Source: Winogradskyella haliclonae (GTDB taxonomy: Bacteria > Bacteroidota > Bacteroidia > Flavobacteriales > Flavobacteriaceae). From it: 64,000 nt of DNA. Position 1 is the first letter of the stretch; each line of letters starts with the position of its first letter. The translations under genes were made by a program, and so were the position numbers. Positions 1 to 64,000 of this stretch are shown piece after piece. Location: the NCBI RefSeq assembly GCF_014635865.1, contig NZ_BMDQ01000001.1:1364001-1428000 (forward strand), in the 5' to 3' direction. The notes beneath the pieces were generated by a model. It was not told the origin of the DNA and ran no database searches. It was given only the letters and a program-made list of their open reading frames with translations.

Positions 1-373
1 TTTGATTTGCTTTTAATTCAGGATAGCGCTCAACTGTAACTAAAAGGCTTTTTAAAGCACCAGATAGTCCACCTTGTACTTCATTAAATTTAGCGAGTTG
101 CTCCGGTGTAATATTACTTGGGTCAATAGTGACTGAAGTTGCTTTTGCTCTAGCATTAATAACCGCTTCTAAAGTTCCTTTTTCAAAATCTGCTGCGCCT
201 TGAACTGTTTTTACTAGGTTACCAATAAGATCATTGCGTCTTTGATAACTACTCTCAACATTTGCCCATGATTTTGTTATTGTTTCTTCTAAGCCAACAG
301 CTTTGTTATTTACATTCATTCCCCATATTGCAATTAAAACTATAATTACAATTGGTACAATCCACTTTTTCAT
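1..373 (-). CDS. LemA family protein, C-terminus beyond the left edge
   Basis: The reverse strand reads an open frame from ATG at 373 to the window edge, giving 124 residues. It opens with one hydrophobic N-terminal segment (MKKWIVPIVIIVLIAIWG) and continues with the LemA family pattern: a Trp-Ala-Asn-Val stretch, YQRRNDLIGNLV at about 43-54, then VINARAKAT. LemA proteins are small membrane-anchored helical proteins with the bulk of the chain outside the inner membrane; their biochemical role is unsettled. The gene starts 12 bp after the MerR gene stop and follows an M23 peptidase gene, so it is probably the third gene of one operon. Only the 3' part is missing, through window truncation. Confidence 0.88.
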   Translation of the reverse strand, partial: MKKWIVPIVIIVLIAIWGMNVNNKAVGLEETITKSWANVESSYQRRNDLIGNLVKTVQGAADFEKGTLEAVINARAKATSVTIDPSNITPEQLAKFNEVQGGLSGALKSLLVTVERYPELKANQ

Positions 374-385
374 AATTGGTTGATT

Positions 386-715
386 TTAAAGTTGTGTTTT
401 TATTTTAATAAGTTTTGCTTTAATGCCTTCAAGCTTTGCTATAATTTCAAAGTTGCTTAAAGCCTCTTGTTTTTCTTCTTTAATGTGTGTTTTTGCGCCT
501 TCTAATGTAAAACCACGTTCTTTTACCAAATGATAAATGAACTTAAGATTCTTAATATCTTCTGGTGTAAATTTCCGGTTACCTTTTGCGTTTTTCTTAG
601 GTTTAATAACATCAAACTCTTTTTCCCAAAAACGTATAAGAGAGGTGTTGACATTAAAGGCTTTGGCGACTTCGCCAATACCATAATAACGCTTTTCTGG
701 TAAATCTATATGCAT
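386..715 (-). CDS. MerR family transcriptional regulator
   Basis: The product has 109 residues. An N-terminal winged helix-turn-helix of MerR type is clear: YYGIGEVAKAFNVNTSLIRF at about 10-29, then the Trp-Glu-Lys-Glu-Phe turn, and a second half with the RKFTPEDI pattern and a leucine-rich dimerisation helix. The C-terminus is short, with no recognisable effector domain or metal-binding cysteines, so the ligand cannot be guessed. It lies 3 bp after the M23 peptidase gene and 12 bp before lemA on the same strand. A MerR-like gene next to an M23 peptidase and lemA is an arrangement I recall from Flavobacteriia, but its target here is unknown. Confidence 0.85.
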   Translation of the reverse strand: MHIDLPEKRYYGIGEVAKAFNVNTSLIRFWEKEFDVIKPKKNAKGNRKFTPEDIKNLKFIYHLVKERGFTLEGAKTHIKEEKQEALSNFEIIAKLEGIKAKLIKIKTQL

Positions 716-718
716 GTA

Positions 719-1690
719 TTAATCTAAAGATTGATTTTCTAGAGAGGCTTTCTCTAAAAGTTCATTAAACTCTTGAGCAGATAAGTTTCCGTAGTAGAAA
801 TTTATAGGATTTATCCGTTCACCATCTTTAAAAATTTCGTAATGCAAATGTGGCGCTTCAGAGCGTCCAGTACTACCAACAAAACCAATAAGGTCACCAC
901 GCTTTACACGTTGGTTAATACGAACATTATACTTGTATAAATGCGCATATAGCGAAACATAACCATAACCATGGTCTATACGTATATGCTTTCCGTAACC
1001 AGAAGAGCTGTTATCTGCACGTTTAACTATACCATCACCTGAGGCAAAAATAGGTGTGCCTCTTGGCGCTGTAAAATCCATGCCATAATGAAACTTGCGC
1101 ACCTTGGTAAAAGGATCTGTTCTGTAGCCATAGCCAGAAGCCATACGTGTTAAATCTGCGTTCTTAACAGGTTGTATAGCGGGGATTGCTTCCAAAAATT
1201 TTTCCTTGTCCTTAGCTAAAATAGCAATCTCATCGAGCGATTTTGATTGAACGACCATTGCTTTTTCAAGTATATCAAGGCGCTTATTGCTTTCACTTAT
1301 CAGGGCTGTATTATCAAAGCCCTCAAATTTTTTGTAACGATTAATACCACCAAAACCAGCACGACGCTGTTCTTCAGGAATTGGATTGGCTTCAAAATAA
1401 AGACGATAAATAGCATTATCGCGTTCTTCAATATTTTCAAGAACAGTAATCGCATCATCCATGCGTATGTTAAGCAATTGGTATTGTAATTGCATGTTTT
1501 CTAGCTCTCTTGCGAGTTCTCTCTCTTTTGGAGACTCAAAGAAATAACCACCAACTATAACTATAAAGAAAGCAAATAGGGCAGAGGCCAATAAAAACGC
1601 TAGAGCATACTTAACAGTAGTGCGCTTTTTACGTCTTATTTTACGATACGATAATGTTTCAGAATCGTAATAGTATTTTACTTTAGCCAT
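719..1690 (-). CDS. M23 family murein endopeptidase, membrane anchored
   Basis: The product has 323 residues: a basic cytoplasmic N-terminus rich in Arg and Lys, a transmembrane segment at about 28-50, a helical coiled-coil-like region at about 55-165, and a LytM/M23 domain at about 185-300. The zinc site is intact: His201 and Asp205 in HYGMDF, His250 in SLYAHL, and the HLH pair at 281-283. M23 peptidases of this form cut peptide cross-links in peptidoglycan during growth or division. It is the first gene of the M23-merR-lemA group and is divergent from alaS. A TATATTTG box lies upstream at 1733-1740. Confidence 0.9.
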   Translation of the reverse strand: MAKVKYYYDSETLSYRKIRRKKRTTVKYALAFLLASALFAFFIVIVGGYFFESPKERELARELENMQLQYQLLNIRMDDAITVLENIEERDNAIYRLYFEANPIPEEQRRAGFGGINRYKKFEGFDNTALISESNKRLDILEKAMVVQSKSLDEIAILAKDKEKFLEAIPAIQPVKNADLTRMASGYGYRTDPFTKVRKFHYGMDFTAPRGTPIFASGDGIVKRADNSSSGYGKHIRIDHGYGYVSLYAHLYKYNVRINQRVKRGDLIGFVGSTGRSEAPHLHYEIFKDGERINPINFYYGNLSAQEFNELLEKASLENQSLD

Positions 1691-1732
1691 ATCTTAAAAT
1701 GTTCTATTTTTGTGCCCAACTAGAACAATATA

Positions 1733-1740
1733 CAAATATA
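1733..1740 (-). promoter_or_regulatory. Possible -7 box (TATATTTG) for the M23-merR-lemA group
   Basis: The minus strand reads TATATTTG, an exact match to the Bacteroidota -7 consensus TAnnTTTG, about 43 nt before the M23 start codon. No TTG was found at the expected 19-nt distance upstream, so this is a weak call. Confidence 0.35.
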
Positions 1741-1836
1741 AAAATACTTTCGTACTTAAGATATTTACAACACTGTTCATCTTAAAAGATAACGCTGGAA
1801 GTAAAATTAAATTTTAGACGATAAAATTAGATAAAA

Positions 1837-4464
1837 ATGAAGTCTCAAGACATCCGAAATACATTCCTTGACTTTTTTAAAAATAAAGAGCATCTTATTG
1901 TGCCTTCTGCACCAATGGTTGTTAAGAACGATCCAACTTTGATGTTTGTTAATTCTGGAATGGCCCCTTTTAAAGAGTATTTTTTGGGAAATTCGGAACC
2001 TAAGAAAAATAGGATTGCTGACTCCCAAAAATGTTTGAGGGTTTCTGGTAAGCACAATGATTTGGAAGAGGTTGGCTATGATACCTATCATCACACTTTA
2101 TTTGAGATGTTGGGCAATTGGAGCTTTGGAGATTATTTTAAAAAGGAAGCTATTGCTTGGGCTTGGGAATTATTGACTGATGTTTATGATATTAAAAAAG
2201 ATATGCTTTACGTCACTGTTTTTGAAGGTAGTGATGATAAAGACAATCTTGAAATGGATACAGAAGCTTATGATATCTGGAAACAATATATTGCTGAAGA
2301 CCGAATTTTAAAAGGCAATAAAGCCGATAATTTTTGGGAAATGGGTGACCAAGGTCCTTGCGGTCCTTGTAGTGAGATTCATGTAGATATTCGTTCTGAT
2401 GAAGAAAAAGCAAAAGTCGATGGTAAGACTTTAGTTAATATGGATCATCCACAAGTTGTTGAAATATGGAACTTAGTTTTCATGCAATACAACCGAAAAG
2501 CTAGTGGAGATTTAGAAGTTTTACCTAATAAGCATATCGATACAGGTATGGGATTTGAACGCTTATGTACGGTTTTACAAGGCGTACAATCTAACTATGA
2601 CACCGATGTGTTTACACCAATTATTAGGGAGATAGAAACCATTACAAATTCTACTTATGAAGACCCTGAAACTTCTGATGAAAAAATAGACATTGCAATT
2701 CGTGTGATTTCTGATCATGTGAGAGCAGTAGCATTTTCTATTGCAGATGGACAATTGCCAAGCAATACAGGTGCAGGTTATGTGATACGTAGAATCTTAA
2801 GACGCGCTATTCGCTATGGTTTTACGTTTTTAAATCAGAAGGAGCCTTTTATATATCGTTTAGTTGATATTTTAAGTAAAAAAATGGGTAAAGCTTTTCC
2901 GGAATTAAAAGCTCAAAAACAACTCATTGAAAATGTTATTAAAGAAGAAGAGACGTCTTTTTTAAGAACTTTAGAACAAGGTTTAATTTTGCTTGATGGT
3001 ATTATAAAGCAAGCCAAAGATGATACCATTTCTGGAGAAAAAGCTTTTGAGTTATATGATACCTATGGTTTTCCTATTGATTTAACAGCGTTGATTCTTT
3101 CAGAAAAAGATTTAAAATTAGATTATAAAGGTTTTGAAGAGCATTTACAAATACAAAAAAATCGTTCACGAAAGGCAAGTGAAATGTCAACAGACGATTG
3201 GACAGTATTGGTTGATGATTCTGAGCAGGAGTTTGTGGGTTATGACACACTTGAGGTTAACGTAAAGATTACCAGATATAGAAAGGTCACTTCAAAAAAA
3301 GATGGTGAAATGTTTCAATTGGTTTTTAATCTTACCCCTTTTTATGCAGAAGGTGGTGGTCAAGTTGGCGATAAAGGGTATTTGCAGGACACTCATGGTG
3401 ATGTCATCTATATAGTAGATACTAAGAAGGAGAATAATGTTATTATTCACTTTGCAAAGAACTTACCTAAACATTTAAATGAAACCTTTAAAGCCGTAGT
3501 TGATGAAAAACAACGTTACAGAACTGAGTGCAATCATACAGCTACACATTTGTTACACCAAGCACTTCGTGAAGTTTTAGGCGACCACGTAGAGCAAAAA
3601 GGGTCTGCTGTACACTCAAAATATTTACGTTTTGATTTCTCCCATTTCTCTAAGCTTACTCTAGAGGAGTTGAGGGATGTAGAGAATTTTGTGAATGCAC
3701 GTATTGAAGGTAAACTACCGTTACAAGAAAATAGAAGCGTACCAATGGAGCAAGCTCTCCAAGAAGGCGCTATGGCTTTATTTGGCGAAAAATATGGTGA
3801 TGCGGTAAGAACTATTAGATTTGGTCAATCTATTGAGCTGTGTGGCGGAACACATGTTAATAACACAAGTGATATCTGGCATTTTAAAATCCGTTCTGAA
3901 GGTGCAGTTGCTGCTGGTATTAGAAGAATAGAAGCGATTACTAATGATGCTGTTAAAGACTTTTATTTTGAAAATAATCGCGCATATTTTGAAATGAGAG
4001 ATTTGCTTAACAATGCTCAGGAACCTGTAAAGGCATTGCAAAACTTACAAGCTGAAAATAGCGATTTAAAAAAGCAAATAGAGCAGTTATTAAAAGATAA
4101 AGCGAAAAACTTAAAAGGTGATTTAAAAAATGAAATTACTGAAATTAACGCCGTACAGTTTTTAGCTAAAAAAGTAGACTTAGATGCTGGCGGTATTAAA
4201 GATTTATGCTTTGAAATAGGTAGTCAATATGACAATTTGTTTTTGCTATTTGGTGCTGAGAATAATGGAAAAGCCATCTTGTCTTGTTATATCTCAAAAG
4301 AATTGGTAGCTGCTAAAGACTTAAATGCAGGGACCATTGTCAGAGAATTAGGTAAGCATATTCAAGGCGGCGGCGGTGGACAGCCTTTCTTTGCCACAGC
4401 AGGAGGAAAAAATCCAGCTGGAATTGCTATTGCGCTTGAAGCTGCAAAATCGTATATCGAATAG
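1837..4464 (+). CDS. alaS: Alanine-tRNA ligase
   Basis: The product has 875 residues, the normal length for bacterial AlaRS. The class II catalytic part shows [18 protein letters not shown] near residue 86 and [13 protein letters not shown] near 170. The editing domain has its zinc ligands His567 and His571 (HTATH) and Cys669 and His673 (CGGTH). The C-terminal DHHA1 domain ends with a glycine-rich [13 protein letters not shown]. It attaches alanine to tRNA-Ala in the cytoplasm and clears mischarged seryl- and glycyl-tRNA. The first in-frame ATG matches the family N-terminus. The following GSCFA gene starts 8 bp after the stop. Confidence 0.98.
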
Positions 4465-4471
4465 ATTTATA

Positions 4472-5449
4472 ATGAATCTTCAAACAAAAATTCTACTACA
4501 ACCCGAGCGTTTTAATCAGATAGATTATAACTCAAAAGTACTGTTGCTAGGGTCTTGTTTTTCTGAAAACATTGGGGAGAAATTTAATTATTTTAAGTTT
4601 CAAAATTTGGTAAACCCTTTCGGAATATTATTTCATCCGTTAGCGATTGAAAAGCTAATCACTAATGCTATTAATCAAAAAGAATATACGGAAAAGGATA
4701 TCTTTTCTCATAACGAGCAATGGTATTGCTATGATGCACATTCGCGATTAAGTGCTTCAAATAAAGAAGAGATATTAAGTCAATTAAATCAATCAATTCA
4801 GGAAACATATTCTTTTCTTCAAGAAGCAACTCATGTAGTTATTACTCTGGGCACATCATGGGTATATAGACATATTGAAACTGACCAATTTGTTGCTAAT
4901 TGCCATAAAGTACCTCAAAAGAAATTCTTAAAAGAGCTACTTTCTGTAAATCAGATATCAGAATCGCTGGATGCCATTGTGAGTTTGGTGACATCTGTAA
5001 ATCCTAATGCTCAATTTATCTTTACAGTTTCTCCAGTACGACATGTTAAAGATGGCTTTGTAGAAAACACCCAGAGTAAATCTCACTTAATTACGGCAAT
5101 ACACCAACTACTGTCATTTCGAGCACAGCCGAGAAATCTCACTTATTTTCCGTCTTACGAAATTGTAATGGACGAACTACGCGACTATAGATTCTACAAA
5201 GAAGACATGTTACATCCTAATCAATTGTCTATTGATTATATCTGGGAAAAATTTGTATCGGTATGGATATATCAGAATTCTGAAGCTATTATGGACGAAG
5301 TTGATACCATACAAAAAGGATTAGCACATAAACCTTTTAATCCAAATTCTGAAGAGCATCAAAAATTTTTACTTAGACTTCAAGAAAAACGGGAAGCCTT
5401 AGAGCACAAATTTGCTCATATTACATTTAAAAAAAGTCATCTTATTTAA
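4472..5449 (+). CDS. GSCFA domain-containing protein
   Basis: The product has 325 residues when started at ATG 4472. The same frame stays open back to 4376, but that part overlaps the alaS glycine-rich tail and has no family likeness. The defining motif LLGSCFSENIGEKF lies near residue 22; SPVRHVKDG and DMLHPNQLS lie further on. The GSCFA fold belongs with SGNH/GDSL hydrolases, where Ser, His and Asp do the chemistry, but the substrate is not known. The gene ends in an 8-bp tail-to-tail overlap with coaD. A stretch translating to SFRAQPRNL looks like a mobile repeat read through in frame (5112-5140). Confidence 0.85.
   Translation: MNLQTKILLQPERFNQIDYNSKVLLLGSCFSENIGEKFNYFKFQNLVNPFGILFHPLAIEKLITNAINQKEYTEKDIFSHNEQWYCYDAHSRLSASNKEEILSQLNQSIQETYSFLQEATHVVITLGTSWVYRHIETDQFVANCHKVPQKKFLKELLSVNQISESLDAIVSLVTSVNPNAQFIFTVSPVRHVKDGFVENTQSKSHLITAIHQLLSFRAQPRNLTYFPSYEIVMDELRDYRFYKEDMLHPNQLSIDYIWEKFVSVWIYQNSEAIMDEVDTIQKGLAHKPFNPNSEEHQKFLLRLQEKREALEHKFAHITFKKSHLI
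5112..5140 (+). repeat. In-frame copy of the CATTTCGA...GAGAAATCTC flavobacterial dispersed repeat
   Basis: The sequence begins TGTCATTTCGAGC and ends GAGAAATCTC, an imperfect inverted repeat I recognise as a common short interspersed repeat of Flavobacteriia (from memory, not searched). It lies inside the GSCFA gene and is translated in frame as SFRAQPRNL, between IHQLL and YFPSYE. I saw no other copy in the window. Confidence 0.55.
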
Positions 5450-5897
5450 CCCGTACACTTTTTGGTACAAGTTTAGTATAATCGCCATTATTTCTAATCA
5501 CATCTCTTACAATTGAAGACGAGATGTATGATGTACTAGCTGCAGTTAATAAAAAGACGGTTTCTATAGGTGCTAAATCTCTGTTGGTATGCGCAATAGC
5601 TTTTTCAAATTCAAAATCGGCAGGGTTTCTAAGACCTCGTAGTATAAACTCAACATTATTTTCTTTACAGAAATCAACCGTTAGGCCTTTGTAAGTTACA
5701 ACTTTAACCTTGGGTTCTTCTTTAAAAGCATCTTCGATAAAAGCTTTACGTTCGTCTAAAGAAAACATATATTTCTTATCTGCATTGATGCCAATAGCCA
5801 CAATAACTTCATCAAAAAGTGTGACACTTCGCTGAATAATATCGTAATGTCCTAAGGTAATGGGGTCAAAAGAACCAGGAAATATTGCTCGTTTCAT
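5442..5897 (-). CDS. coaD: Pantetheine-phosphate adenylyltransferase
   Basis: The product has 151 residues, close to the usual length of about 160. The nucleotidyltransferase signature is complete: GSFDPITLGH at 8-17 and the ISSSIVRDVI motif near 125. The enzyme joins 4'-phosphopantetheine to AMP to make dephospho-CoA, the penultimate step of coenzyme A synthesis. It starts 17 bp after the ddl stop, so ddl and coaD probably form one transcript. Its last 8 bp overlap the convergent GSCFA gene. Confidence 0.97.
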   Translation of the reverse strand: MKRAIFPGSFDPITLGHYDIIQRSVTLFDEVIVAIGINADKKYMFSLDERKAFIEDAFKEEPKVKVVTYKGLTVDFCKENNVEFILRGLRNPADFEFEKAIAHTNRDLAPIETVFLLTAASTSYISSSIVRDVIRNNGDYTKLVPKSVRVK

Positions 5898-5914
5898 TAA
5901 TTCAAAGATAATTA

Positions 5915-6889
5915 TTATTTCTTCATCACTTCTTCAATGGCATTGTTAAAGAGTTCATTGAGAGAAATTCCTGCTTTTGCAGCTTGTTGAGGTAATATGC
6001 TTTCTTTAGTCAGTCCTGGAACTGTATTTACTTCGAGTAAATAGGGTTCGTCATTTTTAAAGATAAATTCACTACGCGTAAAACCGCTCATTTTAAGGGT
6101 TTCGTATATCTTTTTGGCTTCTCTTCTAACTTTATTTTCGTACTCTTCAGAGATCCTTGCAGGTGTGATTTCTTGGGATTTGCCTTCATATTTGGCTTGG
6201 TAATCAAAGAAATCATTTTCTGAGACAATTTCAGTAATTGGTAATACTTTGGTTTTGCCTTTATATGAAATGACACCTACAGACACTTCAACGCCATCTA
6301 AAAATTCCTCAATAATAATCTCGTCATCTTCCTCAAAAGAGGTTTCGATAGCCGCTTTTAAATCTTCAGTTTTATATACTTTAGAAATGCCAAAACTACT
6401 TCCAGCTTTATTGGCTTTTACAAAACAAGGTAAGCCTACTTTTTCTATAATAGCATCTTCATTAATAGTGTCTCCAAGGTTTAGGTAATAGCTTTCAGCG
6501 GTTTTAATACCAAATGGCTTTAAGGTTGCTAATAAATCACGTTTATTAAAGGTTAATGCTGCTTGGTACATGCTACAGCTAGTCTGCGGAATGCCTAGCA
6601 ATTCAAAATAGGCTTGCATAAAACCATCTTCACCAGGAGAACCATGAATAGCGTTAAAAACACAATCAAACGTAACTTTTTTACCTTTAATTAATATTGA
6701 AAAATCACCCTTATTAATAAGTGTTTCTTCACCGCTTTCTGCAACATAAACCCATTTATCTTTGAAAATATGTATGGCATAGGGTACATACTTGTTTCGG
6801 TCTAAGGTTTCGTAGACTACATGACCGCTTTTAAGCGAAATTCCATATTCGCTTGAGTAACCACCCATAATAATTGCAATGTTCTTCAA
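5915..6889 (-). CDS. ddl: D-alanine-D-alanine ligase
   Basis: The product has 324 residues with the ATP-grasp layout of Ddl: an N-terminal MGGYSSEYGISLKSG, the ATP-binding stretch PCFVKANKAGSSFGIS near 153, EEFLDGVEVSVGV, and the metal-binding EVNTVPGLTKESI near the C-terminus. It makes the D-Ala-D-Ala dipeptide for peptidoglycan precursors. It is divergent from the PASTA gene, with about 155 bp between the start codons, and is followed by coaD. Confidence 0.97.
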   Translation of the reverse strand: MKNIAIIMGGYSSEYGISLKSGHVVYETLDRNKYVPYAIHIFKDKWVYVAESGEETLINKGDFSILIKGKKVTFDCVFNAIHGSPGEDGFMQAYFELLGIPQTSCSMYQAALTFNKRDLLATLKPFGIKTAESYYLNLGDTINEDAIIEKVGLPCFVKANKAGSSFGISKVYKTEDLKAAIETSFEEDDEIIIEEFLDGVEVSVGVISYKGKTKVLPITEIVSENDFFDYQAKYEGKSQEITPARISEEYENKVRREAKKIYETLKMSGFTRSEFIFKNDEPYLLEVNTVPGLTKESILPQQAAKAGISLNELFNNAIEEVMKK

Positions 6890-7020
6890 AATAATACGCT
6901 TGTAAAATAGTTGTTATGTAAAAGTATCATTTATTTTATTTCAACACCAAAAATCGATTTGTAAATTATACGCGTATATAAAAAAGTAAATCTCAATAAT
7001 CTAGAAAACTAGAATTTCAT

Positions 7021-7028
7021 TAGTTTTG
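7021..7028 (+). promoter_or_regulatory. Possible -7 box (TAGTTTTG) for the PASTA-rluD pair
   Basis: TAGTTTTG fits TAnnTTTG and lies 17 nt before the ATG at 7046, giving a very short leader. No clear -33 TTG was seen, so confidence is low. Confidence 0.35.
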
Positions 7029-7045
7029 TGAACAATATTTAACAC

Positions 7046-7609
7046 ATGAGCATCATTAAGTTTTTAACGAGTAAAGTATTTTTTAAGCAATTAGCTTTAG
7101 CTGTTGTTGCAGTTGTAATTTTTTGTTTTTTGTTATTAAAATGGCTAGACATTACAACAAATAACGGAGAGTTTGTAACGGTGCCAGATTTAAAAGGAAA
7201 ATCTTTAGAGACTGTAGAGATAGAACTTGAAGATAATGATTTGGTGATGCAGATTCAAGATTCTGCCAATTTTAATCCTAATTATCCTAAGTTTTCTGTT
7301 ATTGAGCAAGACCCAATTGCTGGCGCACAAGTAAAAGAGAACAGAAAAATATACTTAACGCTTAATCCATCAGGTTACAGAAAAGTAGCTATGCCAGAGA
7401 TTATGAGGCGTACCTATAGACAAGCAAAACCAACGCTAGAAGCTTTAGGTTTTACCTTAGGTGAGAAAACCTATATCGATAATATCGGAAAAGATGTCGT
7501 TTTAGGCATAAAGCACAAAGGGAAAAATATTAAAGTTGGCGATAAACTACCATTAAGGTCTAAAATTGATTTGGTTTTGGGAAATGGTAAGCGTGCTTCT
7601 TCAAATTAG
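7046..7609 (+). CDS. PASTA domain-containing membrane protein
   Basis: The product has 187 residues with one transmembrane segment at about 15-32 and two PASTA repeats: the first begins VTVPDLKGKSLETVE and ends KIYLTLN; the second begins VAMPEIMRRTYRQAK and ends KIDLVLGNG. PASTA domains in Gram-positive bacteria bind muropeptides or beta-lactams as part of kinases and penicillin-binding proteins. Here the protein has no kinase or transpeptidase domain, so it is a stand-alone periplasmic sensor or scaffold by inference. It is followed after 3 bp by the pseudouridine synthase gene and neighbours ddl, which fits a cell-wall role. Confidence 0.85.
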   Translation: MSIIKFLTSKVFFKQLALAVVAVVIFCFLLLKWLDITTNNGEFVTVPDLKGKSLETVEIELEDNDLVMQIQDSANFNPNYPKFSVIEQDPIAGAQVKENRKIYLTLNPSGYRKVAMPEIMRRTYRQAKPTLEALGFTLGEKTYIDNIGKDVVLGIKHKGKNIKVGDKLPLRSKIDLVLGNGKRASSN

Positions 7610-7612
7610 TAT

Positions 7613-8644
7613 ATGGACACAACTCCAGAACTTCCACGTAAGGATGACCTTTACGAGCATTATAAATTTGTTGTAGAAAAAGGGCAACAACCACTTCGTA
7701 TAGATAAATATCTAATGAATTTTGTGGAGAATGCGACTCGAAATAAAATTCAAGCTGCAGCAAAAGACGGCAGCATTTTTGTTAATGACTCGCCAGTAAA
7801 ATCTAATTATAAGGTCAAGCCAAACGATGTTATTCAAGTAAAATTTGAGCATCCACCGCACGAGAATTTATTGGTAGGAGAAGATATACCCATTGATGTT
7901 ATTTATGAAGATGAAGATGTATTGGTGGTTAATAAGCCAGCAGGAATGGTAGTGCATCCGGGCCATGGAAACTATTCTGGGACTTTGATTAATGCCTTAA
8001 TTTTTCATTTTGAAAACTTGCCAAAAAACTCAAGTGACAGACCAGGTTTAGTGCATCGTATAGATAAAGACACAAGTGGTTTATTAGTTGTAGCAAAGAC
8101 TGAGCATGCTATGAATCATTTGTCCAATCAGTTTGCCGAAAAGACCTCAGAGCGCGAGTATGTAGCTATAGTATGGGGAAATGTCAAAGAAGATGAAGGT
8201 ACTGTTGAAGGTAATATTGGTCGACATCCTAAAAACAGATTGCAAAACACCGTTTTTGAAGGTGATGATACCTACAAAGGAAAACCTGCTGTCACCCATT
8301 ATAAAGTTATTGAACGTCTAGGTTATGTTACCTTATTAAGTTGTAAGCTCGAAACTGGTCGCACGCATCAAATCCGTGTGCATATGAAGCATATTGGGCA
8401 TACGCTTTTTAATGACGAGCGTTATGGCGGACATTTGATACTCAAAGGCACAACATTTACCAAATACAAACAGTTTGTAGATAATTGTTTTAAAGTATTG
8501 CCAAGACAAGCCTTACATGCTAAAACTTTAGGATTTGAACATCCAACTTCTAGAAAGTTCATGAGTTTTAGTACTGATATTCCTGAGGATATGCAACAGT
8601 GTATTGAAAAGTGGAAGCATTATGCGAAGCATCTAGAAAACTAA
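7613..8644 (+). CDS. RluA/RluD family 23S rRNA pseudouridine synthase
   Basis: The product has 343 residues: an S4 RNA-binding domain at about 25-85 (LRIDKYLMNF), then the catalytic domain with HRIDKDTSGLLVVAK, where Asp151 is the catalytic aspartate, and GRTHQIRVHMKHIGH near 248. The length and S4 domain agree with RluD, which modifies helix 69 of 23S rRNA, but RluC-type specificity cannot be excluded. It is translationally close to the PASTA gene upstream (3 bp). Confidence 0.92.
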   Translation: MDTTPELPRKDDLYEHYKFVVEKGQQPLRIDKYLMNFVENATRNKIQAAAKDGSIFVNDSPVKSNYKVKPNDVIQVKFEHPPHENLLVGEDIPIDVIYEDEDVLVVNKPAGMVVHPGHGNYSGTLINALIFHFENLPKNSSDRPGLVHRIDKDTSGLLVVAKTEHAMNHLSNQFAEKTSEREYVAIVWGNVKEDEGTVEGNIGRHPKNRLQNTVFEGDDTYKGKPAVTHYKVIERLGYVTLLSCKLETGRTHQIRVHMKHIGHTLFNDERYGGHLILKGTTFTKYKQFVDNCFKVLPRQALHAKTLGFEHPTSRKFMSFSTDIPEDMQQCIEKWKHYAKHLEN

Positions 8645-8728
8645 TAGCGATATAAGTATTTATTGTTAAACTCTATTTAAATTTTAAAAGCATAGTCGTA
8701 AATTTGGTTTTGAAAAATTGAGTACACT

Positions 8729-9487
8729 ATGAAACTTGTATTATCTCCTGCTAAATCTCTAGATTTTGAAAGCAAATTGCCAACGCCAAAAACTACGGAG
8801 AGTTATTTTTTGACAGAAGCAGAACGGATTAACAAACTATTAAAAAAGAAATCAGCAAAAAGCTTGTCTAAGCTGATGCACATTTCTGATAATTTAGGAC
8901 AATTAAATTACGAAAGAAACCAAGAATGGTCTTTGCCGTTTACTTCTGATAATGCACGTCCAGCCATGTATGCTTTTAATGGCGATGTGTATCGCGGATT
9001 AGACGCCTATTCAATTGATACTAAAAAACTCGATAAGGTTGAAGACACTGTGAGAATCATTTCGGGACTCTATGGTGTTTTAAAACCTTTGGATTTAATA
9101 CAACCTTACCGATTAGAAATGGGAACTAAATTCCCAGTCGGTAAAAACAAAAACCTGTATGAGTTTTGGAGAAAGAAAGTGACTCAAGCTCTAAATGATG
9201 AGTTAGAGGATGATGAGTTGTTTTTAAACTTAGCGAGTAACGAGTATTTTAAAGCTATAGATATAAAGGCTTTAAAAGTGCCTGTGATTACTATTAATTT
9301 CAAAGAACTTAAAGGTGATACTTACAAGACCATTGCTATTTTTTCAAAATTAGCGCGCGGATTAATGACACGTTACATTATTGATACCAATGCTAAAACT
9401 TTAGAAGACGTTAAAGGATTTAATTATGAAAACTATGGTTTTAGTGAAGACTTGTCTTCAGAAAAAGAATTGGTTTTTGTAAGATAG
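8729..9487 (+). CDS. yaaA: YaaA family peroxide stress protein
   Basis: The product has 252 residues and starts with the family hallmark MKLVLSPAKSLDFE. It also shows RPAMYAFNGDVYRGLDA, ISGLYGVLKPLDLIQPYRLEMG and NLASNEYFKAI. In E. coli YaaA lowers free intracellular iron during hydrogen peroxide stress and so limits DNA damage; it carries a helix-hairpin-helix-like DNA-binding fold. A TAAATTTG box at 8699-8706 may be its -7 element. Its TAG stop shares the G with the GTG start of the next gene, so the two are translationally coupled. Confidence 0.93.
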   Translation: MKLVLSPAKSLDFESKLPTPKTTESYFLTEAERINKLLKKKSAKSLSKLMHISDNLGQLNYERNQEWSLPFTSDNARPAMYAFNGDVYRGLDAYSIDTKKLDKVEDTVRIISGLYGVLKPLDLIQPYRLEMGTKFPVGKNKNLYEFWRKKVTQALNDELEDDELFLNLASNEYFKAIDIKALKVPVITINFKELKGDTYKTIAIFSKLARGLMTRYIIDTNAKTLEDVKGFNYENYGFSEDLSSEKELVFVR

Positions 9488-10140
9488 TGTTTCTGCATAA
9501 GCATCCATACCCACCATTTATTCCAGAGGATGCGATAAAGCTCATTGTTGGTACTTTACCACCACCACGATTTTCTACAAGAGAATTGCACGAAAAAGAT
9601 GTAGATTTCTGTTACGGAAGTTATTACAATTCACTTTGGAAAAAGATAGATGTGATTCATGATTTGGGCTTACGTTTCGATAATTCTCAAGACGCTATTG
9701 AAGAACGTAAAGCCTATTTGATAAAACATAAAATTGGCGTTTGTGATATTGTAGCTAGTGCAGAGCGCGAAAAAATTGATGCTTCTGATTTGGGCATGCA
9801 AAACATTAAGTTACGAGATGTCATAGGCTATCTCAAAAAACACCCGAAAATTAAGATGCTCTTATTCACTGGCGGGAATAGTAAAAACGGACCAGAATAC
9901 TTTTTTAGAAAACACACAAAAGATTATAATATAAAACTAGAAATAGTCTCTAACCAAGTGCCAAGAATACATCAATTTCAATTAGAAAAGCGTACTATAA
10001 AAACCGTATCACTCACTTCTGGTTCTGGGGCAGCTAATATTTCTATTAGCCGTATCCCCTTATATAAACAGCTAAAAGCCAAAAACCCCAAATTCAATAC
10101 ATTTGATTTTAGAGTCATGCAGTATCGAGAGTTTTTTTAG
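9487..10140 (+). CDS. Uracil-DNA glycosylase superfamily-like protein
   Basis: The product has 217 residues. I chose the GTG start at 9487 because it overlaps the yaaA stop and the N-terminal sequence FLHKHPYPPFIPEDAIKLIV reads as a natural beginning. The stretch IVGTLPPPRFSTRELHEKDVDF resembles the water-activating loop of UDG superfamily proteins (GTxP), and LLFTGGNSKNG and RIHQFQLEKR could be further core elements. Which base, if any, it removes is unknown. Coupling to yaaA suggests joint expression during oxidative DNA damage. The family assignment is from motif memory only. Confidence 0.6.
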   Translation: MFLHKHPYPPFIPEDAIKLIVGTLPPPRFSTRELHEKDVDFCYGSYYNSLWKKIDVIHDLGLRFDNSQDAIEERKAYLIKHKIGVCDIVASAEREKIDASDLGMQNIKLRDVIGYLKKHPKIKMLLFTGGNSKNGPEYFFRKHTKDYNIKLEIVSNQVPRIHQFQLEKRTIKTVSLTSGSGAANISISRIPLYKQLKAKNPKFNTFDFRVMQYREFF

Positions 10141-10213
10141 ATAGTTTAGTTTAACAGTCTAGTATATGATTTTGTTGCGAAGCAATTACTAATAGCCATA
10201 GTTGGCGGTAGTT

Positions 10214-11002
10214 TTATTCTATCCATAAGTTTCCAATTGAATACGTTTTTGCTTTTCCGCCTATAATTACTCTATCGTCCTTATTCTCACATTTTAAAAG
10301 TCCAACTCTATCAGATATTTGTATTGCATCTAGTTCTTTTTTTCCAAGCCTTCGTGACCAGAATGGAATTAACGAGCAATGAGCAGAACCAGTTACTGGG
10401 TCTTCTAAAATTGATGCTTGTGGAGTAAAGAATCTTGAAACAAAATCGCTATTGTCACCCCTTGCTGTAACAATTACTCCTCCTGGGTCAAGATTTATTT
10501 GGTCAAATATTTGTCTTTTGATTTTGATGTTCTTTATGTCTTGTTCAGTATCGTATACCAATAGATAATCTCTAGATTTATAGACTTCTTTGGGCTGTAT
10601 ATTTAAAGATTCTTTTATTATTTCTGGTAGTTCTTTAATTTTTGGTATGCGCGAAGGAAAATCTAAAAAGTAAGAATCATTTTTTAAAAAAACAGTCAAA
10701 TTTCCGCTTATTGTTTCAAATACAATTTCTTCTTTAGGATAATTTAGAATTGATTTTAGGCAATGCGCTGTTGCAAGTGTTGCATGTCCGCATAAATCCA
10801 TTTCTATTTCAGGTGTAAACCAGCGTAAGTGTATTTTGTCGCCTTTGTCAACAAAAAAAGCGGTTTCAGCAACGGCATTTTCCTTTGTGATATTAAAAAG
10901 TATATCATTAGGTAACCAATCGTTTAGTGGGACCACACAGGCTGGGTTTCCACCAAAAGTTTTGTCAGTAAATGCATCTATTTGATATAGATCTAGCTTC
11001 AT
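10214..11002 (-). CDS. PhzF family isomerase/epimerase
   Basis: The product has 262 residues and shows the PhzF family marks: MKLDLYQIDAFTDKTFGGNP at the N-terminus, a conserved acidic residue after NAVAETAF, DLCGHATLA near 70 and DPVTGSAHCSLIPFW near 205. The family folds like diaminopimelate epimerase. PhzF itself isomerises dihydro-3-hydroxyanthranilate in phenazine synthesis, but no phenazine genes are nearby, so the substrate is open. The gene stands alone and is convergent with the UDG-like gene. Confidence 0.9.
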   Translation of the reverse strand: MKLDLYQIDAFTDKTFGGNPACVVPLNDWLPNDILFNITKENAVAETAFFVDKGDKIHLRWFTPEIEMDLCGHATLATAHCLKSILNYPKEEIVFETISGNLTVFLKNDSYFLDFPSRIPKIKELPEIIKESLNIQPKEVYKSRDYLLVYDTEQDIKNIKIKRQIFDQINLDPGGVIVTARGDNSDFVSRFFTPQASILEDPVTGSAHCSLIPFWSRRLGKKELDAIQISDRVGLLKCENKDDRVIIGGKAKTYSIGNLWIE

Positions 11003-11222
11003 TTTTATCGGGCTGTTTAAATTACCTCCAATTATTTAGATGAATTAAGTTTAATTGATTTTATCGGTTTATAAACGAAGTTAGGATTTAAAATATATAA
11101 AGTCAAACAAATACAAGTTAAAGCAAAAATTAGAAGTATTTTCGCTAAAATTAAAAGAGGTGAGATTTAATTGATAGATATTCATCTAAAATGCCAATTA
11201 TTGGCCTTCATAAATTGTATAT

Positions 11223-12521
11223 ATGTCATTTAAATCTTTAGGATTATCTGAGCCTTTACTCAAAGCTATTGCCAAAAAAGGTTACGAAACACCATCACCT
11301 ATTCAAGCCAAAGCCATTCCGCCAGTTTTAGAAGGTAAAGATGTTTTAGCATCTGCACAAACTGGTACAGGAAAAACGGCAGGTTTTACGTTACCCCTTT
11401 TACATTTTTTATCAGAAAACCCAAAGCAAAAATATAGACCAATACGTGCATTAATACTCACGCCAACTCGTGAGCTAGCGGCACAAATTTTTGCCAATGT
11501 TAGAGAATATTCTGAATTTTTAAATATTAAAAGTGCTGTGATTTTTGGAGGCGTTAATCAAAAACCACAAGTTGCAGCTATTCGTCAAGGTATTGATGTT
11601 TTGGTAGCAACTCCTGGTCGATTAATAGATTTAGAGAGCCAAGGTTTGCTATCTATAAAACGCGTTGAGGTTTTTGTATTAGATGAAGCTGATCGCATGT
11701 TGGATATGGGCTTTTTACGAGATATCGAACGTGTTATGAAATTAATGCCAGCAAAACGTCAAAATTTGATGTTTTCGGCTACCTTTTCTAAGGCTATTAA
11801 AAAGTTAGCCTATTCTATTTTAAACAATCCCGTACAGATAGAAGCTACACCAGAAAATACTACAGTAGAAGTCATTGAACAAAAAGCGTACAGAGTTGCT
11901 AAGGCCAAAAAAACAGGATTAATTATTAAATTGATTTCTGATGGTAATTGGCAACAGGTTTTAGTATTTACAAGAACTAAGCATGGAGCTAATAGATTAA
12001 CAAAAAAGATGGTTAGCGCTGGTATATCTACGGCGGCCATTCATGGTAATAAGAGTCAAGGTGCACGAACAAAAGCTTTAGCAGGTTTTAAAAGTGGAAA
12101 AGTTAGAGTCTTAGTCGCTACGGATATCGCAGCTCGTGGATTGGATATTCCATTATTGCCGCATGTTGTTAATTTTGAATTACCTAATATTTCTGAAGAT
12201 TATGTGCATAGAATTGGTCGTACCGGTAGAGCAGGAGCTAGTGGTGAAGCACTATCGCTAGTTAGCGCAGACGAAACATTATATTTGAAAAATATTGAAA
12301 AGCTAATTGCTCAAAAAATACCTGTTGATATTATTGAAGGTTTTGAGCCAGACCCAAATGCTTCAACCGAGCCTATAAAATCTGGTCAGAATAGACAACG
12401 TAGTCAAGGCAGAAGAAAGAACAAACCTAAAAGAGAAGGAGGAGATTCTAACACAAAAAACTCTAAGCGCAATAGGAATCGTAATCGAAATAGAAGACGT
12501 AATAACAACAATAGAGATTAA
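11223..12521 (+). CDS. DEAD-box RNA helicase, RhlE type
   Basis: The product has 432 residues with every DEAD-box motif: the Q motif ([12 protein letters not shown]), [48 protein letters not shown] and [10 protein letters not shown]. The last 60 residues form a basic tail rich in Arg and Asn that probably binds RNA without specificity. It unwinds RNA duplexes in ribosome assembly or mRNA decay. Two small genes follow at 2-bp and 1-bp spacing and are likely co-transcribed. Confidence 0.93.
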
Positions 12522-12523
12522 TT

Positions 12524-12739
12524 ATGACGCCAATTTTAAAAGCAAAAATTATAGAGGTTTGCGATAAGAAAATTGCAGTTAAAGGTATTAATGTCGGTAT
12601 TTCTTTTTATGCGTTTTTCAAAAACAAAAATGACAACCCAAAGCTATTAATGGAAGCTGCAACATGGTGGATCCAAACACATCAATTAGATCATTTTGAA
12701 AAGGCTGTGAAAATTAAACAAATGGTTTTAGATTTATAA
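12524..12739 (+). CDS. Small DUF6500-like protein
   Basis: The product has 71 residues, with KIIEVCDKKIAVKGINVGIS, LLMEAATWWIQTHQLDHFEK and a final hydrophobic helix. It resembles what I recall as DUF6500, a small cytosolic family of unknown function. It begins 2 bp after the helicase gene and ends 1 bp before the VF530 gene, so it belongs to that operon. Confidence 0.7.
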   Translation: MTPILKAKIIEVCDKKIAVKGINVGISFYAFFKNKNDNPKLLMEAATWWIQTHQLDHFEKAVKIKQMVLDL

Positions 12740-12740
12740 T

Positions 12741-12965
12741 ATGAATTCCCAACCCAACAACCCTCTTCACGGCATAAAACTGCAACAAATCGTTGAAGAT
12801 TTAGTAGCGCATTATGGTTGGGAATATATGGGGCATCAAATTAATATTCGTTGTTTTATGCACGAGCCGTCAGTAAAAAGTAGTCTAAAGTTTTTGCGAC
12901 GTACACCTTGGGCAAGAACTAAGGTGGAAAAGATGTATTTAAATATGCTAGAGAAGCGCCGTTAG
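12741..12965 (+). CDS. VF530 family (DUF2132) DNA-binding protein
   Basis: The product has 74 residues with the strongly conserved family core NNPLHGIKLQQIVEDLVAHY, then SLKFLRRTPWARTKVEKMY. VF530 from Vibrio was solved as a small helical fold and is described as DNA-binding; its cellular role is not established. It is the third gene after the RhlE-type helicase and overlaps the end of the convergent YitT gene by 4 bp. Confidence 0.88.
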   Translation: MNSQPNNPLHGIKLQQIVEDLVAHYGWEYMGHQINIRCFMHEPSVKSSLKFLRRTPWARTKVEKMYLNMLEKRR

Positions 12966-13852
12966 ACTTTAGGTAATAATTTGTTCTTCTTTTTGTCAAG
13001 ATAATGTCTTAAGACACCACCTTTCACATTATTTACATCAAACTCGATAATGAAGGCGTTTTTATCTATCCTATTAATAATGCGGTGCATTTTTTTAATA
13101 TCTATACGGTTTATAACGGTATGTATAATGTCAAAGCCTTCTTGTTCACCTTGATTTCCAAAACCCTTAGCGCCTTTATATGTTGTGAGTCCGCTACCTA
13201 ATTCTTTTATTATTGCCACTTTAATTTTTAGATACTCTTTTGAAACTATAGTGACCCCAATAAAGTCCTCAAAGCCTTCAATGATAAGGTCTGTAACTTT
13301 AGCAGTAACGATATAAGTTAATATAGAGTAAAGCGCAACTTCAACCGAAATTACATATGCCGTAATACTAAACAAGATAATGTTAAACAGCAGAATAACT
13401 TGACCGATACTAAAGCCAAATTTGTCATTAAGGTAAATGCCTAAGATTTCAGAACCATCTAAAACGGAGCCATTTCTAATGGCAATACCAATACCAGCGC
13501 CCAAAAATAAACCTCCAAAAATTGAGATGAGTAGTTTGTCTTCAGTTATTGTGTCGAAATTTTCAAAATGAATAAAGAGTGCTAAGCTAATAATACTAAT
13601 AATCGATTTTATGACTATACGTTTTGAAACGGTGTAGTATCCTAAAATTAAAAACGGAATACTAAACACAATCAGTAAAACAGATATGTTGATATTTAAT
13701 TGAGAGCTTACTAAGAGTGCAATACCAGTAACACCTCCATCTAAAAAACCATTTGGTAACAAAAAAGCTTTTAAGCCTATACTAGCGAGAACAATGCCTA
13801 GGGCTATTTGTCCGTATTCTGAAATGAGTTTTGATATTTTAGAAGTATTCAA
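12962..13852 (-). CDS. YitT family membrane protein (DUF161/DUF2179)
   Basis: The product has 296 residues with five or six hydrophobic segments in the first 200, including LIVFSIPFLILGYYTVSK and GGLFLGAGIGIAIRNGS, followed by a soluble C-terminal domain (FIGVTIVSKEYLKIKVAII) of the DUF2179 type. It is an inner-membrane protein of unknown transport function. It starts 11 bp after trmL and is the last gene of the train that begins with trpE. Confidence 0.88.
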   Translation of the reverse strand: MNTSKISKLISEYGQIALGIVLASIGLKAFLLPNGFLDGGVTGIALLVSSQLNINISVLLIVFSIPFLILGYYTVSKRIVIKSIISIISLALFIHFENFDTITEDKLLISIFGGLFLGAGIGIAIRNGSVLDGSEILGIYLNDKFGFSIGQVILLFNIILFSITAYVISVEVALYSILTYIVTAKVTDLIIEGFEDFIGVTIVSKEYLKIKVAIIKELGSGLTTYKGAKGFGNQGEQEGFDIIHTVINRIDIKKMHRIINRIDKNAFIIEFDVNNVKGGVLRHYLDKKKNKLLPKV

Positions 13853-13863
13853 TATTTGATAAT

Positions 13864-14319
13864 TTAAAGGTGCATTTGTCGCAAGCCTTCGTAAGTTACA
13901 ATACTTACTGCATTTGCTAAGTTAAGACTTCTAATACTTTCACTATACATTGGTATTTTAAAAAGTTGTTGAGAATACTTTTCTGTAACGTTTTTTGATA
14001 GCCCAACAGACTCTTTTCCGAAGACTAAAAATAGTTCATTTTCAAAATCAATATCCCAATGATGTTTGGTACCATGACTACTCAGAAAAACCATTTTTTG
14101 AGTTTCATTCATTTTGAAGAACTCATCAACACTGTCATAATAGATAACATCAAGATGTTGCCAATAGTCAAGTCCAGCACGTTTTAATCGCTTATCGTCT
14201 ATGTCAAAACCAAAGGGTTTTACTAAATGTAAACGTGAGCCAGTTGCTAGTGCTAAACGACCTATATTTCCAGTGTTGTTTGGAATCTCAGGTTCTATGA
14301 GTACAATATTTAGAGGCAT
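13864..14319 (-). CDS. trmL: tRNA (cytidine(34)-2'-O)-methyltransferase
   Basis: The product has 151 residues and is a single SPOUT domain: PEIPNNTGNIGRLALATGS at the N-terminus, LVFGKESVGL near 105 and IPMYSESIRSLNLANAVSIV at the trefoil knot. TrmL methylates the ribose of the wobble base of tRNA-Leu isoacceptors using S-adenosylmethionine. It lies 6 bp after the GNAT gene and 11 bp before the YitT gene. Confidence 0.93.
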   Translation of the reverse strand: MPLNIVLIEPEIPNNTGNIGRLALATGSRLHLVKPFGFDIDDKRLKRAGLDYWQHLDVIYYDSVDEFFKMNETQKMVFLSSHGTKHHWDIDFENELFLVFGKESVGLSKNVTEKYSQQLFKIPMYSESIRSLNLANAVSIVTYEGLRQMHL

Positions 14320-14325
14320 AAGAGC

Positions 14326-14790
14326 TTATTTAATTAACATACGCATCTCTACCATATGCTTTTTAAAGTTTGATTTTTCATAAGCTCTAATCGCAGCATC
14401 ATTATCGTCATAAACTTCTAATCGAATTTCTTTTAAACCTTTAGTTAGAGCCCATTCTTTTAATTTATCGACTATGCTTTGTATAATACCTTTTCCTCTA
14501 TATTCTGATTCAACAAACATAAACCCTAAGTAGGCATATTCATCATGTTTATGATACGGTTTTCCATTTAATATTTTGGCATAACCAGATGCAATGATTT
14601 TATCATCTATATGTGCTACAACGACTTCTGCTTTATCCGAGAGAATAAGTTCTTTGAGGTCATAATAATTTATAGGGTCGGGTTTAAGCGTAGAATCAAA
14701 AGGACGTTCTGCAGTTATAATGCCTTGCTCAAACTGATATAAGATTGGTAAATCTTCTAAAATTGCTGTTCTAAATTGAATGACCTTCAT
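14326..14790 (-). CDS. GNAT family N-acetyltransferase
   Basis: The product has 154 residues. The GNAT core shows AYLGFMFVESEYRGKGIIQS, containing the acetyl-CoA-binding RGKGI loop, and EVYDDNDAAIRAYEKSNFKK near the end. The acceptor is unknown. It starts 6 bp after the trpA stop, so it is transcribed with the tryptophan genes unless a terminator is hidden in trpA. Confidence 0.88.
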   Translation of the reverse strand: MKVIQFRTAILEDLPILYQFEQGIITAERPFDSTLKPDPINYYDLKELILSDKAEVVVAHIDDKIIASGYAKILNGKPYHKHDEYAYLGFMFVESEYRGKGIIQSIVDKLKEWALTKGLKEIRLEVYDDNDAAIRAYEKSNFKKHMVEMRMLIK

Positions 14791-14796
14791 TATAAA

Positions 14797-15561
14797 CTAA
14801 GGTTTTATGTTGTCTACAAATGTATCAATAGTATCAACACCATTTGCAGTAACATGTTTTATAAAAGCACTTCCTATAATAGCACCCTTAGCTTGTTTTG
14901 TGGCTTGCATAAATGTCTCGTTGTTTGAAATGCCAAAGCCAACAATCTGTGGATTGCTAAGTTTCATATTAGCTATGCGATTAAAATAATCTTCTTGAGC
15001 ATTTCCAAATCCTGATTTAGCACCAGTTGTACTAGCGGAACTTACCATGTAAATAAATCCATCAGAAACTGAATCTATATATCTAATGCGCTCATCTGAT
15101 GTTTGAGGCGTTATTAAAAATACACTAATAAGTCCATATTTTTCAAAGGTGTCTTTATACTGTTCTGCATATACATCTACAGGTAAATCAGGAAGAATGA
15201 GTCCATCAATACCTATCTCTTGGCATTTTTTACAGAAGGCTTCTACACCATATTGCATCACAGGGTTAAAATACCCCATAATGATTAAGGGAATAGAAAC
15301 CGTTTTACGAATATCTTTCAATTGTTGAAACAATAATTCACTTGTCATGCCATTTTGAAGTGCTTTTGTTGAGCTATCTTGAATGGTTGGTCCATCGGCT
15401 AGTGGGTCACTAAATGGCAAGCCAATTTCAATCATGTCAACACCACTTTTTTCCAAATTTTGAATGATTGTTATAGTGTCATTAATATTTGGATAACCTG
15501 CTGTAAAATATATAGAAAGTAATTTTTTGCCTTCTTTTAATTTTTGATTTATTCTGTTCAT
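14797..15561 (-). CDS. trpA: Tryptophan synthase alpha chain
   Basis: The product has 254 residues from the ATG at 15561; an upstream in-frame ATG would overlap trpB and adds MIILNYK, which is not family sequence. The active-site region EIGLPFSDPLADGPTIQDSS carries the substrate-binding Glu and Asp, and GLILPDLPVD and GFGISN follow. It cleaves indole-3-glycerol phosphate to indole, which is channelled to TrpB. It begins 1 bp after the trpB stop. Confidence 0.97.
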   Translation of the reverse strand: MNRINQKLKEGKKLLSIYFTAGYPNINDTITIIQNLEKSGVDMIEIGLPFSDPLADGPTIQDSSTKALQNGMTSELLFQQLKDIRKTVSIPLIIMGYFNPVMQYGVEAFCKKCQEIGIDGLILPDLPVDVYAEQYKDTFEKYGLISVFLITPQTSDERIRYIDSVSDGFIYMVSSASTTGAKSGFGNAQEDYFNRIANMKLSNPQIVGFGISNNETFMQATKQAKGAIIGSAFIKHVTANGVDTIDTFVDNIKP

Positions 15562-15562
15562 C

Positions 15563-16744
15563 TTATAATTTAAAATAATCAATATAATTCTGTAAATCTT
15601 TATCTCCTCGACCAGACAAACTAATAACTACGATATCATTGGGCTCAAAGGTTTTGTGACTAAAAATGGCCAAAGCATGACTTGTTTCTATAGCAGGAAT
15701 GATGCCTTCTAATTGCGCTAATTCTAATCCAGCAGTCATGGCCTCGTCATCCGTAGCTGAATAGAATTCACCACGACCAGATTTATACAAATGCGAATGC
15801 ATTGGTCCAACGCCAGGATAATCCAATCCAGCAGAAATAGAATAAGGCTCGGTAATTTGTCCATCATTGGTTTGCATTAATAATGTTTTGCAACCGTGAA
15901 TGATGCCTTCTTTTCCTAATGCCGAAGTGGCTGCACTCTCTCCAGAATGAATGCCTTTTCCCGCTGCTTCTACAGCTATAATGCCAACATCCTCATTGTC
16001 TAAAAAATGATAATAAGTGCCTGCAGCATTGCTGCCGCCACCGATACATGCAACGACATAATCAGGGTTTTCTTTACCCTCATGTTCTTTGAGTTGCCAT
16101 TTTATTTCTTCTGAAATAATAGACTGAAAGCGCGTCACCATATCTGGATAGGGATGAGGTCCTATAGCTGAACCGATGATGTAGTGCGTATCTACAGGAT
16201 TATTTATCCAATCGCGAATAGCCTCGTTAGTAGCGTCTTTTAATGTGCGACTGCCTGATAAGGCTGGACGTACTTCAGCGCCAAGCATTTTCATACGTGC
16301 AACATTTGGTGCCTGACGTGCAATATCAATTTCGCCCATGTAAACTATACATTCCATACCCATTAAAGCGCAAACTGTTGCAGTGGCCACACCGTGTTGT
16401 CCAGCACCTGTTTCGGCAATAATTCTTGTTTTACCCAAACGTTTTGCCATTAAAATCTGTCCAATGGTATTATTAACTTTGTGTGCGCCAGTATGGTTAA
16501 GGTCCTCACGTTTAAGATAGACTTTGGTGTTGTACTTTTCGGAAAGGCGTTTTGCAAAGTAGAGTGGAGAAGGGCGACCAACATAGTCTTTTAAAAGTTG
16601 ATTAAACTCTTCTTGAAACAAAGGTTCAGCCATAACTTTTAGATAGTTTTGACGTAATTCTTCTACGTTTGGATACAGCATTTCGGGTATGAAAGCGCCT
16701 CCAAACTCACCGTAGTAGCCTTTTTCGTTGATGTTATAGCTCAT
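15563..16744 (-). CDS. trpB: Tryptophan synthase beta chain
   Basis: The product has 393 residues, the normal length. HTGAHKVNNTIGQ contains the pyridoxal phosphate lysine, Lys89. AETGAGQHGVATA, CIGGGSNAAG and the final SLSGRGDKD complete the cofactor site. It condenses indole with serine to make tryptophan. Its start overlaps the trpF end by 11 bp. Confidence 0.98.
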   Translation of the reverse strand: MSYNINEKGYYGEFGGAFIPEMLYPNVEELRQNYLKVMAEPLFQEEFNQLLKDYVGRPSPLYFAKRLSEKYNTKVYLKREDLNHTGAHKVNNTIGQILMAKRLGKTRIIAETGAGQHGVATATVCALMGMECIVYMGEIDIARQAPNVARMKMLGAEVRPALSGSRTLKDATNEAIRDWINNPVDTHYIIGSAIGPHPYPDMVTRFQSIISEEIKWQLKEHEGKENPDYVVACIGGGSNAAGTYYHFLDNEDVGIIAVEAAGKGIHSGESAATSALGKEGIIHGCKTLLMQTNDGQITEPYSISAGLDYPGVGPMHSHLYKSGRGEFYSATDDEAMTAGLELAQLEGIIPAIETSHALAIFSHKTFEPNDIVVISLSGRGDKDLQNYIDYFKL

Positions 16745-17348
16745 GTTTAAATTTTTCTAATTCTTCAATATGTTTTAATCCAGGCTCAATTTCAAATTTA
16801 CTGTTTACGTCAATAGCGTAGCAGTATTTTGAAGCTGGACTCTTTTTGAATGTTTTTATATTTTCAATTTCATTTAATCCAATACCACCACTTAAAAAGT
16901 ATGGTGTTGTAGAAGGATAATCTTTTAATACATCCCAGTTGAAGGTATAACCGTTTCCACCAGGTAGTTTTCCTTTGGTATCAAACAAGAAATAGTTGAC
17001 AATGCCTTCGTAAGGTTTTAATACACTAAAATCAAAACTGTCATTAATACTAAAAACCTTTATGATTTCTACATCAGAATATTTTAAAGTTTTGCAATAT
17101 TCTGGAGATTCATTTCCGTGTAATTGAACAGCTTGTAGGTTGTGTATTTTAATTATTTGAAGAACACTATCTAAATTGGCATTTACAAAAACACCAGTCT
17201 TTTTAACAGTCTTAGGGAGTTCAGGGATTTTACTATCAAAAAATCTTGAAGACTTGTCGTAAAATATAAAGCCTAAATAATCTGGTTGCAATGTTGCAAC
17301 TGCTTCTATGTTTTCTTGATATTTCATGCCGCAGACTTTCAGTTTCAT
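16734..17348 (-). CDS. trpF: Phosphoribosylanthranilate isomerase
   Basis: The product has 204 residues with the family start KLKVCGM (catalytic Cys), QLHGNESPEYC, FDTKGKLPGGNG with the general acid Asp, and LSGGIGLNEI with a phosphate-binding loop. It carries out the Amadori rearrangement in tryptophan synthesis. It overlaps trpC by 4 bp (ATGA) and trpB by 11 bp, typical translational coupling. Confidence 0.97.
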   Translation of the reverse strand: MKLKVCGMKYQENIEAVATLQPDYLGFIFYDKSSRFFDSKIPELPKTVKKTGVFVNANLDSVLQIIKIHNLQAVQLHGNESPEYCKTLKYSDVEIIKVFSINDSFDFSVLKPYEGIVNYFLFDTKGKLPGGNGYTFNWDVLKDYPSTTPYFLSGGIGLNEIENIKTFKKSPASKYCYAIDVNSKFEIEPGLKHIEELEKFKHEL

Positions 17349-18130
17349 GACTCTAATTTTTGAATAAATTCTGTGGCACTTGCTCCAGGATTATCTGTTT
17401 TCATAAAGTTTTCACCAATTAAAAAGCCTTTGTATCCATATGGTTGTAATTCTTTTATAGCATCAACAGAACTAATACCACTTTCAGATACCTTTATAAA
17501 ATCATCTGGGATTTGCTGACTTAATTGTTTTGAAGTTTCTAAGCTGACCTCAAAAGTTTTTAGATTTCTATTATTTACACCCAACATATCTAATGAGGGC
17601 ATTATAGATTTATGCAATTCTGCTTCGTTGTGAACTTCCAATAAAACATCTAGGCCTATAGTCTTTGCTAATTCGGAAAATTGCTTTATTTCATCTTTAG
17701 TTAGTATAGCAGCGATGAGAAGAATGACATCTGCGCCGTATGATTTTGCTTCTATAATTTGATACTCATCAATGATAAACTCCTTCCTTAAAAGCGGTAA
17801 ATTACAGCTTGCTCTAGCAATTTGTAAATCGTCTAAACTACCGCCAAAATATTTTCCGTCAGTTAAAACAGACATACCACAAACACCTGCGTTTTCATAT
17901 CCAGAAGCGACATCTTGTACATTTAGATTATGATTAATTACAGATTTAGATGGTGAGCGTCTTTTGTGTTCTGCAATGATGCCACTATTACTATTCTTTA
18001 ATTTTTTTGATAAGGAAATAGTTTCCCTTTCAAAAAGAACAGATTGTTCTAACTGGTTTTTAGGAATTAAAGATTTACGTAAGTCAACTTCTATACGTTT
18101 GTCTTTTACTATTTTATCTAAAATGTTCAT
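17345..18130 (-). CDS. trpC: Indole-3-glycerol phosphate synthase
   Basis: The product has 261 residues. The catalytic lysines and glutamates sit in IIAEHKRRSPSKSVI, LRKEFIIDEYQI, LLEVHNEAEL, GVNNRNLKTF and VSESGISS, all in the expected order of the TIM barrel. It closes the indole ring from CdRP. It is not fused to trpF, unlike in enterobacteria. It overlaps trpD by 4 bp. Confidence 0.97.
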   Translation of the reverse strand: MNILDKIVKDKRIEVDLRKSLIPKNQLEQSVLFERETISLSKKLKNSNSGIIAEHKRRSPSKSVINHNLNVQDVASGYENAGVCGMSVLTDGKYFGGSLDDLQIARASCNLPLLRKEFIIDEYQIIEAKSYGADVILLIAAILTKDEIKQFSELAKTIGLDVLLEVHNEAELHKSIMPSLDMLGVNNRNLKTFEVSLETSKQLSQQIPDDFIKVSESGISSVDAIKELQPYGYKGFLIGENFMKTDNPGASATEFIQKLES

Positions 18131-19119
18131 TTACTTAATTCTATAAGTTTATCTAAGCTTTGCTTTGCTTTTCCGCTTAATAAAGATTCTTTTGCAAGTT
18201 CAAACCCTTCTTTGTGAGTTATTTGTTCTCGTGTTGCGATAGCTAAGCCAGCATTGGTACAAACAACATTGTTTTGTGCCTCAGTGCCTTTTCCATCAAT
18301 AATGTTAACAAATAGATTTGCAGCATCTTTTATAGTGTCTCCTCCAAAAATTTCTGATTGTTTGACGGTTTTTAAATCTAAATCACTCGGAGAAAACAAG
18401 GTTTCAGAATGATTTGAAATTATTTTTGCTTTTCCTGTTAAGGAGATTTCGTCGTAACCATCTAGGGCAAAAACAATGTTGTAATTCTTATCTGTTTTTT
18501 GGTATAGGAAACTGTATAACCGTAGTATTTCTAAATTATAAACACCCAATAATTGATGTTTAGGAAAAGATGGATTTACCATTGGTCCTAGCATGTTAAA
18601 AAATGTTTTAACACCTAATTCTTTTCGGATTGGAGCTACATTTTTCATGGCGGGATGAAACAAAGGCGCATGTAAAATGCATATGCCAGCATGGTCCAAA
18701 CAGCGCTTCAAAAAATCTTCATTATTAGAAAATTTCACACCTAAATGTTCCATTACATTAGACGAGCCTGAAGTAGAAGACACACCGTAATTACCATGTT
18801 TAGAAACATGAACACCCGCACCAGCTGTAATAAATGACGATAATGTTGAGATATTAAAGGTGTTTTTACCATCACCACCTGTACCAACAATATCTATAGC
18901 ATTATAAGCACTTAAGTCTATTGGAATACAAAGTTCTAAAAGTGCATCTCTAAACCCTTGAAGTTCTTCGATAGTAATACTGCGCATCATGTATACTGAT
19001 AAAAAACAAGCAATCTGACTTGGATTGTACATGTCGTTAGATATGTTAACAATAATTTGCTTGGCTTCTTCAGTAGAAATTGTTTCGTGAGCTATAAGTC
19101 TGTTTAAAACGTCTTTCAT
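18127..19119 (-). CDS. trpD: Anthranilate phosphoribosyltransferase
   Basis: The product has 330 residues with the PRPP-binding loop DIVGTGGDGKNTFNISTLSS near 80, KHGNYGVSSTSGSSNVMEHL near 110 and FFNMLGPMVNP near 160. It transfers anthranilate to phosphoribosyl pyrophosphate. It starts 6 bp after the trpG stop. It stands free and is not fused to the glutamine amidotransferase as in E. coli. Confidence 0.97.
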   Translation of the reverse strand: MKDVLNRLIAHETISTEEAKQIIVNISNDMYNPSQIACFLSVYMMRSITIEELQGFRDALLELCIPIDLSAYNAIDIVGTGGDGKNTFNISTLSSFITAGAGVHVSKHGNYGVSSTSGSSNVMEHLGVKFSNNEDFLKRCLDHAGICILHAPLFHPAMKNVAPIRKELGVKTFFNMLGPMVNPSFPKHQLLGVYNLEILRLYSFLYQKTDKNYNIVFALDGYDEISLTGKAKIISNHSETLFSPSDLDLKTVKQSEIFGGDTIKDAANLFVNIIDGKGTEAQNNVVCTNAGLAIATREQITHKEGFELAKESLLSGKAKQSLDKLIELSK

Positions 19120-19125
19120 ATTCTT

Positions 19126-19692
19126 TTAACTATTCACCCAATTCTTTAAAATTTGTTTTCCATTTGGTGTTAAAACCGATTCTGGATGGTATTGTACACC
19201 TTTTACATCATATACTTTGTGCCTAAGAGACATCACTTGTCCGTTCTCATCGAATGATGTCGCTTCTAAACTATCTGGTAAGTTGGCATTGACAACCCAA
19301 GAATGGTAACGCCCTACTTCAAAAGTTTGGTCTAACTCATCAAATAAGTTTTCGTCATCAACGGATTGTGTAACCTTAGTGGCCACACCATGAAAAACAG
19401 TATCTAAATTTTCTAGTGTGCCACCAAAAACTTCGCCAATAGCTTGTTGTCCTAAGCAAACACCAAGGATGCTTTTTGTAGGCGCATATTTTTGAATAAT
19501 CGCTTTTAATAGTCCAGCTTCATCTGGAATTCCCGGACCTGGAGAAAGTAGAATCTTATTAAAATTGTCAACTTCATCCAAGGTTAATTTATCGTTTCGT
19601 TTTACGGTAACCTCACAGTTTAAATCTTCTAAATAATGAACAAGATTATAAGTGAAACTATCATAACTGTCTATGACTAAAACTTTCTTCAT
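19126..19692 (-). CDS. trpG: Anthranilate synthase component II (glutamine amidotransferase)
   Basis: The product has 188 residues from ATG 19692; an upstream in-frame ATG at 19710 lies inside trpE and is less likely. The class I amidotransferase triad is Cys79 (GVCLGQQAIG), His169 and Glu171 (YHPESV). It releases ammonia from glutamine for TrpE. In organisms without a separate pabA the same subunit can serve 4-aminobenzoate synthesis; this cannot be judged here. It starts 1 bp after the trpE stop. Confidence 0.96.
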   Translation of the reverse strand: MKKVLVIDSYDSFTYNLVHYLEDLNCEVTVKRNDKLTLDEVDNFNKILLSPGPGIPDEAGLLKAIIQKYAPTKSILGVCLGQQAIGEVFGGTLENLDTVFHGVATKVTQSVDDENLFDELDQTFEVGRYHSWVVNANLPDSLEATSFDENGQVMSLRHKVYDVKGVQYHPESVLTPNGKQILKNWVNS

Positions 19693-19693
19693 A

Positions 19694-21100
19694 CTAAATG
19701 TCTTTTGCAAGTTCGATGGCTTTGTTTAAAGCGCCCAATTTGTTGTATACTTCTTGTTTTTCGCTTTCAGGATTTGACCGAGATACCAATCCTGCGCCTG
19801 CTTGCCAGTTAAGTTTGTAATCTTTACTTAAGAATGTCCTAATCATAATTGCATGATTAAAATTGCCTTCAAAATCCATAAAGCCAATCGCGCCACCATA
19901 ATAACCACGGCTAGTTTTCTCATATTTTTCTATAAGCTGCATAGCTTTATGTTTTGGAGCGCCGCTTAACGTTCCAGCAGGGAATGTATCAGCTACAACC
20001 TGCATAGTTGAGGTTTTGTCGTGTTTTTGTCCAGTAACTTTACTAACTAGATGAATGACGTGAGAGAAGAATTGAACTTCTCTGTAAGTCTCTACTTTTA
20101 CATTATTTCCGTTTCTGCTTAAGTCGTTTCTGGCTAAATCGACAAGCATGACGTGTTCGGCATTTTCCTTTTCATCATTTATTAATTCTTCTGCAAGAAC
20201 GGCATCTTTGTCATCATCTCCAGTTCTTTTAAAAGTTCCAGCAATTGGATGTATTTCTGCCAAACCATCAGTAACAATTAATTGCGCTTCTGGAGAACTT
20301 CCAAAAATTTTGAAACTACCATAATCGAAATAGAACAAATATGGTGAAGGATTGATACTTCTTAAAGCACGATACACATTAAAATCGTCTCCAGAAAATT
20401 CTTGAGTAAAACGTCGTGATAGTACTAACTGAAAAACATCACCTCTAGCACAATGCTTTTTGGCTAAATCTACATGCTCTAAAAATTCATCATCAGTAAG
20501 ATTTGATGTAATATTGCTTTTTGTATTAAAATTAAAAGATGCAAAATTTTGAACATTAATAAGTTTGTCAATGTCTTCGATATTACTATCTACACCTTCG
20601 GGACAATGCGCAAATATGTACGCTTCGTTTTTAAAATGGTTTATTGCTATAATATTCTGATAAACGGCATAATATAGGTCTGGTATTTCGACAGAATCGT
20701 GTTTTTTAGAAATAGTAACATCTTCAAAATACTTGACTGCATCATAAGCAGTATAACCAAAAACCCCATTATTTATAAACTTGAAATTTTCTTCAGAGTT
20801 AGAGTTGAAGCGTTTTGTGAAACTTTGAATTTCCTCTACAACATTTACAGAATCAGTTATAGGAATATCATTAGAACTTCCGTCAGGGAAATTTTGAAAT
20901 ATAACGTCGTTTTCAACTTTTATAGAGGCTATAGGATTAAAACAGATGTATGAGAAATTTTTATGGTTTCTATGATAATCCCCACTTTCAAGTAGAATGC
21001 TATTAGGAAATTTATCCCTTACCTTATAATATACAGATACAGGTGTGATTGTATCTGTTAGAATCTTTTTGTAATGGGTGTGTAGATTAAATGTTTTCAT
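19694..21100 (-). CDS. trpE: Anthranilate synthase component I
   Basis: The product has 468 residues. The feedback tryptophan-binding element LLES is at 36-39, and the chorismate-binding core includes EIHPIAGTFKRTGDD, LVDLARNDLSRNG and FPAGTLSGAPKHKAM. It makes anthranilate from chorismate and ammonia. It is the first structural gene of trpEGDCFBA; its ATG lies 30 nt after the attenuator hairpin at 21131-21161, and expression is predicted to depend on ribosome stalling in the leader peptide at 21186-21242. Confidence 0.97.
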   Translation of the reverse strand: MKTFNLHTHYKKILTDTITPVSVYYKVRDKFPNSILLESGDYHRNHKNFSYICFNPIASIKVENDVIFQNFPDGSSNDIPITDSVNVVEEIQSFTKRFNSNSEENFKFINNGVFGYTAYDAVKYFEDVTISKKHDSVEIPDLYYAVYQNIIAINHFKNEAYIFAHCPEGVDSNIEDIDKLINVQNFASFNFNTKSNITSNLTDDEFLEHVDLAKKHCARGDVFQLVLSRRFTQEFSGDDFNVYRALRSINPSPYLFYFDYGSFKIFGSSPEAQLIVTDGLAEIHPIAGTFKRTGDDDKDAVLAEELINDEKENAEHVMLVDLARNDLSRNGNNVKVETYREVQFFSHVIHLVSKVTGQKHDKTSTMQVVADTFPAGTLSGAPKHKAMQLIEKYEKTSRGYYGGAIGFMDFEGNFNHAIMIRTFLSKDYKLNWQAGAGLVSRSNPESEKQEVYNKLGALNKAIELAKDI

Positions 21101-21130
21101 TTAGGCTGAATATATTTCAGTATTAAAATT

Positions 21131-21161
21131 AAAAAAGGCTTGTCGTGAATGACAAGCCTTT
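21131..21161 (-). terminator. trp attenuator hairpin
   Basis: On the minus strand an 11-bp perfect stem (AAAGGCTTGTC / GACAAGCCTTT) closes a 6-nt loop and is followed by TTTTAATTTT, a standard intrinsic terminator. It sits between the leader peptide and trpE. The stretch TTCACGA in its loop and 3' arm (21143-21149) is complementary over 7 nt to TCGTGAA at the end of the leader ORF (21190-21196), a plausible antiterminator pairing that would break the terminator stem. The whole leader matches the idea of the Bacteroid-trp RNA motif known from Bacteroidota. Confidence 0.85.
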
Positions 21162-21185
21162 AAGTATTTTAGTAAACACAATGGA

Positions 21186-21242
21186 CTACTTCACGAACGT
21201 TTCGTTAGTAAAGCTCCACCACCATGTTTTGTTTGTTTGCAT
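21186..21242 (-). CDS. trpL: trp leader peptide with three consecutive Trp codons
   Basis: An 18-codon open frame on the minus strand reads MQTNKTWWWSFTNETFVK and a TAG stop. The three TGG codons lie at 21216-21224. It is placed 25 nt before the terminator hairpin and begins about 10 nt after the predicted start of transcription. When charged tRNA-Trp is scarce, a ribosome stalled at the TGG run should free TCGTGAA (21190-21196) to pair with the terminator loop and allow read-through into trpE. The peptide itself probably has no other role. It is too short for automatic gene calling. Confidence 0.9.
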   Translation of the reverse strand: MQTNKTWWWSFTNETFVK

Positions 21243-21258
21243 TTGTTTATTTAAAGTT

Positions 21259-21289
21259 CAAATATAGAAATGAAATTTTTTATTTCAAA
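21259..21289 (-). promoter_or_regulatory. trp operon promoter (TTTG-N19-TATATTTG)
   Basis: On the minus strand TTTG at 21286-21289 is followed after exactly 19 nt by TATATTTG at 21259-21266, matching the Bacteroidota housekeeping promoter (TTTG, 19-21 nt, TAnnTTTG). Transcription would begin near 21252, just ahead of the leader peptide. Confidence 0.75.
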
Positions 21290-21313
21290 CTAATTTGAAA
21301 GTTTTCTATTTAA

Positions 21314-21880
21314 CTAGAATGATAATTTTACATCAAGCTCAAAATCATCAGAAATAGCTTTATCTTTTAAGTTATCAATAAAAGAAGCAGAGCCATATTT
21401 GATATCAAATTTTGTGCGATCTATCGTTAATTTTGCTTTAGCAGAATTGCTTTCTAAAAACATTGTGAAACTTGTTGTTTTTGTAATGCCTTTAATAGTT
21501 AAATCTCCATTAATTTCATAAGTTTTGTCATTTAATTTTCCAGCGTTAGTAATTTCAAATGTCGCTTTTTTATGTTTTTCTACACCAAAGAAATCATCCG
21601 ATTTTAAATGCCCTTCTAAATTTGCTTTGCCTTTTCCTGATAGGTCAGTGACGTTGATAGTAGTCATGTCTATAACAAAATTTCCACCGACTAATTTATT
21701 ACCGTCAAATTTAAGTACACCACTTTCAAGATTGATTGTGCCTTCATGACTTCCAGTTACTTTTTTGCCAATCCATGAGATTTTGCTTGCCTCTACATCA
21801 ACTTGTTTTTCTTTTAGTATAGTGAAAGAAAAAAATGATATAGCTAAGACTAATACTGCTGCTATTTTTATATTTTTCAT
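21314..21880 (-). CDS. YceI family periplasmic protein
   Basis: The product has 188 residues from ATG 21880, where MKNIKIAAVLVLAISFFSF forms a normal signal peptide. The frame stays open to 21982 but that extension lacks family sequence. The YceI lipocalin-like fold is indicated by ISWIGKKVTGSHEGTINL, GNFVIDMTTINVTDL and ATFEITNAG. YceI-like proteins bind isoprenoid or other lipid chains in the periplasm; the physiological ligand is generally unknown. It is divergent from the TlpA-like gene at 22006. Confidence 0.9.
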   Translation of the reverse strand: MKNIKIAAVLVLAISFFSFTILKEKQVDVEASKISWIGKKVTGSHEGTINLESGVLKFDGNKLVGGNFVIDMTTINVTDLSGKGKANLEGHLKSDDFFGVEKHKKATFEITNAGKLNDKTYEINGDLTIKGITKTTSFTMFLESNSAKAKLTIDRTKFDIKYGSASFIDNLKDKAISDDFELDVKLSF

Positions 21881-22005
21881 TGTATTTTTTTCAAGATTTT
21901 TATTTGTCTCGATTATCAGCACAAACTTACTATTGGTCAATAAATTTAAATTTAATTTTTTGTTAAAAGTTCTCATCTCCATAAATGCATCATTAATTTT
22001 ATAAG

Positions 22006-22533
22006 ATGAAACGATTCTTAATCATAGTATTGCTTTTAAACTTCTCTTGTAAAGAGGCATCAAAAGAAGTTGTTGCTCAAGTAAAAAATTCTGAAGCAGA
22101 AGTTAAGTCTGATATAGATTTAAAAATCTATGACTACGATGGTCTGGAACCTTTAATTAATAAAACGGATGGTAAGGTGCATGTTGTCAATTTTTGGGCA
22201 ACATGGTGTGCGCCATGTGTTAAAGAATTGCCATATTTTGAAAAAGTAAACGCTGAATACCAAGACAAAAATGTTGAGGTGTTGTTGGTAAGTTTAGACT
22301 TCCCAAGACAGTATGAGACTAAGCTAAAACCTTTTATCAAAGCGAAAAAATTACAATCCGAAGTCGTTTGTTTTGATGACGTGGATCAAAATAGATGGAT
22401 ACCAGCAATAGATAGCTCTTGGTCAGGAGCTTTGCCTGCTACCATAATATATAAAGACGATAAACGACAGTTTTACGAAAAGTCGTTTACTTATGAAGAG
22501 TTAAAAACAGAAGTACAACAATTTTTAAAATAG
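22006..22533 (+). CDS. TlpA-like thioredoxin-fold lipoprotein
   Basis: The product has 175 residues. It has a lipoprotein signal (IIVLLLNFSC, Cys at about 15) and a thioredoxin fold with the active site FWATWCAPCVKELP, cysteines at 68 and 71. It should act as a membrane-anchored periplasmic thiol-disulfide reductant, possibly fed by the DsbD protein encoded at 24181. The next thioredoxin-fold gene begins 7 bp after its stop, so the two form an operon. Confidence 0.88.
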   Translation: MKRFLIIVLLLNFSCKEASKEVVAQVKNSEAEVKSDIDLKIYDYDGLEPLINKTDGKVHVVNFWATWCAPCVKELPYFEKVNAEYQDKNVEVLLVSLDFPRQYETKLKPFIKAKKLQSEVVCFDDVDQNRWIPAIDSSWSGALPATIIYKDDKRQFYEKSFTYEELKTEVQQFLK

Positions 22534-22540
22534 ATTTATC

Positions 22541-23200
22541 ATGAATTTTTCAAATCACAAACGTCAAAATACCAATACGTATGGCGTGAGTAAAACACTA
22601 GGATTATTGGCAGCTATAGTCTGCTTTGTAAGTTTAACAGCATTTACTATTACAACTGATGGCGGTTATGATATTGGTGATGTAGCTACAGATTTCTCTT
22701 TAGAGAATATAGATGGAAAAAAAGTATCACTTGCAGATTATAAAACAGCAAAAGGTTTTATTGTCATATTTACATGTAACACGTGTCCTTATGCAGTGGC
22801 TTATGAAGATAGAATTGTAGAGTTAGATAAAAAATACGCATCAAAAGGATATCCAGTTATTGCAATTATGCCAAATGACACCGATGTTAAACCTGGAGAT
22901 AATATGCAAGCGATGAAAGCTAGAGCAAAAGCCAAAGGCTTTACTTTTCCTTATTTAATGGACGATGGTCAAAAAATATATCCGCAATATGGCGCAACTA
23001 AGACACCTCACGTTTATATCTTAGAAAAATCTACGAAAGGTAATATTGTAAAGTATATTGGTGCGATTGATGATAATTATAAAGATGCGAGTGCCGTAAA
23101 AACTAAGTATGCGGAAAATGCTGTTGATGCACTTCTTGCAGGGAAAGAAATAGAACAGAAAAAAACAAGAGCAATTGGTTGTTCTATTAAAACAAAATAA
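22541..23200 (+). CDS. Thioredoxin-like/AhpC-TSA family protein
   Basis: The product has 219 residues with an N-terminal hydrophobic segment at about 20-38 (LGLLAAIVCFVSLTAFTI) that is probably a signal or anchor. The redoxin domain carries FTCNTCPYAVAYEDR, with Cys79 and Cys82, and later YPQYGATKTPHVYILEK with the cis-proline. This CxxCP-containing subgroup is widespread in Bacteroidota; its partner is unknown. It follows the TlpA-like gene by 7 bp and ends at a clear terminator. Confidence 0.85.
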   Translation: MNFSNHKRQNTNTYGVSKTLGLLAAIVCFVSLTAFTITTDGGYDIGDVATDFSLENIDGKKVSLADYKTAKGFIVIFTCNTCPYAVAYEDRIVELDKKYASKGYPVIAIMPNDTDVKPGDNMQAMKARAKAKGFTFPYLMDDGQKIYPQYGATKTPHVYILEKSTKGNIVKYIGAIDDNYKDASAVKTKYAENAVDALLAGKEIEQKKTRAIGCSIKTK

Positions 23201-23235
23201 TAGGTTTTAACTTAGCGTGAATAAATGTTAAAATT

Positions 23236-23266
23236 AAATCTGGAGTGTAACACTTCAGATTTTTTT
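23236..23266 (+). terminator. Rho-independent terminator after the thioredoxin-like pair
   Basis: The hairpin AAATCTGGAGTG / CACTTCAGATTT (one G-U pair, 3-nt loop) is followed by a run of T. It lies 35 bp after the stop of the gene ending at 23200. Confidence 0.8.
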
Positions 23267-23289
23267 ACGTCTATATCATAAAGAAATGT

Positions 23290-23297
23290 TAATTTTG
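23290..23297 (+). promoter_or_regulatory. Possible -7 box (TAATTTTG) for the rhodanese pair
   Basis: TAATTTTG matches TAnnTTTG and lies 19 nt before the ATG at 23317. No -33 element was identified. Confidence 0.4.
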
Positions 23298-23316
23298 TTT
23301 AAGAAATTTAAAGTAA

Positions 23317-23637
23317 ATGGCTGATTTACAACAAGAAGATTGGACAAAAATGCTATCTGAAGACAATAATTCAGTAGTTTTAGATGTTAGAACACAAGAA
23401 GAGGTTGAAGAATTAGGTGTTATTCCTAATGCGATACATATAGATATTTTCAAGGGGCAAGGCTTTATTGATGAGATTCAGCAATTAGATAACTCCAAAA
23501 ATTATTTTGTGTATTGTAAAGCTGGAGGAAGGAGTGCCCAAGCATGTGCTATTATGAATCAGCTAGGTTTTGAGAATACATATAATCTTCTTGGTGGTTT
23601 TACAGAATGGAAAGGAGAGGTCAATCAAATATCATAA
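23317..23637 (+). CDS. Rhodanese-like domain protein, cytoplasmic
   Basis: The product has 106 residues and is a single rhodanese domain: VVLDVRTQEEVEELGVIPNA, then the active loop YCKAGGRSAQA with catalytic Cys67, and YNLLGGFTEWKGEV at the end. There is no signal peptide. Single-domain rhodaneses carry persulfide sulfur from donors to acceptors such as cyanide or cellular thiols. It is followed after 6 bp by a lipoprotein paralogue, so one acts inside and one outside the inner membrane. Confidence 0.92.
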   Translation: MADLQQEDWTKMLSEDNNSVVLDVRTQEEVEELGVIPNAIHIDIFKGQGFIDEIQQLDNSKNYFVYCKAGGRSAQACAIMNQLGFENTYNLLGGFTEWKGEVNQIS

Positions 23638-23643
23638 TCAATC

Positions 23644-24054
23644 ATGAAAAGACTATTATCAATCACATTGTTGAGTTTCATTTTATTATTAAGTACGAGC
23701 TGCGTTGATAAAAAAGCAGATTCTACTGATGTAAAGTTGGTTACAGCTGAAGAAATGAAAAAAATTATAGAACTAGAAGATGTACAACTTGTTGATGTAC
23801 GTACACCGTCTGAGTTTGATGAAATTCATATAGAATCTGCTCAAAATATAGATTTTAGATCTCCGACTTTTGAAGAGGATATTACTAAATTAGATAAGTC
23901 AAAGCCTGTATTATTGTATTGTAAGTCTGGAAAACGAAGTGCTAAATGTGCTCGAAAACTTAAAGAGGCTGGCTTTGAAAAAATTTATGAACTCGAAGGC
24001 GGTATATCTAAATGGCAATATTCCGAGGTACTTGCCATAGAGAAAAAATCATAA
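23644..24054 (+). CDS. Rhodanese-like lipoprotein
   Basis: The product has 136 residues. The signal peptide ends in a lipobox (LLLSTSC, Cys at 20). The rhodanese domain has VQLVDVRTPSEFDEIHIESA and the active loop YCKSGKRSAKCARK with Cys93. It is the periplasm-facing partner of the preceding cytoplasmic rhodanese. It ends at a strong terminator. Confidence 0.92.
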   Translation: MKRLLSITLLSFILLLSTSCVDKKADSTDVKLVTAEEMKKIIELEDVQLVDVRTPSEFDEIHIESAQNIDFRSPTFEEDITKLDKSKPVLLYCKSGKRSAKCARKLKEAGFEKIYELEGGISKWQYSEVLAIEKKS

Positions 24055-24063
24055 AACGAATAG

Positions 24064-24089
24064 CCGAACACAAAACGTTCGGTTTTTTT
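24064..24089 (+). terminator. Rho-independent terminator after the rhodanese pair
   Basis: The stem CCGAAC / GTTCGG with a 7-nt loop is followed by seven T, 10 bp after the stop codon of the rhodanese lipoprotein gene. Confidence 0.85.
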
Positions 24090-24155
24090 ATGCCTTGAAT
24101 TCTTAAGGTTTTTATAAATTAGACGACTTTTTAATAGTAAAATCTGCACAACATA

Positions 24156-24163
24156 TACATTTG
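24156..24163 (+). promoter_or_regulatory. Possible -7 box (TACATTTG) for dsbD
   Basis: TACATTTG fits TAnnTTTG and lies 17 nt before the dsbD start codon. No matching -33 element was evident. Confidence 0.4.
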
Positions 24164-24180
24164 TGCTTTAACTTTTATCT

Positions 24181-26190
24181 ATGGCAATATCGAAGCGTTT
24201 TCTTTTCGCAATACTAAGTCTAGTTTTTACATCCTCTGTTTTTTCGCAAATTTTAGAACCAGCAAAATGGGAGCATTCTGTTGAGAAAATATCTGATACG
24301 GATTATAATCTGACATTTAAAGTAGACTTAGATCAAGGTTGGGCAATTTATTCTCAATTTAAAATAGATGAAGAAGGTTTTGCGCCTCAAACTCTTTTTG
24401 AGTTCAGAGAATCTGAGGGTAATTATAAATTAATTGGAAAAACATCTGAGCCTAATGTAGCTTCTAAATACGATCCAGTATTTGATGAAGATGTCGTTAA
24501 GTTTTATGACCAAGCTATTTTTGAACAACAGATTTCTTTGATTAATCCAGATTTAAATACGATTGACGTTTATGTTGAATACCAAACCTGTGACCATGAG
24601 AAGTGTATTCCTGGAGATCATATATTTACTATTAATTTAGATGGAAGCAAAACTGAAGCTAAAGTTGTAAATATTGATGAGCGTAGTCAGAAACTCTCAG
24701 AAGAATTAAAACTAAATATTACAGGTTGGGACAAATATGAAAAGCAAGATATAGAAGAGAAAAGTAATTTTTCAATCTTTATTTTAGGTTTTCTGGGTGG
24801 TTTAATAGCATTGTTAACGCCTTGTGTCTTTCCAATGATACCTCTAACAGTTTCATTTTTCACTAAAAATTCAGGAGACTCTAAGAAAGGATTATTCAAT
24901 TCTATTCTTTACGGATTTTTTATCTTTTTAATTTATGTGTTATTAAGCATTCCGTTTCACTTATTAGATTCTTTGGATCCGGGAATTCTCAACAGCATCT
25001 CTACAAATGTGACTTTAAATATTATTTTCTTTATCATTTTTATAGCTTTTGCATTTTCATTCTTTGGCTATTTTGAATTGACTTTACCGCAATCGTGGAG
25101 TGCAGCTATGGACAGTAGAGCCAACAAAATAGGTGGATTTATCGGCGTGTTTTTTATGGCCTTGACTTTAGCAATAGTGTCTTTCTCATGTACAGGACCA
25201 ATTTTAGGAACCCTATTAGGAAGTTCTCTTACTGCAGATGGTGGTGCGATGCAATTAACTATGGGAATGAGTGGTTTTGGTCTTGCTTTGGCTTTACCAT
25301 TTACGTTATTTGCGATGTTCCCAAAATGGTTAAACTCGTTGCCAAAATCTGGTGGGTGGTTAAATACTGTAAAAGTAGTCTTAGGATTTATAGAATTGGC
25401 CCTAGCACTAAAATTCTTGTCTAATGCAGATTTGGTAGAACATTGGGGATTACTAAAACGTGAGGTCTTTATTGGACTTTGGATTATAATAGGTATTGGT
25501 TTAATCTTATACTTATTCGGAAAAATTAAATTCCCGCATGATGGGCCACTTCAGAAATTAGGAAAGGGGCGTATCACCACAGGAATTTTGGTTATAGCTT
25601 TCGTCATCTATTTAATACCAGGGTTAACCAACACTAAGTCTGCTAATTTGAAACTACTAAGTGGTTTTCCGCCACCTATGTTTTACAGTTTGTATGATAA
25701 GGCATCTAATTGCCCATTAGATTTAAATTGTGATAAAGACTGGCAACAAGGTTTGGCAAAAGCGAAAGCAGAAAACAAACCAATTTTATTAGATTTTACA
25801 GGTTGGGCTTGTGTTAACTGTCGTAAAATGGAAGAGCAGGTTTGGAGCACCACTGAAGTTTATGATATTTTAAGCGAACAATATGTTATTATCTCTTTAT
25901 ACGTCGATGATAAAAAAGAATTGCCTGAAGCAGAACAGTTTGATTACTTAAGGGCAAATGGAACTGTGAAAACTATTGAAACAATAGGCGATAAATGGGC
26001 AACCTTTCAAACTATAAACTTTCAGAATAATTCACAACCGTATTATGTGTTATTAAATCACGATTTAGAATTGCTAAATACAACAAATGCTTATGAGCCA
26101 AATGCAGAGGCTTACTTTGAATGGCTGAAAACAGGTTTAGATAATTTTAAAAAGTCTGAATCGATTTCTAGCTTTAAGTTTAATAACTAA
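24181..26190 (+). CDS. dsbD: Protein-disulfide reductase DsbD
   Basis: The product has 669 residues in the three-part DsbD layout: a signal peptide (ending SVFSQ) and an N-terminal periplasmic domain at 20-160 with the pair CDHEKC, an eight-helix membrane domain at about 195-490 with LLTPCVFPMIPLTV and SFSCTGPILG, and a C-terminal thioredoxin domain with WACVNCRKM, Cys544 and Cys547. It carries electrons from cytoplasmic thioredoxin to periplasmic thiol proteins, plausibly the TlpA-like proteins encoded nearby. It converges on the nitroreductase gene with a 4-bp overlap. Confidence 0.95.
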   Translation: MAISKRFLFAILSLVFTSSVFSQILEPAKWEHSVEKISDTDYNLTFKVDLDQGWAIYSQFKIDEEGFAPQTLFEFRESEGNYKLIGKTSEPNVASKYDPVFDEDVVKFYDQAIFEQQISLINPDLNTIDVYVEYQTCDHEKCIPGDHIFTINLDGSKTEAKVVNIDERSQKLSEELKLNITGWDKYEKQDIEEKSNFSIFILGFLGGLIALLTPCVFPMIPLTVSFFTKNSGDSKKGLFNSILYGFFIFLIYVLLSIPFHLLDSLDPGILNSISTNVTLNIIFFIIFIAFAFSFFGYFELTLPQSWSAAMDSRANKIGGFIGVFFMALTLAIVSFSCTGPILGTLLGSSLTADGGAMQLTMGMSGFGLALALPFTLFAMFPKWLNSLPKSGGWLNTVKVVLGFIELALALKFLSNADLVEHWGLLKREVFIGLWIIIGIGLILYLFGKIKFPHDGPLQKLGKGRITTGILVIAFVIYLIPGLTNTKSANLKLLSGFPPPMFYSLYDKASNCPLDLNCDKDWQQGLAKAKAENKPILLDFTGWACVNCRKMEEQVWSTTEVYDILSEQYVIISLYVDDKKELPEAEQFDYLRANGTVKTIETIGDKWATFQTINFQNNSQPYYVLLNHDLELLNTTNAYEPNAEAYFEWLKTGLDNFKKSESISSFKFNN

Positions 26191-26915
26191 ACTTCAAAAT
26201 AAACGTCCTCAAAAGGAATTCTAAACCGAGGCCCATAAATGCCTTTATCATCTCTAATGCCGCAACCAATTACCATATTAATTTCGGCACCTCGAGGTAA
26301 GTCTAAAATTCTTTTTACTCTTAGCGTATCACTGCCTTCCATTGGGCAAGTATCATAACCAATCGCAGCCATACTATTCATGAAATTTTGAGCTGCCAAA
26401 CCTGCACTTTTATGAGCTACAATACGCATGTCACTTAATCGTGCTTGGCGATAGATAGGTTTAAATAACCCGATGATATTGAATGTTATATATTTAAAAA
26501 AGCCAAATATCCCCAAAAAATCAGAATATATAGTTGGGATTAGTTTCTTGTAATAGTTAGTTGCCATTTTTTTGCGTTTCAAATCACGTTCACTCAAATC
26601 TTCTTTGTCATAAACTTTATTTAAGAAATCAATATTGGCCTTTGCACGTTTACGCCACAAATCTTTTCGGGTCACAACAACTACCAATTGTTTTGCAGTT
26701 TTTGCCGCACTTTGGTTAAAACAAGCTTCAGCTAACGCCTTAAGCTTTTCCTCATCAGTTACATGATAGAATTCCCATAATTGTAAGTTGCTACTAGTAG
26801 GTGCTAAAGACGCATTAACTAGGCATTGTTTTACTTTTTCGGTAGCAATGGGTGTGTCTTTATAAACTCGTGTAGAACGTCTATAGGCGATAGCTTCAGA
26901 AACTGTTTTTTCCAT
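26187..26915 (-). CDS. Nitroreductase family protein
   Basis: The product has 242 residues. The FMN-binding N-terminus AIAYRRSTRVYKDTPI and the ASLAPTSSNLQLWEFY segment are typical, as are GLAAQNFMNSMAAIGYDTCP and MVIGCGIRD near the end. An insertion of about 40 residues (KVYDKEDLSERDLKRKKM and following) is longer than in the smallest members. Such enzymes reduce quinones, nitro compounds or related acceptors with NAD(P)H; the natural substrate is not evident. It begins directly after the 79-aa gene upstream. Confidence 0.9.
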   Translation of the reverse strand: MEKTVSEAIAYRRSTRVYKDTPIATEKVKQCLVNASLAPTSSNLQLWEFYHVTDEEKLKALAEACFNQSAAKTAKQLVVVVTRKDLWRKRAKANIDFLNKVYDKEDLSERDLKRKKMATNYYKKLIPTIYSDFLGIFGFFKYITFNIIGLFKPIYRQARLSDMRIVAHKSAGLAAQNFMNSMAAIGYDTCPMEGSDTLRVKRILDLPRGAEINMVIGCGIRDDKGIYGPRFRIPFEDVYFEV

Positions 26916-27155
26916 TTAATTGAATATTAGTTTGTAGATATAATCACCTATCCTATAACCAAAACCAAGAGTTAGCGGATAGACTAAAAATAACCATATG
27001 TAATCGATAAATTTTACTGTGATATCGGATGTATTGGTCTTGGTTAAAAAAGACATATAATCATACCAAGTAAGTATGTTTAATTTCATTGCAATGACAT
27101 TAGCTAAAATAGCTACTATTAAGATTAAAAGTCCTATGGTATAAAATCTAAGCAT
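26916..27155 (-). CDS. Small membrane protein, unknown
   Basis: The product has 79 residues with two hydrophobic helices at about 5-22 and 48-66 and no recognisable family. Its stop touches the nitroreductase start and it lies 8 bp after selO, so it belongs to the msrB-msrA-glutaredoxin-selO train. A membrane anchor or accessory role is possible but not supported by any motif. Confidence 0.65.
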   Translation of the reverse strand: MLRFYTIGLLILIVAILANVIAMKLNILTWYDYMSFLTKTNTSDITVKFIDYIWLFLVYPLTLGFGYRIGDYIYKLIFN

Positions 27156-27163
27156 AGATTTAA

Positions 27164-28726
27164 TTAAGAGCTACAAGATAACATAGAACAACCAACTTTA
27201 TGTCGTGCCCATTCTGGTCGTTTAGCAAACCATTTTTCATGCTTTGGTTGTTCATCATAGGGTTGTTTTAAAAGTTGAAATAATTCATCAATTAATTGGT
27301 AATCACCTTTGTTTGCATCATCAATAGCGAGTTGTGCCATATAGTTTCTGAGTACATATTTTGGGTTAATGGCGTTCATTTTAGCTAGGCGCTCATCATC
27401 AGATAATTTTTCTTTTTCTAATCTAAATTGATAACAGTCAAACCAATCATACCATTCCTTTTTAATACCATCGGTAATGGATTCAATACTGTAGAATGCA
27501 TCTTGAATAAGTTGAAACCCATTAATGGAATTGTCTTTTTTAAAACCACTTAATTTTCTAAAGAAAATAGTCATGTCTGTTTCGGTTAAATGTAGAATAT
27601 CTTCCAAAGTCTGAATAAGTTTTAAATCCTTTTCATCATCTTCAAGCAGTCCAAGTTTAGATGTCATCATCTTGAAAGATTTCTTTTCAAAACCTAATTT
27701 ATAGTTTTCGAGAATAGTTTCTAAAGGTTCAGCTTCTTCAATTAAAGGGTATAAAGCATTGGCAAGTTGGTACAAATTCCAAAGGCCAATATTGGGTTGA
27801 TTGGCGAAGCGATAACGTTTGTTTTGCGCATCCGTAGTATTTGGCGTCCAGCCAAAATCGAAATTATCTAACCAGCCATAAGGTCCATAATCTATAGTTA
27901 ATCCTAAAATAGACATGTTATCGGTGTTCATAACGCCATGCACAAAACCGACACGTTGCCAATGGATAATCATATCTAAAGTACGCTGCATAACGTCATT
28001 AAAAAATTGAATATAAACTTCTTTTGAAGGCTTGCCTAAATGACTAAAATGATGAACTATAGTATAATCAACGAGTATTTTTAAAGTTTTGTGGTCATTT
28101 CTTGCTGCAAATATTTCATAACTACCAAAACGTAAAAAGGTAGGTGATACTCTAGAGACAATAGCTCCTTTTTCATAAGCTTGATTACCATCATATAGCA
28201 TATCGCGTAAAACATCATCACCAGTTAATGCTAGAGACAAAGCACGTGTAGTTGGAATCCCTAAATGATGCATTGCTTCACTACACAAATATTCTCTTAT
28301 GGAAGAACGTAAAACGGCTAATCCATCACCTTGTCTAGAGTATGGTGTTTCGCCAGCGCCTTTAAGCTGAATGGTCCATTGCTTGTTATTATGCGCAATA
28401 TCAAATAAATTAATCGCTCTACCATCACCAAGTTGTCCAGCCCAATTACCAAATTGGTGCCCGCCGTAACACATGGCATAAGGCGTTGTGCTTTCTAAGA
28501 CTTTATTTCCAGTTACAATTTTCAAGAATTCTTCAGATTGTAGGTCTTTATCTGTAAACCCCAAATCTTTGGAGCATTCTTTGGAGACGTGAATTAATTT
28601 TGGTTGAGACGTCTTTTTGGGTAAAACATAACTAAAACAAGCGTTATTAACTTGACGTCTAGTATTCTCAGTAATAGGGTCAGCTGGTAGCTCGGTTATA
28701 AATGTATGTTTTAGATTGAGGTTCAT
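27164..28726 (-). CDS. selO: Protein adenylyltransferase SelO (YdiU family)
   Basis: The product has 520 residues, the full family length. The pseudokinase-like core shows MCYGGHQFGNWAGQLGDGRA near 85, IQLKGAGETPYSRQGDG, LRSSIREYL, VHGVMNTDNMSILG and DYGPYGWLDNFDF. The C-terminus ends CSMLSCSS, where the family keeps conserved cysteines. SelO transfers AMP to protein side chains and in E. coli is linked to redox proteins including a glutaredoxin. Here its start overlaps a glutaredoxin-like gene by 4 bp, a good match to that biology. Confidence 0.95.
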   Translation of the reverse strand: MNLNLKHTFITELPADPITENTRRQVNNACFSYVLPKKTSQPKLIHVSKECSKDLGFTDKDLQSEEFLKIVTGNKVLESTTPYAMCYGGHQFGNWAGQLGDGRAINLFDIAHNNKQWTIQLKGAGETPYSRQGDGLAVLRSSIREYLCSEAMHHLGIPTTRALSLALTGDDVLRDMLYDGNQAYEKGAIVSRVSPTFLRFGSYEIFAARNDHKTLKILVDYTIVHHFSHLGKPSKEVYIQFFNDVMQRTLDMIIHWQRVGFVHGVMNTDNMSILGLTIDYGPYGWLDNFDFGWTPNTTDAQNKRYRFANQPNIGLWNLYQLANALYPLIEEAEPLETILENYKLGFEKKSFKMMTSKLGLLEDDEKDLKLIQTLEDILHLTETDMTIFFRKLSGFKKDNSINGFQLIQDAFYSIESITDGIKKEWYDWFDCYQFRLEKEKLSDDERLAKMNAINPKYVLRNYMAQLAIDDANKGDYQLIDELFQLLKQPYDEQPKHEKWFAKRPEWARHKVGCSMLSCSS

Positions 28727-28971
28727 ACTAATTTATTAATCCACTTATTCAAATCTTTTTCTGAGGGATTCCTTAGCTTTTTACCAGAAATCGTAACTGT
28801 GGGAAAATTAAGTTTTTTATTCTCGTATAAGTTACGTAATTCGATGGCATTTCTTTCATTTTTTTCAACATCAAGAAACAGATACCTAAGGTTCTTATTT
28901 TCAAAAAAAGATTTATAGTATTGTGTTTTATGGCACCTTTCGGTGCCATAAAGTTTAATTTTTGTTTCCAT
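28723..28971 (-). CDS. Glutaredoxin-like protein
   Basis: The product has 82 residues: a beta strand KIKLYGTERC, a CxxT motif (CHKT) where most glutaredoxins have CxxC, LFLDVEKNERNA, and NFPTVTISGKKL with the cis-proline and glutathione-binding element. The second active-site cysteine is a Thr, so it would work by a monothiol route if active. It overlaps selO by 4 bp (ATGA) and follows msrA by 13 bp. Confidence 0.85.
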   Translation of the reverse strand: METKIKLYGTERCHKTQYYKSFFENKNLRYLFLDVEKNERNAIELRNLYENKKLNFPTVTISGKKLRNPSEKDLNKWINKLV

Positions 28972-28984
28972 TACGCTTTTAGAA

Positions 28985-29527
28985 TTACGATTTAAGTTTG
29001 TCAGCGTGTAATTGTCTAAGCTTGCTTAGTTTTGGAGTAATAACAAAACTACAATACCCTTGAGACTGATTATTCTTGTAATAGTTTTGATGTTCTTTTT
29101 CGGCTTCGTAAAAAACATCTAATGGCGAAATTTCAGTCACAACAGGATTTTCGTAATAAGGCGCAATCTCTTTACTAACGACTTCTGCAATTTCTTTTTG
29201 GTCTTCATTATGATAAAAAATAACAGAACGGTATTGTGTGCCTCGATCAGCACCTTGACGATTTAATGTTGTCGGGTCATGCGTAGTCATAAAAATGACT
29301 AAAATATCCTCATATAAAATTACATTAGCATCAAAAGTAATCTGAATAACCTCTGCATGTCCCGTAAGTCCAGAACATATCTCGCGATAGGTTGGGTGGC
29401 CAGGAACAGTCCCGCCAGAATACCCAGAGACTACTTTTTCTACACCTTTTACTTCCTGAAAAACAGCTTCTGTACACCAAAAGCAACCACCACCGACCGT
29501 AGCTATTTGTATATTCTTAGTTTTCAT
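28985..29527 (-). CDS. msrA: Peptide methionine sulfoxide reductase MsrA
   Basis: The product has 180 residues from ATG 29527, whose A overlaps the msrB TAA stop (TAATG). An earlier in-frame ATG at 29572 lies inside msrB and would add non-family sequence. The active site GGGCFWCTEAVFQ has the catalytic Cys15. GYSGGTVPGHPTYREICSG and GHAEVIQ complete the family core. It reduces the S-epimer of methionine sulfoxide. Confidence 0.97.
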   Translation of the reverse strand: MKTKNIQIATVGGGCFWCTEAVFQEVKGVEKVVSGYSGGTVPGHPTYREICSGLTGHAEVIQITFDANVILYEDILVIFMTTHDPTTLNRQGADRGTQYRSVIFYHNEDQKEIAEVVSKEIAPYYENPVVTEISPLDVFYEAEKEHQNYYKNNQSQGYCSFVITPKLSKLRQLHADKLKS

Positions 29528-29979
29528 TAAGCCATCTCCTTGTCTAAAATCATTGACTCCGAATTGATACAATAACGCAATCCACTTGGTTCTGGCCCGT
29601 CAGGAAATATATGCCCTAAATGCGCATCACAAGTGTTACACATCACCTCTACGCGTACCATACCATAAGAGGTGTCTCTTTGGTACTTAATGGCATTTTC
29701 TTTAATGGGCTGTGTAAAACTAGGCCAGCCCGTTCCAGAACTAAACTTAATTGTAGAATCGAATAAAGCCGTAGTACAACATACACAGTTGTACTTGCCT
29801 TCGTCATAAATACTACAAAGTGCTCCACTATGAGCACGTTCTGTACCTTTTTGTCTTGTAATCCTAAATTGTTCTGGAGTTAATTGAGCTTTCCACTCAT
29901 CTTCTGTTTTTTCAACGCGTCTGTCTGGCGTTGGGTTTCCGTTTACGGAAAAGTTGATAACATCTTTCCAAGTCAGCAT
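29527..29979 (-). CDS. msrB: Peptide methionine sulfoxide reductase MsrB
   Basis: The product has 150 residues. Zinc is bound by two CxxC pairs (CVCC after NYN; CNTC before DAHLGHIF), SSGTGWPSF is the substrate loop, and SGLRYCINS has the catalytic cysteine. It reduces the R-epimer of methionine sulfoxide. It is the first gene of the msrB-msrA-glutaredoxin-selO-79aa-nitroreductase train, a coherent oxidative-repair operon. A purine-rich stretch just before the ATG could act as a ribosome site. Confidence 0.97.
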   Translation of the reverse strand: MLTWKDVINFSVNGNPTPDRRVEKTEDEWKAQLTPEQFRITRQKGTERAHSGALCSIYDEGKYNCVCCTTALFDSTIKFSSGTGWPSFTQPIKENAIKYQRDTSYGMVRVEVMCNTCDAHLGHIFPDGPEPSGLRYCINSESMILDKEMA

Positions 29980-30335
29980 ACTTTTAGGTTCCTTTCTTTC
30001 TGTGGGTTAATATTCTATTAATTAGGTCAGAAACAACCTCATCATTGAAATTAATAAGACTAATTTTAGTCGAAGTTTTTCGGTTTCTTTTCTAGTTAAT
30101 AAATATGCTTTATTTAGATGTAAAAGTAGTCGATATATTGGTGAATTCCTTACATAGTTAATGATATATTCCCACTTATTACCTATACAGCCCAAATATG
30201 ACTAATATAGCCTGTTTTATTACATTTAATGTTGGTGTGAGTATGACTTAAATTAACTTTATTGAAACGATTTAACATAACAAAGATTAACCATGTTTAA
30301 TTAATGCTTTGCTGTTAGATAAAAGATAAGTTAGG

Positions 30336-30443
30336 ATGCAGCGAAATGATAAAAGAAATTCGTGGGAATTTTTAGTAAAACCAAATGAAGGATTAGTATT
30401 CTTATTGTTATTCATATTAGTGGCCATATTACTATTTATATAG
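30336..30443 (+). CDS. Possible 35-aa single-helix membrane peptide
   Basis: The frame reads a charged N-terminus (MQRNDKRNSWEFLVKPNEG) and then one hydrophobic helix (LVFLLLFILVAILLFI) to a TAG stop. The polar head plus helix layout looks like a genuine small membrane protein. No promoter or family could be assigned, and an opposite-strand frame also stays open here, so this remains tentative. Confidence 0.35.
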   Translation: MQRNDKRNSWEFLVKPNEGLVFLLLFILVAILLFI

Positions 30444-30560
30444 TCATTGAGCTTAATAAAAATACAAGTGTTTATTGTGGAATCGGAGAGATTAGCTTCG
30501 CTGTTCACTATTACTCCCATACTGTAAATGTATCTTAATTGTTTCTATTACATCTTTAAA

Positions 30561-30600
30561 TAACAAAGCACAATCAAGTAAAACTTGTTGCGCTTTGTTA
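30561..30600 (-). terminator. Long hairpin, possible distant terminator
   Basis: TAACAAAGC and GCTTTGTTA form the base of an imperfect stem with a CAAGT / ACTTG top and a 3-nt loop. On the minus strand the mismatch in the stem becomes a G-U pair, favouring that direction. It lies 365 bp after the end of the minus-strand gene at 30965, so its use as that gene's terminator is uncertain. Confidence 0.4.
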
Positions 30601-30629
30601 CATAAAACTGATATTAAGCTACGCTTAAT

Positions 30630-30674
30630 TGTGGAGTCAACGGGACATAAATCGAACTATTTTGATGAAGATTT
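30630..30674. repeat. 45-bp direct repeat, copy 1
   Basis: This segment (starting TGTGGAGTCAACGGGAC, ending GATGAAGATTT) is identical to 42225-42269 at 40 of 45 positions, in the same orientation. Both copies lie in non-coding DNA between the end of a minus-strand gene and a hairpin, and they bracket the hydrolase block. A forward frame is open through both copies (shared SNYFDED), and three of the five differences are synonymous in that frame. Confidence 0.8.
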
Positions 30675-30964
30675 ATTAGTATTAATTAAACTAAACTCTA
30701 CTAAATACTAATATTAGTATCAATAGATTTGCAACGTTTCGTTGTTTTTGGACTATCATATAATTTGGATAGATTTGACTTTCATCTTAATGTTTAACTT
30801 TAAAGATGACAACTATGAAAGCGTTACACACCTTTTCAATCCTGTGTTGGATTAATTCATCGAGAACTATCTAAATTAATATAGATTAGAAATCTTTTGA
30901 TAGGTAGCTGATTAAAGCGTACCTATACTTTATATTCTTTGTGCTACTACTTTTTATTTTAACT

Positions 30965-32149
30965 TTAATCCTTGAAAATCTCTTTTATGATATCCTCTAG
31001 CTTACCCTTACGTAAATCGGCATCCATTGCTATGATTTTACCTTTATAGTCTATTAAAATAGGCTTTGGAAGAGTCACTAATTGAAATCTTTTCGCTAAA
31101 TCAGATTTGAATTCGCCTTCAGAATGCAAGCTATATTCCCAAGGAAATGGGTTTTTATTTAAGTAATTTTCTAAACGTTTTCTGTCTTTATCAATAGATA
31201 TACTAACCACATTAAATCCTTTATTCTTGTATTTGTTGTAGACCTTTTTAATTTTAGGAAATTCTTCAATGCAAGGCTTACACCAAGTTGCCCAGAAGTC
31301 TATTAATGTGATTCTATCAGTTAAATCTTTATTTGAAATGTATTGGTAGTCATTCTGAACAAAAGATAATTTAAATTCAGGTATGGATTTACCAATACCA
31401 AGACTAGCCCAAGACTTATCAATTGTGAAAAAGTCTTTTGGAAACATAGGATTAATTTCAATATCTGAATATAAAATTTCCATTTTGTAACCCGCAGAAG
31501 GAATATTCACCTCTTCTTTAAAAGGAAGCATATATCCATCAACTTCTTTATAATCCGAATAAGTAATTGTTGATTTTCCGTAACGATTGTCTGATATGTA
31601 AGCTATTAAATACTTTGATTCTTTATCAAAAACGTAGTCTTCATTAGGAGTAGTTTTGGTCAGTTTATAAACAGGTGTATCATTCCAAATGGTGTCTTTA
31701 AAGACATAATCATTTGCTTTTTCCTTTAGCTCAATAACAGGTGTTATTCTAACTGGCTCCTTTGGCATTGTATTGATTCCAAAAAAATCACCTTTTTCAA
31801 ACTTTACTACTGAACTACCCTCATTATTAGTTATGATGATATCCGTAACTATACCATTAGTTTTTGTCACGGTTTTTTGAAACGAGTGCATTTTAACTGA
31901 AATCGTTTTTTCTACATCACTTACAATATTACCCCCTATAAAAGTTTTTACTTTGAAAGTAGATTTTTTAGATGTAAATGTGTTCCAAGTTTTTCCATAA
32001 GATGACTTCTCCAAATTCATTTCAACTAATGTTTTAGAATTCGTAATCTCATTTTCGCAAGAAAAAAATGAAATAAATAGCACTAATAAGCTTAGATATT
32101 TGATTTGTGATTTGCTAGTACTTCTAGAGTATTTATAATTAAAAAGCAT
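30965..32149 (-). CDS. TlpA family thiol-disulfide oxidoreductase, lipoprotein with N-terminal extra domain
   Basis: The product has 394 residues. A lipoprotein signal (LLVLFISFFSC, Cys at about 30) leads to a 200-residue beta-rich domain without a recognised name, then a C-terminal TlpA domain with FWATWCKPCIEEFPKIKK. Such two-part reductases are common in Bacteroidota. It is the last minus-strand gene before the 29980-30964 gap. The start at 32149 gives an unusually long n-region before the hydrophobic core; an alternative start was not found. Confidence 0.85.
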   Translation of the reverse strand: MLFNYKYSRSTSKSQIKYLSLLVLFISFFSCENEITNSKTLVEMNLEKSSYGKTWNTFTSKKSTFKVKTFIGGNIVSDVEKTISVKMHSFQKTVTKTNGIVTDIIITNNEGSSVVKFEKGDFFGINTMPKEPVRITPVIELKEKANDYVFKDTIWNDTPVYKLTKTTPNEDYVFDKESKYLIAYISDNRYGKSTITYSDYKEVDGYMLPFKEEVNIPSAGYKMEILYSDIEINPMFPKDFFTIDKSWASLGIGKSIPEFKLSFVQNDYQYISNKDLTDRITLIDFWATWCKPCIEEFPKIKKVYNKYKNKGFNVVSISIDKDRKRLENYLNKNPFPWEYSLHSEGEFKSDLAKRFQLVTLPKPILIDYKGKIIAMDADLRKGKLEDIIKEIFKD

Positions 32150-32206
32150 TTGAATATATTCTATCTATAAACCTTCATACTAAATCTATATTAGCTGTTT
32201 GTGAAA

Positions 32207-33673
32207 TCATTCAACCATCATCCCATCAAATTTTATTTGTCCATTTTGATTGGAAATTAAATTCACCACCAATGTTTCCATTCCATTAGTTGTCCTTACA
32301 CCAGCAATAATTTCCTCTCCATTAATTTCTAATCGTGCAAGCTTGCCTCCCTTCAGTTTATTATGAAACTTATTAAAGTATTTTAAATGCAATTCCATAG
32401 GTGCCATATTGATGAAATTATCGCTCCCGTTTTTTTGAATAAAGGCTTTCCATTTATCCTGATTATTAAAATTTAAAACTTCAATTGTTTTTTCAACCAT
32501 CATTTTAACATCTTCCTCATCCATTTCTGTTTCCATACGATTGTCTGGATATTGGGGTTGAAAATCGGGAAGAATGTATAATGCTCCAATTTGTGATGCT
32601 ATGATTTGAGAATATGGTGTTGAATTATTATTAAGTAAAATAATAGTCATATCATCGTCCAGATACCTCCAGAAATCGGCAAAGAAAATACCATTACCTC
32701 CATTATGAGCGGCTAGGGTGGTACCTCGAGACGTTTTGTATATTGCCCACCCATAAGCGTAAAAAGATTGAGCTTTTCCTTCTTTTACATAAGGTTTAAA
32801 ATACTTTTCAATGGCATTTTTAGAAAGCACTTTTTCTGTTTTTAGTACTTGATGCCATTTATACATATCCTTAGCAGAAGAAAGAATACCGCCATTTGCT
32901 TTTAAATGCCAATAAGGTGCATCCGTATCCCAAGGCAACGCATTTGGCTTACCTTGCGCATTTCCTTTTTTATTATACCCTATAGCTACATCCGTTGATA
33001 AAAAATTAGGTCTTGTATACCCTGTTTGCTCCATCTGTGCAGGTTTCCATAAATTAGAATATAAATATTCTTCATAGGTCTTTCCTGATACCTTTTCGAT
33101 AATCATCCCTAGAAGCGAATACCCTACATTGGAATAATTATAATCATCACCTGGTTTAAACGTTAGCTTTAAATTAAAAGCTTTGGTTATAAAGTCATCA
33201 GTTGTGATGGCATCATAATCATCTCCAATACCAGATAACAAACCTGATGAATGTGTTAATAGATGATGAATAGTGATGTCTTTTTTATCATCAGGCACAT
33301 TATTAAAATATTTACCCACCTTATCTTCAACTGAAAGTTTACCTTGCATTTCCAGTTTTAAAATTCCTGCGGCTGTAAATTGTTTGGTAACCGACCCAAT
33401 ATCAAATATTGTATTAGATGAGTTTGCAATTTTTCTTTCTTTATCGCTAAACCCATATCCTTTATTTAATAAAACTTCATCTCCTTTAGCGAACAAAACG
33501 CTACCTGAAAAGCCACCTTCTTCAAGTTTAGATAAATAATTCTCTATGCGTTTTACTTGTTCATTTTCAGTATTGTTTTGAGCAATAAGTTTATCTTTTC
33601 GGTTTTCTTGATTTTGGCAGCTTACAGTACATAAAAATGATAGTGCAAATAGTTTAAAAAATAATTGTTTCAT
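32207..33673 (-). CDS. Beta-lactamase-fold serine hydrolase, lipoprotein
   Basis: The product has 488 residues with a signal peptide ending in a lipobox (LCTVSC, Cys at 19). The beta-lactamase/D-alanyl-D-alanine carboxypeptidase fold has SVTK at 94-97 (nucleophile Ser94), YSN at 180-182 and an AHNGGNG stretch in the place of the KTG motif. A C-terminal extension of about 120 residues follows the catalytic domain. Members act as peptidases or esterases; true beta-lactamase activity is unlikely to be the main role. It lies 4 bp after a paralogue. Confidence 0.88.
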   Translation of the reverse strand: MKQLFFKLFALSFLCTVSCQNQENRKDKLIAQNNTENEQVKRIENYLSKLEEGGFSGSVLFAKGDEVLLNKGYGFSDKERKIANSSNTIFDIGSVTKQFTAAGILKLEMQGKLSVEDKVGKYFNNVPDDKKDITIHHLLTHSSGLLSGIGDDYDAITTDDFITKAFNLKLTFKPGDDYNYSNVGYSLLGMIIEKVSGKTYEEYLYSNLWKPAQMEQTGYTRPNFLSTDVAIGYNKKGNAQGKPNALPWDTDAPYWHLKANGGILSSAKDMYKWHQVLKTEKVLSKNAIEKYFKPYVKEGKAQSFYAYGWAIYKTSRGTTLAAHNGGNGIFFADFWRYLDDDMTIILLNNNSTPYSQIIASQIGALYILPDFQPQYPDNRMETEMDEEDVKMMVEKTIEVLNFNNQDKWKAFIQKNGSDNFINMAPMELHLKYFNKFHNKLKGGKLARLEINGEEIIAGVRTTNGMETLVVNLISNQNGQIKFDGMMVE

Positions 33674-33677
33674 CGTT

Positions 33678-35042
33678 TTAATTTTTAATTTGATTGATTC
33701 TTTTTGCGGGATAAGTGTTATCTCCCATTATCCACTGTAAGGTGTTATATTTTTTCTCTTTACGGTCTACAAATTTTAAGAGTACCCAGTTTTGAACATA
33801 AAAGAAAGTGTCATTACCCAAGGGAATAAGCTTATCTGCTTTTGTCCGTCCGGGTGCCATATACATTAAATTATTATCGATAACTTTTACCACACCTATG
33901 GGACCAAAACCAAAGTCATAAGTTCCTTGATACTCTTGTAGCTTTTTGTTCGTTACGGACTGTCTTTTTTCAATATAATTCGTTGGGGTTTGATAATTTT
34001 TACCTGAATAAATTTTGTAGATATCCTCAGTAATAGGAAGTGCCACATTGGAATAGTGATTTCCTAATAAAACAATGGTTAAATTGTCGTCCATCCAATG
34101 AATGACTTGATGACAAAACCCTTGAACACGACCATTTGTAGCAAATGCTCGCTGACCATTTTTAGTACTGAAATTAGGTAGTTTTTCAAAAGAAGATTTT
34201 AAGATTTCTCCTTTGACCAGTTTTTGAACAAATAAGTTTAAATCATCCGTAGTTGAATATAAAGAGCCACCACCAATTTTTATACTCATATCAACAAATT
34301 CGGCATTTATTAAATGAGCATCATTATTAAACATATATCCTTTAGCTCGCTTATTTAAAATAGCCGAATTTGAATCAATTCCTGTTGCTTTTAATCCATA
34401 AGGTTTAAAAATTCTATCCTCTAAATATTGTCTATAACTTTTACCACTTACTATCTCAATTATTTTAGCTAATAGAACGTATCCTGAATTACTATATCTA
34501 TACTTTTCTCCTGGTTTAAAATCCAGTGGTTTACTTTTAAATAGCTCAATAATCTCATCAATCGTGTAATTGAATTTTATTAGCTCATTGTAATTTGGAA
34601 AACTATTGAGGTGAGGTATTCCTGCCCTGTGGTTTAAAAGTTGTTGAATTGTTATCTCTTCCCCACGAGGATAACCGATTATATATTTAGACAAGGTATC
34701 ATCCAATTGCAGTTTTTCAGATTCAGATAGTTGTAATATGGCCACTTCAGTAAAAAGCTTGGATATCGATGCTATTCTGAATTTTGTATCCATTGTATTT
34801 TTAATATTCCATTCCCTATCCGCAAAACCATACGATTTTTGAAATAAAGGCTCTCCGTTTTTATAGATAGCCACATTTCCACTCCAGGCATCCATTTCTA
34901 AATAAGGTTGCAAATAGGTGTCTATTTTACTTTCAATAGACTCCTTTGTGTCTGAACCTTGTGCATTACAAGAACTCAATACAAAGACTGCTAGAATAAC
35001 CAAATAGATGCTGCTATCGTAGCGTGAAATGAGATTTTTCAT
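33678..35042 (-). CDS. Beta-lactamase-fold serine hydrolase, lipoprotein
   Basis: The product has 454 residues with a signal peptide and lipobox (VFVLSSC, Cys at 25). The catalytic motifs are SISK at 92-95 and YSN at 183-185. The third motif is not obvious: the region FATNGRVQGFCHQVIHW takes that place, so activity is less certain than for its two paralogues. A C-terminal domain with GTYDFGFGPIGVVKV resembles the small beta domain often found after such hydrolases. It is divergent from the LytS-type kinase gene. Confidence 0.85.
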   Translation of the reverse strand: MKNLISRYDSSIYLVILAVFVLSSCNAQGSDTKESIESKIDTYLQPYLEMDAWSGNVAIYKNGEPLFQKSYGFADREWNIKNTMDTKFRIASISKLFTEVAILQLSESEKLQLDDTLSKYIIGYPRGEEITIQQLLNHRAGIPHLNSFPNYNELIKFNYTIDEIIELFKSKPLDFKPGEKYRYSNSGYVLLAKIIEIVSGKSYRQYLEDRIFKPYGLKATGIDSNSAILNKRAKGYMFNNDAHLINAEFVDMSIKIGGGSLYSTTDDLNLFVQKLVKGEILKSSFEKLPNFSTKNGQRAFATNGRVQGFCHQVIHWMDDNLTIVLLGNHYSNVALPITEDIYKIYSGKNYQTPTNYIEKRQSVTNKKLQEYQGTYDFGFGPIGVVKVIDNNLMYMAPGRTKADKLIPLGNDTFFYVQNWVLLKFVDRKEKKYNTLQWIMGDNTYPAKRINQIKN

Positions 35043-35184
35043 AAGATTACTTTGTTCTAAAACTAATACTATGATTCATTCTCAACAACTATATATGATG
35101 AGCGTGGCGAATATGTTATCTATGGTTTTTTAACTGCAAATCATCACATTAAAACGTATTTCATAACAATTAAAAAATCTTAAA

Positions 35185-35213
35185 TTGTTATCTGTCAATA
35201 AAAAAGTACTTTG
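35185..35213 (+). promoter_or_regulatory. Promoter for the LytS/LytTR pair (TTG-N19-TACTTTG)
   Basis: TTG at 35185-35187 is followed after 19 nt by TACTTTG at 35207-35213, a near match to TAnnTTTG with one base fewer. The ATG at 35222 is only 8 nt further, so the leader would be nearly absent. Confidence 0.5.
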
Positions 35214-35221
35214 CAATTCTT

Positions 35222-36283
35222 ATGAGTGTAAAAAAAATAATAGAATGGCTTATAAATCTCATTTTATGGGTGCTATTGGGCTACACCATGTTTTTTTTAT
35301 TTGTTGAAAAATCTGTAGAGATAGAATCTATCAATGGTGAAGAAATAACTAAGGTCATTTATAATAAGAAATCAACAAAGAGTACCTTGTTGAGTATTCT
35401 ATTTAAAATCATATTTTACTATATCAATGTTTATTTACTTTCCAAAATTTTTGATGCTAAAAGGCATTTTAAATACATCTTATCTTTAGTAGGAGTCATT
35501 CTTCTTTTTTTAATCATTGATTATTTCAGGGTTTTGTACCTGTACGGTGTGGACAAATTTGTTTCTTATAGTATCCTTACCAATATTTGGCAATATCTAT
35601 TTTTTGGGTCATTATCTTTTGTTCATATTATCGTTTTGCGTTGGCAAAAGGAAGAAGCACTAAAGCAAAAACTTAAAGAGGACAAATTAGCTGCAGAATT
35701 ACAATTACTTAAATCACAGATAAACCCTCATTTTTTATTTAATGCTTTAAATAATTTGTTGTCCATTTCTGAAAAACATGAACAAACGGAAGTATCGTCT
35801 GGTATTTCTCAACTTTCAGAATTACTGCGTTTTTTAATTCGTGATACTTCGGATAATACTATTTTGCTCGAAAAAGAAGTGGCATTTATCAAAAATTATA
35901 TTGAGTTGAATAGGTTACGATTCGATGAGAAAGATATCATCGAAATTAAATTTCAAACTTCGGATAATTATAATGACATTGAAGTTGCCCCATCTCTCTT
36001 AATACCATTTGTAGAGAATGCCTTTAAGCATGGCATTGATATTTACAATCCATCTTTTGTACATATAAGCTTAGATATTTTTGATAATCAAGTCATCAAT
36101 TTTAAATGTTCAAATTCGATATCAAAAACGAAGCAAAACGACTTGAATTCAAAGCGTTCAGGAATTGGACTTCAAAATGTAAAACAACGATTGGCAATTC
36201 TGTATCCTGACACTCATGACCTAAATATCAACAAAGAGGATGATAGGTTTTTTGTTGAACTAAAACTATATCTCAATGCTTAA
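35222..36283 (+). CDS. LytS-type sensor histidine kinase
   Basis: The product has 353 residues. Four hydrophobic segments at about 8-28, 56-75, 84-105 and 122-140 form the membrane sensor. A linker helix leads to the His_kinase domain with LKSQINPHFLFNALNNLLSI (phospho-acceptor His170) and an HATPase region with PFVENAFKHGI and SGIGLQNVKQRL. It should phosphorylate the LytTR regulator encoded next, whose start overlaps its end by 8 bp. No ligand-binding domain is visible. Confidence 0.92.
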   Translation: MSVKKIIEWLINLILWVLLGYTMFFLFVEKSVEIESINGEEITKVIYNKKSTKSTLLSILFKIIFYYINVYLLSKIFDAKRHFKYILSLVGVILLFLIIDYFRVLYLYGVDKFVSYSILTNIWQYLFFGSLSFVHIIVLRWQKEEALKQKLKEDKLAAELQLLKSQINPHFLFNALNNLLSISEKHEQTEVSSGISQLSELLRFLIRDTSDNTILLEKEVAFIKNYIELNRLRFDEKDIIEIKFQTSDNYNDIEVAPSLLIPFVENAFKHGIDIYNPSFVHISLDIFDNQVINFKCSNSISKTKQNDLNSKRSGIGLQNVKQRLAILYPDTHDLNINKEDDRFFVELKLYLNA

Positions 36284-36971
36284 AGCTATTATCATAGATG
36301 ATGAACCGAAGGCTATTGAGCTACTAGAAAATTATTGTGGCAGAACAGAGGACCTTACCCATATTGCATCTTTTAGAAACCCTATAGAAGCCATTGACTT
36401 CATAGACAAAAAAGCTCCGACTCTTATTTTCTTAGACATAAATATGCCTAATCTTTCTGGCATTCAGTTGGCAAAATTAATTCCTTCAGAATCACATATT
36501 GTATTTACGACTGCCTATTCTGAATATGCAGTTGAAAGCTATGATTTAAATGCCACAGATTATTTGCTAAAACCCATCACATTTCAACGCTTTTTAAAAG
36601 CAGTGACTAAAGTTTCGGATTTGGTAGCAAAATCACAGCCTGTTGAAATGATAGATGACTTAGGTACTTTGCAAATAAGGAGCGGTTATCAAAAGCATAT
36701 TTTACCTATTGATGATATATTGTATTTAGAAAAAGATGGTAATTATATGGTATACCATACATCTGAAAAAAAAATTATATCAAGAGAAACGGTATCTAAC
36801 GCTCTAGAGAATCTTCCCAATTCTTTTGTACAAGTACATAAATCATTTATTATTTCTATGCATAAAATCACGTTAGTTGATAGTAGTGCCATTTTTATTG
36901 ATTCTATTAAAATTCCTGTGAGTAGAACTTATAAAGATGAGCTATCCAACAAATTGGATAACATAACATAA
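36276..36971 (+). CDS. LytTR family response regulator
   Basis: The product has 231 residues. The receiver shows IIIDDEPKAIELL, phospho-acceptor Asp54 in FLDINMPNLSG, and the conserved Lys in YLLKPI. The C-terminal LytTR DNA-binding domain begins near 130 (LQIRSGYQKHILPIDDILYL) and ends FIDSIKIPVSRTYKDEL. Its targets are probably nearby: this plus-strand pair is surrounded by minus-strand genes for secreted hydrolases and redox proteins. Confidence 0.93.
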   Translation: MLKAIIIDDEPKAIELLENYCGRTEDLTHIASFRNPIEAIDFIDKKAPTLIFLDINMPNLSGIQLAKLIPSESHIVFTTAYSEYAVESYDLNATDYLLKPITFQRFLKAVTKVSDLVAKSQPVEMIDDLGTLQIRSGYQKHILPIDDILYLEKDGNYMVYHTSEKKIISRETVSNALENLPNSFVQVHKSFIISMHKITLVDSSAIFIDSIKIPVSRTYKDELSNKLDNIT

Positions 36972-36980
36972 TACTTCAAA

Positions 36981-37727
36981 TTAGATACCTATTTTTTTAT
37001 TCCTCCTACTAAGCAACGATGGATAAATATGATGCAAAAGCCAAAAACCTATAAAAGCTCTCATCAATGGTTGGAATAAAACGCTCAAAAAATCAATGGC
37101 TGATGAAAGATTTTGATTGCCCCAATATTCATTCAAAAAAGCACTAAAATTCATTGCTGCCCAAAAAATAAATAGGCTACCCAAAATACAATCTAGTCTT
37201 TTACTACCTATTAATGATATGCCATAAAACAGATTACCTAATGCAAAAGCCAAAATAAATAAGTTAAATAGAGCATCGCTTAAAAAATAAAAATTATCAA
37301 TATTCACCAGAAGTATATTTTTAATAAGTTCATCAGCTGTCAATATCAGTTTTTCACGAAGCCCATTTAAGTAGAATAACACTAAGAACTGCCTGAAAAT
37401 TTCGGTTAAAGAAAACACACCAAAGAAGCATAACCCTAATTTTATAAAACCCTTTGATTGGTGGATGATTAAAATACCTAGCATTGAAATAAACACCAAC
37501 AAACAATGTACAATAATCCACCACCTATTTATTACATATTTTGAATTTTTAAAGAGATTTAAACGCTCTTCAAAAGACATTTCAGGATAGGTAAACCTCC
37601 AATGAATACCAATGGTTGTAATCACAGTAAGAAAGCAACAAATGGCAGCAAACAACACAAAGTTTTTATTGCATTTTAACGAAATTATATGAGCACTTGA
37701 AGACTTCCCTGCTTTAATATTTATCAT
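36981..37727 (-). CDS. Polytopic membrane protein, unknown
   Basis: The product has 248 residues with about six hydrophobic segments, such as FVLFAAICCFLTVITTIGI and WWIIVHCLLVFISMLGILII. I do not recognise a family. Its start overlaps the end of the third serine hydrolase gene by 4 bp, so the two proteins are made together, and it could be a membrane partner of that hydrolase by inference. It converges with the LytTR regulator gene, 9 bp apart. Confidence 0.7.
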   Translation of the reverse strand: MINIKAGKSSSAHIISLKCNKNFVLFAAICCFLTVITTIGIHWRFTYPEMSFEERLNLFKNSKYVINRWWIIVHCLLVFISMLGILIIHQSKGFIKLGLCFFGVFSLTEIFRQFLVLFYLNGLREKLILTADELIKNILLVNIDNFYFLSDALFNLFILAFALGNLFYGISLIGSKRLDCILGSLFIFWAAMNFSAFLNEYWGNQNLSSAIDFLSVLFQPLMRAFIGFWLLHHIYPSLLSRRNKKIGI

Positions 37728-38905
37728 TGGAATAGTATATTTTCAATCTCTTGAATTACCGATTCAGAAATGATTGCTTTTTTAGTACTGCTTTTATAAT
37801 TATTGGTTATGATGATTAGCGTACTATTTTGGTCCTCATAATAGCGCAAACGACTAATGAAACCATAATTATTACTACCTCCCATAAAAGCAGTTTTTCC
37901 AATCACTGGATTATTATAGATATTCCAAGCATACCCTTGACACACATCATTTAGGTAAATATCATTATATCTGTGATTTACAATAAATTCTGTGGTCATC
38001 TGTTTCCAGGAAGACGGTGAAATTAATTTTGATTTTATACTGTTTGAGAATTTTAATAAATCTTCCGCAGAGGATAGTATTCCGCCATTTCCATAAATAG
38101 CTCCACTTGGTGAGGGCCATTTTGCAGGGTTATTATTTTTATAGAATTTATCGCCATATCCAAATACTATCTTAGACTCCATCTCAAAATCTCCATGAAA
38201 TGATGTATGATTCATTTTAAGCGGTTCAAAAATATTTTTGTAACAATAATCCTGAAAACTCATTTTTGATATATCTTCTATGATATAGGCCAATAAGGTA
38301 TATCCAGTATTAGAATAGTTAAAAGCTGTACCTGGTTCGAATAAAATACTTTCCTTATTAATTCTTTTAAAAACCTTTTCCCTACTCATATTCTCAAAGT
38401 CACCTTTTTTATCATGATAGGTTTCAAGACCACTAGAATGTGTAAGTAGTTGGTGAATCGTAATACTGCTTTTGTCTTTGGAGATATTGGGAAAGAATTG
38501 GCTTAACTTATCCGAGAAAGATAGCTGTCCAGCTTCTTGAAGCTGGATAATTCCTACTGCTGTAAAAATCTTGGTCAATGAACCGATATCGTAAATGGTT
38601 TTTCTAGAATTTTTTATTTGACCCAACTGAGCATAACCAAATCCTTTAGCATAAAGAATAGTATCGCTTTTTGAATAAAGAATAGTAAACCACTGTCCTT
38701 GATTAGCTTTTTCTTTTAGATATAGGTCTAATGCTATAATTCGTTTATCGGAGGATATTGTATCTAGCGCTATTGTTATCGTGTTTGTAGTACTGGACTT
38801 AAATTTAAGCGCTATCTTGTTTGCTGTATCATTTTTAACCCATAGGGACAGGATAAAAATCAAAGGAAAAGTGAAGAAGAGCGTATGTTGTTGAATAAAT
38901 TTCAT
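37724..38905 (-). CDS. Beta-lactamase-fold serine hydrolase, exported
   Basis: The product has 393 residues with an N-terminal hydrophobic segment (LFFTFPLIFILSLWV) that serves as signal or anchor. SLTK at 109-112 holds the nucleophile and YSN is at 197-199; AFMGGSNNYG takes the place of the KTG motif. It is shorter than its two paralogues and lacks their C-terminal domain. It is co-transcribed with the polytopic membrane protein (4-bp overlap) and follows the secreted DinB-fold gene by 6 bp. Confidence 0.88.
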   Translation of the reverse strand: MKFIQQHTLFFTFPLIFILSLWVKNDTANKIALKFKSSTTNTITIALDTISSDKRIIALDLYLKEKANQGQWFTILYSKSDTILYAKGFGYAQLGQIKNSRKTIYDIGSLTKIFTAVGIIQLQEAGQLSFSDKLSQFFPNISKDKSSITIHQLLTHSSGLETYHDKKGDFENMSREKVFKRINKESILFEPGTAFNYSNTGYTLLAYIIEDISKMSFQDYCYKNIFEPLKMNHTSFHGDFEMESKIVFGYGDKFYKNNNPAKWPSPSGAIYGNGGILSSAEDLLKFSNSIKSKLISPSSWKQMTTEFIVNHRYNDIYLNDVCQGYAWNIYNNPVIGKTAFMGGSNNYGFISRLRYYEDQNSTLIIITNNYKSSTKKAIISESVIQEIENILFQ

Positions 38906-38911
38906 TGTTTT

Positions 38912-39430
38912 CTACCAATTCCAAATCCCATAAGTGATATTTGGTGATAGTTCGTGCCCGGATTGCTTTAACGATAATATAATTTGACCTCTTTGGTGTG
39001 ATTCATGAGATATTAAATACCCAAAGAATCTTATAGGATTCATACTCACCCAATTCCCTTCATTTGTGTTTAATCCTTTTTCCAAAGCAGTTTCAACCAA
39101 TTGGGCACTTTCTTTCAATTTATGGATTAAACTTGGCTTGTCGTTACCACCTTGTTTAACAATTTTTTCAAAACTCAAAGAATCTTTAGGAAATAATTCT
39201 TTTAACCACTGTAACCGAACTTCAATAATATGATTGAATTGTTGCCCAACGTTTCGCTCTCCTTTTTCATAATAATCGTCAAGATACTCTTGGTCTATAC
39301 CCTCGATTAACTTTAAATTCATACTATTATGAATATTCCAGGTTTTTAATATTTGCCCAGCTAAAGAATCCTTTTGAGAGTAGGAGCTCCATGTTAAAAG
39401 TAGAAGTATATAAAGTATTTTATTCTTCAT
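38912..39430 (-). CDS. DinB-like four-helix protein with signal peptide
   Basis: The product has 172 residues. A signal peptide (MKNKILYILLLLTWSSYSQ) precedes a DinB/YfiT-like bundle with VGQQFNHIIEVRLQWL and the closing metal-site helix SHESHQRGQIILSLKQSGH. DinB-fold proteins usually bind a metal through three histidines and are often thiol transferases; an exported member is less common. A paralogue without a signal peptide is encoded at 41091. Confidence 0.82.
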   Translation of the reverse strand: MKNKILYILLLLTWSSYSQKDSLAGQILKTWNIHNSMNLKLIEGIDQEYLDDYYEKGERNVGQQFNHIIEVRLQWLKELFPKDSLSFEKIVKQGGNDKPSLIHKLKESAQLVETALEKGLNTNEGNWVSMNPIRFFGYLISHESHQRGQIILSLKQSGHELSPNITYGIWNW

Positions 39431-39496
39431 AATAAGTGAGTATTTGAAAATATCTGCACAACAATCTAGAGAAACAATGTTTTATTAGCCTGAAAA

Positions 39497-40339
39497 CTAA
39501 TCGATTACTTTTTTAATAATTGCTGTTAAATTTTCGGATGGGTTATATCCTTCATGTTTAAAAACAACTTTACCTTTTTTATTAACGATAACTAACGCCG
39601 GTACTCCTGTAAACTTTAGTTGCTTGTGAGCAACATTATCTTCATCAAAATATCCTTTGAAGTTGAAGTTTCTTGCTTCTAAAAATTTTTTTGCTTTTTC
39701 CGGGGTATCTTTTCCAAACTGAGTACAAACAAATAAAAATTCTATATCTGTACGAGCACTATAGTTCTCTTTCAAAGCTTTTAATTCTTTCATTTCTTCA
39801 ATACATGGCTTACACCAGGTGCCAAAAAAATCAATGACTAGTGTTTTATCCTTAAAGTCTTCAATTGAGTAAGTTTTTCCATCATGTAAAGCTTTAAACT
39901 TTATTTCTGGCGCATTTTCATTTACATATTGAGATAAGCTTGATTCGACTAAATTAGGCACTACACCAAATGAATAAAAAACAATTAATAGCAATCCAAT
40001 ACCACTAACCCATTTCTTTGCGTCGAACACACATATAGCGCTTATCATTAGAAATAGAGGGATAGCAGTCCATAATTTTGGAATTTCAGGTAAAATTCCG
40101 AGTATATATCCGATTGATATTGGTAGGCAAGAAAGTACCACTAAAATAATCTTTGCTTTTGACTTGTTTCTTTTTAATACTGCATATGTACCTATAAGTA
40201 ATGCCACTAAAAATGAAACTATACGTAAATCTAAGGTTAAAAAGTTCATCACTAAAATGACCACTAAAACAATGGTAATGCCTGCTGAAAAATGGGTTAT
40301 ACTCTCTCGGATTTTATTTTTCATAATATAATGTTTCAT
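39497..40339 (-). CDS. Membrane-anchored TlpA-like thioredoxin
   Basis: The product has 280 residues. Four hydrophobic segments fill the first 135 residues (for example ITIVLVVILVMNFLTL and IGLLLIVFYSFGVV), then a thioredoxin domain with FFGTWCKPCIEEMKELKAL and KFTGVPALVIVNKKG. It should reduce or oxidise disulfides on the periplasmic side. A second start five codons in (ATG 40324, MKNKIRES) is equally plausible. It follows the TPR-like gene by 15 bp. Confidence 0.85.
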   Translation of the reverse strand: MKHYIMKNKIRESITHFSAGITIVLVVILVMNFLTLDLRIVSFLVALLIGTYAVLKRNKSKAKIILVVLSCLPISIGYILGILPEIPKLWTAIPLFLMISAICVFDAKKWVSGIGLLLIVFYSFGVVPNLVESSLSQYVNENAPEIKFKALHDGKTYSIEDFKDKTLVIDFFGTWCKPCIEEMKELKALKENYSARTDIEFLFVCTQFGKDTPEKAKKFLEARNFNFKGYFDEDNVAHKQLKFTGVPALVIVNKKGKVVFKHEGYNPSENLTAIIKKVID

Positions 40340-40354
40340 CTAAGCAACTACTCA

Positions 40355-41059
40355 TCAATCTTGCTTTATTAAGCCTAACCCCGTTGACAAACCATTTATC
40401 CAAAAATCTGTCCAATGCTCATTCATATAACTAATATCCGCTTTACTTCTTTCCTTTATTTCAGAGAACTTATCTTTTGCATCCTTTAGTAGTGCTAAAC
40501 TTGTTTGTTGTTGGGCTAGGTTATTTCTCAAATTATTAAAAGGACCCGTAGCTGATAACACCCATAATACTGGATTTTCAGGTTGCAATCGAATACCTTC
40601 ATTCAATTCATCCAATGATTGTTTTTGTAGTTTTTGTACTTCTTTAGAATCCTTTGCGTTGAAACTTTTCAGACGATAAATTAGCGATTGTAATCCTTTG
40701 AAATAAGAATAAATTATAGAGTCATTTTTAGTACTACCCAATGCCTTCTCTGCATCATTATAATACAATTGTGCTTTATCTAGGAAAGTAGCGTCTCTTG
40801 TAGTATTATTAACTTGGGTAGCGATATATGATGACCAAAATGGTACCAACCAATTTTGCGGATATTTCTTAGAAATTGCCTCTAATTCAACTATAGCTTT
40901 TTGGGGGTCGTTATCATTTTTTGATTCCCAATATAAATTGACTGCATTTTCGATAGATACTATTTCTTGCTTTGGAAAAAGGTCTTTGACCTTAAAGTCT
41001 TGTCCAACTACCGTTTTAATTGACAATAGTAAAATGATGAATGTAAGATAGTGTTTCAT
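40355..41059 (-). CDS. Exported TPR-like helical protein, unknown
   Basis: The product has 234 residues with a signal peptide (LTFIILLLSIKTVVGQ) and helix pairs of tetratricopeptide character (AIVELEAISKKYPQNWLVPF, FLDKAQLYYNDAEKALGS, LQPENPVLWVLSATGPFNN). It is probably a periplasmic scaffold. It precedes the TlpA-like gene and follows the second DinB gene. Its precise partner is unknown. Confidence 0.7.
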   Translation of the reverse strand: MKHYLTFIILLLSIKTVVGQDFKVKDLFPKQEIVSIENAVNLYWESKNDNDPQKAIVELEAISKKYPQNWLVPFWSSYIATQVNNTTRDATFLDKAQLYYNDAEKALGSTKNDSIIYSYFKGLQSLIYRLKSFNAKDSKEVQKLQKQSLDELNEGIRLQPENPVLWVLSATGPFNNLRNNLAQQQTSLALLKDAKDKFSEIKERSKADISYMNEHWTDFWINGLSTGLGLIKQD

Positions 41060-41090
41060 GATATAAATTTTATTGGTTGCATATTACTAA

Positions 41091-41552
41091 TTAACGCGTA
41101 CCCCACTGCCATAAACCAAATCCAGCCTTTTTACTAATAGAATGCCCACATTCTTTTAAAATCAGAACAATTTGACCACGATGATGAGATTCATGAGAGA
41201 TTAAATACCCTAAAAATGCTGTTGGATGTGGTTTAAAACCTTTTATTCGATTATTTTCTAAACCAAATTTTAATAGTTTTTCAATAGCTATGCCTGAGGC
41301 TATTATATTTATCTTTAATTTCTCTATGCTTAAGTTATCGTCTTCTAATTTCTCTAGATTAGGTAATAATTCTGGTAGTGCCTCTTTTATCCACATCAAT
41401 CGAACATTATGCATATGCATAAATTGGTTTCTTACATTTCTGCCTTTAGCAGTTGATAGGTCGTTTAGATAATTTTCATTTTCAATGGTGTCTAATAGAT
41501 AACTATTAATTCTATTATGTATTTGCCATGTTTCTATAATTTCTTTGTGCAT
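41091..41552 (-). CDS. DinB-like protein, cytoplasmic
   Basis: The product has 153 residues and is a paralogue of the exported DinB-like protein at 38912. Both share the beginning of the bundle (ETWQIHNRINSYLLDTI here) and the metal-site helix SHESHHRGQIVLILKECGH, and both end with a GLWQWGTR or GIWNW tail. There is no signal peptide. It is the first gene of the minus-strand run from 41552 to 36981. Confidence 0.85.
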   Translation of the reverse strand: MHKEIIETWQIHNRINSYLLDTIENENYLNDLSTAKGRNVRNQFMHMHNVRLMWIKEALPELLPNLEKLEDDNLSIEKLKINIIASGIAIEKLLKFGLENNRIKGFKPHPTAFLGYLISHESHHRGQIVLILKECGHSISKKAGFGLWQWGTR

Positions 41553-41695
41553 TCTTTAAAATTAACAGTTCAGTAAATCTTGACCAATTATTGTTTACAA
41601 GTGGAAGCAATATTGTTATGAAATAGTGCATCACGACAAACATTTGTTATTCATCACTTTTAATAGTTATTTGTAACAGTTTTTAGAGTTGTCTT

Positions 41696-42145
41696 TTATA
41701 AATCAAATTCAAGCGCTTTTCTTCTTACCAATGCTAAATCAATAGCATCAAGCTTATTGAAATTAACAATTTTATATTGCCATTTTTTAGCTTCTTCAAC
41801 GGTACCATTTTATAAAGTGCCAGCATTAACCAGTATTGATTATAGGAATTATCCAAATCAGTTTCCTTCATTTTTTTACAGCCTCTATATCTCTGTTTCT
41901 AGCTATTAAAATCTTTGATTACAAAACTTTTGAATCTTCTGTTTTTTCATCACTTAACTCGTTGAATAACTTTAGCTGTTTCTCTACTTCCTTCAGGCTA
42001 TTTTTAATATGACTCATAAGCCACGTAGTAGAACTCTAAATTTGTTATCTACATACTTCTTCCAATTGTTGTATTCATCAATGCAGAAGAGCATTCGATT
42101 TATAAAAGAGTATTTACTAATCCGATTATAAAAACCATTATTGAT
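41696..42145 (-). pseudogene. Decayed gene for a helical TPR-like protein
   Basis: Reading the minus strand by joining frames gives a continuous protein-like tail: NRISKYSFINRMLFCIDEY and WKKYVDNKF in one frame, STTWLMSHIKNSLKEVEKQL and FNELSDEKTEDSKVL in a second, an in-frame stop, SKILIARNRDIEA, then METDL-like NSYNQYWLMLALYKM in a third, and GTVEEAKKWQYKIVNFNKLD to ALEFDL and a TAA stop at 41696-41698. At least two frameshifts and one nonsense codon are needed. It is the C-terminal part of a helical repeat protein; the N-terminus is gone. Confidence 0.7.
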
Positions 42146-42191
42146 TCAAGAGTAAAACATTGTGATACTTTAAAAAAAAATTAAAATATAA

Positions 42192-42218
42192 AACCCATAG
42201 CCGAAAAGGTTATAGGTT
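42192..42218 (-). terminator. Rho-independent terminator of the nuclease/TerB gene train
   Basis: On the minus strand AACCTATAACC pairs with GGCTATGGGTT around a short loop and is followed by a T-rich run (TTTTATATTTTAATTTTTTTTT region, 42169-42191). It lies about 80 bp after the stop of the last gene of the train at 42297. Confidence 0.65.
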
Positions 42219-42224
42219 CTACTT

Positions 42225-42269
42225 TGTGGAGTCAAAGGGACAAAAGTCGAACTATTTTGATGAGGACTT
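42225..42269. repeat. 45-bp direct repeat, copy 2
   Basis: This is the second copy of the repeat at 30630-30674 (40 of 45 identical, same orientation). It begins TGTGGAGTCAAAGGGAC and ends GATGAGGACTT, 6 bp from the terminator hairpin at 42192-42218 and 28 bp from the stop of the gene at 42297. Confidence 0.8.
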
Positions 42270-42296
42270 GGATAATTTAAATAAGATATTATTTGA

Positions 42297-42668
42297 TTAA
42301 TGTTGATAACATCTACCACTTGTGTTTTTTGTTTTTCGTTTACAACGTTTCCCAGATTTTGTTTTACCTGTACATTGGGTTGCTGTTAACTTTTTTGATG
42401 TAGTAGTTTTTTGTTCTTTTTTTGAAGCTAAAGATGTTGAATTTGATTTCTTCTTTGTATTATTCGCTGTTGGTTTACAAACTTTACAAGCCACATATCC
42501 TAATGCTTTTGCTCTGTCTAATTTGATTTCTTTTTTAGAATATTTTAGGTAATGGCAAGTGCTTTTGTGATATTTCTCTCCAGTCTTTGTCGTATAAACA
42601 GTTTGTGCAGGTATACAATAACCACAGGATAATGTTATAAATAGAACGACTATTTTAAGTAATTTCAC
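42297..42668 (-). CDS. Cys/His-rich two-domain protein (DUF5763-like C-terminus)
   Basis: The product has 123 residues: a signal peptide (IVVLFITLSCGYCIPAQ), a small Cys/His motif domain (GEKYHKSTCHYLKYSKKEI, then YVACKVCKP) and, after a Ser/Lys-rich linker, CTGKTKSGKRCKRKTKN ending in GRCYQH, like DUF5763. Both parts look like small zinc sites. The first motif occurs fused to nucleases or DNA-uptake proteins in other bacteria. Here its start overlaps the thermonuclease gene by 4 bp, so the two work together by inference. Confidence 0.75.
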   Translation of the reverse strand: MKLLKIVVLFITLSCGYCIPAQTVYTTKTGEKYHKSTCHYLKYSKKEIKLDRAKALGYVACKVCKPTANNTKKKSNSTSLASKKEQKTTTSKKLTATQCTGKTKSGKRCKRKTKNTSGRCYQH

Positions 42669-43168
42669 TCTTTAGTTTTTTTCTTTTTTCTATCTCTCCA
42701 TTCCCAAGGTGCAATAGCGTTTTTATCTTGCCAAAGCCCTAGTCTATTACCTCTGGCATTGTCCTCTAAAGCTTGTAAAATAGAATCTTTAGAATATTTT
42801 CTATAATGCCATGCTAAGCCATTTTTCACAAGCTCATGACATAGACTTAAAGAGTCATCATATATTACATTACTAATATATCGTTGGTATCTATCTCTCT
42901 TTAGAATTTTTAATGTTACCATCTTACTAAAAATAGCATCGGAAACAAACTGCTTTGCTTTTTTTGAAAAAGGTTGTTTGCTCTCTGGGCAATCTATGTT
43001 TGCTAAGCGTACTTTTATAAGTGTAGAATCTTTCGTTAAAAGTTTAAAAGTATCACCATCAGTTATTCCAACAACTTTTCCAATGATTGTTTCTTTTTTT
43101 ACCGATTTAGAATCAGCATTTATTGAAACAATTAATAGAAGTAAAAAAGCAAAACCGTATTTGTACAT
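42665..43168 (-). CDS. Thermonuclease family (SNase-like) protein, exported
   Basis: The product has 167 residues. A signal peptide (GFAFLLLLIVSINADS) leads to a staphylococcal nuclease fold with VVGITDGDTFKLL, VRLANIDCPE (an Arg and Glu of the active site), DRYQRYIS with the second Arg, LVKNGLAWHYRKY and NRLGLWQDKNAIAPWEWR. It should be a calcium-dependent periplasmic or secreted nuclease. It is separated by 75 bp from the HsdR_N-type gene upstream and coupled to the Cys/His-rich gene downstream. Confidence 0.92.
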   Translation of the reverse strand: MYKYGFAFLLLLIVSINADSKSVKKETIIGKVVGITDGDTFKLLTKDSTLIKVRLANIDCPESKQPFSKKAKQFVSDAIFSKMVTLKILKRDRYQRYISNVIYDDSLSLCHELVKNGLAWHYRKYSKDSILQALEDNARGNRLGLWQDKNAIAPWEWRDRKKKKTKE

Positions 43169-43243
43169 AAGATTATTTTAAAGAGACTTAAACTTAGCTA
43201 ATAATCTTTTCAATACAAATAATTAATTGAGCTCATATCTTAA

Positions 43244-44296
43244 TTAATCCTCATAAAGATTAATTGTTTTTAAAAGCCTTTCCTCAAAGTTATATATATC
43301 GCTCAATTTCGTAATTAACTCTTTAGTTTCTTTTTTTACTTCATCAAAAACGCCAATGTACTTTTTGCTTCCATTAAAATGCAATCTGCACAATGGCTTT
43401 CGGTTATTATCATCTAAAAGAATTCCAAAATATGATTGAGTATCTCTGTAGGCAATTCTATCAATAGAGAGTTTACGTCTTAGAATAGCAACTACAATTC
43501 TAAAACCCTCTAATTCTTCTTCAGTGGTTTCTATTCTATTATCTTCTTCTATGACCTCGATAGTGTCCAATTGTTGGTTTTCAGCTTCTTTGTTCAATGC
43601 AGAGTTTAAGCGATCATTTACTTTTTCACTCAAGGTTTGTGTAAAGGCTTTGTGAACTAAACCCGTAAATTCATGCATTACCTTTTCTGTAAGTCTACCA
43701 GAGTATACTTTATTAGCAAATAATTTGACAAAATCATAAGATGGCTCAGTTAGTTCTTCAGTAATACATTTTCTAATTTCTTTAGTATACTTTAAGGCAC
43801 TTGCATTATTTACGATTTTATTTACATCAAAATTTGATTTATGAAATTTTGAAATCTCATGGACTTCATTGTCTTTAATTTTGGTAATATCTAATTCAAA
43901 AAATGGTTTTGCATCCATTTTATTTGCATGCTCTAAATCTGTATAGAAGCGATAATTAATGCCGTTTGTGAGTAATGCGAACCGTGTTTTAGTTGCATGG
44001 AAATACCTAAACAATTGTGAGTTGTGATTATCTAGATTCTCTTCCCAGTGCTTACATTCGATAATGATAATTGGCACTTCATTTTGAAAAATAGCATAAT
44101 CTACCTTTTCTCCTTTTTTTAATCCTAAATCAGCGGTAAACTCTGGTACAACTTCTAGAGGATTAAATGTATCGTAGCCCAAAGCATTAATAAATGGTAA
44201 CACAAAAGCGTGTTTTGTTGATTCTTCAGTATCAATTTTATCTTTGAGTTGATTGATTTTAGTTGCAATTGCTTTTAGTTTATTTTGTAGTTCCAT
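43244..44296 (-). CDS. Predicted nuclease with HsdR N-terminal-type domain
   Basis: The product has 350 residues. The N-terminal PD-(D/E)XK fold is visible: FVLPFINALGYDTFNPLEVV, Asp67 in KVDYAIF and Glu80-x-Lys82 in IIIECKHW, then RYFHATKTRFALLTNGINYR and FFELDITKI. This is the layout of the HsdR N-terminus (type I restriction enzyme R subunit). There is no helicase part. The C-terminal 80 residues (FRIVVAILRRKLSIDRIAYR onward) resemble a domain that often follows this nuclease fold. No methylase gene is near, so a solitary restriction or repair function is likely. Confidence 0.82.
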   Translation of the reverse strand: MELQNKLKAIATKINQLKDKIDTEESTKHAFVLPFINALGYDTFNPLEVVPEFTADLGLKKGEKVDYAIFQNEVPIIIIECKHWEENLDNHNSQLFRYFHATKTRFALLTNGINYRFYTDLEHANKMDAKPFFELDITKIKDNEVHEISKFHKSNFDVNKIVNNASALKYTKEIRKCITEELTEPSYDFVKLFANKVYSGRLTEKVMHEFTGLVHKAFTQTLSEKVNDRLNSALNKEAENQQLDTIEVIEEDNRIETTEEELEGFRIVVAILRRKLSIDRIAYRDTQSYFGILLDDNNRKPLCRLHFNGSKKYIGVFDEVKKETKELITKLSDIYNFEERLLKTINLYED

Positions 44297-44300
44297 AGTT

Positions 44301-44597
44301 TTATTTTAGTCCTTGTGAAAAAATTTCATTGAAAAACTTTGTTAATGATGTTTCTTTTCCTTTTGATGCTGCATAAGCTATTCCCAATGATTCTAATTCA
44401 CCAGCAACAAAACCTTTTTCTAATAGCTTTTTGGAATTTGGGTTGTTTTTTAACCTTTTTACTTTTTTTAGCCAATCATTGTATGGGCCGCCAACTGAAA
44501 AACCAAATTTTTTAAAATCCTCTTTATTCTTAAATCTTAATAATTCACTATATAGTTCATTAAACTCTTCTAACACGTTTGCTTCGCTCTCTTTCAT
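44301..44597 (-). CDS. Hypothetical protein, 98 aa
   Basis: The product has 98 residues and is predicted mostly helical (NVLEEFNELYSELLRFKNKE at the start), with no signal peptide. I do not recognise a family. It overlaps the DUF4236 gene by 4 bp upstream and ends 4 bp before the HsdR_N-type gene, so it is embedded in the operon and probably a partner of one of its neighbours. Confidence 0.7.
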   Translation of the reverse strand: MKESEANVLEEFNELYSELLRFKNKEDFKKFGFSVGGPYNDWLKKVKRLKNNPNSKKLLEKGFVAGELESLGIAYAASKGKETSLTKFFNEIFSQGLK

Positions 44598-44944
44598 TTT
44601 TTTGATTCTAATTTTAATGCAGTACTATCATTATTCATCTTTTCTTTAGTTGCAATTTTCTCTTTTTTTGGTATCTGATCTTTTTTAGATGGTTTCTTGC
44701 TTTTGTCCAATTGGCAGGATAAAAGTAATGCCGTTAAAAAAGCAAGGGTTACTAGGCATCCACTGCTTTTAGACTTTTTAAAAGCCTTTCTATAATTCAA
44801 CCCTGGAATTCCTGTACGTATCGAATACCCTTTTGAGCTTAATGAGCCTCGTTTGGTTCTGTAATTAGGTGTAATACCAGATTTACTGATATTAATGCCA
44901 AATCGCTTTCCTAATTTTATACGTTTTTGAAATCTAAATCCCAT
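44594..44944 (-). CDS. DUF4236 domain protein with membrane anchor
   Basis: The product has 116 residues. The DUF4236 pattern FRFQKRIKLGKRFGINISKS, then RGSLSSKGYSIRTGIPGLNY, fills the first 55 residues, followed by a hydrophobic helix (CLVTLAFLTALLLSC) and a lysine-rich tail. The function of DUF4236 is unknown. It lies between the VWA-like lipoprotein gene (2 bp) and the 98-aa gene (4-bp overlap). Confidence 0.82.
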   Translation of the reverse strand: MGFRFQKRIKLGKRFGINISKSGITPNYRTKRGSLSSKGYSIRTGIPGLNYRKAFKKSKSSGCLVTLAFLTALLLSCQLDKSKKPSKKDQIPKKEKIATKEKMNNDSTALKLESKK

Positions 44945-44946
44945 GG

Positions 44947-45879
44947 CTAGTTGTTTATAAAGTCAGAGATTACTTTTTCTATACTAGATGGCAAATCAGC
45001 ATTTTTAATTTTAAAATTCTTGACGTTCATACTCTTTAACCAGTCACTCCAATAGAGTTCTATGATATCTTTTGCATAAGGATTATTATCATTTTGACTA
45101 GTGATTCCTATCACTAAGACTTCTAAATCATTTAAGTTTTTATTTGCTGGTATAAAACCTAATTGACGTGTTTTAAAATCGTTTTCCCAATTACTAGTAT
45201 TAAGTTTTAGCGCGTTTAAACTTCTTGGTGTTAAATAAGAAGTTTTATTATCTTCTTTCATAACCGTTTTGTCATAATACATATAACCGTCAGTTAAAAT
45301 CACAACGATATTTCGATGGCACTCATCTATGCAATAATCATTTATGTTGTCTTTAAAAAAACGCCATAGATCTGAGCCTGGATAACCTCCGGCGATTTTA
45401 GCATCTTCTTGGGCTAGATTGTAAAGTTGAGATGGGTATTCAGAATATAATTTTAAGGTTTCTTCCAATTGCGACCTTGAAGTTCCTTTCGAAAACCTAA
45501 CTTTAAGTTTTTCTGCTATAGAATTGATTCTTTCGTCTGTTGGTTCTGGGTTAAAGAATAATTGGATTCTGTCTTCTAAAAGAATTACTTTTTTGCGCTT
45601 TACATGATTGACAAAAGCATAAGCTAGGCTTGATAAATATGCAGAGTCTTTGAGTTTCGTTTTTGGATTTTTAATTCTATCAGATAAATCCAATAACACA
45701 CTAATATTAAGATTATTGTCCTTTTCTTTCAAAATATAATTTGGACATTTAGATGTTTGATTAACAACCTCTTTTTTTGAACCTTCTATAGTAGATGATT
45801 TGACATCTTTTTCACAACTCATAAAATAGATACAAGCTGACATTAGTATAGATAGAGTAAAATATTTTTGAATATTCAT
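44947..45879 (-). CDS. VWA-like lipoprotein
   Basis: The product has 310 residues with a lipobox (ACIYFMSC, Cys at 22). The middle reads as a von Willebrand A fold: ISVLLDLSDRI stands where the DxSxS metal site would be (with Asp-Leu-Ser-Asp-Arg), IVVILTDGYMYYD carries the later Asp, and LEVLVIGITSQND follows. The metal site is not perfectly canonical. VWA proteins commonly scaffold other proteins. It is coupled to the coiled-coil membrane protein gene (2 bp) and DUF4236 gene (2 bp). Confidence 0.75.
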   Translation of the reverse strand: MNIQKYFTLSILMSACIYFMSCEKDVKSSTIEGSKKEVVNQTSKCPNYILKEKDNNLNISVLLDLSDRIKNPKTKLKDSAYLSSLAYAFVNHVKRKKVILLEDRIQLFFNPEPTDERINSIAEKLKVRFSKGTSRSQLEETLKLYSEYPSQLYNLAQEDAKIAGGYPGSDLWRFFKDNINDYCIDECHRNIVVILTDGYMYYDKTVMKEDNKTSYLTPRSLNALKLNTSNWENDFKTRQLGFIPANKNLNDLEVLVIGITSQNDNNPYAKDIIELYWSDWLKSMNVKNFKIKNADLPSSIEKVISDFINN

Positions 45880-45881
45880 AT

Positions 45882-47147
45882 TTATAAAGTTTTAGTGTAG
45901 ACTTTGTTTTGATACGTATCTGTATCAATTTCTAAGCTTTTAATATGCTTGTCATATACATTTCTACATTCTAATAATAAAGCGTCCTTTTCATCTTTAC
46001 CCATTTGTAATGTGGAAGAAATATATTCTTGCCAGCCTTGAAGATATTCTGTAGATAAAGCTTTATAATTCATGACAGGGAGTATAAAACCATCAATGAT
46101 GTTCTGAAGCTCAGTGATTCTTGTCTTTATACCCGAAATTTCATTTTCTACTCCTGTTACTTGCTCTTTGATTTTTGAAGATTTTTTCTGTTTTCCAAAA
46201 ATGGCTTCTTTCTTCTCTCTTATGAAAGCTTTGATTTTATCTCTATCAGCATGTTCTTTCATCACAAAATCAAATACCAATCCCCAAACAATGTAGGAAA
46301 CGAAACCAGCGAATATGATTAACCAGAAACTGATGCTTTGAAAAGCTACAGAAATATTAAAAACTTCACTATCAAAAGTTTTATTAAGGTTGTATAACTT
46401 CTTGTCTATTAAGTAAGCTAGAATGGCATCGAATAAAAACGTAATTATCAATAAAGCAGCTATTTTGAATTTATTGATTAATCCGCGTTTCTCTTGAAAC
46501 ATGTGTATTAGGTAGCCTAATGCGAAAAAGACAAATGGGATAAATAAAATAAAGACTAATTCTAGCCAACCAGCTTCGTAAGCTTTAGAAAGTGCTTGAG
46601 GATCAAACATACCTTGAAACAAGCTAATTCCAGGATCGAATTCTCTAAAAAAGGCAGAGAAGGATGTAGATATGTAAAACACAAAGATATAAGCAGCTAA
46701 GGGTAGTAAGAAGCTTATACCAATCCAAAATTTAGCACTAGCTTTTTTATCCACATCGACAATGTAATCTTCAGGATTAGTCCTTACTTTTCTACATACC
46801 TCTTCTAAATTCTCGATTTCATTATTAATATCACGTACTTTTTTTTCCAATCTTTCATGCTCTTCATTTTTGTTCAGTAATGTGGTCTTTTTTCCTTTTT
46901 GCTCAGCGATATATGGTTGTTTTAAACGTTCTTGATTTGCAAAATCTTCTTTACATTTTTTTTCAAAAGATTCATATAGAGTATCCAAAGAGGTTTTTAA
47001 ATTGTGAGTGTTTCCTGAACATGCCTTAGATTTATTAAAGCCATCATCATGATAAGTGACTTTTTGATTCTCAATCTGTTCTGGCTTTTCAATCGTTTCA
47101 TTACTGTTTTGAGATGTCAGTTGTGTTAATCTTTTTAATAATCCCAT
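45882..47147 (-). CDS. Coiled-coil membrane protein, unknown
   Basis: The product has 421 residues: a polar N-terminus, a coiled coil at about 75-130 (NKNEEHERLEKKVRDINNEI), four hydrophobic segments at about 140-160, 195-215, 225-250 and 270-295, and a second coiled coil at about 315-365 (KKSSKIKEQVTGVENEISG). No family was recognised. Its position between the TerB-like and VWA-like genes, with gaps of 3 and 2 bp, suggests a membrane platform for these two. Confidence 0.75.
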   Translation of the reverse strand: MGLLKRLTQLTSQNSNETIEKPEQIENQKVTYHDDGFNKSKACSGNTHNLKTSLDTLYESFEKKCKEDFANQERLKQPYIAEQKGKKTTLLNKNEEHERLEKKVRDINNEIENLEEVCRKVRTNPEDYIVDVDKKASAKFWIGISFLLPLAAYIFVFYISTSFSAFFREFDPGISLFQGMFDPQALSKAYEAGWLELVFILFIPFVFFALGYLIHMFQEKRGLINKFKIAALLIITFLFDAILAYLIDKKLYNLNKTFDSEVFNISVAFQSISFWLIIFAGFVSYIVWGLVFDFVMKEHADRDKIKAFIREKKEAIFGKQKKSSKIKEQVTGVENEISGIKTRITELQNIIDGFILPVMNYKALSTEYLQGWQEYISSTLQMGKDEKDALLLECRNVYDKHIKSLEIDTDTYQNKVYTKTL

Positions 47148-47150
47148 AGC

Positions 47151-47555
47151 TTAGTCATTTAGTTCTTTTAAAAGAGCTTCTTTAGTTTTTTTATTTTTCG
47201 CACTATCTAACAGATAGTTGGATAATTCTTCGGATGTACCTTCTTTAAATTCAAACTTTAAGATGTATTTTTTTAAAGCTATTTTCTCATCATCAGTCAC
47301 TACATCATCAGCCCAAATCATTAGAGCAAAATCATAGAGGTATTCAATTCTTTTTTCTATGGTTTCTGGAATTGTTATTGTTCCAGAATATCCAGTTAAT
47401 ATATCTTCTAACTCCTGTTGCGAAATACCTCTTTCCTTTGCAAACTTGTAGAGTAGTTGCATTTCTAAATGACTAAAATTATCATCCGTTAAAGCAATTT
47501 GGTATAGGCGTAAAAAATGACTTTTTACCTCTAATGATATTGATGAGTTCTCCAT
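47151..47555 (-). CDS. TerB-like helical protein
   Basis: The product has 134 residues, all helical, with the TerB-type spacing of acidic helix pairs: YQIALTDDNFSHLEMQLLYK in the first half and LMIWADDVVTDDEKIALKKY in the second, where each holds the Asp/Glu pattern of a metal site. Paralogues are encoded at 53155 and 55292. TerB-fold proteins accompany tellurite- and phage-stress systems. It heads the core TerB/membrane/VWA set, 21 bp after the DUF6804-like gene. Confidence 0.7.
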   Translation of the reverse strand: MENSSISLEVKSHFLRLYQIALTDDNFSHLEMQLLYKFAKERGISQQELEDILTGYSGTITIPETIEKRIEYLYDFALMIWADDVVTDDEKIALKKYILKFEFKEGTSEELSNYLLDSAKNKKTKEALLKELND

Positions 47556-47576
47556 GTTTTTGATTTTTGGTTATGA

Positions 47577-47942
47577 TTAGTAAATCTTATCTCTGCTATA
47601 GGTCTTATCTGCTTTTTTTACTTTTTTTTCTGACTTTTTTTGAGGTTGTTTTAAAAATGCAACAAGTAGAAACAAGATTCCAGAAATAATGTCTATAGGT
47701 ATCCAATAGGCTTTGATATACAGATAAATTGGAAAAATTGGATTAAATAGTATAGCTATAATGACGAATGCTAAAATCCAAGGGAATTGCTTCTGTCTGA
47801 GACTAACCATAACAAGTAATGCACCAATAAATACAATTGTTCTTAAAAACGTATAATACTCTATTGGCCAGTAAAAGACAGCCACAAATAGTAGTATAGC
47901 ACAGCAAACACATGTTGATTTTAGTAAGTTGTTAGATTTCAT
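47577..47942 (-). CDS. DUF6804-like small membrane protein
   Basis: The product has 121 residues with four hydrophobic segments (STCVCCAILLFVAVFYWPI, TIVFIGALLVMVSL, WILAFVIIAILFNPIFPIYL, IISGILFLLVAFL) and a lysine-rich tail. It resembles the DUF6804 family of unknown function. It overlaps the DUF4177-like gene by 4 bp. Confidence 0.7.
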   Translation of the reverse strand: MKSNNLLKSTCVCCAILLFVAVFYWPIEYYTFLRTIVFIGALLVMVSLRQKQFPWILAFVIIAILFNPIFPIYLYIKAYWIPIDIISGILFLLVAFLKQPQKKSEKKVKKADKTYSRDKIY

Positions 47943-48127
47943 TCTTTTGTGTAAACAGCTAGATATGTAATAGAGGGTGTTCCAATACCCAAGCAGCCAG
48001 GTTTCTGCACTTGAAATACTGAATGAAATTTATACCCTTGTTCAGAATATTTATTAAATCTACCCTCTAAATTAACTATGGCTTTATTAGAGAATTCAGC
48101 CCCAATTTGTTCAATTTTGTAATGCAT
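47939..48127 (-). CDS. DUF4177-like small protein
   Basis: The product has 62 residues: YKIEQIGAEFSN, then EGRFNKYSEQGYKFHSVFQV and YLAVYTKE, the beta-alpha-beta outline of DUF4177 (a strand, a helix with NxxxxxGY, then strands). The function is unknown. It starts 18 bp after the yidD stop and overlaps the next gene by 4 bp. Confidence 0.7.
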   Translation of the reverse strand: MHYKIEQIGAEFSNKAIVNLEGRFNKYSEQGYKFHSVFQVQKPGCLGIGTPSITYLAVYTKE

Positions 48128-48145
48128 AATTATGATTTTAAAAAG

Positions 48146-48493
48146 TTATTTTAGTTTATCTATTCCACCATTTTTTGATCTACAACGCCCAAGTCTATTT
48201 ATTGTTAAAGCGAAGCCTTTGTAGAACCCTTTTTCTCTAAAAGCTTGTTCAGAATATCTTGAACAACTAGGGTCAAAGACACAACGATTCCCTAATTTTT
48301 CTGATATATGATTTTGATAGAACCTTATTGATTTAATAACTAGATATAGCCAAACAGGTTTATATGGAATAGGTAAATTTTGAATTTGCAAATCAAGTTT
48401 AGTATGTCCACATAAATGTCTTTTTACTATAATTATATCTTTTTCAGATACGTTTACTTCAAATGAATCATTTTCGTTTTCTAAATATTTCAT
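48146..48493 (-). CDS. yidD: YidD family membrane protein insertion factor
   Basis: The product has 115 residues. The C-terminal 70 residues are typical YidD: LVIKSIRFYQNHIS, then RCVFDPSCSRYSEQAFREKG and GGIDKLK. The first 45 residues are an extension not usual in the family. YidD assists YidC-dependent membrane insertion in other bacteria. It is not near rnpA or yidC here; instead it heads a train of stress-type genes and stands just behind a palindrome and TATGTTTG box (48498-48542). If that box is used, transcription starts almost at the ATG, giving a leaderless mRNA. Confidence 0.85.
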   Translation of the reverse strand: MKYLENENDSFEVNVSEKDIIIVKRHLCGHTKLDLQIQNLPIPYKPVWLYLVIKSIRFYQNHISEKLGNRCVFDPSCSRYSEQAFREKGFYKGFALTINRLGRCRSKNGGIDKLK

Positions 48494-48495
48494 GC

Positions 48496-48543
48496 ATCAA
48501 ACATAAACTCATTAAAAAACAAAGCCTTACGGAATTCCGTAAG
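48496..48543. repeat. 48-bp repeat, copy A (palindrome plus promoter upstream of yidD)
   Basis: This segment and 48802-48849 are identical at 43 of 48 positions in the same orientation. Each includes the palindrome, the GGCTTTGTTT stretch and the TATGTTTG box, so an entire promoter region has been duplicated around the 69-aa gene. Confidence 0.8.
48498..48542 (-). promoter_or_regulatory. Palindromic operator and -7 box ahead of yidD
   Basis: The perfect palindrome TTACGGAATTCCGTAA at 48527-48542 is followed on the minus strand by 21 nt and TATGTTTG at 48498-48505. The centre of the palindrome falls near -41 relative to the expected start of transcription, the position of a class II activator. 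No -33 element is needed or seen. The same layout occurs three more times nearby. Confidence 0.65.
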
Positions 48544-48567
48544 TTAATTCATGGGAAATCTTAAAAA

Positions 48568-48777
48568 TTATTTCATACCTCCAAATATGGCCACTAATGC
48601 AACTGCTATGAAATGACCTATTTTGCTTAAAATTGCCCAAATAATTAAAAACCCTATTGCGCCAAAAAAGCTATCAGGTTCAATCCAATTCCATGCTAAA
48701 ACTCCAGAAAGAATTGAAATTAAAATTGTGATAACCCAAAGCATTGCTATAAAACATCCATCATTAGATTCATTCAT
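48568..48777 (-). CDS. Small membrane protein, 69 aa, unknown
   Basis: The product has 69 residues: a polar start (MNESNDG), two hydrophobic helices (CFIAMLWVITILISILSGVL and FFGAIGFLIIWAILSKIGHF) and a short tail. No family was recognised. It is flanked on both sides by the 48-bp repeat and has its own palindrome and TATGTTTG box upstream (48804-48848), so it is a single-gene unit. Confidence 0.7.
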   Translation of the reverse strand: MNESNDGCFIAMLWVITILISILSGVLAWNWIEPDSFFGAIGFLIIWAILSKIGHFIAVALVAIFGGMK

Positions 48778-48801
48778 ATTTAACTTTTTTTAAATTCATT
48801 T

Positions 48802-48849
48802 ATCAAACATAGACCCGTTAAGAAACAAAGCCTTACGAAATTCCGTAAG
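48802..48849. repeat. 48-bp repeat, copy B
   Basis: This is the partner of 48496-48543 (43 of 48 identical). It overlaps the longer inverted repeat at 48820-48861. Confidence 0.8.
48804..48848 (-). promoter_or_regulatory. Palindromic operator and -7 box ahead of the 69-aa gene
   Basis: TTACGAAATTCCGTAA (48833-48848, one mismatch to perfect symmetry), 21 nt, then TATGTTTG at 48804-48811 on the minus strand. The leader to the ATG at 48777 would be about 25 nt. Confidence 0.65.
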
Positions 48850-48861
48850 GCTTTGTTTCTT
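48820..48861. terminator. 18-bp perfect inverted repeat, terminator of the YjzC-like gene
   Basis: AAGAAACAAAGCCTTACG and its exact complement enclose a 6-nt loop. It lies 17 bp after the stop of the YjzC-like gene, and T-rich sequence flanks the stem in both directions. Its inner part is also the palindrome of the next promoter, so the same DNA may serve as terminator and operator. Confidence 0.75.
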
Positions 48862-48877
48862 TAACTGAACATGGATT

Positions 48878-49048
48878 TTATGCATAACTAATAAGCTTCC
48901 AAGTCACTGCTTTACCATTATAGGGCGGAAATGTTTCACCTTCAGATAAAGGAATAGTAGTAGATGGTGTGCTTTGAGCTTTCCAAACTCCAGATTCAGG
49001 ACATTTTTCTCCCGTTTTTCTTGTTGTTCCAATTGGTGCTTTTGCCAT
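48878..49048 (-). CDS. YjzC-like small protein, 56 aa
   Basis: The frame from ATG 49048 to TAA 48878 encodes 56 residues: MAKAPIGTTRKTGEKCPESG, then VWKAQS, an acidic-Thr stretch, ETFPPYNGKAVTWKLISYA. The GxxCPxSGxW start and the FPPxxxxxVTWKL end match small proteins of the YjzC type, whose function is unknown. A longer frame on the same strand (48904-49092) overlaps it but has no family sequence. A palindrome and TAGGTTTG box lie upstream (49078-49122), and a strong terminator follows. Confidence 0.75.
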   Translation of the reverse strand: MAKAPIGTTRKTGEKCPESGVWKAQSTPSTTIPLSEGETFPPYNGKAVTWKLISYA

Positions 49049-49077
49049 AGTTTCAAATATTTGATATTAATAATATT

Positions 49078-49122
49078 CAAACCTAGAGCCATTTTGAAGT
49101 TATTCCTTACGGTATACCATAG
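49078..49122 (-). promoter_or_regulatory. Palindromic operator and -7 box ahead of the YjzC-like gene
   Basis: On the minus strand CTATGGTATACCGTAA (49107-49122, two mismatches to symmetry) is followed by 21 nt and TAGGTTTG at 49078-49085. The leader to the ATG at 49048 would be about 25 nt. Confidence 0.65.
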
Positions 49123-49148
49123 TACAATGAAATATTTATAAAATAGGA

Positions 49149-49817
49149 TTAGATTAAGCCTCTATCTATAGCAATGGCAATAAGTTGCTCTGAAGTATGC
49201 GCATCAAAAAGTACTTTGAGTTTATTAATACGTTTTTCAATACTGCTGAGGCTACGAGCAGGAAAGTCTTTTTCTTTGAAGTAATTAGCAATTTGTTCTC
49301 TTTTTAAGCCTTTGGCTAAGAGCTGCAATAATAGTTCATCATATAGGTCTGTTTGAGAAATGTCATCAACATTACGAAGTAATTGTGCTATACTAGGAGA
49401 GCAATACATTTTATCTTCGAGAATAGTATGAATTGCTTTTTTCAATTCTATAGATTCTTCACGCCCTTTTTCAACATAAGCATCTATGTCGTATGTATCT
49501 ATAAGACTCTTAATTTTTCCTATACGATGCTCTACAGAAAACACGATGATTTTTAAATCAGGTTGAATAGCTTTGACAGCTTCAATTAGTTCCTCACCCG
49601 AAGTCAATGTTCTTTTTCTATGATCAGCTTTAAACGATAGGTCAGTAATTAAAAGATTAAAAGGCAGATCTATTCGCAAGGCAGCTTTAAGTTTAAGAAG
49701 TGCATCATCACAATATTGGGCAGTAATAACATTTGGAATGTTTAATTCATTTAATGTTCGTTCTACACCTTTATTAATGGTATTTTGATCTTCAGCAATT
49801 AAAACGTTTTGAAACAT
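49149..49817 (-). CDS. NarL/LuxR-type response regulator
   Basis: The product has 222 residues. The receiver begins MFQNVLIAEDQNTINKGVER with the phospho-acceptor Asp59 in LLITDLSFK and KIIVFSVEHR as the switch strand. The C-terminal helix-turn-helix is of the GerE type: LLQLLAKGLKREQIANYF, then SLSSIEKRINKLKVLF. It lies 9 bp after the TPR-type kinase gene and should be its partner. Sites of 16-bp dyad symmetry, as found four times around this gene, are the type such regulators bind. Confidence 0.9.
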   Translation of the reverse strand: MFQNVLIAEDQNTINKGVERTLNELNIPNVITAQYCDDALLKLKAALRIDLPFNLLITDLSFKADHRKRTLTSGEELIEAVKAIQPDLKIIVFSVEHRIGKIKSLIDTYDIDAYVEKGREESIELKKAIHTILEDKMYCSPSIAQLLRNVDDISQTDLYDELLLQLLAKGLKREQIANYFKEKDFPARSLSSIEKRINKLKVLFDAHTSEQLIAIAIDRGLI

Positions 49818-49826
49818 AAGAAGTAT

Positions 49827-51515
49827 TTAACTATTAAATTCTAAAGTGGCCTTAAAACCATTTCCTTTCGAAGTTGTGAAGTTAAAACTTCCACCAATAC
49901 CATTGATACGGGATTCCACATTTGCCAATCCATTTAATTTTGTTCCATTGACAGAAAAACCTATGCCATCGTCGACATATTTAATTTCTTTTTTCCTGTT
50001 ATGATTTTTAAATACAATACTGACGACTTTTGCCTTACTATGTTTTTTCATATTGACTAATAGCTCCTGTAAGCACCTGTAGATTACCACTTTTTTATGC
50101 TCTTCTATGCTCTGCCAATCTATCTTATTTATATCATTAGTAACTACCTTGGTCTCTGGTTTATTATGCTGCATCAATAAATGCTTAATGCTATCGGAGA
50201 AATTAGCTAATTCAATGCTTCCTGTTTCAGTAGAAATATCTCTTGTGCGTAAATAAATATCTTCGATATTATCTAAAAGCAATGATTTTTTAGCTTGAGT
50301 AACTTCTATATCATTCTCGACGAAATTCATAAGGTCAGACATGTCATTTGCTAATTCATCATGCACTTTTTTTGATAATTCAGTTTCTTTTAGATAAGCC
50401 TCTTTAATCTTGTCTTTTTTGTGCTTTGATTTTAAAAAGAAGTATAAAAAAATAGAAAGTAGTAGAATAGATAATCCAATGAATAGATAGATTAAATTTA
50501 TGTTTTTTTGACGTTCATTCTCGAGCTCACTATCTTTTAATTTGAGTTTTGCTTCGTTTGCTATCTTTTCTTGCTTTTCAAAAGCATATTTTTTTGATGC
50601 ATATTTATTTTGTGCTAATCTGTTACTTTTATTAATACTGTCTTCTAGTTTGTTTAATTTTAGAATTTTTGAGTCCTTATTTAAACTGCTGTAGAATGAT
50701 AAAGTATTTAATAAATAATCACTATTTCCGCTAGCTTCAGCAACTTCGATAGCTCTATTGGCATATTCTAAAGCTTTTATTTCGTTATTTCTATCTTTAT
50801 AGTATTCCCCTATATGTATATAGCTTTCTATAATTCCAGGGGTATAATTTAACTTTAGCCTTATTTCCATAGCTTCTGTTAAACTTGTTAAGGCATCAGG
50901 ATTTTCTATTTTGGATTGTGCAAAGCCCAAATTATCCAAAGCTCTGGCAGTATTTTCCTTTTTGTTAAAATTTAAACTATTTAAATATGATTCTTTAAAG
51001 AACTCTATGGAAGAATTATAGTCTTTTTGTTCTAAATAAACTTTTCCTATATTATTAATAATAGTAACTCTATTTTTAGAATTGTTATTTAAATCTAAAA
51101 CCGAATTGTAATATTTAAGAGAAGTATTGTAATCTTCATAATCTAGATATAAATTTCCTAAAAAGTTATTTAAAGGTATTCTGTAATCATTATTTTTTCC
51201 CTCAATCTGATCTAATAATTTTATTGCTTCAATTGCAGTTTTTTCAGCCTCGTATATGAATCCAATTTTTTTTTGAGCACTAGCTATGTAGGTTAAATTA
51301 TATACTAATGCCAGAATGTTATCGTCTTTTTTGTGAAGATTGTTTAGGTTTTGAAGGTATAAGATGGCATTAACTACATCATTATTTTTTTTGGAGCTTT
51401 TGATTGACTCCACATAAAAGTATGTACTATCTGGATTATTTTGAGCTTCTATGTGTTTATTAAAACACAATAAGGACAATAAAAAAAAGAGGAATGAAGT
51501 TTTAATTGGTTTCAT
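49827..51515 (-). CDS. TPR-type sensor histidine kinase
   Basis: The product has 562 residues: signal peptide (1-25), TPR helices at about 45-275 on the periplasmic side (for example NNIGKVYLEQKDYNSSIEFF), a coiled coil at 290-335, one transmembrane segment at 341-361, then a HisKA_3-type domain with KKVHDELANDM (His385) and an HATPase domain with CLQELLVNMKKHSKA and YVDDGIGFSV. Kinases of this class phosphorylate NarL-type regulators. Its periplasmic TPR array probably senses a peptide or protein; the proline-rich lipoprotein encoded 27 bp upstream is the obvious candidate. Confidence 0.9.
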   Translation of the reverse strand: MKPIKTSFLFFLLSLLCFNKHIEAQNNPDSTYFYVESIKSSKKNNDVVNAILYLQNLNNLHKKDDNILALVYNLTYIASAQKKIGFIYEAEKTAIEAIKLLDQIEGKNNDYRIPLNNFLGNLYLDYEDYNTSLKYYNSVLDLNNNSKNRVTIINNIGKVYLEQKDYNSSIEFFKESYLNSLNFNKKENTARALDNLGFAQSKIENPDALTSLTEAMEIRLKLNYTPGIIESYIHIGEYYKDRNNEIKALEYANRAIEVAEASGNSDYLLNTLSFYSSLNKDSKILKLNKLEDSINKSNRLAQNKYASKKYAFEKQEKIANEAKLKLKDSELENERQKNINLIYLFIGLSILLLSIFLYFFLKSKHKKDKIKEAYLKETELSKKVHDELANDMSDLMNFVENDIEVTQAKKSLLLDNIEDIYLRTRDISTETGSIELANFSDSIKHLLMQHNKPETKVVTNDINKIDWQSIEEHKKVVIYRCLQELLVNMKKHSKAKVVSIVFKNHNRKKEIKYVDDGIGFSVNGTKLNGLANVESRINGIGGSFNFTTSKGNGFKATLEFNS

Positions 51516-51542
51516 TCCTCTAAAATAGTAACAAATTAATTA

Positions 51543-51704
51543 TTACCCACCACTTCCAGGTGGTGGCGGTGGTGGCGGGTCAATTTCTCCACTTCCATCG
51601 CAACAGGCTTGTTGTGCAACTTCATCTGTTAAACTCTCGGGATTACACGAGCTAAAATTTAATGCAATAAAAAGTATTGCAAAAAGATATATTACTTTTT
51701 TCAT
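51543..51704 (-). CDS. Small proline-rich lipoprotein, 53 aa
   Basis: From ATG 51704 the product has 53 residues: a lipoprotein signal (MKKVIYLFAILFIALNFSSC, Cys at 20), an acidic stretch with a Cys-Cys pair (EVAQQACCDGSGEID), then seven prolines and GSGG at the very end. The frame stays open to 51842, but that part has no signal peptide features and contains a structured RNA leader. It is the first gene of the kinase/regulator operon. The short mature part is about 33 residues and could be a ligand or brake for the TPR kinase. No family name is known to me. Confidence 0.75.
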   Translation of the reverse strand: MKKVIYLFAILFIALNFSSCNPESLTDEVAQQACCDGSGEIDPPPPPPPGSGG

Positions 51705-51722
51705 TTCTCTAAAATTTTGGTA

Positions 51723-51837
51723 AAAGGGTTGCCGTCCGAAGTTTTTCAGATAAGTTTTGTGCAACCCTTTCGGGTTATACATTTGTTTCTTTTGGGAAGT
51801 GGGAAAGTGTATTGTAATACTTGATAGAAGTTCCCAA
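51723..51837 (-). ncRNA. Structured 5' leader of the proline-rich lipoprotein operon
   Basis: On the minus strand, in transcript order, there is a TTGGGAA / TTCCCAA stem (51792-51837) enclosing a small GTATT-ACA-ATAC hairpin, then AACCC-GAAA-GGGTT (51763-51776), then a 10-bp stem AAAGGGTTGC / GCAACCCTTT (51723-51770) with a 28-nt loop. The last two share GGGTT and cannot form together, the hallmark of a switch. The 10-bp stem is followed by TTTTACC, a weak terminator. Whether it responds to a ligand, translation or a protein is unknown. Confidence 0.5.
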
Positions 51838-51858
51838 GACATCTATACAGGCATTACT

Positions 51859-51903
51859 TTACGGTATTCCGTAGCAATCAATTTTGTACATTAGTTATGT
51901 TAG
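51859..51903 (+). promoter_or_regulatory. Palindromic operator and -7 box ahead of the 52046 gene
   Basis: TTACGGTATTCCGTAG at 51859-51874 is followed on the plus strand by 21 nt and TATGTTAG at 51896-51903, one base from TAnnTTTG. It points towards the gene at 52046, with a leader of about 135 nt. It also lies within the divergent upstream region of the lipoprotein-kinase operon, where it could act on both sides. Confidence 0.55.
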
Positions 51904-52045
51904 CAATGCATAACTAGAATTGATTATTAGTGGCAATTTCGTAATGACTTAATAAAAATCGTTAGTAAAGCTTTTGCATTCTTTTTGTATTCTTTTTGTA
52001 ATGAAAAAAATGCGTGTAAAGTTCTGATTATAATAACTGTGTGAA

Positions 52046-52744
52046 ATGGAATTTTTAAAACAACCAAAGGAAAGAATACTTAATCAAACACAAGATTTAA
52101 TGAGTCATGTATTTGAGAAAGCTAAGAATGACTCAAATGAAGTTACTCCAAACGGGATTTGTGTTTATTTAATGAAAGAGTTAAATGAAAAGATTAAAGA
52201 ACGGAATCTAACTAAATACTATAATGGTTATATATTGGATAATGAACTTGAAAGAACAAAACCAACTAAATATAATTTGGATGTTCTCAGTAATTATTTA
52301 GGCTTTGAAAACTTTGAAGAGTTTGTTGCAAGAGAAGAGAAAGAAAAGAAGAAGAGAAAATTAAGACGCAAATTATTTCTCTGTCGAATATTAAGTTTTG
52401 TTTTATTAATATCGTTGTTAGTATTTATTTTAAAATATTATAAAAAGAACTGTATGATATGGGTTGATGACCATTATGAAAAAATAAGGTGTTCTGGTTT
52501 GGATAATGAGAAGAAATTAGATGAAGTGGTTTTGAAAAAATTTAGGAAAATAGACGTATGCAAGGATTCAACATTTTTCAAAGATGGGGAGGCAATTATT
52601 CACTATACTAGACATAATAACATTGTTGATTTTTTTACTGATGATGGAGAGCATCCTATTTTCGATAATGTTTATACTGATCCAATAACTAGAACAATCA
52701 TTAATTCTAGGGTAAGACCTTGTGATAGTATTAATACTAATTAG
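52046..52744 (+). CDS. Single-pass membrane protein with cytoplasmic N-terminal domain, unknown
   Basis: The product has 232 residues: a charged helical N-terminus of about 110 residues (QPKERILNQTQDLMSHVFEK; NLDVLSNYLGFENFEEFVAR), one membrane helix at 113-130 (ILSFVLLISLLVFILKYY), and a C-terminal periplasmic part with NCMIWVDDHYEKIRCSGL. I recall similar proteins in Flavobacteriia but know no function. It is divergent from the proline-rich lipoprotein-kinase operon and has a palindromic promoter, so it may be a further part of that signalling unit. Confidence 0.7.
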   Translation: MEFLKQPKERILNQTQDLMSHVFEKAKNDSNEVTPNGICVYLMKELNEKIKERNLTKYYNGYILDNELERTKPTKYNLDVLSNYLGFENFEEFVAREEKEKKKRKLRRKLFLCRILSFVLLISLLVFILKYYKKNCMIWVDDHYEKIRCSGLDNEKKLDEVVLKKFRKIDVCKDSTFFKDGEAIIHYTRHNNIVDFFTDDGEHPIFDNVYTDPITRTIINSRVRPCDSINTN

Positions 52745-53154
52745 TAATTGTCCCATATTTCTTGGAAGGCCTATAAATAGTAGGGGATACTTTATGTATC
52801 ACATTTGTAGATTCAACAAAGTCATTACAATCGTGAGAACTATATTTTTTAATCTCATAATTTATTTTTAAATGTTGGACATTAGTTTTTGATAGCTATG
52901 TTCTAAGGTTTAAACACGCTACACTTATCTCACTTTTTTTATTTGCGAATTCTGAATGAAACTATTCTACCATCAGGTGTAAAATAAGGAGCACCACCTT
53001 TCAGTAGTTTTATTTGTGTAAGTTCGGTGTCATCTGTATTCATAATCCAAATTTCCTTGATAACGATTTTAACCGAGTTTTAGATAGTTTATTATACTAA
53101 TTATTATTTTATTAAATTTAATAACAGAAAAGTTTTAGAATTTTAAATAGAAAA
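52745..53154. other. 410-bp region with a decayed gene fragment only
   Basis: Apart from the PD40-like fragment at 52939-53079, nothing coding or structured was seen here. The DNA is AT-rich. Confidence 0.5.
52939..53079 (-). pseudogene. C-terminal fragment of a PD40/TolB-like beta-propeller protein
   Basis: A 46-codon minus-strand frame ends in TAA at 52939 and reads KEIWIMNTDDTELTQIKLLK followed by GGAPYFTPDGRIVSFRIRK. This is the last blade of a PD40 (WD40-like beta-propeller repeat) protein: IWIMNTDxTELTQ and PYFTPDGRIV are the usual signature. Nothing upstream continues it, so it is a remnant. Confidence 0.65.
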
Positions 53155-53586
53155 ATGAGCAAACAACATTCACACCCCAAAAGCATATATCATGACGCAT
53201 TAGCTGGCATAATGAAAATTACTTTAAGAGATGAAGATGCTTCTAATGAAGAAAAGCAATTTTTAGTGAATTTTGCAAAAAGGTTAAGTATAACTGATGA
53301 GGAATATGTAACAATCTCTAACACCTATACTTCACATGAGATTAAAGCACCTCATTTATATGAACAGAGGTTAGATGCTCTTTATGAAATTGTTAAAATA
53401 GTTTGTACAGAAGATACTTTGTCTCCTGAAAGCAAAGAAATTTGGTTAAAAAGGGTAGGAAAAGCTCTAGGATTTGACCCAAGCAATGTAAAGTATATAG
53501 TGGCCAAATCTCTTGATGTCTTTGCTGACAACATAAATGTAACTAAAGAGTATTTTATGGATGAGGTTAAAAATCTAAATCAGTAG
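53155..53586 (+). CDS. TerB-like helical protein, paralogue of 47151 and 55292
   Basis: The product has 143 residues, all helical. It shares IMKITLRDEDASNEEK, a central QRLDALYEIVKIV and the ending FDPSNVKYIVAKSLDVF with the 55292 protein (there IMKITLREGNSSIDEK and SINIKYIVLKSLDLF). It lacks a signal peptide. It converges with the small lipoprotein gene at 53596. The function is inferred only from the TerB-like pattern of acidic helices. Confidence 0.7.
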   Translation: MSKQHSHPKSIYHDALAGIMKITLRDEDASNEEKQFLVNFAKRLSITDEEYVTISNTYTSHEIKAPHLYEQRLDALYEIVKIVCTEDTLSPESKEIWLKRVGKALGFDPSNVKYIVAKSLDVFADNINVTKEYFMDEVKNLNQ

Positions 53587-53595
53587 ACATTATCC

Positions 53596-54030
53596 TTAAA
53601 AAGGATTATATTGACTTAAATTCAGTTCCCAACCCTTTCTTTGATATATAGCTACCAAGATAGTCTTCCAACTTTCTTTGTGTGTTTGAAATTGTTCCTC
53701 TGATAAATATTTAGAAACATCTTTATTTAGTTTCCTTATTAGCTTAGGAAATTCTCTTTGTAATTCTGTATCGCTTAACTTGTTGTTTTCCAGTTGTTTC
53801 ATTTTAAGACTATAATACTTAACAATAATACTATAATTATCACGTGCTTCGTCTTTAAGCCCCATTTCACTCATACGATTTTCATACCAAATATGTTGAA
53901 CTTCTTTGTCACCAGATATAAATTCTTCAACAGAATATTTTGATGTAATGGTTTTTTTTGTTTCTGATTTGTTATTTGAGCAAGCTATAATGGAAATTGA
54001 ACAAAGAATAGCTAAAGTTATTTTTTTCAT
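53596..54030 (-). CDS. Small lipoprotein, unknown
   Basis: The product has 144 residues with a lipobox (LCSISIIAC, Cys at 17) followed by a helical, charged mature part (EFISGDKEVQHIWYENRMSE; LQREFPKLIRKLNKDV). No family was recognised. It is encoded 42 bp after the HtrA-like protease gene on the same strand, so the two may be co-expressed. Confidence 0.65.
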   Translation of the reverse strand: MKKITLAILCSISIIACSNNKSETKKTITSKYSVEEFISGDKEVQHIWYENRMSEMGLKDEARDNYSIIVKYYSLKMKQLENNKLSDTELQREFPKLIRKLNKDVSKYLSEEQFQTHKESWKTILVAIYQRKGWELNLSQYNPF

Positions 54031-54072
54031 AATAAAGGATTTTCTTTTTTCTATAGAATTATGAGATTGAAT

Positions 54073-55098
54073 TTAAGGACTATATTCCAAAGTCAATAAT
54101 TTACCTGCTCTTAATACGGTTATATTAAATTTAGGTTTATCTCCAATTGATTTGGCAAAATCAGCTAATTTCAACAGTGCTTCGTCTGAGAGTTCAAACC
54201 TAATGCTATTGAATGCAAGTATAATATCTCCACCAGCAATAAACTTTTGGTTTCCAATTGAAATTTCAGTATCACCACCTTTGACACCCATTTTATCAAA
54301 AATCGAGGATGATGCCACTCTTTGAACTAACAAGCCATATTTCTGTGGTAGATTAAAAATTTTGGCTTCTTTATCTTTTAGCGTATGAAATTCTGCTCCA
54401 AACCATGGCATCTTATTATTTAAGAGCAACTTTGCCGCTAAGTTTGAACTTGTAGCGAACCCAATGCCATCAGACCCGCCAGATTTTGTCTTTATATGAC
54501 TTACAATTCCTATGACTTCTCCTTTTAAATTAAACATAGGCCCACCAGAGTTTCCTTGATTTATGGCAGCATCAGTTTGAATAAAATCTGTAGTTGTAAA
54601 AGGATTTTCCCCTAAGCTTTCTTTTTTAAATGCACTAATATAACCTGATGACATTGAAAACCCAACACCAAGAGGAACGCCTACTACAAAAACCTGATTT
54701 CCAATTTTCATACTACCTGAATCACCAAAGCTGACAGTAACAGCATTAATTTTGGGTATAAACAATTCAATTAAAGCTATATCAGCAGCTTCATAAGAAG
54801 TCACAACTTTTGCAGGTATGGTTTCGCCATCAGAGAACTGAACTATTAATTTTTCAGGTACTTTTACAACATGTGCCGCTGTGACTACTAGCTTATTAGT
54901 AATCATAAAACCTGAGCCTAATCCATTTTTTGTAGACACTACAGTCTTATTGTCGTTAGTCGTAGTTAATGTTTCTTCTTGGGTAAATATGGCAACTACT
55001 GCTGGGCTTACCTTATTGTAAACCTCAGATAAATCTTGAGAATTTACAGTAGTCATACAAATGGTGACGAGTAAAAGAGTAAAGAGAATAGTCTTCAT
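54073..55098 (-). CDS. HtrA/DegP-like periplasmic serine protease
   Basis: The product has 341 residues with a signal peptide (1-20) and a trypsin-like domain whose triad is His76 (VVTAAHVVKV), Asp106 (AADIALIEL) and Ser184 (QGNSGGPMF). A PDZ-like domain follows at about 235-335 (LLVQRVASSSIFDKMGVKGG and IILAFNSIRF). It is shorter than DegP, with one PDZ domain as in DegS. It would degrade or sense misfolded proteins in the periplasm. Confidence 0.9.
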   Translation of the reverse strand: MKTILFTLLLVTICMTTVNSQDLSEVYNKVSPAVVAIFTQEETLTTTNDNKTVVSTKNGLGSGFMITNKLVVTAAHVVKVPEKLIVQFSDGETIPAKVVTSYEAADIALIELFIPKINAVTVSFGDSGSMKIGNQVFVVGVPLGVGFSMSSGYISAFKKESLGENPFTTTDFIQTDAAINQGNSGGPMFNLKGEVIGIVSHIKTKSGGSDGIGFATSSNLAAKLLLNNKMPWFGAEFHTLKDKEAKIFNLPQKYGLLVQRVASSSIFDKMGVKGGDTEISIGNQKFIAGGDIILAFNSIRFELSDEALLKLADFAKSIGDKPKFNITVLRAGKLLTLEYSP

Positions 55099-55291
55099 TT
55101 ATAATGAGTTTAAAATGGTTGGAAATTATAAATTCAAAGTACTAATTAGATTTCAATTGCTAACAACAAATTAGGTAATAAATGTAATTTTAATCTAATT
55201 TGGTTTTGTACTCACCTCAAATAAATTATCTTTCCAATAGAATTTTTATATTAAAGGTAATTTCATTAATTAATGAAAATTTGATATAGCT

Positions 55292-55705
55292 ATGAGTGAA
55301 ACTAGTAAATATTTTGCCGCCTTTGCTTCAATTATGAAGATTACCCTTCGAGAAGGTAATTCATCAATAGATGAAAAAAGAATTTTACAAGAATTTGGTA
55401 AAAAACTGGGGATTTCTTCTTCTGAGTACTTCGAATTATTAGACTCTTATGACAGTTTTGATATTACCCCAGTAACAACTAGAAATGAACGATTAAAAGC
55501 ATTTTACCAAATTATTAATGTCATCTTTACCAATGATTATCAAAATACAAACAAAAATGAATGGCTTGAGCGCATTGGCGTTGCCATTGGCTTTAGTTCT
55601 ATTAACATAAAATATATTGTGTTAAAATCATTGGATTTATTTAAGTCCAATGAACCGTTAACTGAGTCTATTTATATTGACGAGATTAACAATATGAATA
55701 AATAA
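55292..55705 (+). CDS. TerB-like helical protein, paralogue of 53155
   Basis: The product has 137 residues, helical, close to the 53155 product by shared motifs at the start (IMKITLRE), middle (ERLKAFYQIINVIF) and end (IKYIVLKSLDLF). It has no signal peptide. It lies opposite the HtrA-like protease gene and converges with the barrel gene at 55719. Confidence 0.7.
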   Translation: MSETSKYFAAFASIMKITLREGNSSIDEKRILQEFGKKLGISSSEYFELLDSYDSFDITPVTTRNERLKAFYQIINVIFTNDYQNTNKNEWLERIGVAIGFSSINIKYIVLKSLDLFKSNEPLTESIYIDEINNMNK

Positions 55706-55718
55706 GAGCTTAAGGATT

Positions 55719-56834
55719 TTAAAATGCCTCATTTATTCCAAAGTAAATTCCCGAATTACCCTGTACGCCTTGGCCGTAATCAAATCGTAACCAGGTGTCT
55801 TTATCCTTAAAAATTTTGAATCTGACTCCTAAACCGAGGCTAGACTTTATGTTTTTTATATTAAAAAAATCCTCAGGTTTCTCTGCTACTTCCCCAGCTA
55901 AAGCAAATGCATTGATAGTCCATCTAGGCTTAAATCTCCATCTGTATTCTGTTTGAGAGACGTACATATTTTTATCTAAAAAACGTCCAAAGAAGTAACC
56001 TCTTGCTCTATTTCCACCACCATAACTAGCCAAAGCCTGAAATGGTACATCTCCAAAATTACTCTCAGAATACAACTGAAAGGCTAGCAAACTTTTTTTT
56101 CCAACGGGTAAATACTCTCGTAAATCTAAAATAAATTTATTGAATTGATTACTAGAGCCCAAAATCTTACTCGCAAACTGAGCCTTTGCTTGATAATAGT
56201 AGCCTTTATTTGGTGAACCTGTATTATCTCTTGTGTCGTAATTAAATACAGCCCCTAAACCTACGATAATAGCACTATTACTTCCTGTAATACTACCCGT
56301 ATCTAACAAACCATTTGATTCAACCTCAGTAACCTCGTGATTCTTGTAGGTAAACTGAAAACCAAAATTTAAATTTGAAGGCAGACGCTTTAAGAAAGCT
56401 ATATTTAGAGCATGAGTCGTTTGGTTATACACTTCCTCATTAGCATCTGGTGTATTGTTCCCTATACCCCAAAACAAATTAGGATACACTTCGAGTAAAT
56501 AGTGAGCATCAATAAAATAATCTCCAGAACCCAAATAAACTTGTGGCGTTACCTCCAGTATTATTTGCTCATTCAAGGTGTAGATACCGCTAAAAAGAAT
56601 ATTAGAAAGTCTATTTTTATACCGATTCTTTTCGCTTAGGAAAAATAATTGCCCTCCTCCACCAAAACCAAAATCGGTTTCTGGAGTGTAAAAAGCAATT
56701 GGAATGGCTATTAACTGATAGTTTTTGTTCGAAGCTATGGTGTCTGTTTTTATAACATTGTTTTCATCTTTTCTCTGACCAAAAAGCGAAAGTGAAACAC
56801 TAAAGAGCAATATGTGTAATAGTCTAATTCTCAT
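55719..56834 (-). CDS. BamA/TamA-like outer-membrane beta-barrel protein
   Basis: The product has 371 residues: a signal peptide (LLHILLFSVSLSLFGQ) and then only barrel strands, with no POTRA domains. PETDFGFGGGGQLFFL, NYDTRDNTGSPNKGYYYQA and LASYGGGNRARGYFFGRFLD are typical of the surface-antigen D15 family, and GYFFGRF matches the conserved (V/I)RGF-type loop of the barrel. It ends in Phe, the usual recognition residue for the Bam machinery. Its start codon touches the stop of the next barrel gene upstream. Confidence 0.85.
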   Translation of the reverse strand: MRIRLLHILLFSVSLSLFGQRKDENNVIKTDTIASNKNYQLIAIPIAFYTPETDFGFGGGGQLFFLSEKNRYKNRLSNILFSGIYTLNEQIILEVTPQVYLGSGDYFIDAHYLLEVYPNLFWGIGNNTPDANEEVYNQTTHALNIAFLKRLPSNLNFGFQFTYKNHEVTEVESNGLLDTGSITGSNSAIIVGLGAVFNYDTRDNTGSPNKGYYYQAKAQFASKILGSSNQFNKFILDLREYLPVGKKSLLAFQLYSESNFGDVPFQALASYGGGNRARGYFFGRFLDKNMYVSQTEYRWRFKPRWTINAFALAGEVAEKPEDFFNIKNIKSSLGLGVRFKIFKDKDTWLRFDYGQGVQGNSGIYFGINEAF

Positions 56835-57491
56835 TTAAAAAAAGAAATCATCTAATAAAATATTAAACCCAAATGATAACGATATATCGTTAGAACTTAT
56901 ACTGTAATTCGTTTTCACGTTAGAAGGTATTGATTCTTGTTCAACATCTAACCAAAATAAATTCACATTAATGCCTAAATCGAAAGCAACATTATCTGTT
57001 ATAGTATAAGAATAACCCAGACTAAATATGGAACCTAAACCACTGCCTTCAGAAAATTCATTGACAGTCATTAAATTTTGGGTGAAATCAACCTCATTAC
57101 TATATCTAGTATATCCAACAGCTGCAGTTATAAATAACCCTCCAGTTTTATTGACATTGAAATAGTAGTTAGAAAATGGCCCTATAAAAAGAGTTTCTGT
57201 TTGTTGGTCTACATTACCACTCGTATTAATTCTATTAATCTGTAAGCGCCCACCAACTAAAAATCTATCCTTTAAAAATTTACCACTCTGTATATTAATA
57301 CCGTAGTTATTTGTTGAGGTTTCTTGATCTAGAGAATTTATTCTAATAGTTGTAGAACTAATAGATCCTGATAAACCGGTAAACCATCTTCCTTTTCTAA
57401 ATGCAATCGAATTGGAGTCAGCAATTTGGGAGTTTGCGTAAACGCATACTAGAGTTGTTAATATTAAAAGAGAGGATTTTACAAACTTCAT
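56835..57491 (-). CDS. Outer-membrane beta-barrel protein, OmpA/OmpX-like
   Basis: The product has 218 residues: a signal peptide (LLILTTLVCVYANS) and alternating strands (TLFIGPFSNYYFNVNKTGGL; ISLSFGFNILLDDFFF) ending in Phe. This is a small eight-stranded type barrel of unknown function. It precedes the larger barrel gene without any gap, so the two are coupled. Confidence 0.82.
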   Translation of the reverse strand: MKFVKSSLLILTTLVCVYANSQIADSNSIAFRKGRWFTGLSGSISSTTIRINSLDQETSTNNYGINIQSGKFLKDRFLVGGRLQINRINTSGNVDQQTETLFIGPFSNYYFNVNKTGGLFITAAVGYTRYSNEVDFTQNLMTVNEFSEGSGLGSIFSLGYSYTITDNVAFDLGINVNLFWLDVEQESIPSNVKTNYSISSNDISLSFGFNILLDDFFF

Positions 57492-57585
57492 TAAATAAAA
57501 GCTATTGGAATATTTTAAACAAAAAATAACACACCTTAAAAATAGAGAAATTGTTATATTTACAGCCGAATTATAACAAAAAATA

Positions 57586-58236
57586 ATGCTAAGATTTAGC
57601 CTTTTTTTACTCTTAATTTTATCAGTATCATGCTCACCAAAATTATCATCCAGTTTTGTAAATGATAATTATCAAAATAGAGAATACAAAAGAATAGCAA
57701 TCATTGGTGTAAATGATAGACTGACTTCTAGATTAGCTTTTGAGAAAGAGGCTGTTTCTCTTTATAAAGAAAATGGTATTAATGCCGTAATGGGTATTGA
57801 TATGTTTCCACAAAATATGAGCCAGGCCGAACAAGAACCTGAAAACCTTATTAAGATTATAAAAGAAAATAATCTTGATGGAATAATTACGATAAGCCTT
57901 GTAGATGTTAAAGATGAACATCGTTATCGTGAAGGTAATATACGTTCTGTTCCTGTCGGATATTACAGAGTAGGTAGGCATATTTATAGAAGGTATGTTA
58001 CTTTGAGAGAGTCAGGTTATTACGAGCAAACCAAATCTTATGTTATAGAAGCCGTATTGTATGACTTAAAGGGAGAACTAACAGAAAACCAAGACACATG
58101 GGCATGGACTGGTGAATCTGCTTTAATTGACCCAAGCTCTTTAGAATCTGCAGCAAATACTTTTTGCAAAAAATTAGTCAACCATACTATAAAAGAGGGT
58201 ATTATAAAAGCAAGCTTTAAAAATCATGAAAATTAA
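57586..58236 (+). CDS. Lipoprotein, first of a paralogous pair
   Basis: The product has 216 residues with a lipobox (LLILSVSC, Cys at 16). The core is a Rossmann-like pattern: KRIAIIGVNDRLTSRLAFEK, then MFPQNMSQAEQEPENLIKII and LDGIITISLVD. The second half contains TKSYVIEAVLYDLKGEL. Its paralogue starts 11 bp before its stop. The function is unknown; secreted or outer-membrane anchoring is predicted. Confidence 0.75.
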   Translation: MLRFSLFLLLILSVSCSPKLSSSFVNDNYQNREYKRIAIIGVNDRLTSRLAFEKEAVSLYKENGINAVMGIDMFPQNMSQAEQEPENLIKIIKENNLDGIITISLVDVKDEHRYREGNIRSVPVGYYRVGRHIYRRYVTLRESGYYEQTKSYVIEAVLYDLKGELTENQDTWAWTGESALIDPSSLESAANTFCKKLVNHTIKEGIIKASFKNHEN

Positions 58237-58903
58237 AAATATTTTACTTCTAATTCTATCCGTAATTCTTTTTAATAATTGCGCATCCGTAAAATTAGCC
58301 GAAACTAGTTTTACTATCGATGAGCATACATTAAAAGGAAAAAAAATACTTGTAATTGCTAAGTCCGAAGACTTAAAAGTTAGAAAAGCATATGAAAACG
58401 AATTAGTACATAAATTGAGTAAAGAAGGTTTTGAAGCTGTTGCAGCATATGAACTTTTCCCAAACCTAAAAGAAAATCGGAATACTGACGCTGAAGAGGT
58501 TAAAAAGATAGTAAACTTGTTTAAATCGAAAGGTGTTGAAAGTATTCTTGTAACCTCTTTGAGAAGTAAAAAAACATTAAAGCCTGAACCAGTCATTAAT
58601 TCTGAAACTTCTTCGAGTAACATTAAAGGTAAATATGGTTTTTCTTTTGTAGACTATTACAATATAAACTCTATAGAATACTTATCAAGTTCTCTCAGAC
58701 CTGTAGACAGAAATTCTGAACCAGAAATATATGAATCTTTTCTTGAGTCTACAGTTTATACTTTAGAAGCTGTAGTTTATGATTTATCCTTACCAAAGAC
58801 CAGCCAACTCGCTGGAGTTTATGAGGTTGAAGCTATAGATCCAAAATCTGCAAAACAAGTTTTAGAAAGATTTACGACTATTGTTGCAAAACAGATAAAA
58901 TAG
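58226..58903 (+). CDS. Lipoprotein, second of a paralogous pair
   Basis: The product has 225 residues with a lipobox (LFNNC, Cys at 19). It shares the layout of its neighbour: KKILVIAKSEDLKVRKAYEN, ELFPNLKENRNTDAEEVKKI, VESILVTSLRS and YTLEAVVYDLSL. It overlaps the first gene by 11 bp, so they are translationally coupled and perhaps form a complex. It converges with the 39-aa gene downstream of the SLC13 transporter gene. Confidence 0.75.
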   Translation: MKIKNILLLILSVILFNNCASVKLAETSFTIDEHTLKGKKILVIAKSEDLKVRKAYENELVHKLSKEGFEAVAAYELFPNLKENRNTDAEEVKKIVNLFKSKGVESILVTSLRSKKTLKPEPVINSETSSSNIKGKYGFSFVDYYNINSIEYLSSSLRPVDRNSEPEIYESFLESTVYTLEAVVYDLSLPKTSQLAGVYEVEAIDPKSAKQVLERFTTIVAKQIK

Positions 58904-58905
58904 GT

Positions 58906-59025
58906 TTAAGGTTTCTTCATTTCTGAAAATTCCCTTTTTACCTTAATATAACCATAAGTTCCAATGGATATTAAAGGAGACACAAGTAAAACTAATTTTA
59001 GACAACTAATAAATACTAAATCCAT
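58906..59025 (-). CDS. Possible 39-aa single-helix membrane protein
   Basis: From ATG 59025 the frame reads MDLVFISCLKLVLLVSPLIS, then a short hydrophobic turn and KVKREFSEMKKP before the TAA. It lies 15 bp after the SLC13 transporter stop, on the same strand, which fits a co-transcribed small membrane protein. No homologue is known to me. Confidence 0.45.
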   Translation of the reverse strand: MDLVFISCLKLVLLVSPLISIGTYGYIKVKREFSEMKKP

Positions 59026-59040
59026 TGTGGTTTTTTTAAA

Positions 59041-60879
59041 TTAAAACGGCCATATTACAGGTACTATAATCATTGATATTATTAAAAATAAAATTAGTAA
59101 AGGTGTCCCAACTTTTAAATAATCTGTAAACTTATAATCACCTGCTGCCATAACCATAGCATTAGTTGTAGTACCTACAGGCGTTAAAAAAGCCGTGGAA
59201 GCACTTATAGCAACTACAATCATAAATGGTTCTGGAGATATCCCTAATGAACTTGCTGCCAATATGGCTATTGGAGCCATTAATACAGCAGTTGCTGAAT
59301 TGTTTATGGCTTGGCTAAATCCTGAGGTTAATAGAAATACCCCTGCTAATAATGCAATTGGATGAATGTTTCCTAAGCTTGAAACAAGTCCATTAGCCGC
59401 TATATCTGCGATACCGGTTTTCTGTAAAGCAATACCCATAGGTATCATGGCAGCAATCATAATAACGCTTATCCAACTTATTCCTTTATACGCTTTTGCC
59501 ATGGGAACGCAACCGGTAATTAACATAATTCCTGCGCAAAGCATTGCTGCCATAGCTCCTGGTAGAACTTTAAAAACCAGAAGCAGAATCATTAGTATTA
59601 AAGTGCCTAAGGCTAGGTAAGATTTATAAGTTAATTTATCCAAACTTTTAATTAAACTTTCAGGGCTACCAGAAATCACAAGGTTCTTATAGGTATTTTT
59701 AAGGGCTTCTATCTTTTCCCAAGTTCCCCTAATAATGAAGGCATCACCAGCTTTTACCGCCACGTTTTTATCAGTTAATGGCTTGTTATTTCTAGAGGCT
59801 GATAGCAGTTGTATACCAGCCTGTTCAATATAATACCCCATCGGTAAATTATGGCCTAGAAATAATGATTTTGGTGTTACAATCATTTCTGCCATACCAA
59901 CTTCCTGATTTAAAAGTTCTTCCTTTAATTCTTCTTGATTACTTTCAAATGGAAGAATGCCCAAATGAAACCGTAAAATAAACTTATCTATATTCTCAGT
60001 TTCACCTTTCACCGTAATAATATCATGATAACGCAGTTCAGTAAGTTTATCTGGAAATTCAACAAAAGATTTAATTCCTTTAATTGGCTTTGGGTGTCTT
60101 CTTTTTAATCTAACTATTGAAATATTATAATCCCTTTCAAAATCCCATTGCCCTATAGTAGTTCCTATAAGAGAAGACATTGATCGTATACGTAATCTAT
60201 ATAAATTGTCTCCTATAGCATAGTTTTTTATCCATTCATGCAATTCCGAATCAATACTCAAAGGTTGATTTTCACTTTTCTTTGAGGGCAAAAGTTTATA
60301 GCCTATAAATCTGAAATATAATAAAGCAATTAGCAATAATGGTACTCCTATGAGCGCAAATTCGAAGAAGGAAAAAGGCTCCAATCCAGCTTCTTGTAAT
60401 GCATTACTTGCGATAATATTTGGGGGTGTTCCCGTTAAAGTCAATAAGCCTCCTGTATTAGAACCAAAGGCAACTGGCATCAATAATTTTGATGGCAATG
60501 TTCCTATAGTATATGCCGATGATACCGTAACCGGAAGTAGTGTTGCAACAGTACCTGTATTACTCACAAAACCTGATAATACTCCAGAACCAAGCGTAAC
60601 TAAAACTAGGAGCTTTGGAACACTTTTGCCTGCCCATTGAACAAATTTTTGACCCGCTAACGCTGTCCAACCAGTCAAGGACAGTCCTTCACCAATTATA
60701 AATAAAGAAGCAATCATTATTACTGTTGGATTACTAAATCCACTTAATGCCTCGTCAACTGTGATAATTCCAAATAAGAAAAGGCTCATCATTGACAATA
60801 GGGCAACAATGTCAGGAGAGAATTTTCCCCAGATAAATAAAACAATTGTTACCATCAAAATAATAATCGTTATGGTCAT
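59041..60879 (-). CDS. SLC13/CitM family transporter with central TrkA-C domains
   Basis: The product has 612 residues: about twelve membrane helices split around a central soluble region (about 205-395) that holds two TrkA-C-like domains, such as LRYHDIITVKGETENIDKF and VAVKAGDAFIIRGTWEKIEA. The family signature is seen in FSQAINNSATAVLMAP. The layout is that of sodium-coupled divalent anion transporters in bacteria (sulfate, dicarboxylate or others); the substrate cannot be read. It overlaps the ResB-CcsA gene by 4 bp. Confidence 0.88.
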   Translation of the reverse strand: MTITIIILMVTIVLFIWGKFSPDIVALLSMMSLFLFGIITVDEALSGFSNPTVIMIASLFIIGEGLSLTGWTALAGQKFVQWAGKSVPKLLVLVTLGSGVLSGFVSNTGTVATLLPVTVSSAYTIGTLPSKLLMPVAFGSNTGGLLTLTGTPPNIIASNALQEAGLEPFSFFEFALIGVPLLLIALLYFRFIGYKLLPSKKSENQPLSIDSELHEWIKNYAIGDNLYRLRIRSMSSLIGTTIGQWDFERDYNISIVRLKRRHPKPIKGIKSFVEFPDKLTELRYHDIITVKGETENIDKFILRFHLGILPFESNQEELKEELLNQEVGMAEMIVTPKSLFLGHNLPMGYYIEQAGIQLLSASRNNKPLTDKNVAVKAGDAFIIRGTWEKIEALKNTYKNLVISGSPESLIKSLDKLTYKSYLALGTLILMILLLVFKVLPGAMAAMLCAGIMLITGCVPMAKAYKGISWISVIMIAAMIPMGIALQKTGIADIAANGLVSSLGNIHPIALLAGVFLLTSGFSQAINNSATAVLMAPIAILAASSLGISPEPFMIVVAISASTAFLTPVGTTTNAMVMAAGDYKFTDYLKVGTPLLILFLIISMIIVPVIWPF

Positions 60880-63800
60880 TCAATAGTGGCTTTTTTAGTT
60901 CTATGAATTTTATGGCGATAGTAACCTAGAACGGTAACGATGATTACAACAAAAATTAAAACATATATGAATTTTGGAATTGGTAAGGGGTCACCAGCCG
61001 CATAACTATGCAAACCAGATAAATAGTAGTTAACACCAAAGGATGTCATTATAATAGAGCCAAATGCAAAAACACTTGCTGTATTCAATATGTAGTTATT
61101 GTTTAGAGCAGGTACGAAACGTAAATGCAATACAATTGCATATACAATTATACTAATTAATGCCCATGTTTCTTTTGGATCCCAAGCCCAATATCTTCCC
61201 CAACTTTCATTGGCCCATATACCTCCTAAAAAAGTGCCTACAGCTAAAACAAATAAGCCAATGGTCATAGCGATTTCATTAATATAGGATAGTTCCTTAA
61301 TTTTTACAGTCAATAATTCTTTATTCTTCGAATTTCGAAATATGATTAATAATAACGCCATAAACCCTAATAAGAAGGATAGTGCTAAAGGCGCATAACT
61401 GCTAACAATGGTTGCCACATGTACTTTTAGCCAAAATGATTTAAGGACTGGCATTAGATTGGTAATTTCAGGACTCAACCAATCCAAATAGCTCACAAAT
61501 AACAATGCTCCTGTAAACAGTGTAGTCAATGGTAATGCAAAATCAGATTTCCTAAAGGTTAAGAAGCCACATAGTAATAATACCCAAGACACAAACACTA
61601 ACATTTCGTATCCATTACTCCAAGGCGCATGCTGTGCAACATACCAACGCAAAATAATATTCCCAGCAAACAACACTAAACCTAAAAGAGTCATTATTAC
61701 AAAGGCATTCCATAAGACTTTTACAAGTCTATTTTGAGTTACAATTTTTGCTACAGCTAATACAAGCAATATTCCTCCGAGTGTAAAAAATACCTGAAAT
61801 AGCCAAAAATTAAGATTCAATTGGTTGTAAAGTAACTCACCTTCAATACGTTCCCGATTTGGAATAATTTTCTTACCCAAAACATCTTGATACGTTTTAA
61901 TATATTCTAACTTATCACTAGCCTCTATCCAATTTTTAGCATTTACATCTTGGTAGTAATTTGGAATAATACCCTTAGCAAAACGCCCATCTTCTGTTGG
62001 AAAATCCCTAAAATGATGCGTATAGCTAAACCATGTATCGTTCTTATCATTTTTATTTGGAAAAATCTTTAGGTAGTTCCCAGAGAATAGATTGAAAAGG
62101 ATGTTGAAACGTTCATCCACCTTTATAACTTCCTTATCAAATTCATTTCGTTCAGCGGGTTTTTTTTGATTGGCTTGTTCAACAACTTCAGCTAAAATGT
62201 AACTGCCTTTGGCATCTAAAAACTCGGTAAAAGCGACCAAATCATCATCCGATTTTTCTAAGCCAGAAAAAAGGTCTCCTCCTTTTTCCGTGTCAACTTT
62301 TATGAGTGGGATTTGATTCCATAATACAGGATTAGCTTGCATTGCTAAAAACGCTTGATCCGCATTTAGCCTTACCTGTTCATCATCTTTAGTAAATCTA
62401 AAATATGGTCGACGCGTAAGCTTTCGCATAAATTCTGAAGCTAATGTGTTCATAGGTTTTATACGACCATCTAAATCTTGAACCATCAAACGACCGAACA
62501 ACTCAGCGTGTTGCTTATCAACTTCTTGTTGCTTTATAAGCTCTGTTGTGATTTCTATAGTTGAATCCTTATTCTGCGAACTACCCGATTGAGCGCAAAA
62601 AAATAAGACTACTACTACGCTAACATGTTTAAGTTTCTTCAGTTTTTTATTGATAATTTTAAAACGAGATTGCTTTCCAAATAATGTAAAGAACATACCT
62701 GTCATCATCAAGTAGTATCCTAAATATGTCACATTTGTTCCTAATTTATCGTAATTAACTGCCAAAACAGTTCCTAATTCATCTGTATCATAGCTTGCCT
62801 GAAAAAACCGATAATCTTGATAGTCTAAAACGTTATTCATGTAAATTCGATAAGGTATTTCTTTATCACCATCCAAAACTTGCACTTCGCTGGCATACGC
62901 TGAAGGACTTGTTGAACCCGGATAGCGCTCTAACTGAAAATCGTCTAACTGAACTACAAAAGGTACAGTTATAGCCTCAGCTCCATATGAAAAATTAAAA
63001 TCAATTCCACCAATAGAAAGCTCATGGTTTGTTGGTAAAAACCCTTGTCTGTACAATAGGGTTATATCTTCGGTTTGTCCATTAACAGTAACACTTAATA
63101 CTAAAGCATCATCTTTTACCTCATCATTATCTTTGGGTTTTTCTGCACCACTTACCAAGTCAATTTTAGCTTTCTTATGATACATCAACGGTACAAAAGA
63201 GGCGTCGCCATCTCTATATAATGTTCGTAATTTTAGAGAGACTAAAGTGTCTTTTGGAATAACAGAAGCCGTTTCTGTTGCCATTATAAAGGTACTTAAT
63301 GGTCGCGGAGATTTTACCTCAAGTTCACCTTCGTCATTTTCGGTAATATTAATAACTCCAGGCACATCAACTTCAAAACCAATCTTATGCTGGTGCATAC
63401 CAATAGTTTCAACTTCACCTTTTTCTAAAAACACTGTTTCTCTACCATTACCTGCAGAAACTACCAATTCTATTAATGCTTTACCTTTAACACTATCAAG
63501 CACTATTTCTGGTAAAGCATCTGCTACAAAATTTTTATAACTAATTCTAAAAGGATTGCCCTCAATATCTCCCTCAACTGCAAAATCGTTATTGCTTAGC
63601 ATCGAAAACTCAATTGGTTTTTTTAGAGTTTTTGATTTTCCGTTAGAAAATATATGAGCGTGTAAGAAGTTAGTATCAGAAATAATAGTATTGCTTTTAG
63701 CACCTTCACGAATGCGCATTATACCACTATAAGAATAATACCGAGTAATTCCAGCGCCAATAAGAATAACAATAAAAGCAATATGAAATAACAATATTGC

Positions 63801-64000
63801 CCATTTCTGTTTTTTATAAAGTTTGTATTTGAAAATATTGGCAATAAAGCAGAATCCAAGTCCAAGCATTATCAACTCAAACCACCAAGAATCATAAATG
63901 ATTTTCCACGCTGTAGCAGTTCCAAAATCATTTTCAACAAAAGTCGCCACAGCCATTGCAATGGCGAAAAGCAGCAGTAATAATAGGGCTATTGAAGAGG
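60876..64000 (-). CDS. Fused ResB-CcsA cytochrome c biogenesis protein, N-terminus beyond the right edge
   Basis: The frame is open to the window edge; an internal Met at 63956 is not a real start because the residues before it (IALLLLLFAIAM) complete a membrane helix. The visible part exceeds 1,000 residues: ResB-type helices and a large periplasmic domain first, then a long periplasmic insert, then the CcsA part with the haem-binding motif WGRYWAWDPKETWALIS near the C-terminus. System II proteins deliver haem to apocytochrome c on the outer face of the membrane. ResB-CcsA fusions are usual in Bacteroidota. Confidence 0.93.
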   Translation of the reverse strand, partial: SSIALLLLLLFAIAMAVATFVENDFGTATAWKIIYDSWWFELIMLGLGFCFIANIFKYKLYKKQKWAILLFHIAFIVILIGAGITRYYSYSGIMRIREGAKSNTIISDTNFLHAHIFSNGKSKTLKKPIEFSMLSNNDFAVEGDIEGNPFRISYKNFVADALPEIVLDSVKGKALIELVVSAGNGRETVFLEKGEVETIGMHQHKIGFEVDVPGVINITENDEGELEVKSPRPLSTFIMATETASVIPKDTLVSLKLRTLYRDGDASFVPLMYHKKAKIDLVSGAEKPKDNDEVKDDALVLSVTVNGQTEDITLLYRQGFLPTNHELSIGGIDFNFSYGAEAITVPFVVQLDDFQLERYPGSTSPSAYASEVQVLDGDKEIPYRIYMNNVLDYQDYRFFQASYDTDELGTVLAVNYDKLGTNVTYLGYYLMMTGMFFTLFGKQSRFKIINKKLKKLKHVSVVVVLFFCAQSGSSQNKDSTIEITTELIKQQEVDKQHAELFGRLMVQDLDGRIKPMNTLASEFMRKLTRRPYFRFTKDDEQVRLNADQAFLAMQANPVLWNQIPLIKVDTEKGGDLFSGLEKSDDDLVAFTEFLDAKGSYILAEVVEQANQKKPAERNEFDKEVIKVDERFNILFNLFSGNYLKIFPNKNDKNDTWFSYTHHFRDFPTEDGRFAKGIIPNYYQDVNAKNWIEASDKLEYIKTYQDVLGKKIIPNRERIEGELLYNQLNLNFWLFQVFFTLGGILLVLAVAKIVTQNRLVKVLWNAFVIMTLLGLVLFAGNIILRWYVAQHAPWSNGYEMLVFVSWVLLLCGFLTFRKSDFALPLTTLFTGALLFVSYLDWLSPEITNLMPVLKSFWLKVHVATIVSSYAPLALSFLLGFMALLLIIFRNSKNKELLTVKIKELSYINEIAMTIGLFVLAVGTFLGGIWANESWGRYWAWDPKETWALISIIVYAIVLHLRFVPALNNNYILNTASVFAFGSIIMTSFGVNYYLSGLHSYAAGDPLPIPKFIYVLIFVVIIVTVLGYYRHKIHRTKKATIE

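Follow-up and report, generated by a model that had tools for sequence, protein, structure and literature searches.

A palindromic operator at fixed spacing from the −7 box tracks an adjoining NarL-type two-component system in Flavobacteriaceae and adjoins defence genes in relatives of Winogradskyella haliclonae

At class II promoters activated by CRP, the palindrome is centred at about −41.5. The NtcA site occupies about the same position, according to the available text of PMC3898017. In Flavobacterium psychrophilum, the sigma-A motif TAnnTTTG extends from −12 to −5 (PMC9723704, available part). Two-component control of CRISPR-Cas is described in the accessible portion of PMC8523701: PpoS/PpoR, a BarA/UvrY-like pair of Marinomonas mediterranea, is required for CRISPR-Cas expression and phage resistance, and a route via CsrA and small RNAs is proposed there for types I-F and III-B. 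The same source refers to Serratia Rcs as a reported repressor of CRISPR-Cas. Here we describe a palindrome that recurs beside a two-component system in a window of 64,000 nucleotides from Winogradskyella haliclonae (NZ_BMDQ01000001.1, positions 1,364,001 to 1,428,000), and its counterparts across the family.

Palindromes at a fixed distance from the −7 box

A first-pass annotation of the window had placed a palindrome at 48527, 48833, 49107 and 51859, always 21 nt from a −7 box. We recovered it at all four coordinates, with zero, one, two and one mismatches, respectively, to TTACGGWATWCCGTAA, and the distance to the box was exactly 21 nt in each case. The perfect copy, operator O1 (TTACGGAATTCCGTAA, 48527..48542; none of the four operators is assigned a strand), faces the −7 box TATGTTTG of yidD (48498..48505, minus strand). 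With the box positioned as in the available part of PMC9723704, the predicted +1 coincides with the first base of the yidD ATG, an A at 48493. O2 (48833..48848), which lies within a long hairpin, faces the same box sequence upstream of a gene for a 69-aa protein (48804..48811, minus strand; predicted +1 at 48799), and O3 (49107..49122) faces TAGGTTTG upstream of a YjzC-like gene (49078..49085, minus strand; predicted +1 at 49073). O4 (51859..51874) is directed the other way, towards the box TATGTTAG of the gene at 52046 (51896..51903, plus strand; predicted +1 at 51908); this box has one mismatch to TAnnTTTG.

When the palindrome alone was sought in the window at up to three mismatches, six matches were found, whereas 0.97 were expected, and none of 100 shuffles reached six. 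A scan of the 3.05 Mb genome for the palindrome, 21 nt and TAnnTTnG, again at up to three mismatches, returned six rows, namely the four window sites, the 48527 palindrome read the opposite way (two mismatches) and one three-mismatch match elsewhere; the reversed pattern gave a single match in the same genome. At up to two mismatches the 3.05 Mb hold no palindrome with 21-nt box spacing beyond the four, so that the earlier statement that the window has no further copy extends to the whole genome at this spacing. The palindrome alone, at up to two mismatches, occurs six times in the genome, including the four window sites, as against ten times for the reversed control. It is therefore not enriched genome-wide, and the signal lies in the clustering and the fixed spacing.

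The same spacing holds in relatives: among 56 loci that carry the regulator described below, 46 of the 47 exact boxes found 5–44 nt from a palindrome lie at 21 nt. Placing the sigma-A box at −12 to −5 makes the palindrome span −49 to −34 and puts its dyad centre at −41.5, which agrees with the class II activator position that had been suggested, the start sites being predicted from the box position in the available text of PMC9723704. Regulators of the NarL family are capable of both activation and repression, and polymerase could also be blocked by a site covering the −33 region. We nevertheless regard binding with repression as very unlikely: a fixed distance to the box across a freely varying spacer fits contact with polymerase, whereas a repressor could act from other positions too.

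It had further been argued that the different spacers at 49107 and 51859 speak against a chance duplicate. This stands: the two spacers are unrelated and the sites independent. The sites at 48527 and 48833 are near-duplicates, with spacer and promoter nearly letter-for-letter alike. These two also lie downstream of codirectional genes, as would be expected if the palindromes served the upstream genes as intrinsic terminators or RNA hairpins and had acquired their fixed spacing by duplication. The terminator-like hairpin that contains O2 (48820..48862, minus strand, ends set by eye) follows the YjzC-like gene and reaches −29.4 kcal/mol with a z of −8.24 (fold of 48806-48868); 48527 folds at z −2.29; and T-rich spacers occur at 20 of 59 sites with a codirectional ORF end just upstream as against 4 of 42 others (p 0.005). 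At 49107, however, there is no stable fold (z +0.88), and at 51859 the fold is weak (z −1.52) and no codirectional gene lies close upstream to be terminated. The combination of hairpin and U-run at a gene end is present in part at 48833 and 48527, absent at 49107 and weak at 51859. Nor does a terminator require exactly 21 nt to a box, a link to one regulator or placement between the divergent promoters of cas9 and tracrRNA. We give this explanation very little credence as an account of the set, and for 49107 and 51859 the folding and spacer data led us to drop it; 48527 and 48833 may have a second role as transcription terminators, which the first-pass annotation did not mention.

The adjoining regulator and its co-occurrence with the site

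The response regulator (49149..49817, minus strand) is of NarL/RcsB type. It combines a receiver domain, in which D10, D59, S94 and K117, representing the phospho-acceptor Asp and the conserved acidic, Ser/Thr and Lys positions, are invariant in 35 sequences, with a C-terminal four-helix HTH of the GerE/LuxR type. Its Pfam Response_reg score is 27.2 bits, under the cut-off of 30.2, and its fold matches RcsB-DNA complexes. Next to it is a sensor histidine kinase (49827..51515, minus strand) with TPR repeats and an HATPase domain by Pfam and, by eye, a signal peptide and one membrane segment. A kinase match lies directly upstream of the regulator (ending within 400 nt) at 54 of the 56 loci, the exceptions being L028 and L041; by position it is the presumed cognate kinase, from which phosphotransfer would be expected. 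A small lipoprotein-like ORF (51543..51704, minus strand) ends in CCDGSGEIDPPPPPPPGSGG, a motif found at 15 of the 56 loci, the window included.

Across 249 genomes of the family, the site was present in 79 of the 94 with a close regulator homologue and in 7 of the 155 without one; as these genomes are related, Fisher values overstate their independence. With one mismatch at most, no site is found in 15 of the 94 regulator-positive genomes. Because the site tracks the regulator in this way, the binder very probably belongs to the adjacent two-component system. The first-pass nomination of the adjoining NarL-type regulator thus gains support from the co-occurrence and from an operator variant upstream of the regulator's own gene at 26 of 55 relative loci, though not in the window. 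We reject a chance origin of the palindromes with their spacing in view of the shuffles, the genome scan, the spacing at 56 loci and the co-occurrence in 249 genomes. Weaker regulator matches occur in further genomes.

Another protein could bind instead, such as the family of the divergent 52046 protein or a different regulator of the same genomes. Members of the 52046 family are found at 38 of 55 relative loci, and their helical N-terminal part might, judging from the model, bind DNA. Some regulator-negative genomes also have similar sites at cas9, and a further such site adjoins a type I methylase; the weaker regulator matches could be read the same way. The kinase–regulator pair is, however, the most constant companion of the site, the fold of the regulator matches that of RcsB bound to DNA, and at 26 loci a site lies upstream of the regulator gene. 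A Foldseek search with the 52046 model gave no match at E ≤ 0.001, which decides nothing. Overall, we consider a different binder unlikely.

Target genes in the window and in relatives

The first targets in the window are yidD (48146..48493, minus strand; PF01809, E 5.8e-19), the 69-aa protein (48568..48777, minus strand; without Pfam match), the YjzC-like 56-aa protein (48878..49048, minus strand; 23.7 bits, cut-off 25) and the divergent protein (52046..52744, plus strand), which has one membrane segment by eye and no Pfam match above cut-off. Behind yidD lie genes for DUF6804, a weakly TerB-like protein, DUF4236 and others (44594..48127, minus strand) that are presumably co-transcribed with it. 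HSDR_N-type and staphylococcal-nuclease-like products and a 123-aa protein are encoded further on in the same direction (42297..44296, minus strand), and their membership of the train is uncertain, given a gap of about 300 nt. Most window targets are small proteins of uncharacterised function.

PADLOC models matched none of the four first targets. Among the genes behind yidD (scanned with ORF 47939-48127 left out), the single match at E ≤ 1e-10 was a distant nuclease (42665-43168, 9.3e-12); two others gave weak matches (E 2.8e-5 to 7.7e-4). Protease matches fell at 54073-55098, which is not an operator target.

Target sets vary between species, a point absent from the first-pass annotation, as is the presence of the operator, in relatives, at cas9, tracrRNA and some restriction genes. 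Sites distant from the regulator are often upstream of anti-phage genes: PADLOC matched 12 of 30 sampled targets of such sites as against 0 of 30 matched controls, so that the enrichment expected of a defence regulon is found in relatives and not at the four first targets of the window. The site copies in one genome (G069) belong to a dispersed repeat that measures about 170 nt by eye, and results are therefore given also without this genome. When hsdR loci were fetched independently, the site was present at 3 of 13 from genomes with the regulator and at 0 of 12 from genomes without it (p 0.22). Those three were known beforehand. Universal control of type I restriction is unsupported, the site being present at just these 3 of 13 loci.

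One palindrome lies between divergent cas9 and tracrRNA promoters in 12 of 17 regulator-positive cas9 genomes as against 2 of 24 regulator-negative ones, an arrangement by which the nuclease and its RNA could be upregulated together. Spacing on the tracr side is looser (21 nt at five of 12 sites, 20 nt at two and 22 nt at five). When six cas9 loci were searched against Rfam, the CRISPR repeat was recovered in L213 but no tracrRNA family in any of them. The tracrRNA call is based on an anti-repeat in L213, which differs from the complement of the repeat at one of 24 positions, and on a conserved core string. Most regulator-negative genomes have this core beside cas9 as well, which is expected for tracrRNA. 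At up to four mismatches the tracr-side combination occurs in five regulator-negative cas9 genomes. Behind eight sites in regulator-negative genomes, an ORF of at least 100 aa follows at six, one of which has a PADLOC match, the type I methylase in L209. Because of this methylase and the tracr-side sites, the link to defence is not strictly tied to the regulator.

A proposed regulon and its closest counterparts

We think it probable, from the sequence comparisons above, that the response regulator at 49149-49817 binds the palindrome and that the site serves class II activation of the following regulon. The sensor kinase would phosphorylate the regulator in answer to a signal, and a regulator dimer would bind [T/A]TRYGG-N4-CCGTA[A/T] at −49 to −34, the place of the Bacteroidetes −33 element. 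Acting as a class II activator, the bound dimer would recruit sigma-A polymerase to the TAnnTTTG box. In W. haliclonae the regulon would comprise four promoters, all in 3.4 kb around kinase and regulator. In relatives the promoter of the regulator gene would belong to it as well. Sites farther away would add anti-phage genes to it there: those of type I restriction and type II-C CRISPR-Cas, together with abortive-infection-like genes and candidate defence genes.

On a broader reading our judgement is evenly balanced: that this is a membrane two-component system dedicated to immunity, which in much of the family switches on a changing anti-phage set through the −41.5 operator, with one palindrome co-activating cas9 and tracrRNA. 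Newly gained defence genes would enter the regulon by bringing a 45-nt operator–promoter module, and the sensor may read an envelope signal, perhaps via the small CC/polyproline lipoprotein adjoining the kinase; phage immunity may be affected. To our knowledge, the timing of immune-system expression in Bacteroidota has been little explored. If the reading is true, CRISPR-Cas9, restriction and further defence genes could be approached through one sensor–regulator pair in many genera of this family, which is abundant in aquatic habitats, and the operator would help to predict defence genes as yet unrecognised. The system would also be a clean model of class II activation at the unusual Bacteroidetes promoter, and it would allow a test of whether a single site drives both cas9 and its tracrRNA.

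Among the matches listed in the literature, with most subscription papers outside coverage, neither palindrome nor regulon is named in titles or abstract openings. As for the F. psychrophilum promoter map, the available part of PMC9723704 describes six sigma-factor motifs; its −7 box and the position −12 to −5 match those used here, and the strings palindrom, luxr and cgg are absent from its main text. The geometry recalls class II activators of the CRP/NtcA type, with the palindrome centre at about −41.5 as here, but those belong to another protein family, and here the core element is the Bacteroidetes sigma-A box and activation is the presumed outcome. PpoS/PpoR likewise pairs a histidine kinase with a LuxR-type response regulator, although in a different phylum and, in the available text of PMC8523701, with neither a shared −41.5 palindrome nor cas9/tracrRNA described. 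RcsB, the closest solved fold to the window regulator at about 24% identity, is, in the same portion of that source, also a response regulator linked to CRISPR-Cas; Serratia Rcs, however, is reported to repress CRISPR-Cas, whereas the window regulator would act as an activator.

Operator geometry in the window and at related loci

Four palindromes, each separated from a -7 box by exactly 21 nt, had been reported in the first-pass annotation; all of them were found at the coordinates given, 48527, 48833, 49107 and 51859. When the 3.05 Mb flavobacterial genome that contains the window was scanned for palindrome, 21 nt and box with up to two mismatches, just these four were recovered, plus the 48527 palindrome in the opposite reading. 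At up to three mismatches the window holds six palindromes, compared with 0.97 expected, a count reached in 0 of 100 shuffles. The palindrome without its box, at up to two mismatches, is not enriched over the whole genome (6 places versus 10 for a reversed control); the signal therefore lies in clustering and spacing. Because the sigma-A box TAnnTTTG occupies -12 to -5 in the promoter map of Flavobacterium psychrophilum (PMC9723704), the palindrome spans -49 to -34 and is centred on -41.5, which agrees with the proposed dyad near -41.

Transcript starts predicted from the -7 boxes fall at 48493, 48799, 49073 and 51908. The first coincides with the A of the yidD ATG (box-to-start stretch 48493-48505), so the yidD message may be leaderless; for the yidD orthologue in the related locus L018, box and start are 24 nt apart. 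In the 52046 promoter, the -7 box is enclosed by an inverted repeat recognised by eye, AGTTATG...CATAACT (51893-51915); it is apparently kept in loci L013, L014 and L018, and paired changes are seen in L064.

With the regulator gene (49149-49817), whose closest relatives are from Winogradskyella, as the starting point, 55 related loci were found in named genomes; together with the window they amount to 56 loci and 1.10 Mb. TTACGG-N4-CCGTAA with at most one mismatch occurs 74 times there, and among exact TAnnTTTG boxes 5-44 nt from a palindrome on either side, 46 of 47 are spaced at 21 nt. None of 15 permuted palindromes had a box at 21 nt, though they yielded just 0-7 sites apiece. At a looser setting 50 of the 56 loci carry at least one operator; none was found in L022, L024, L026, L030, L046 and L053, L024 and L053 being short contigs. 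A profile was built from 101 sites, chosen because they have an exact box and no more than three palindrome mismatches; it reads [T/A]TRYGG-N4-CCGTA[A/T].

A long hairpin encloses the 48833 operator (-29.4 kcal/mol, z -8.24), a shorter one the 48527 operator (z -2.29); 49107 shows no folding (z +0.88) and 51859 weak folding (z -1.52). T-rich spacers follow a codirectional gene in 20/59 cases, compared with 4/42 otherwise (p 0.005). Together, these features suggest that some operators may additionally terminate the upstream transcript.

Sites at cas9, tracrRNA and other anti-phage genes

In relatives, the operator is a marker of anti-phage genes and most of all of the cas9/tracrRNA pair. For an independent test, a profile search was run for cas9, which located it in 41 of 249 genomes, 17 with a close regulator homologue (regulator-positive) and 24 without. 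Palindrome, 21 nt and box, with up to three mismatches in total, stood within 200 nt before cas9 in 7/17 regulator-positive versus 2/24 regulator-negative genomes (p 0.02), the rate in random windows being 0.05%. In the opposite reading, a second box lay 20-22 nt from the palindrome in 12/17 versus 2/24 (p 5e-5), or 12 versus 5 at up to four mismatches (p 0.003), against 2/1500 random windows. Spacing is looser on this side (21 nt in 5/12, 20 nt in 2/12, 22 nt in 5/12), and a conserved tracrRNA-like core follows the box in 11 of the 12; in locus L213 the RNA starts with an anti-repeat that agrees with the local CRISPR repeat's complement at 23/24 positions. From these paired sites and the core, a single operator probably serves both promoters. 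Genome G057 is an exception, its site being distant from cas9 and serving the tracr side only. Operator-like sites also occur at cas9 in L250 (genome G199) and L246 (G135), which lack a close regulator homologue.

For other targets, 65 distant sites of regulator-positive genomes were taken among the matches listed, becoming 67 when the stretches were rescanned; 58 of the 67 precede an ORF of at least 100 aa. Controls were 109 ORFs, each behind whichever TAnnTTTG box was present, from 20 separate stretches of these genomes. In random draws of 30 from each set, PADLOC matches (E<=1e-10) numbered 12/30 for targets and 0/30 for controls (p 1.2e-4): type I restriction (four), a type I methylase, Cas9, PD-Lambda-1, an AAA ATPase, PDC-S37, PDC-S60, PDC-S04 and a small HTH protein, the last being weak evidence. 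With G069 left out, 10/25 targets matched. That genome has a dispersed repeat, by eye about 170 nt long, which includes the palindrome and another promoter-like box downstream and fronts several unrelated genes (L073, L074, L075, L076). Ten proteins were then scanned with Pfam, among them eight of the sampled targets that PADLOC had left unmatched; these eight gave putAbiC, DndB and one GDSL lipase, and five had no match.

Behind sites in regulator-negative genomes, a further control, 1/6 genes matched PADLOC (a type I methylase, L209 in G074), which, with so few genes, neither confirms nor excludes that the defence link depends on the regulator. A site was found at 3/13 regulator-positive versus 0/12 regulator-negative hsdR loci (p 0.22), all three already in the set, in a test covering a 1.5 kb flank in which hsdR need not be the first gene of its operon; this low count argues against a general claim for defence genes.

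Genes beside the regulator

The regulator's own gene is preceded by 28 sites in 26 loci (exact boxes, two or three palindrome mismatches); no such site fronts the window regulator. Genes of the 52046 family are preceded by 18 sites in 16 loci, the window included, with a box-to-ORF gap above 300 nt at 5/18. Other near targets vary (HSDR_N-type, HNH, DUF1508, DUF2188, TM2, DUF6804, YidD and YjzC-like, with below-cut-off matches to GIY-YIG and DUF4177-like), and Aequorivita-type loci have cas1 or cas9 among them.

The 52046-52744 protein belongs to a divergent family present in 38/55 relative loci, many members sharing a CMxWxxDHYExxxC segment; its structure model is confident and gave no Foldseek match at E<=0.001. 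Adjoining the kinase gene, a small lipoprotein-like ORF (51543-51704) ends in a CC(G/D)xxG-I-polyproline tail, a motif found in 15/56 loci counting the window; it is possible that it acts as sensor partner or peptide signal. Three similar-looking proteins (47151-47555, 53155-53586 and 55292-55705) flank the two-component genes on both sides; of these, 47151-47555 matches TerB weakly and 53155-53586 gave no match.

Taken together, the earlier observation and its reading are upheld. We consider it likely that the regulator binds the palindrome and acts as a class II activator, a confidence eased by a hair because of the methylase site in a regulator-negative genome. The window regulon comprises small proteins lacking assigned function and may also take in nuclease-like genes behind yidD; a defence role for it would be an extrapolation from relatives.

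Comparison with known systems

Among the matches listed, titles and abstract openings name neither palindrome nor regulon, most subscription literature lying outside the search. At one F. psychrophilum cas9, a TAnnTTTG box within an IS982 element has been noted, and the available part of that report does not mention an operator (PMC10309648). KinB/AlgB and Rcs are cited as CRISPR-Cas repressors in a study on Marinomonas, which also supplies the nearest functional precedent found: PpoS/PpoR, a kinase and LuxR-type regulator required for CRISPR-Cas expression, by a route that its authors propose to run via CsrA (PMC8523701).
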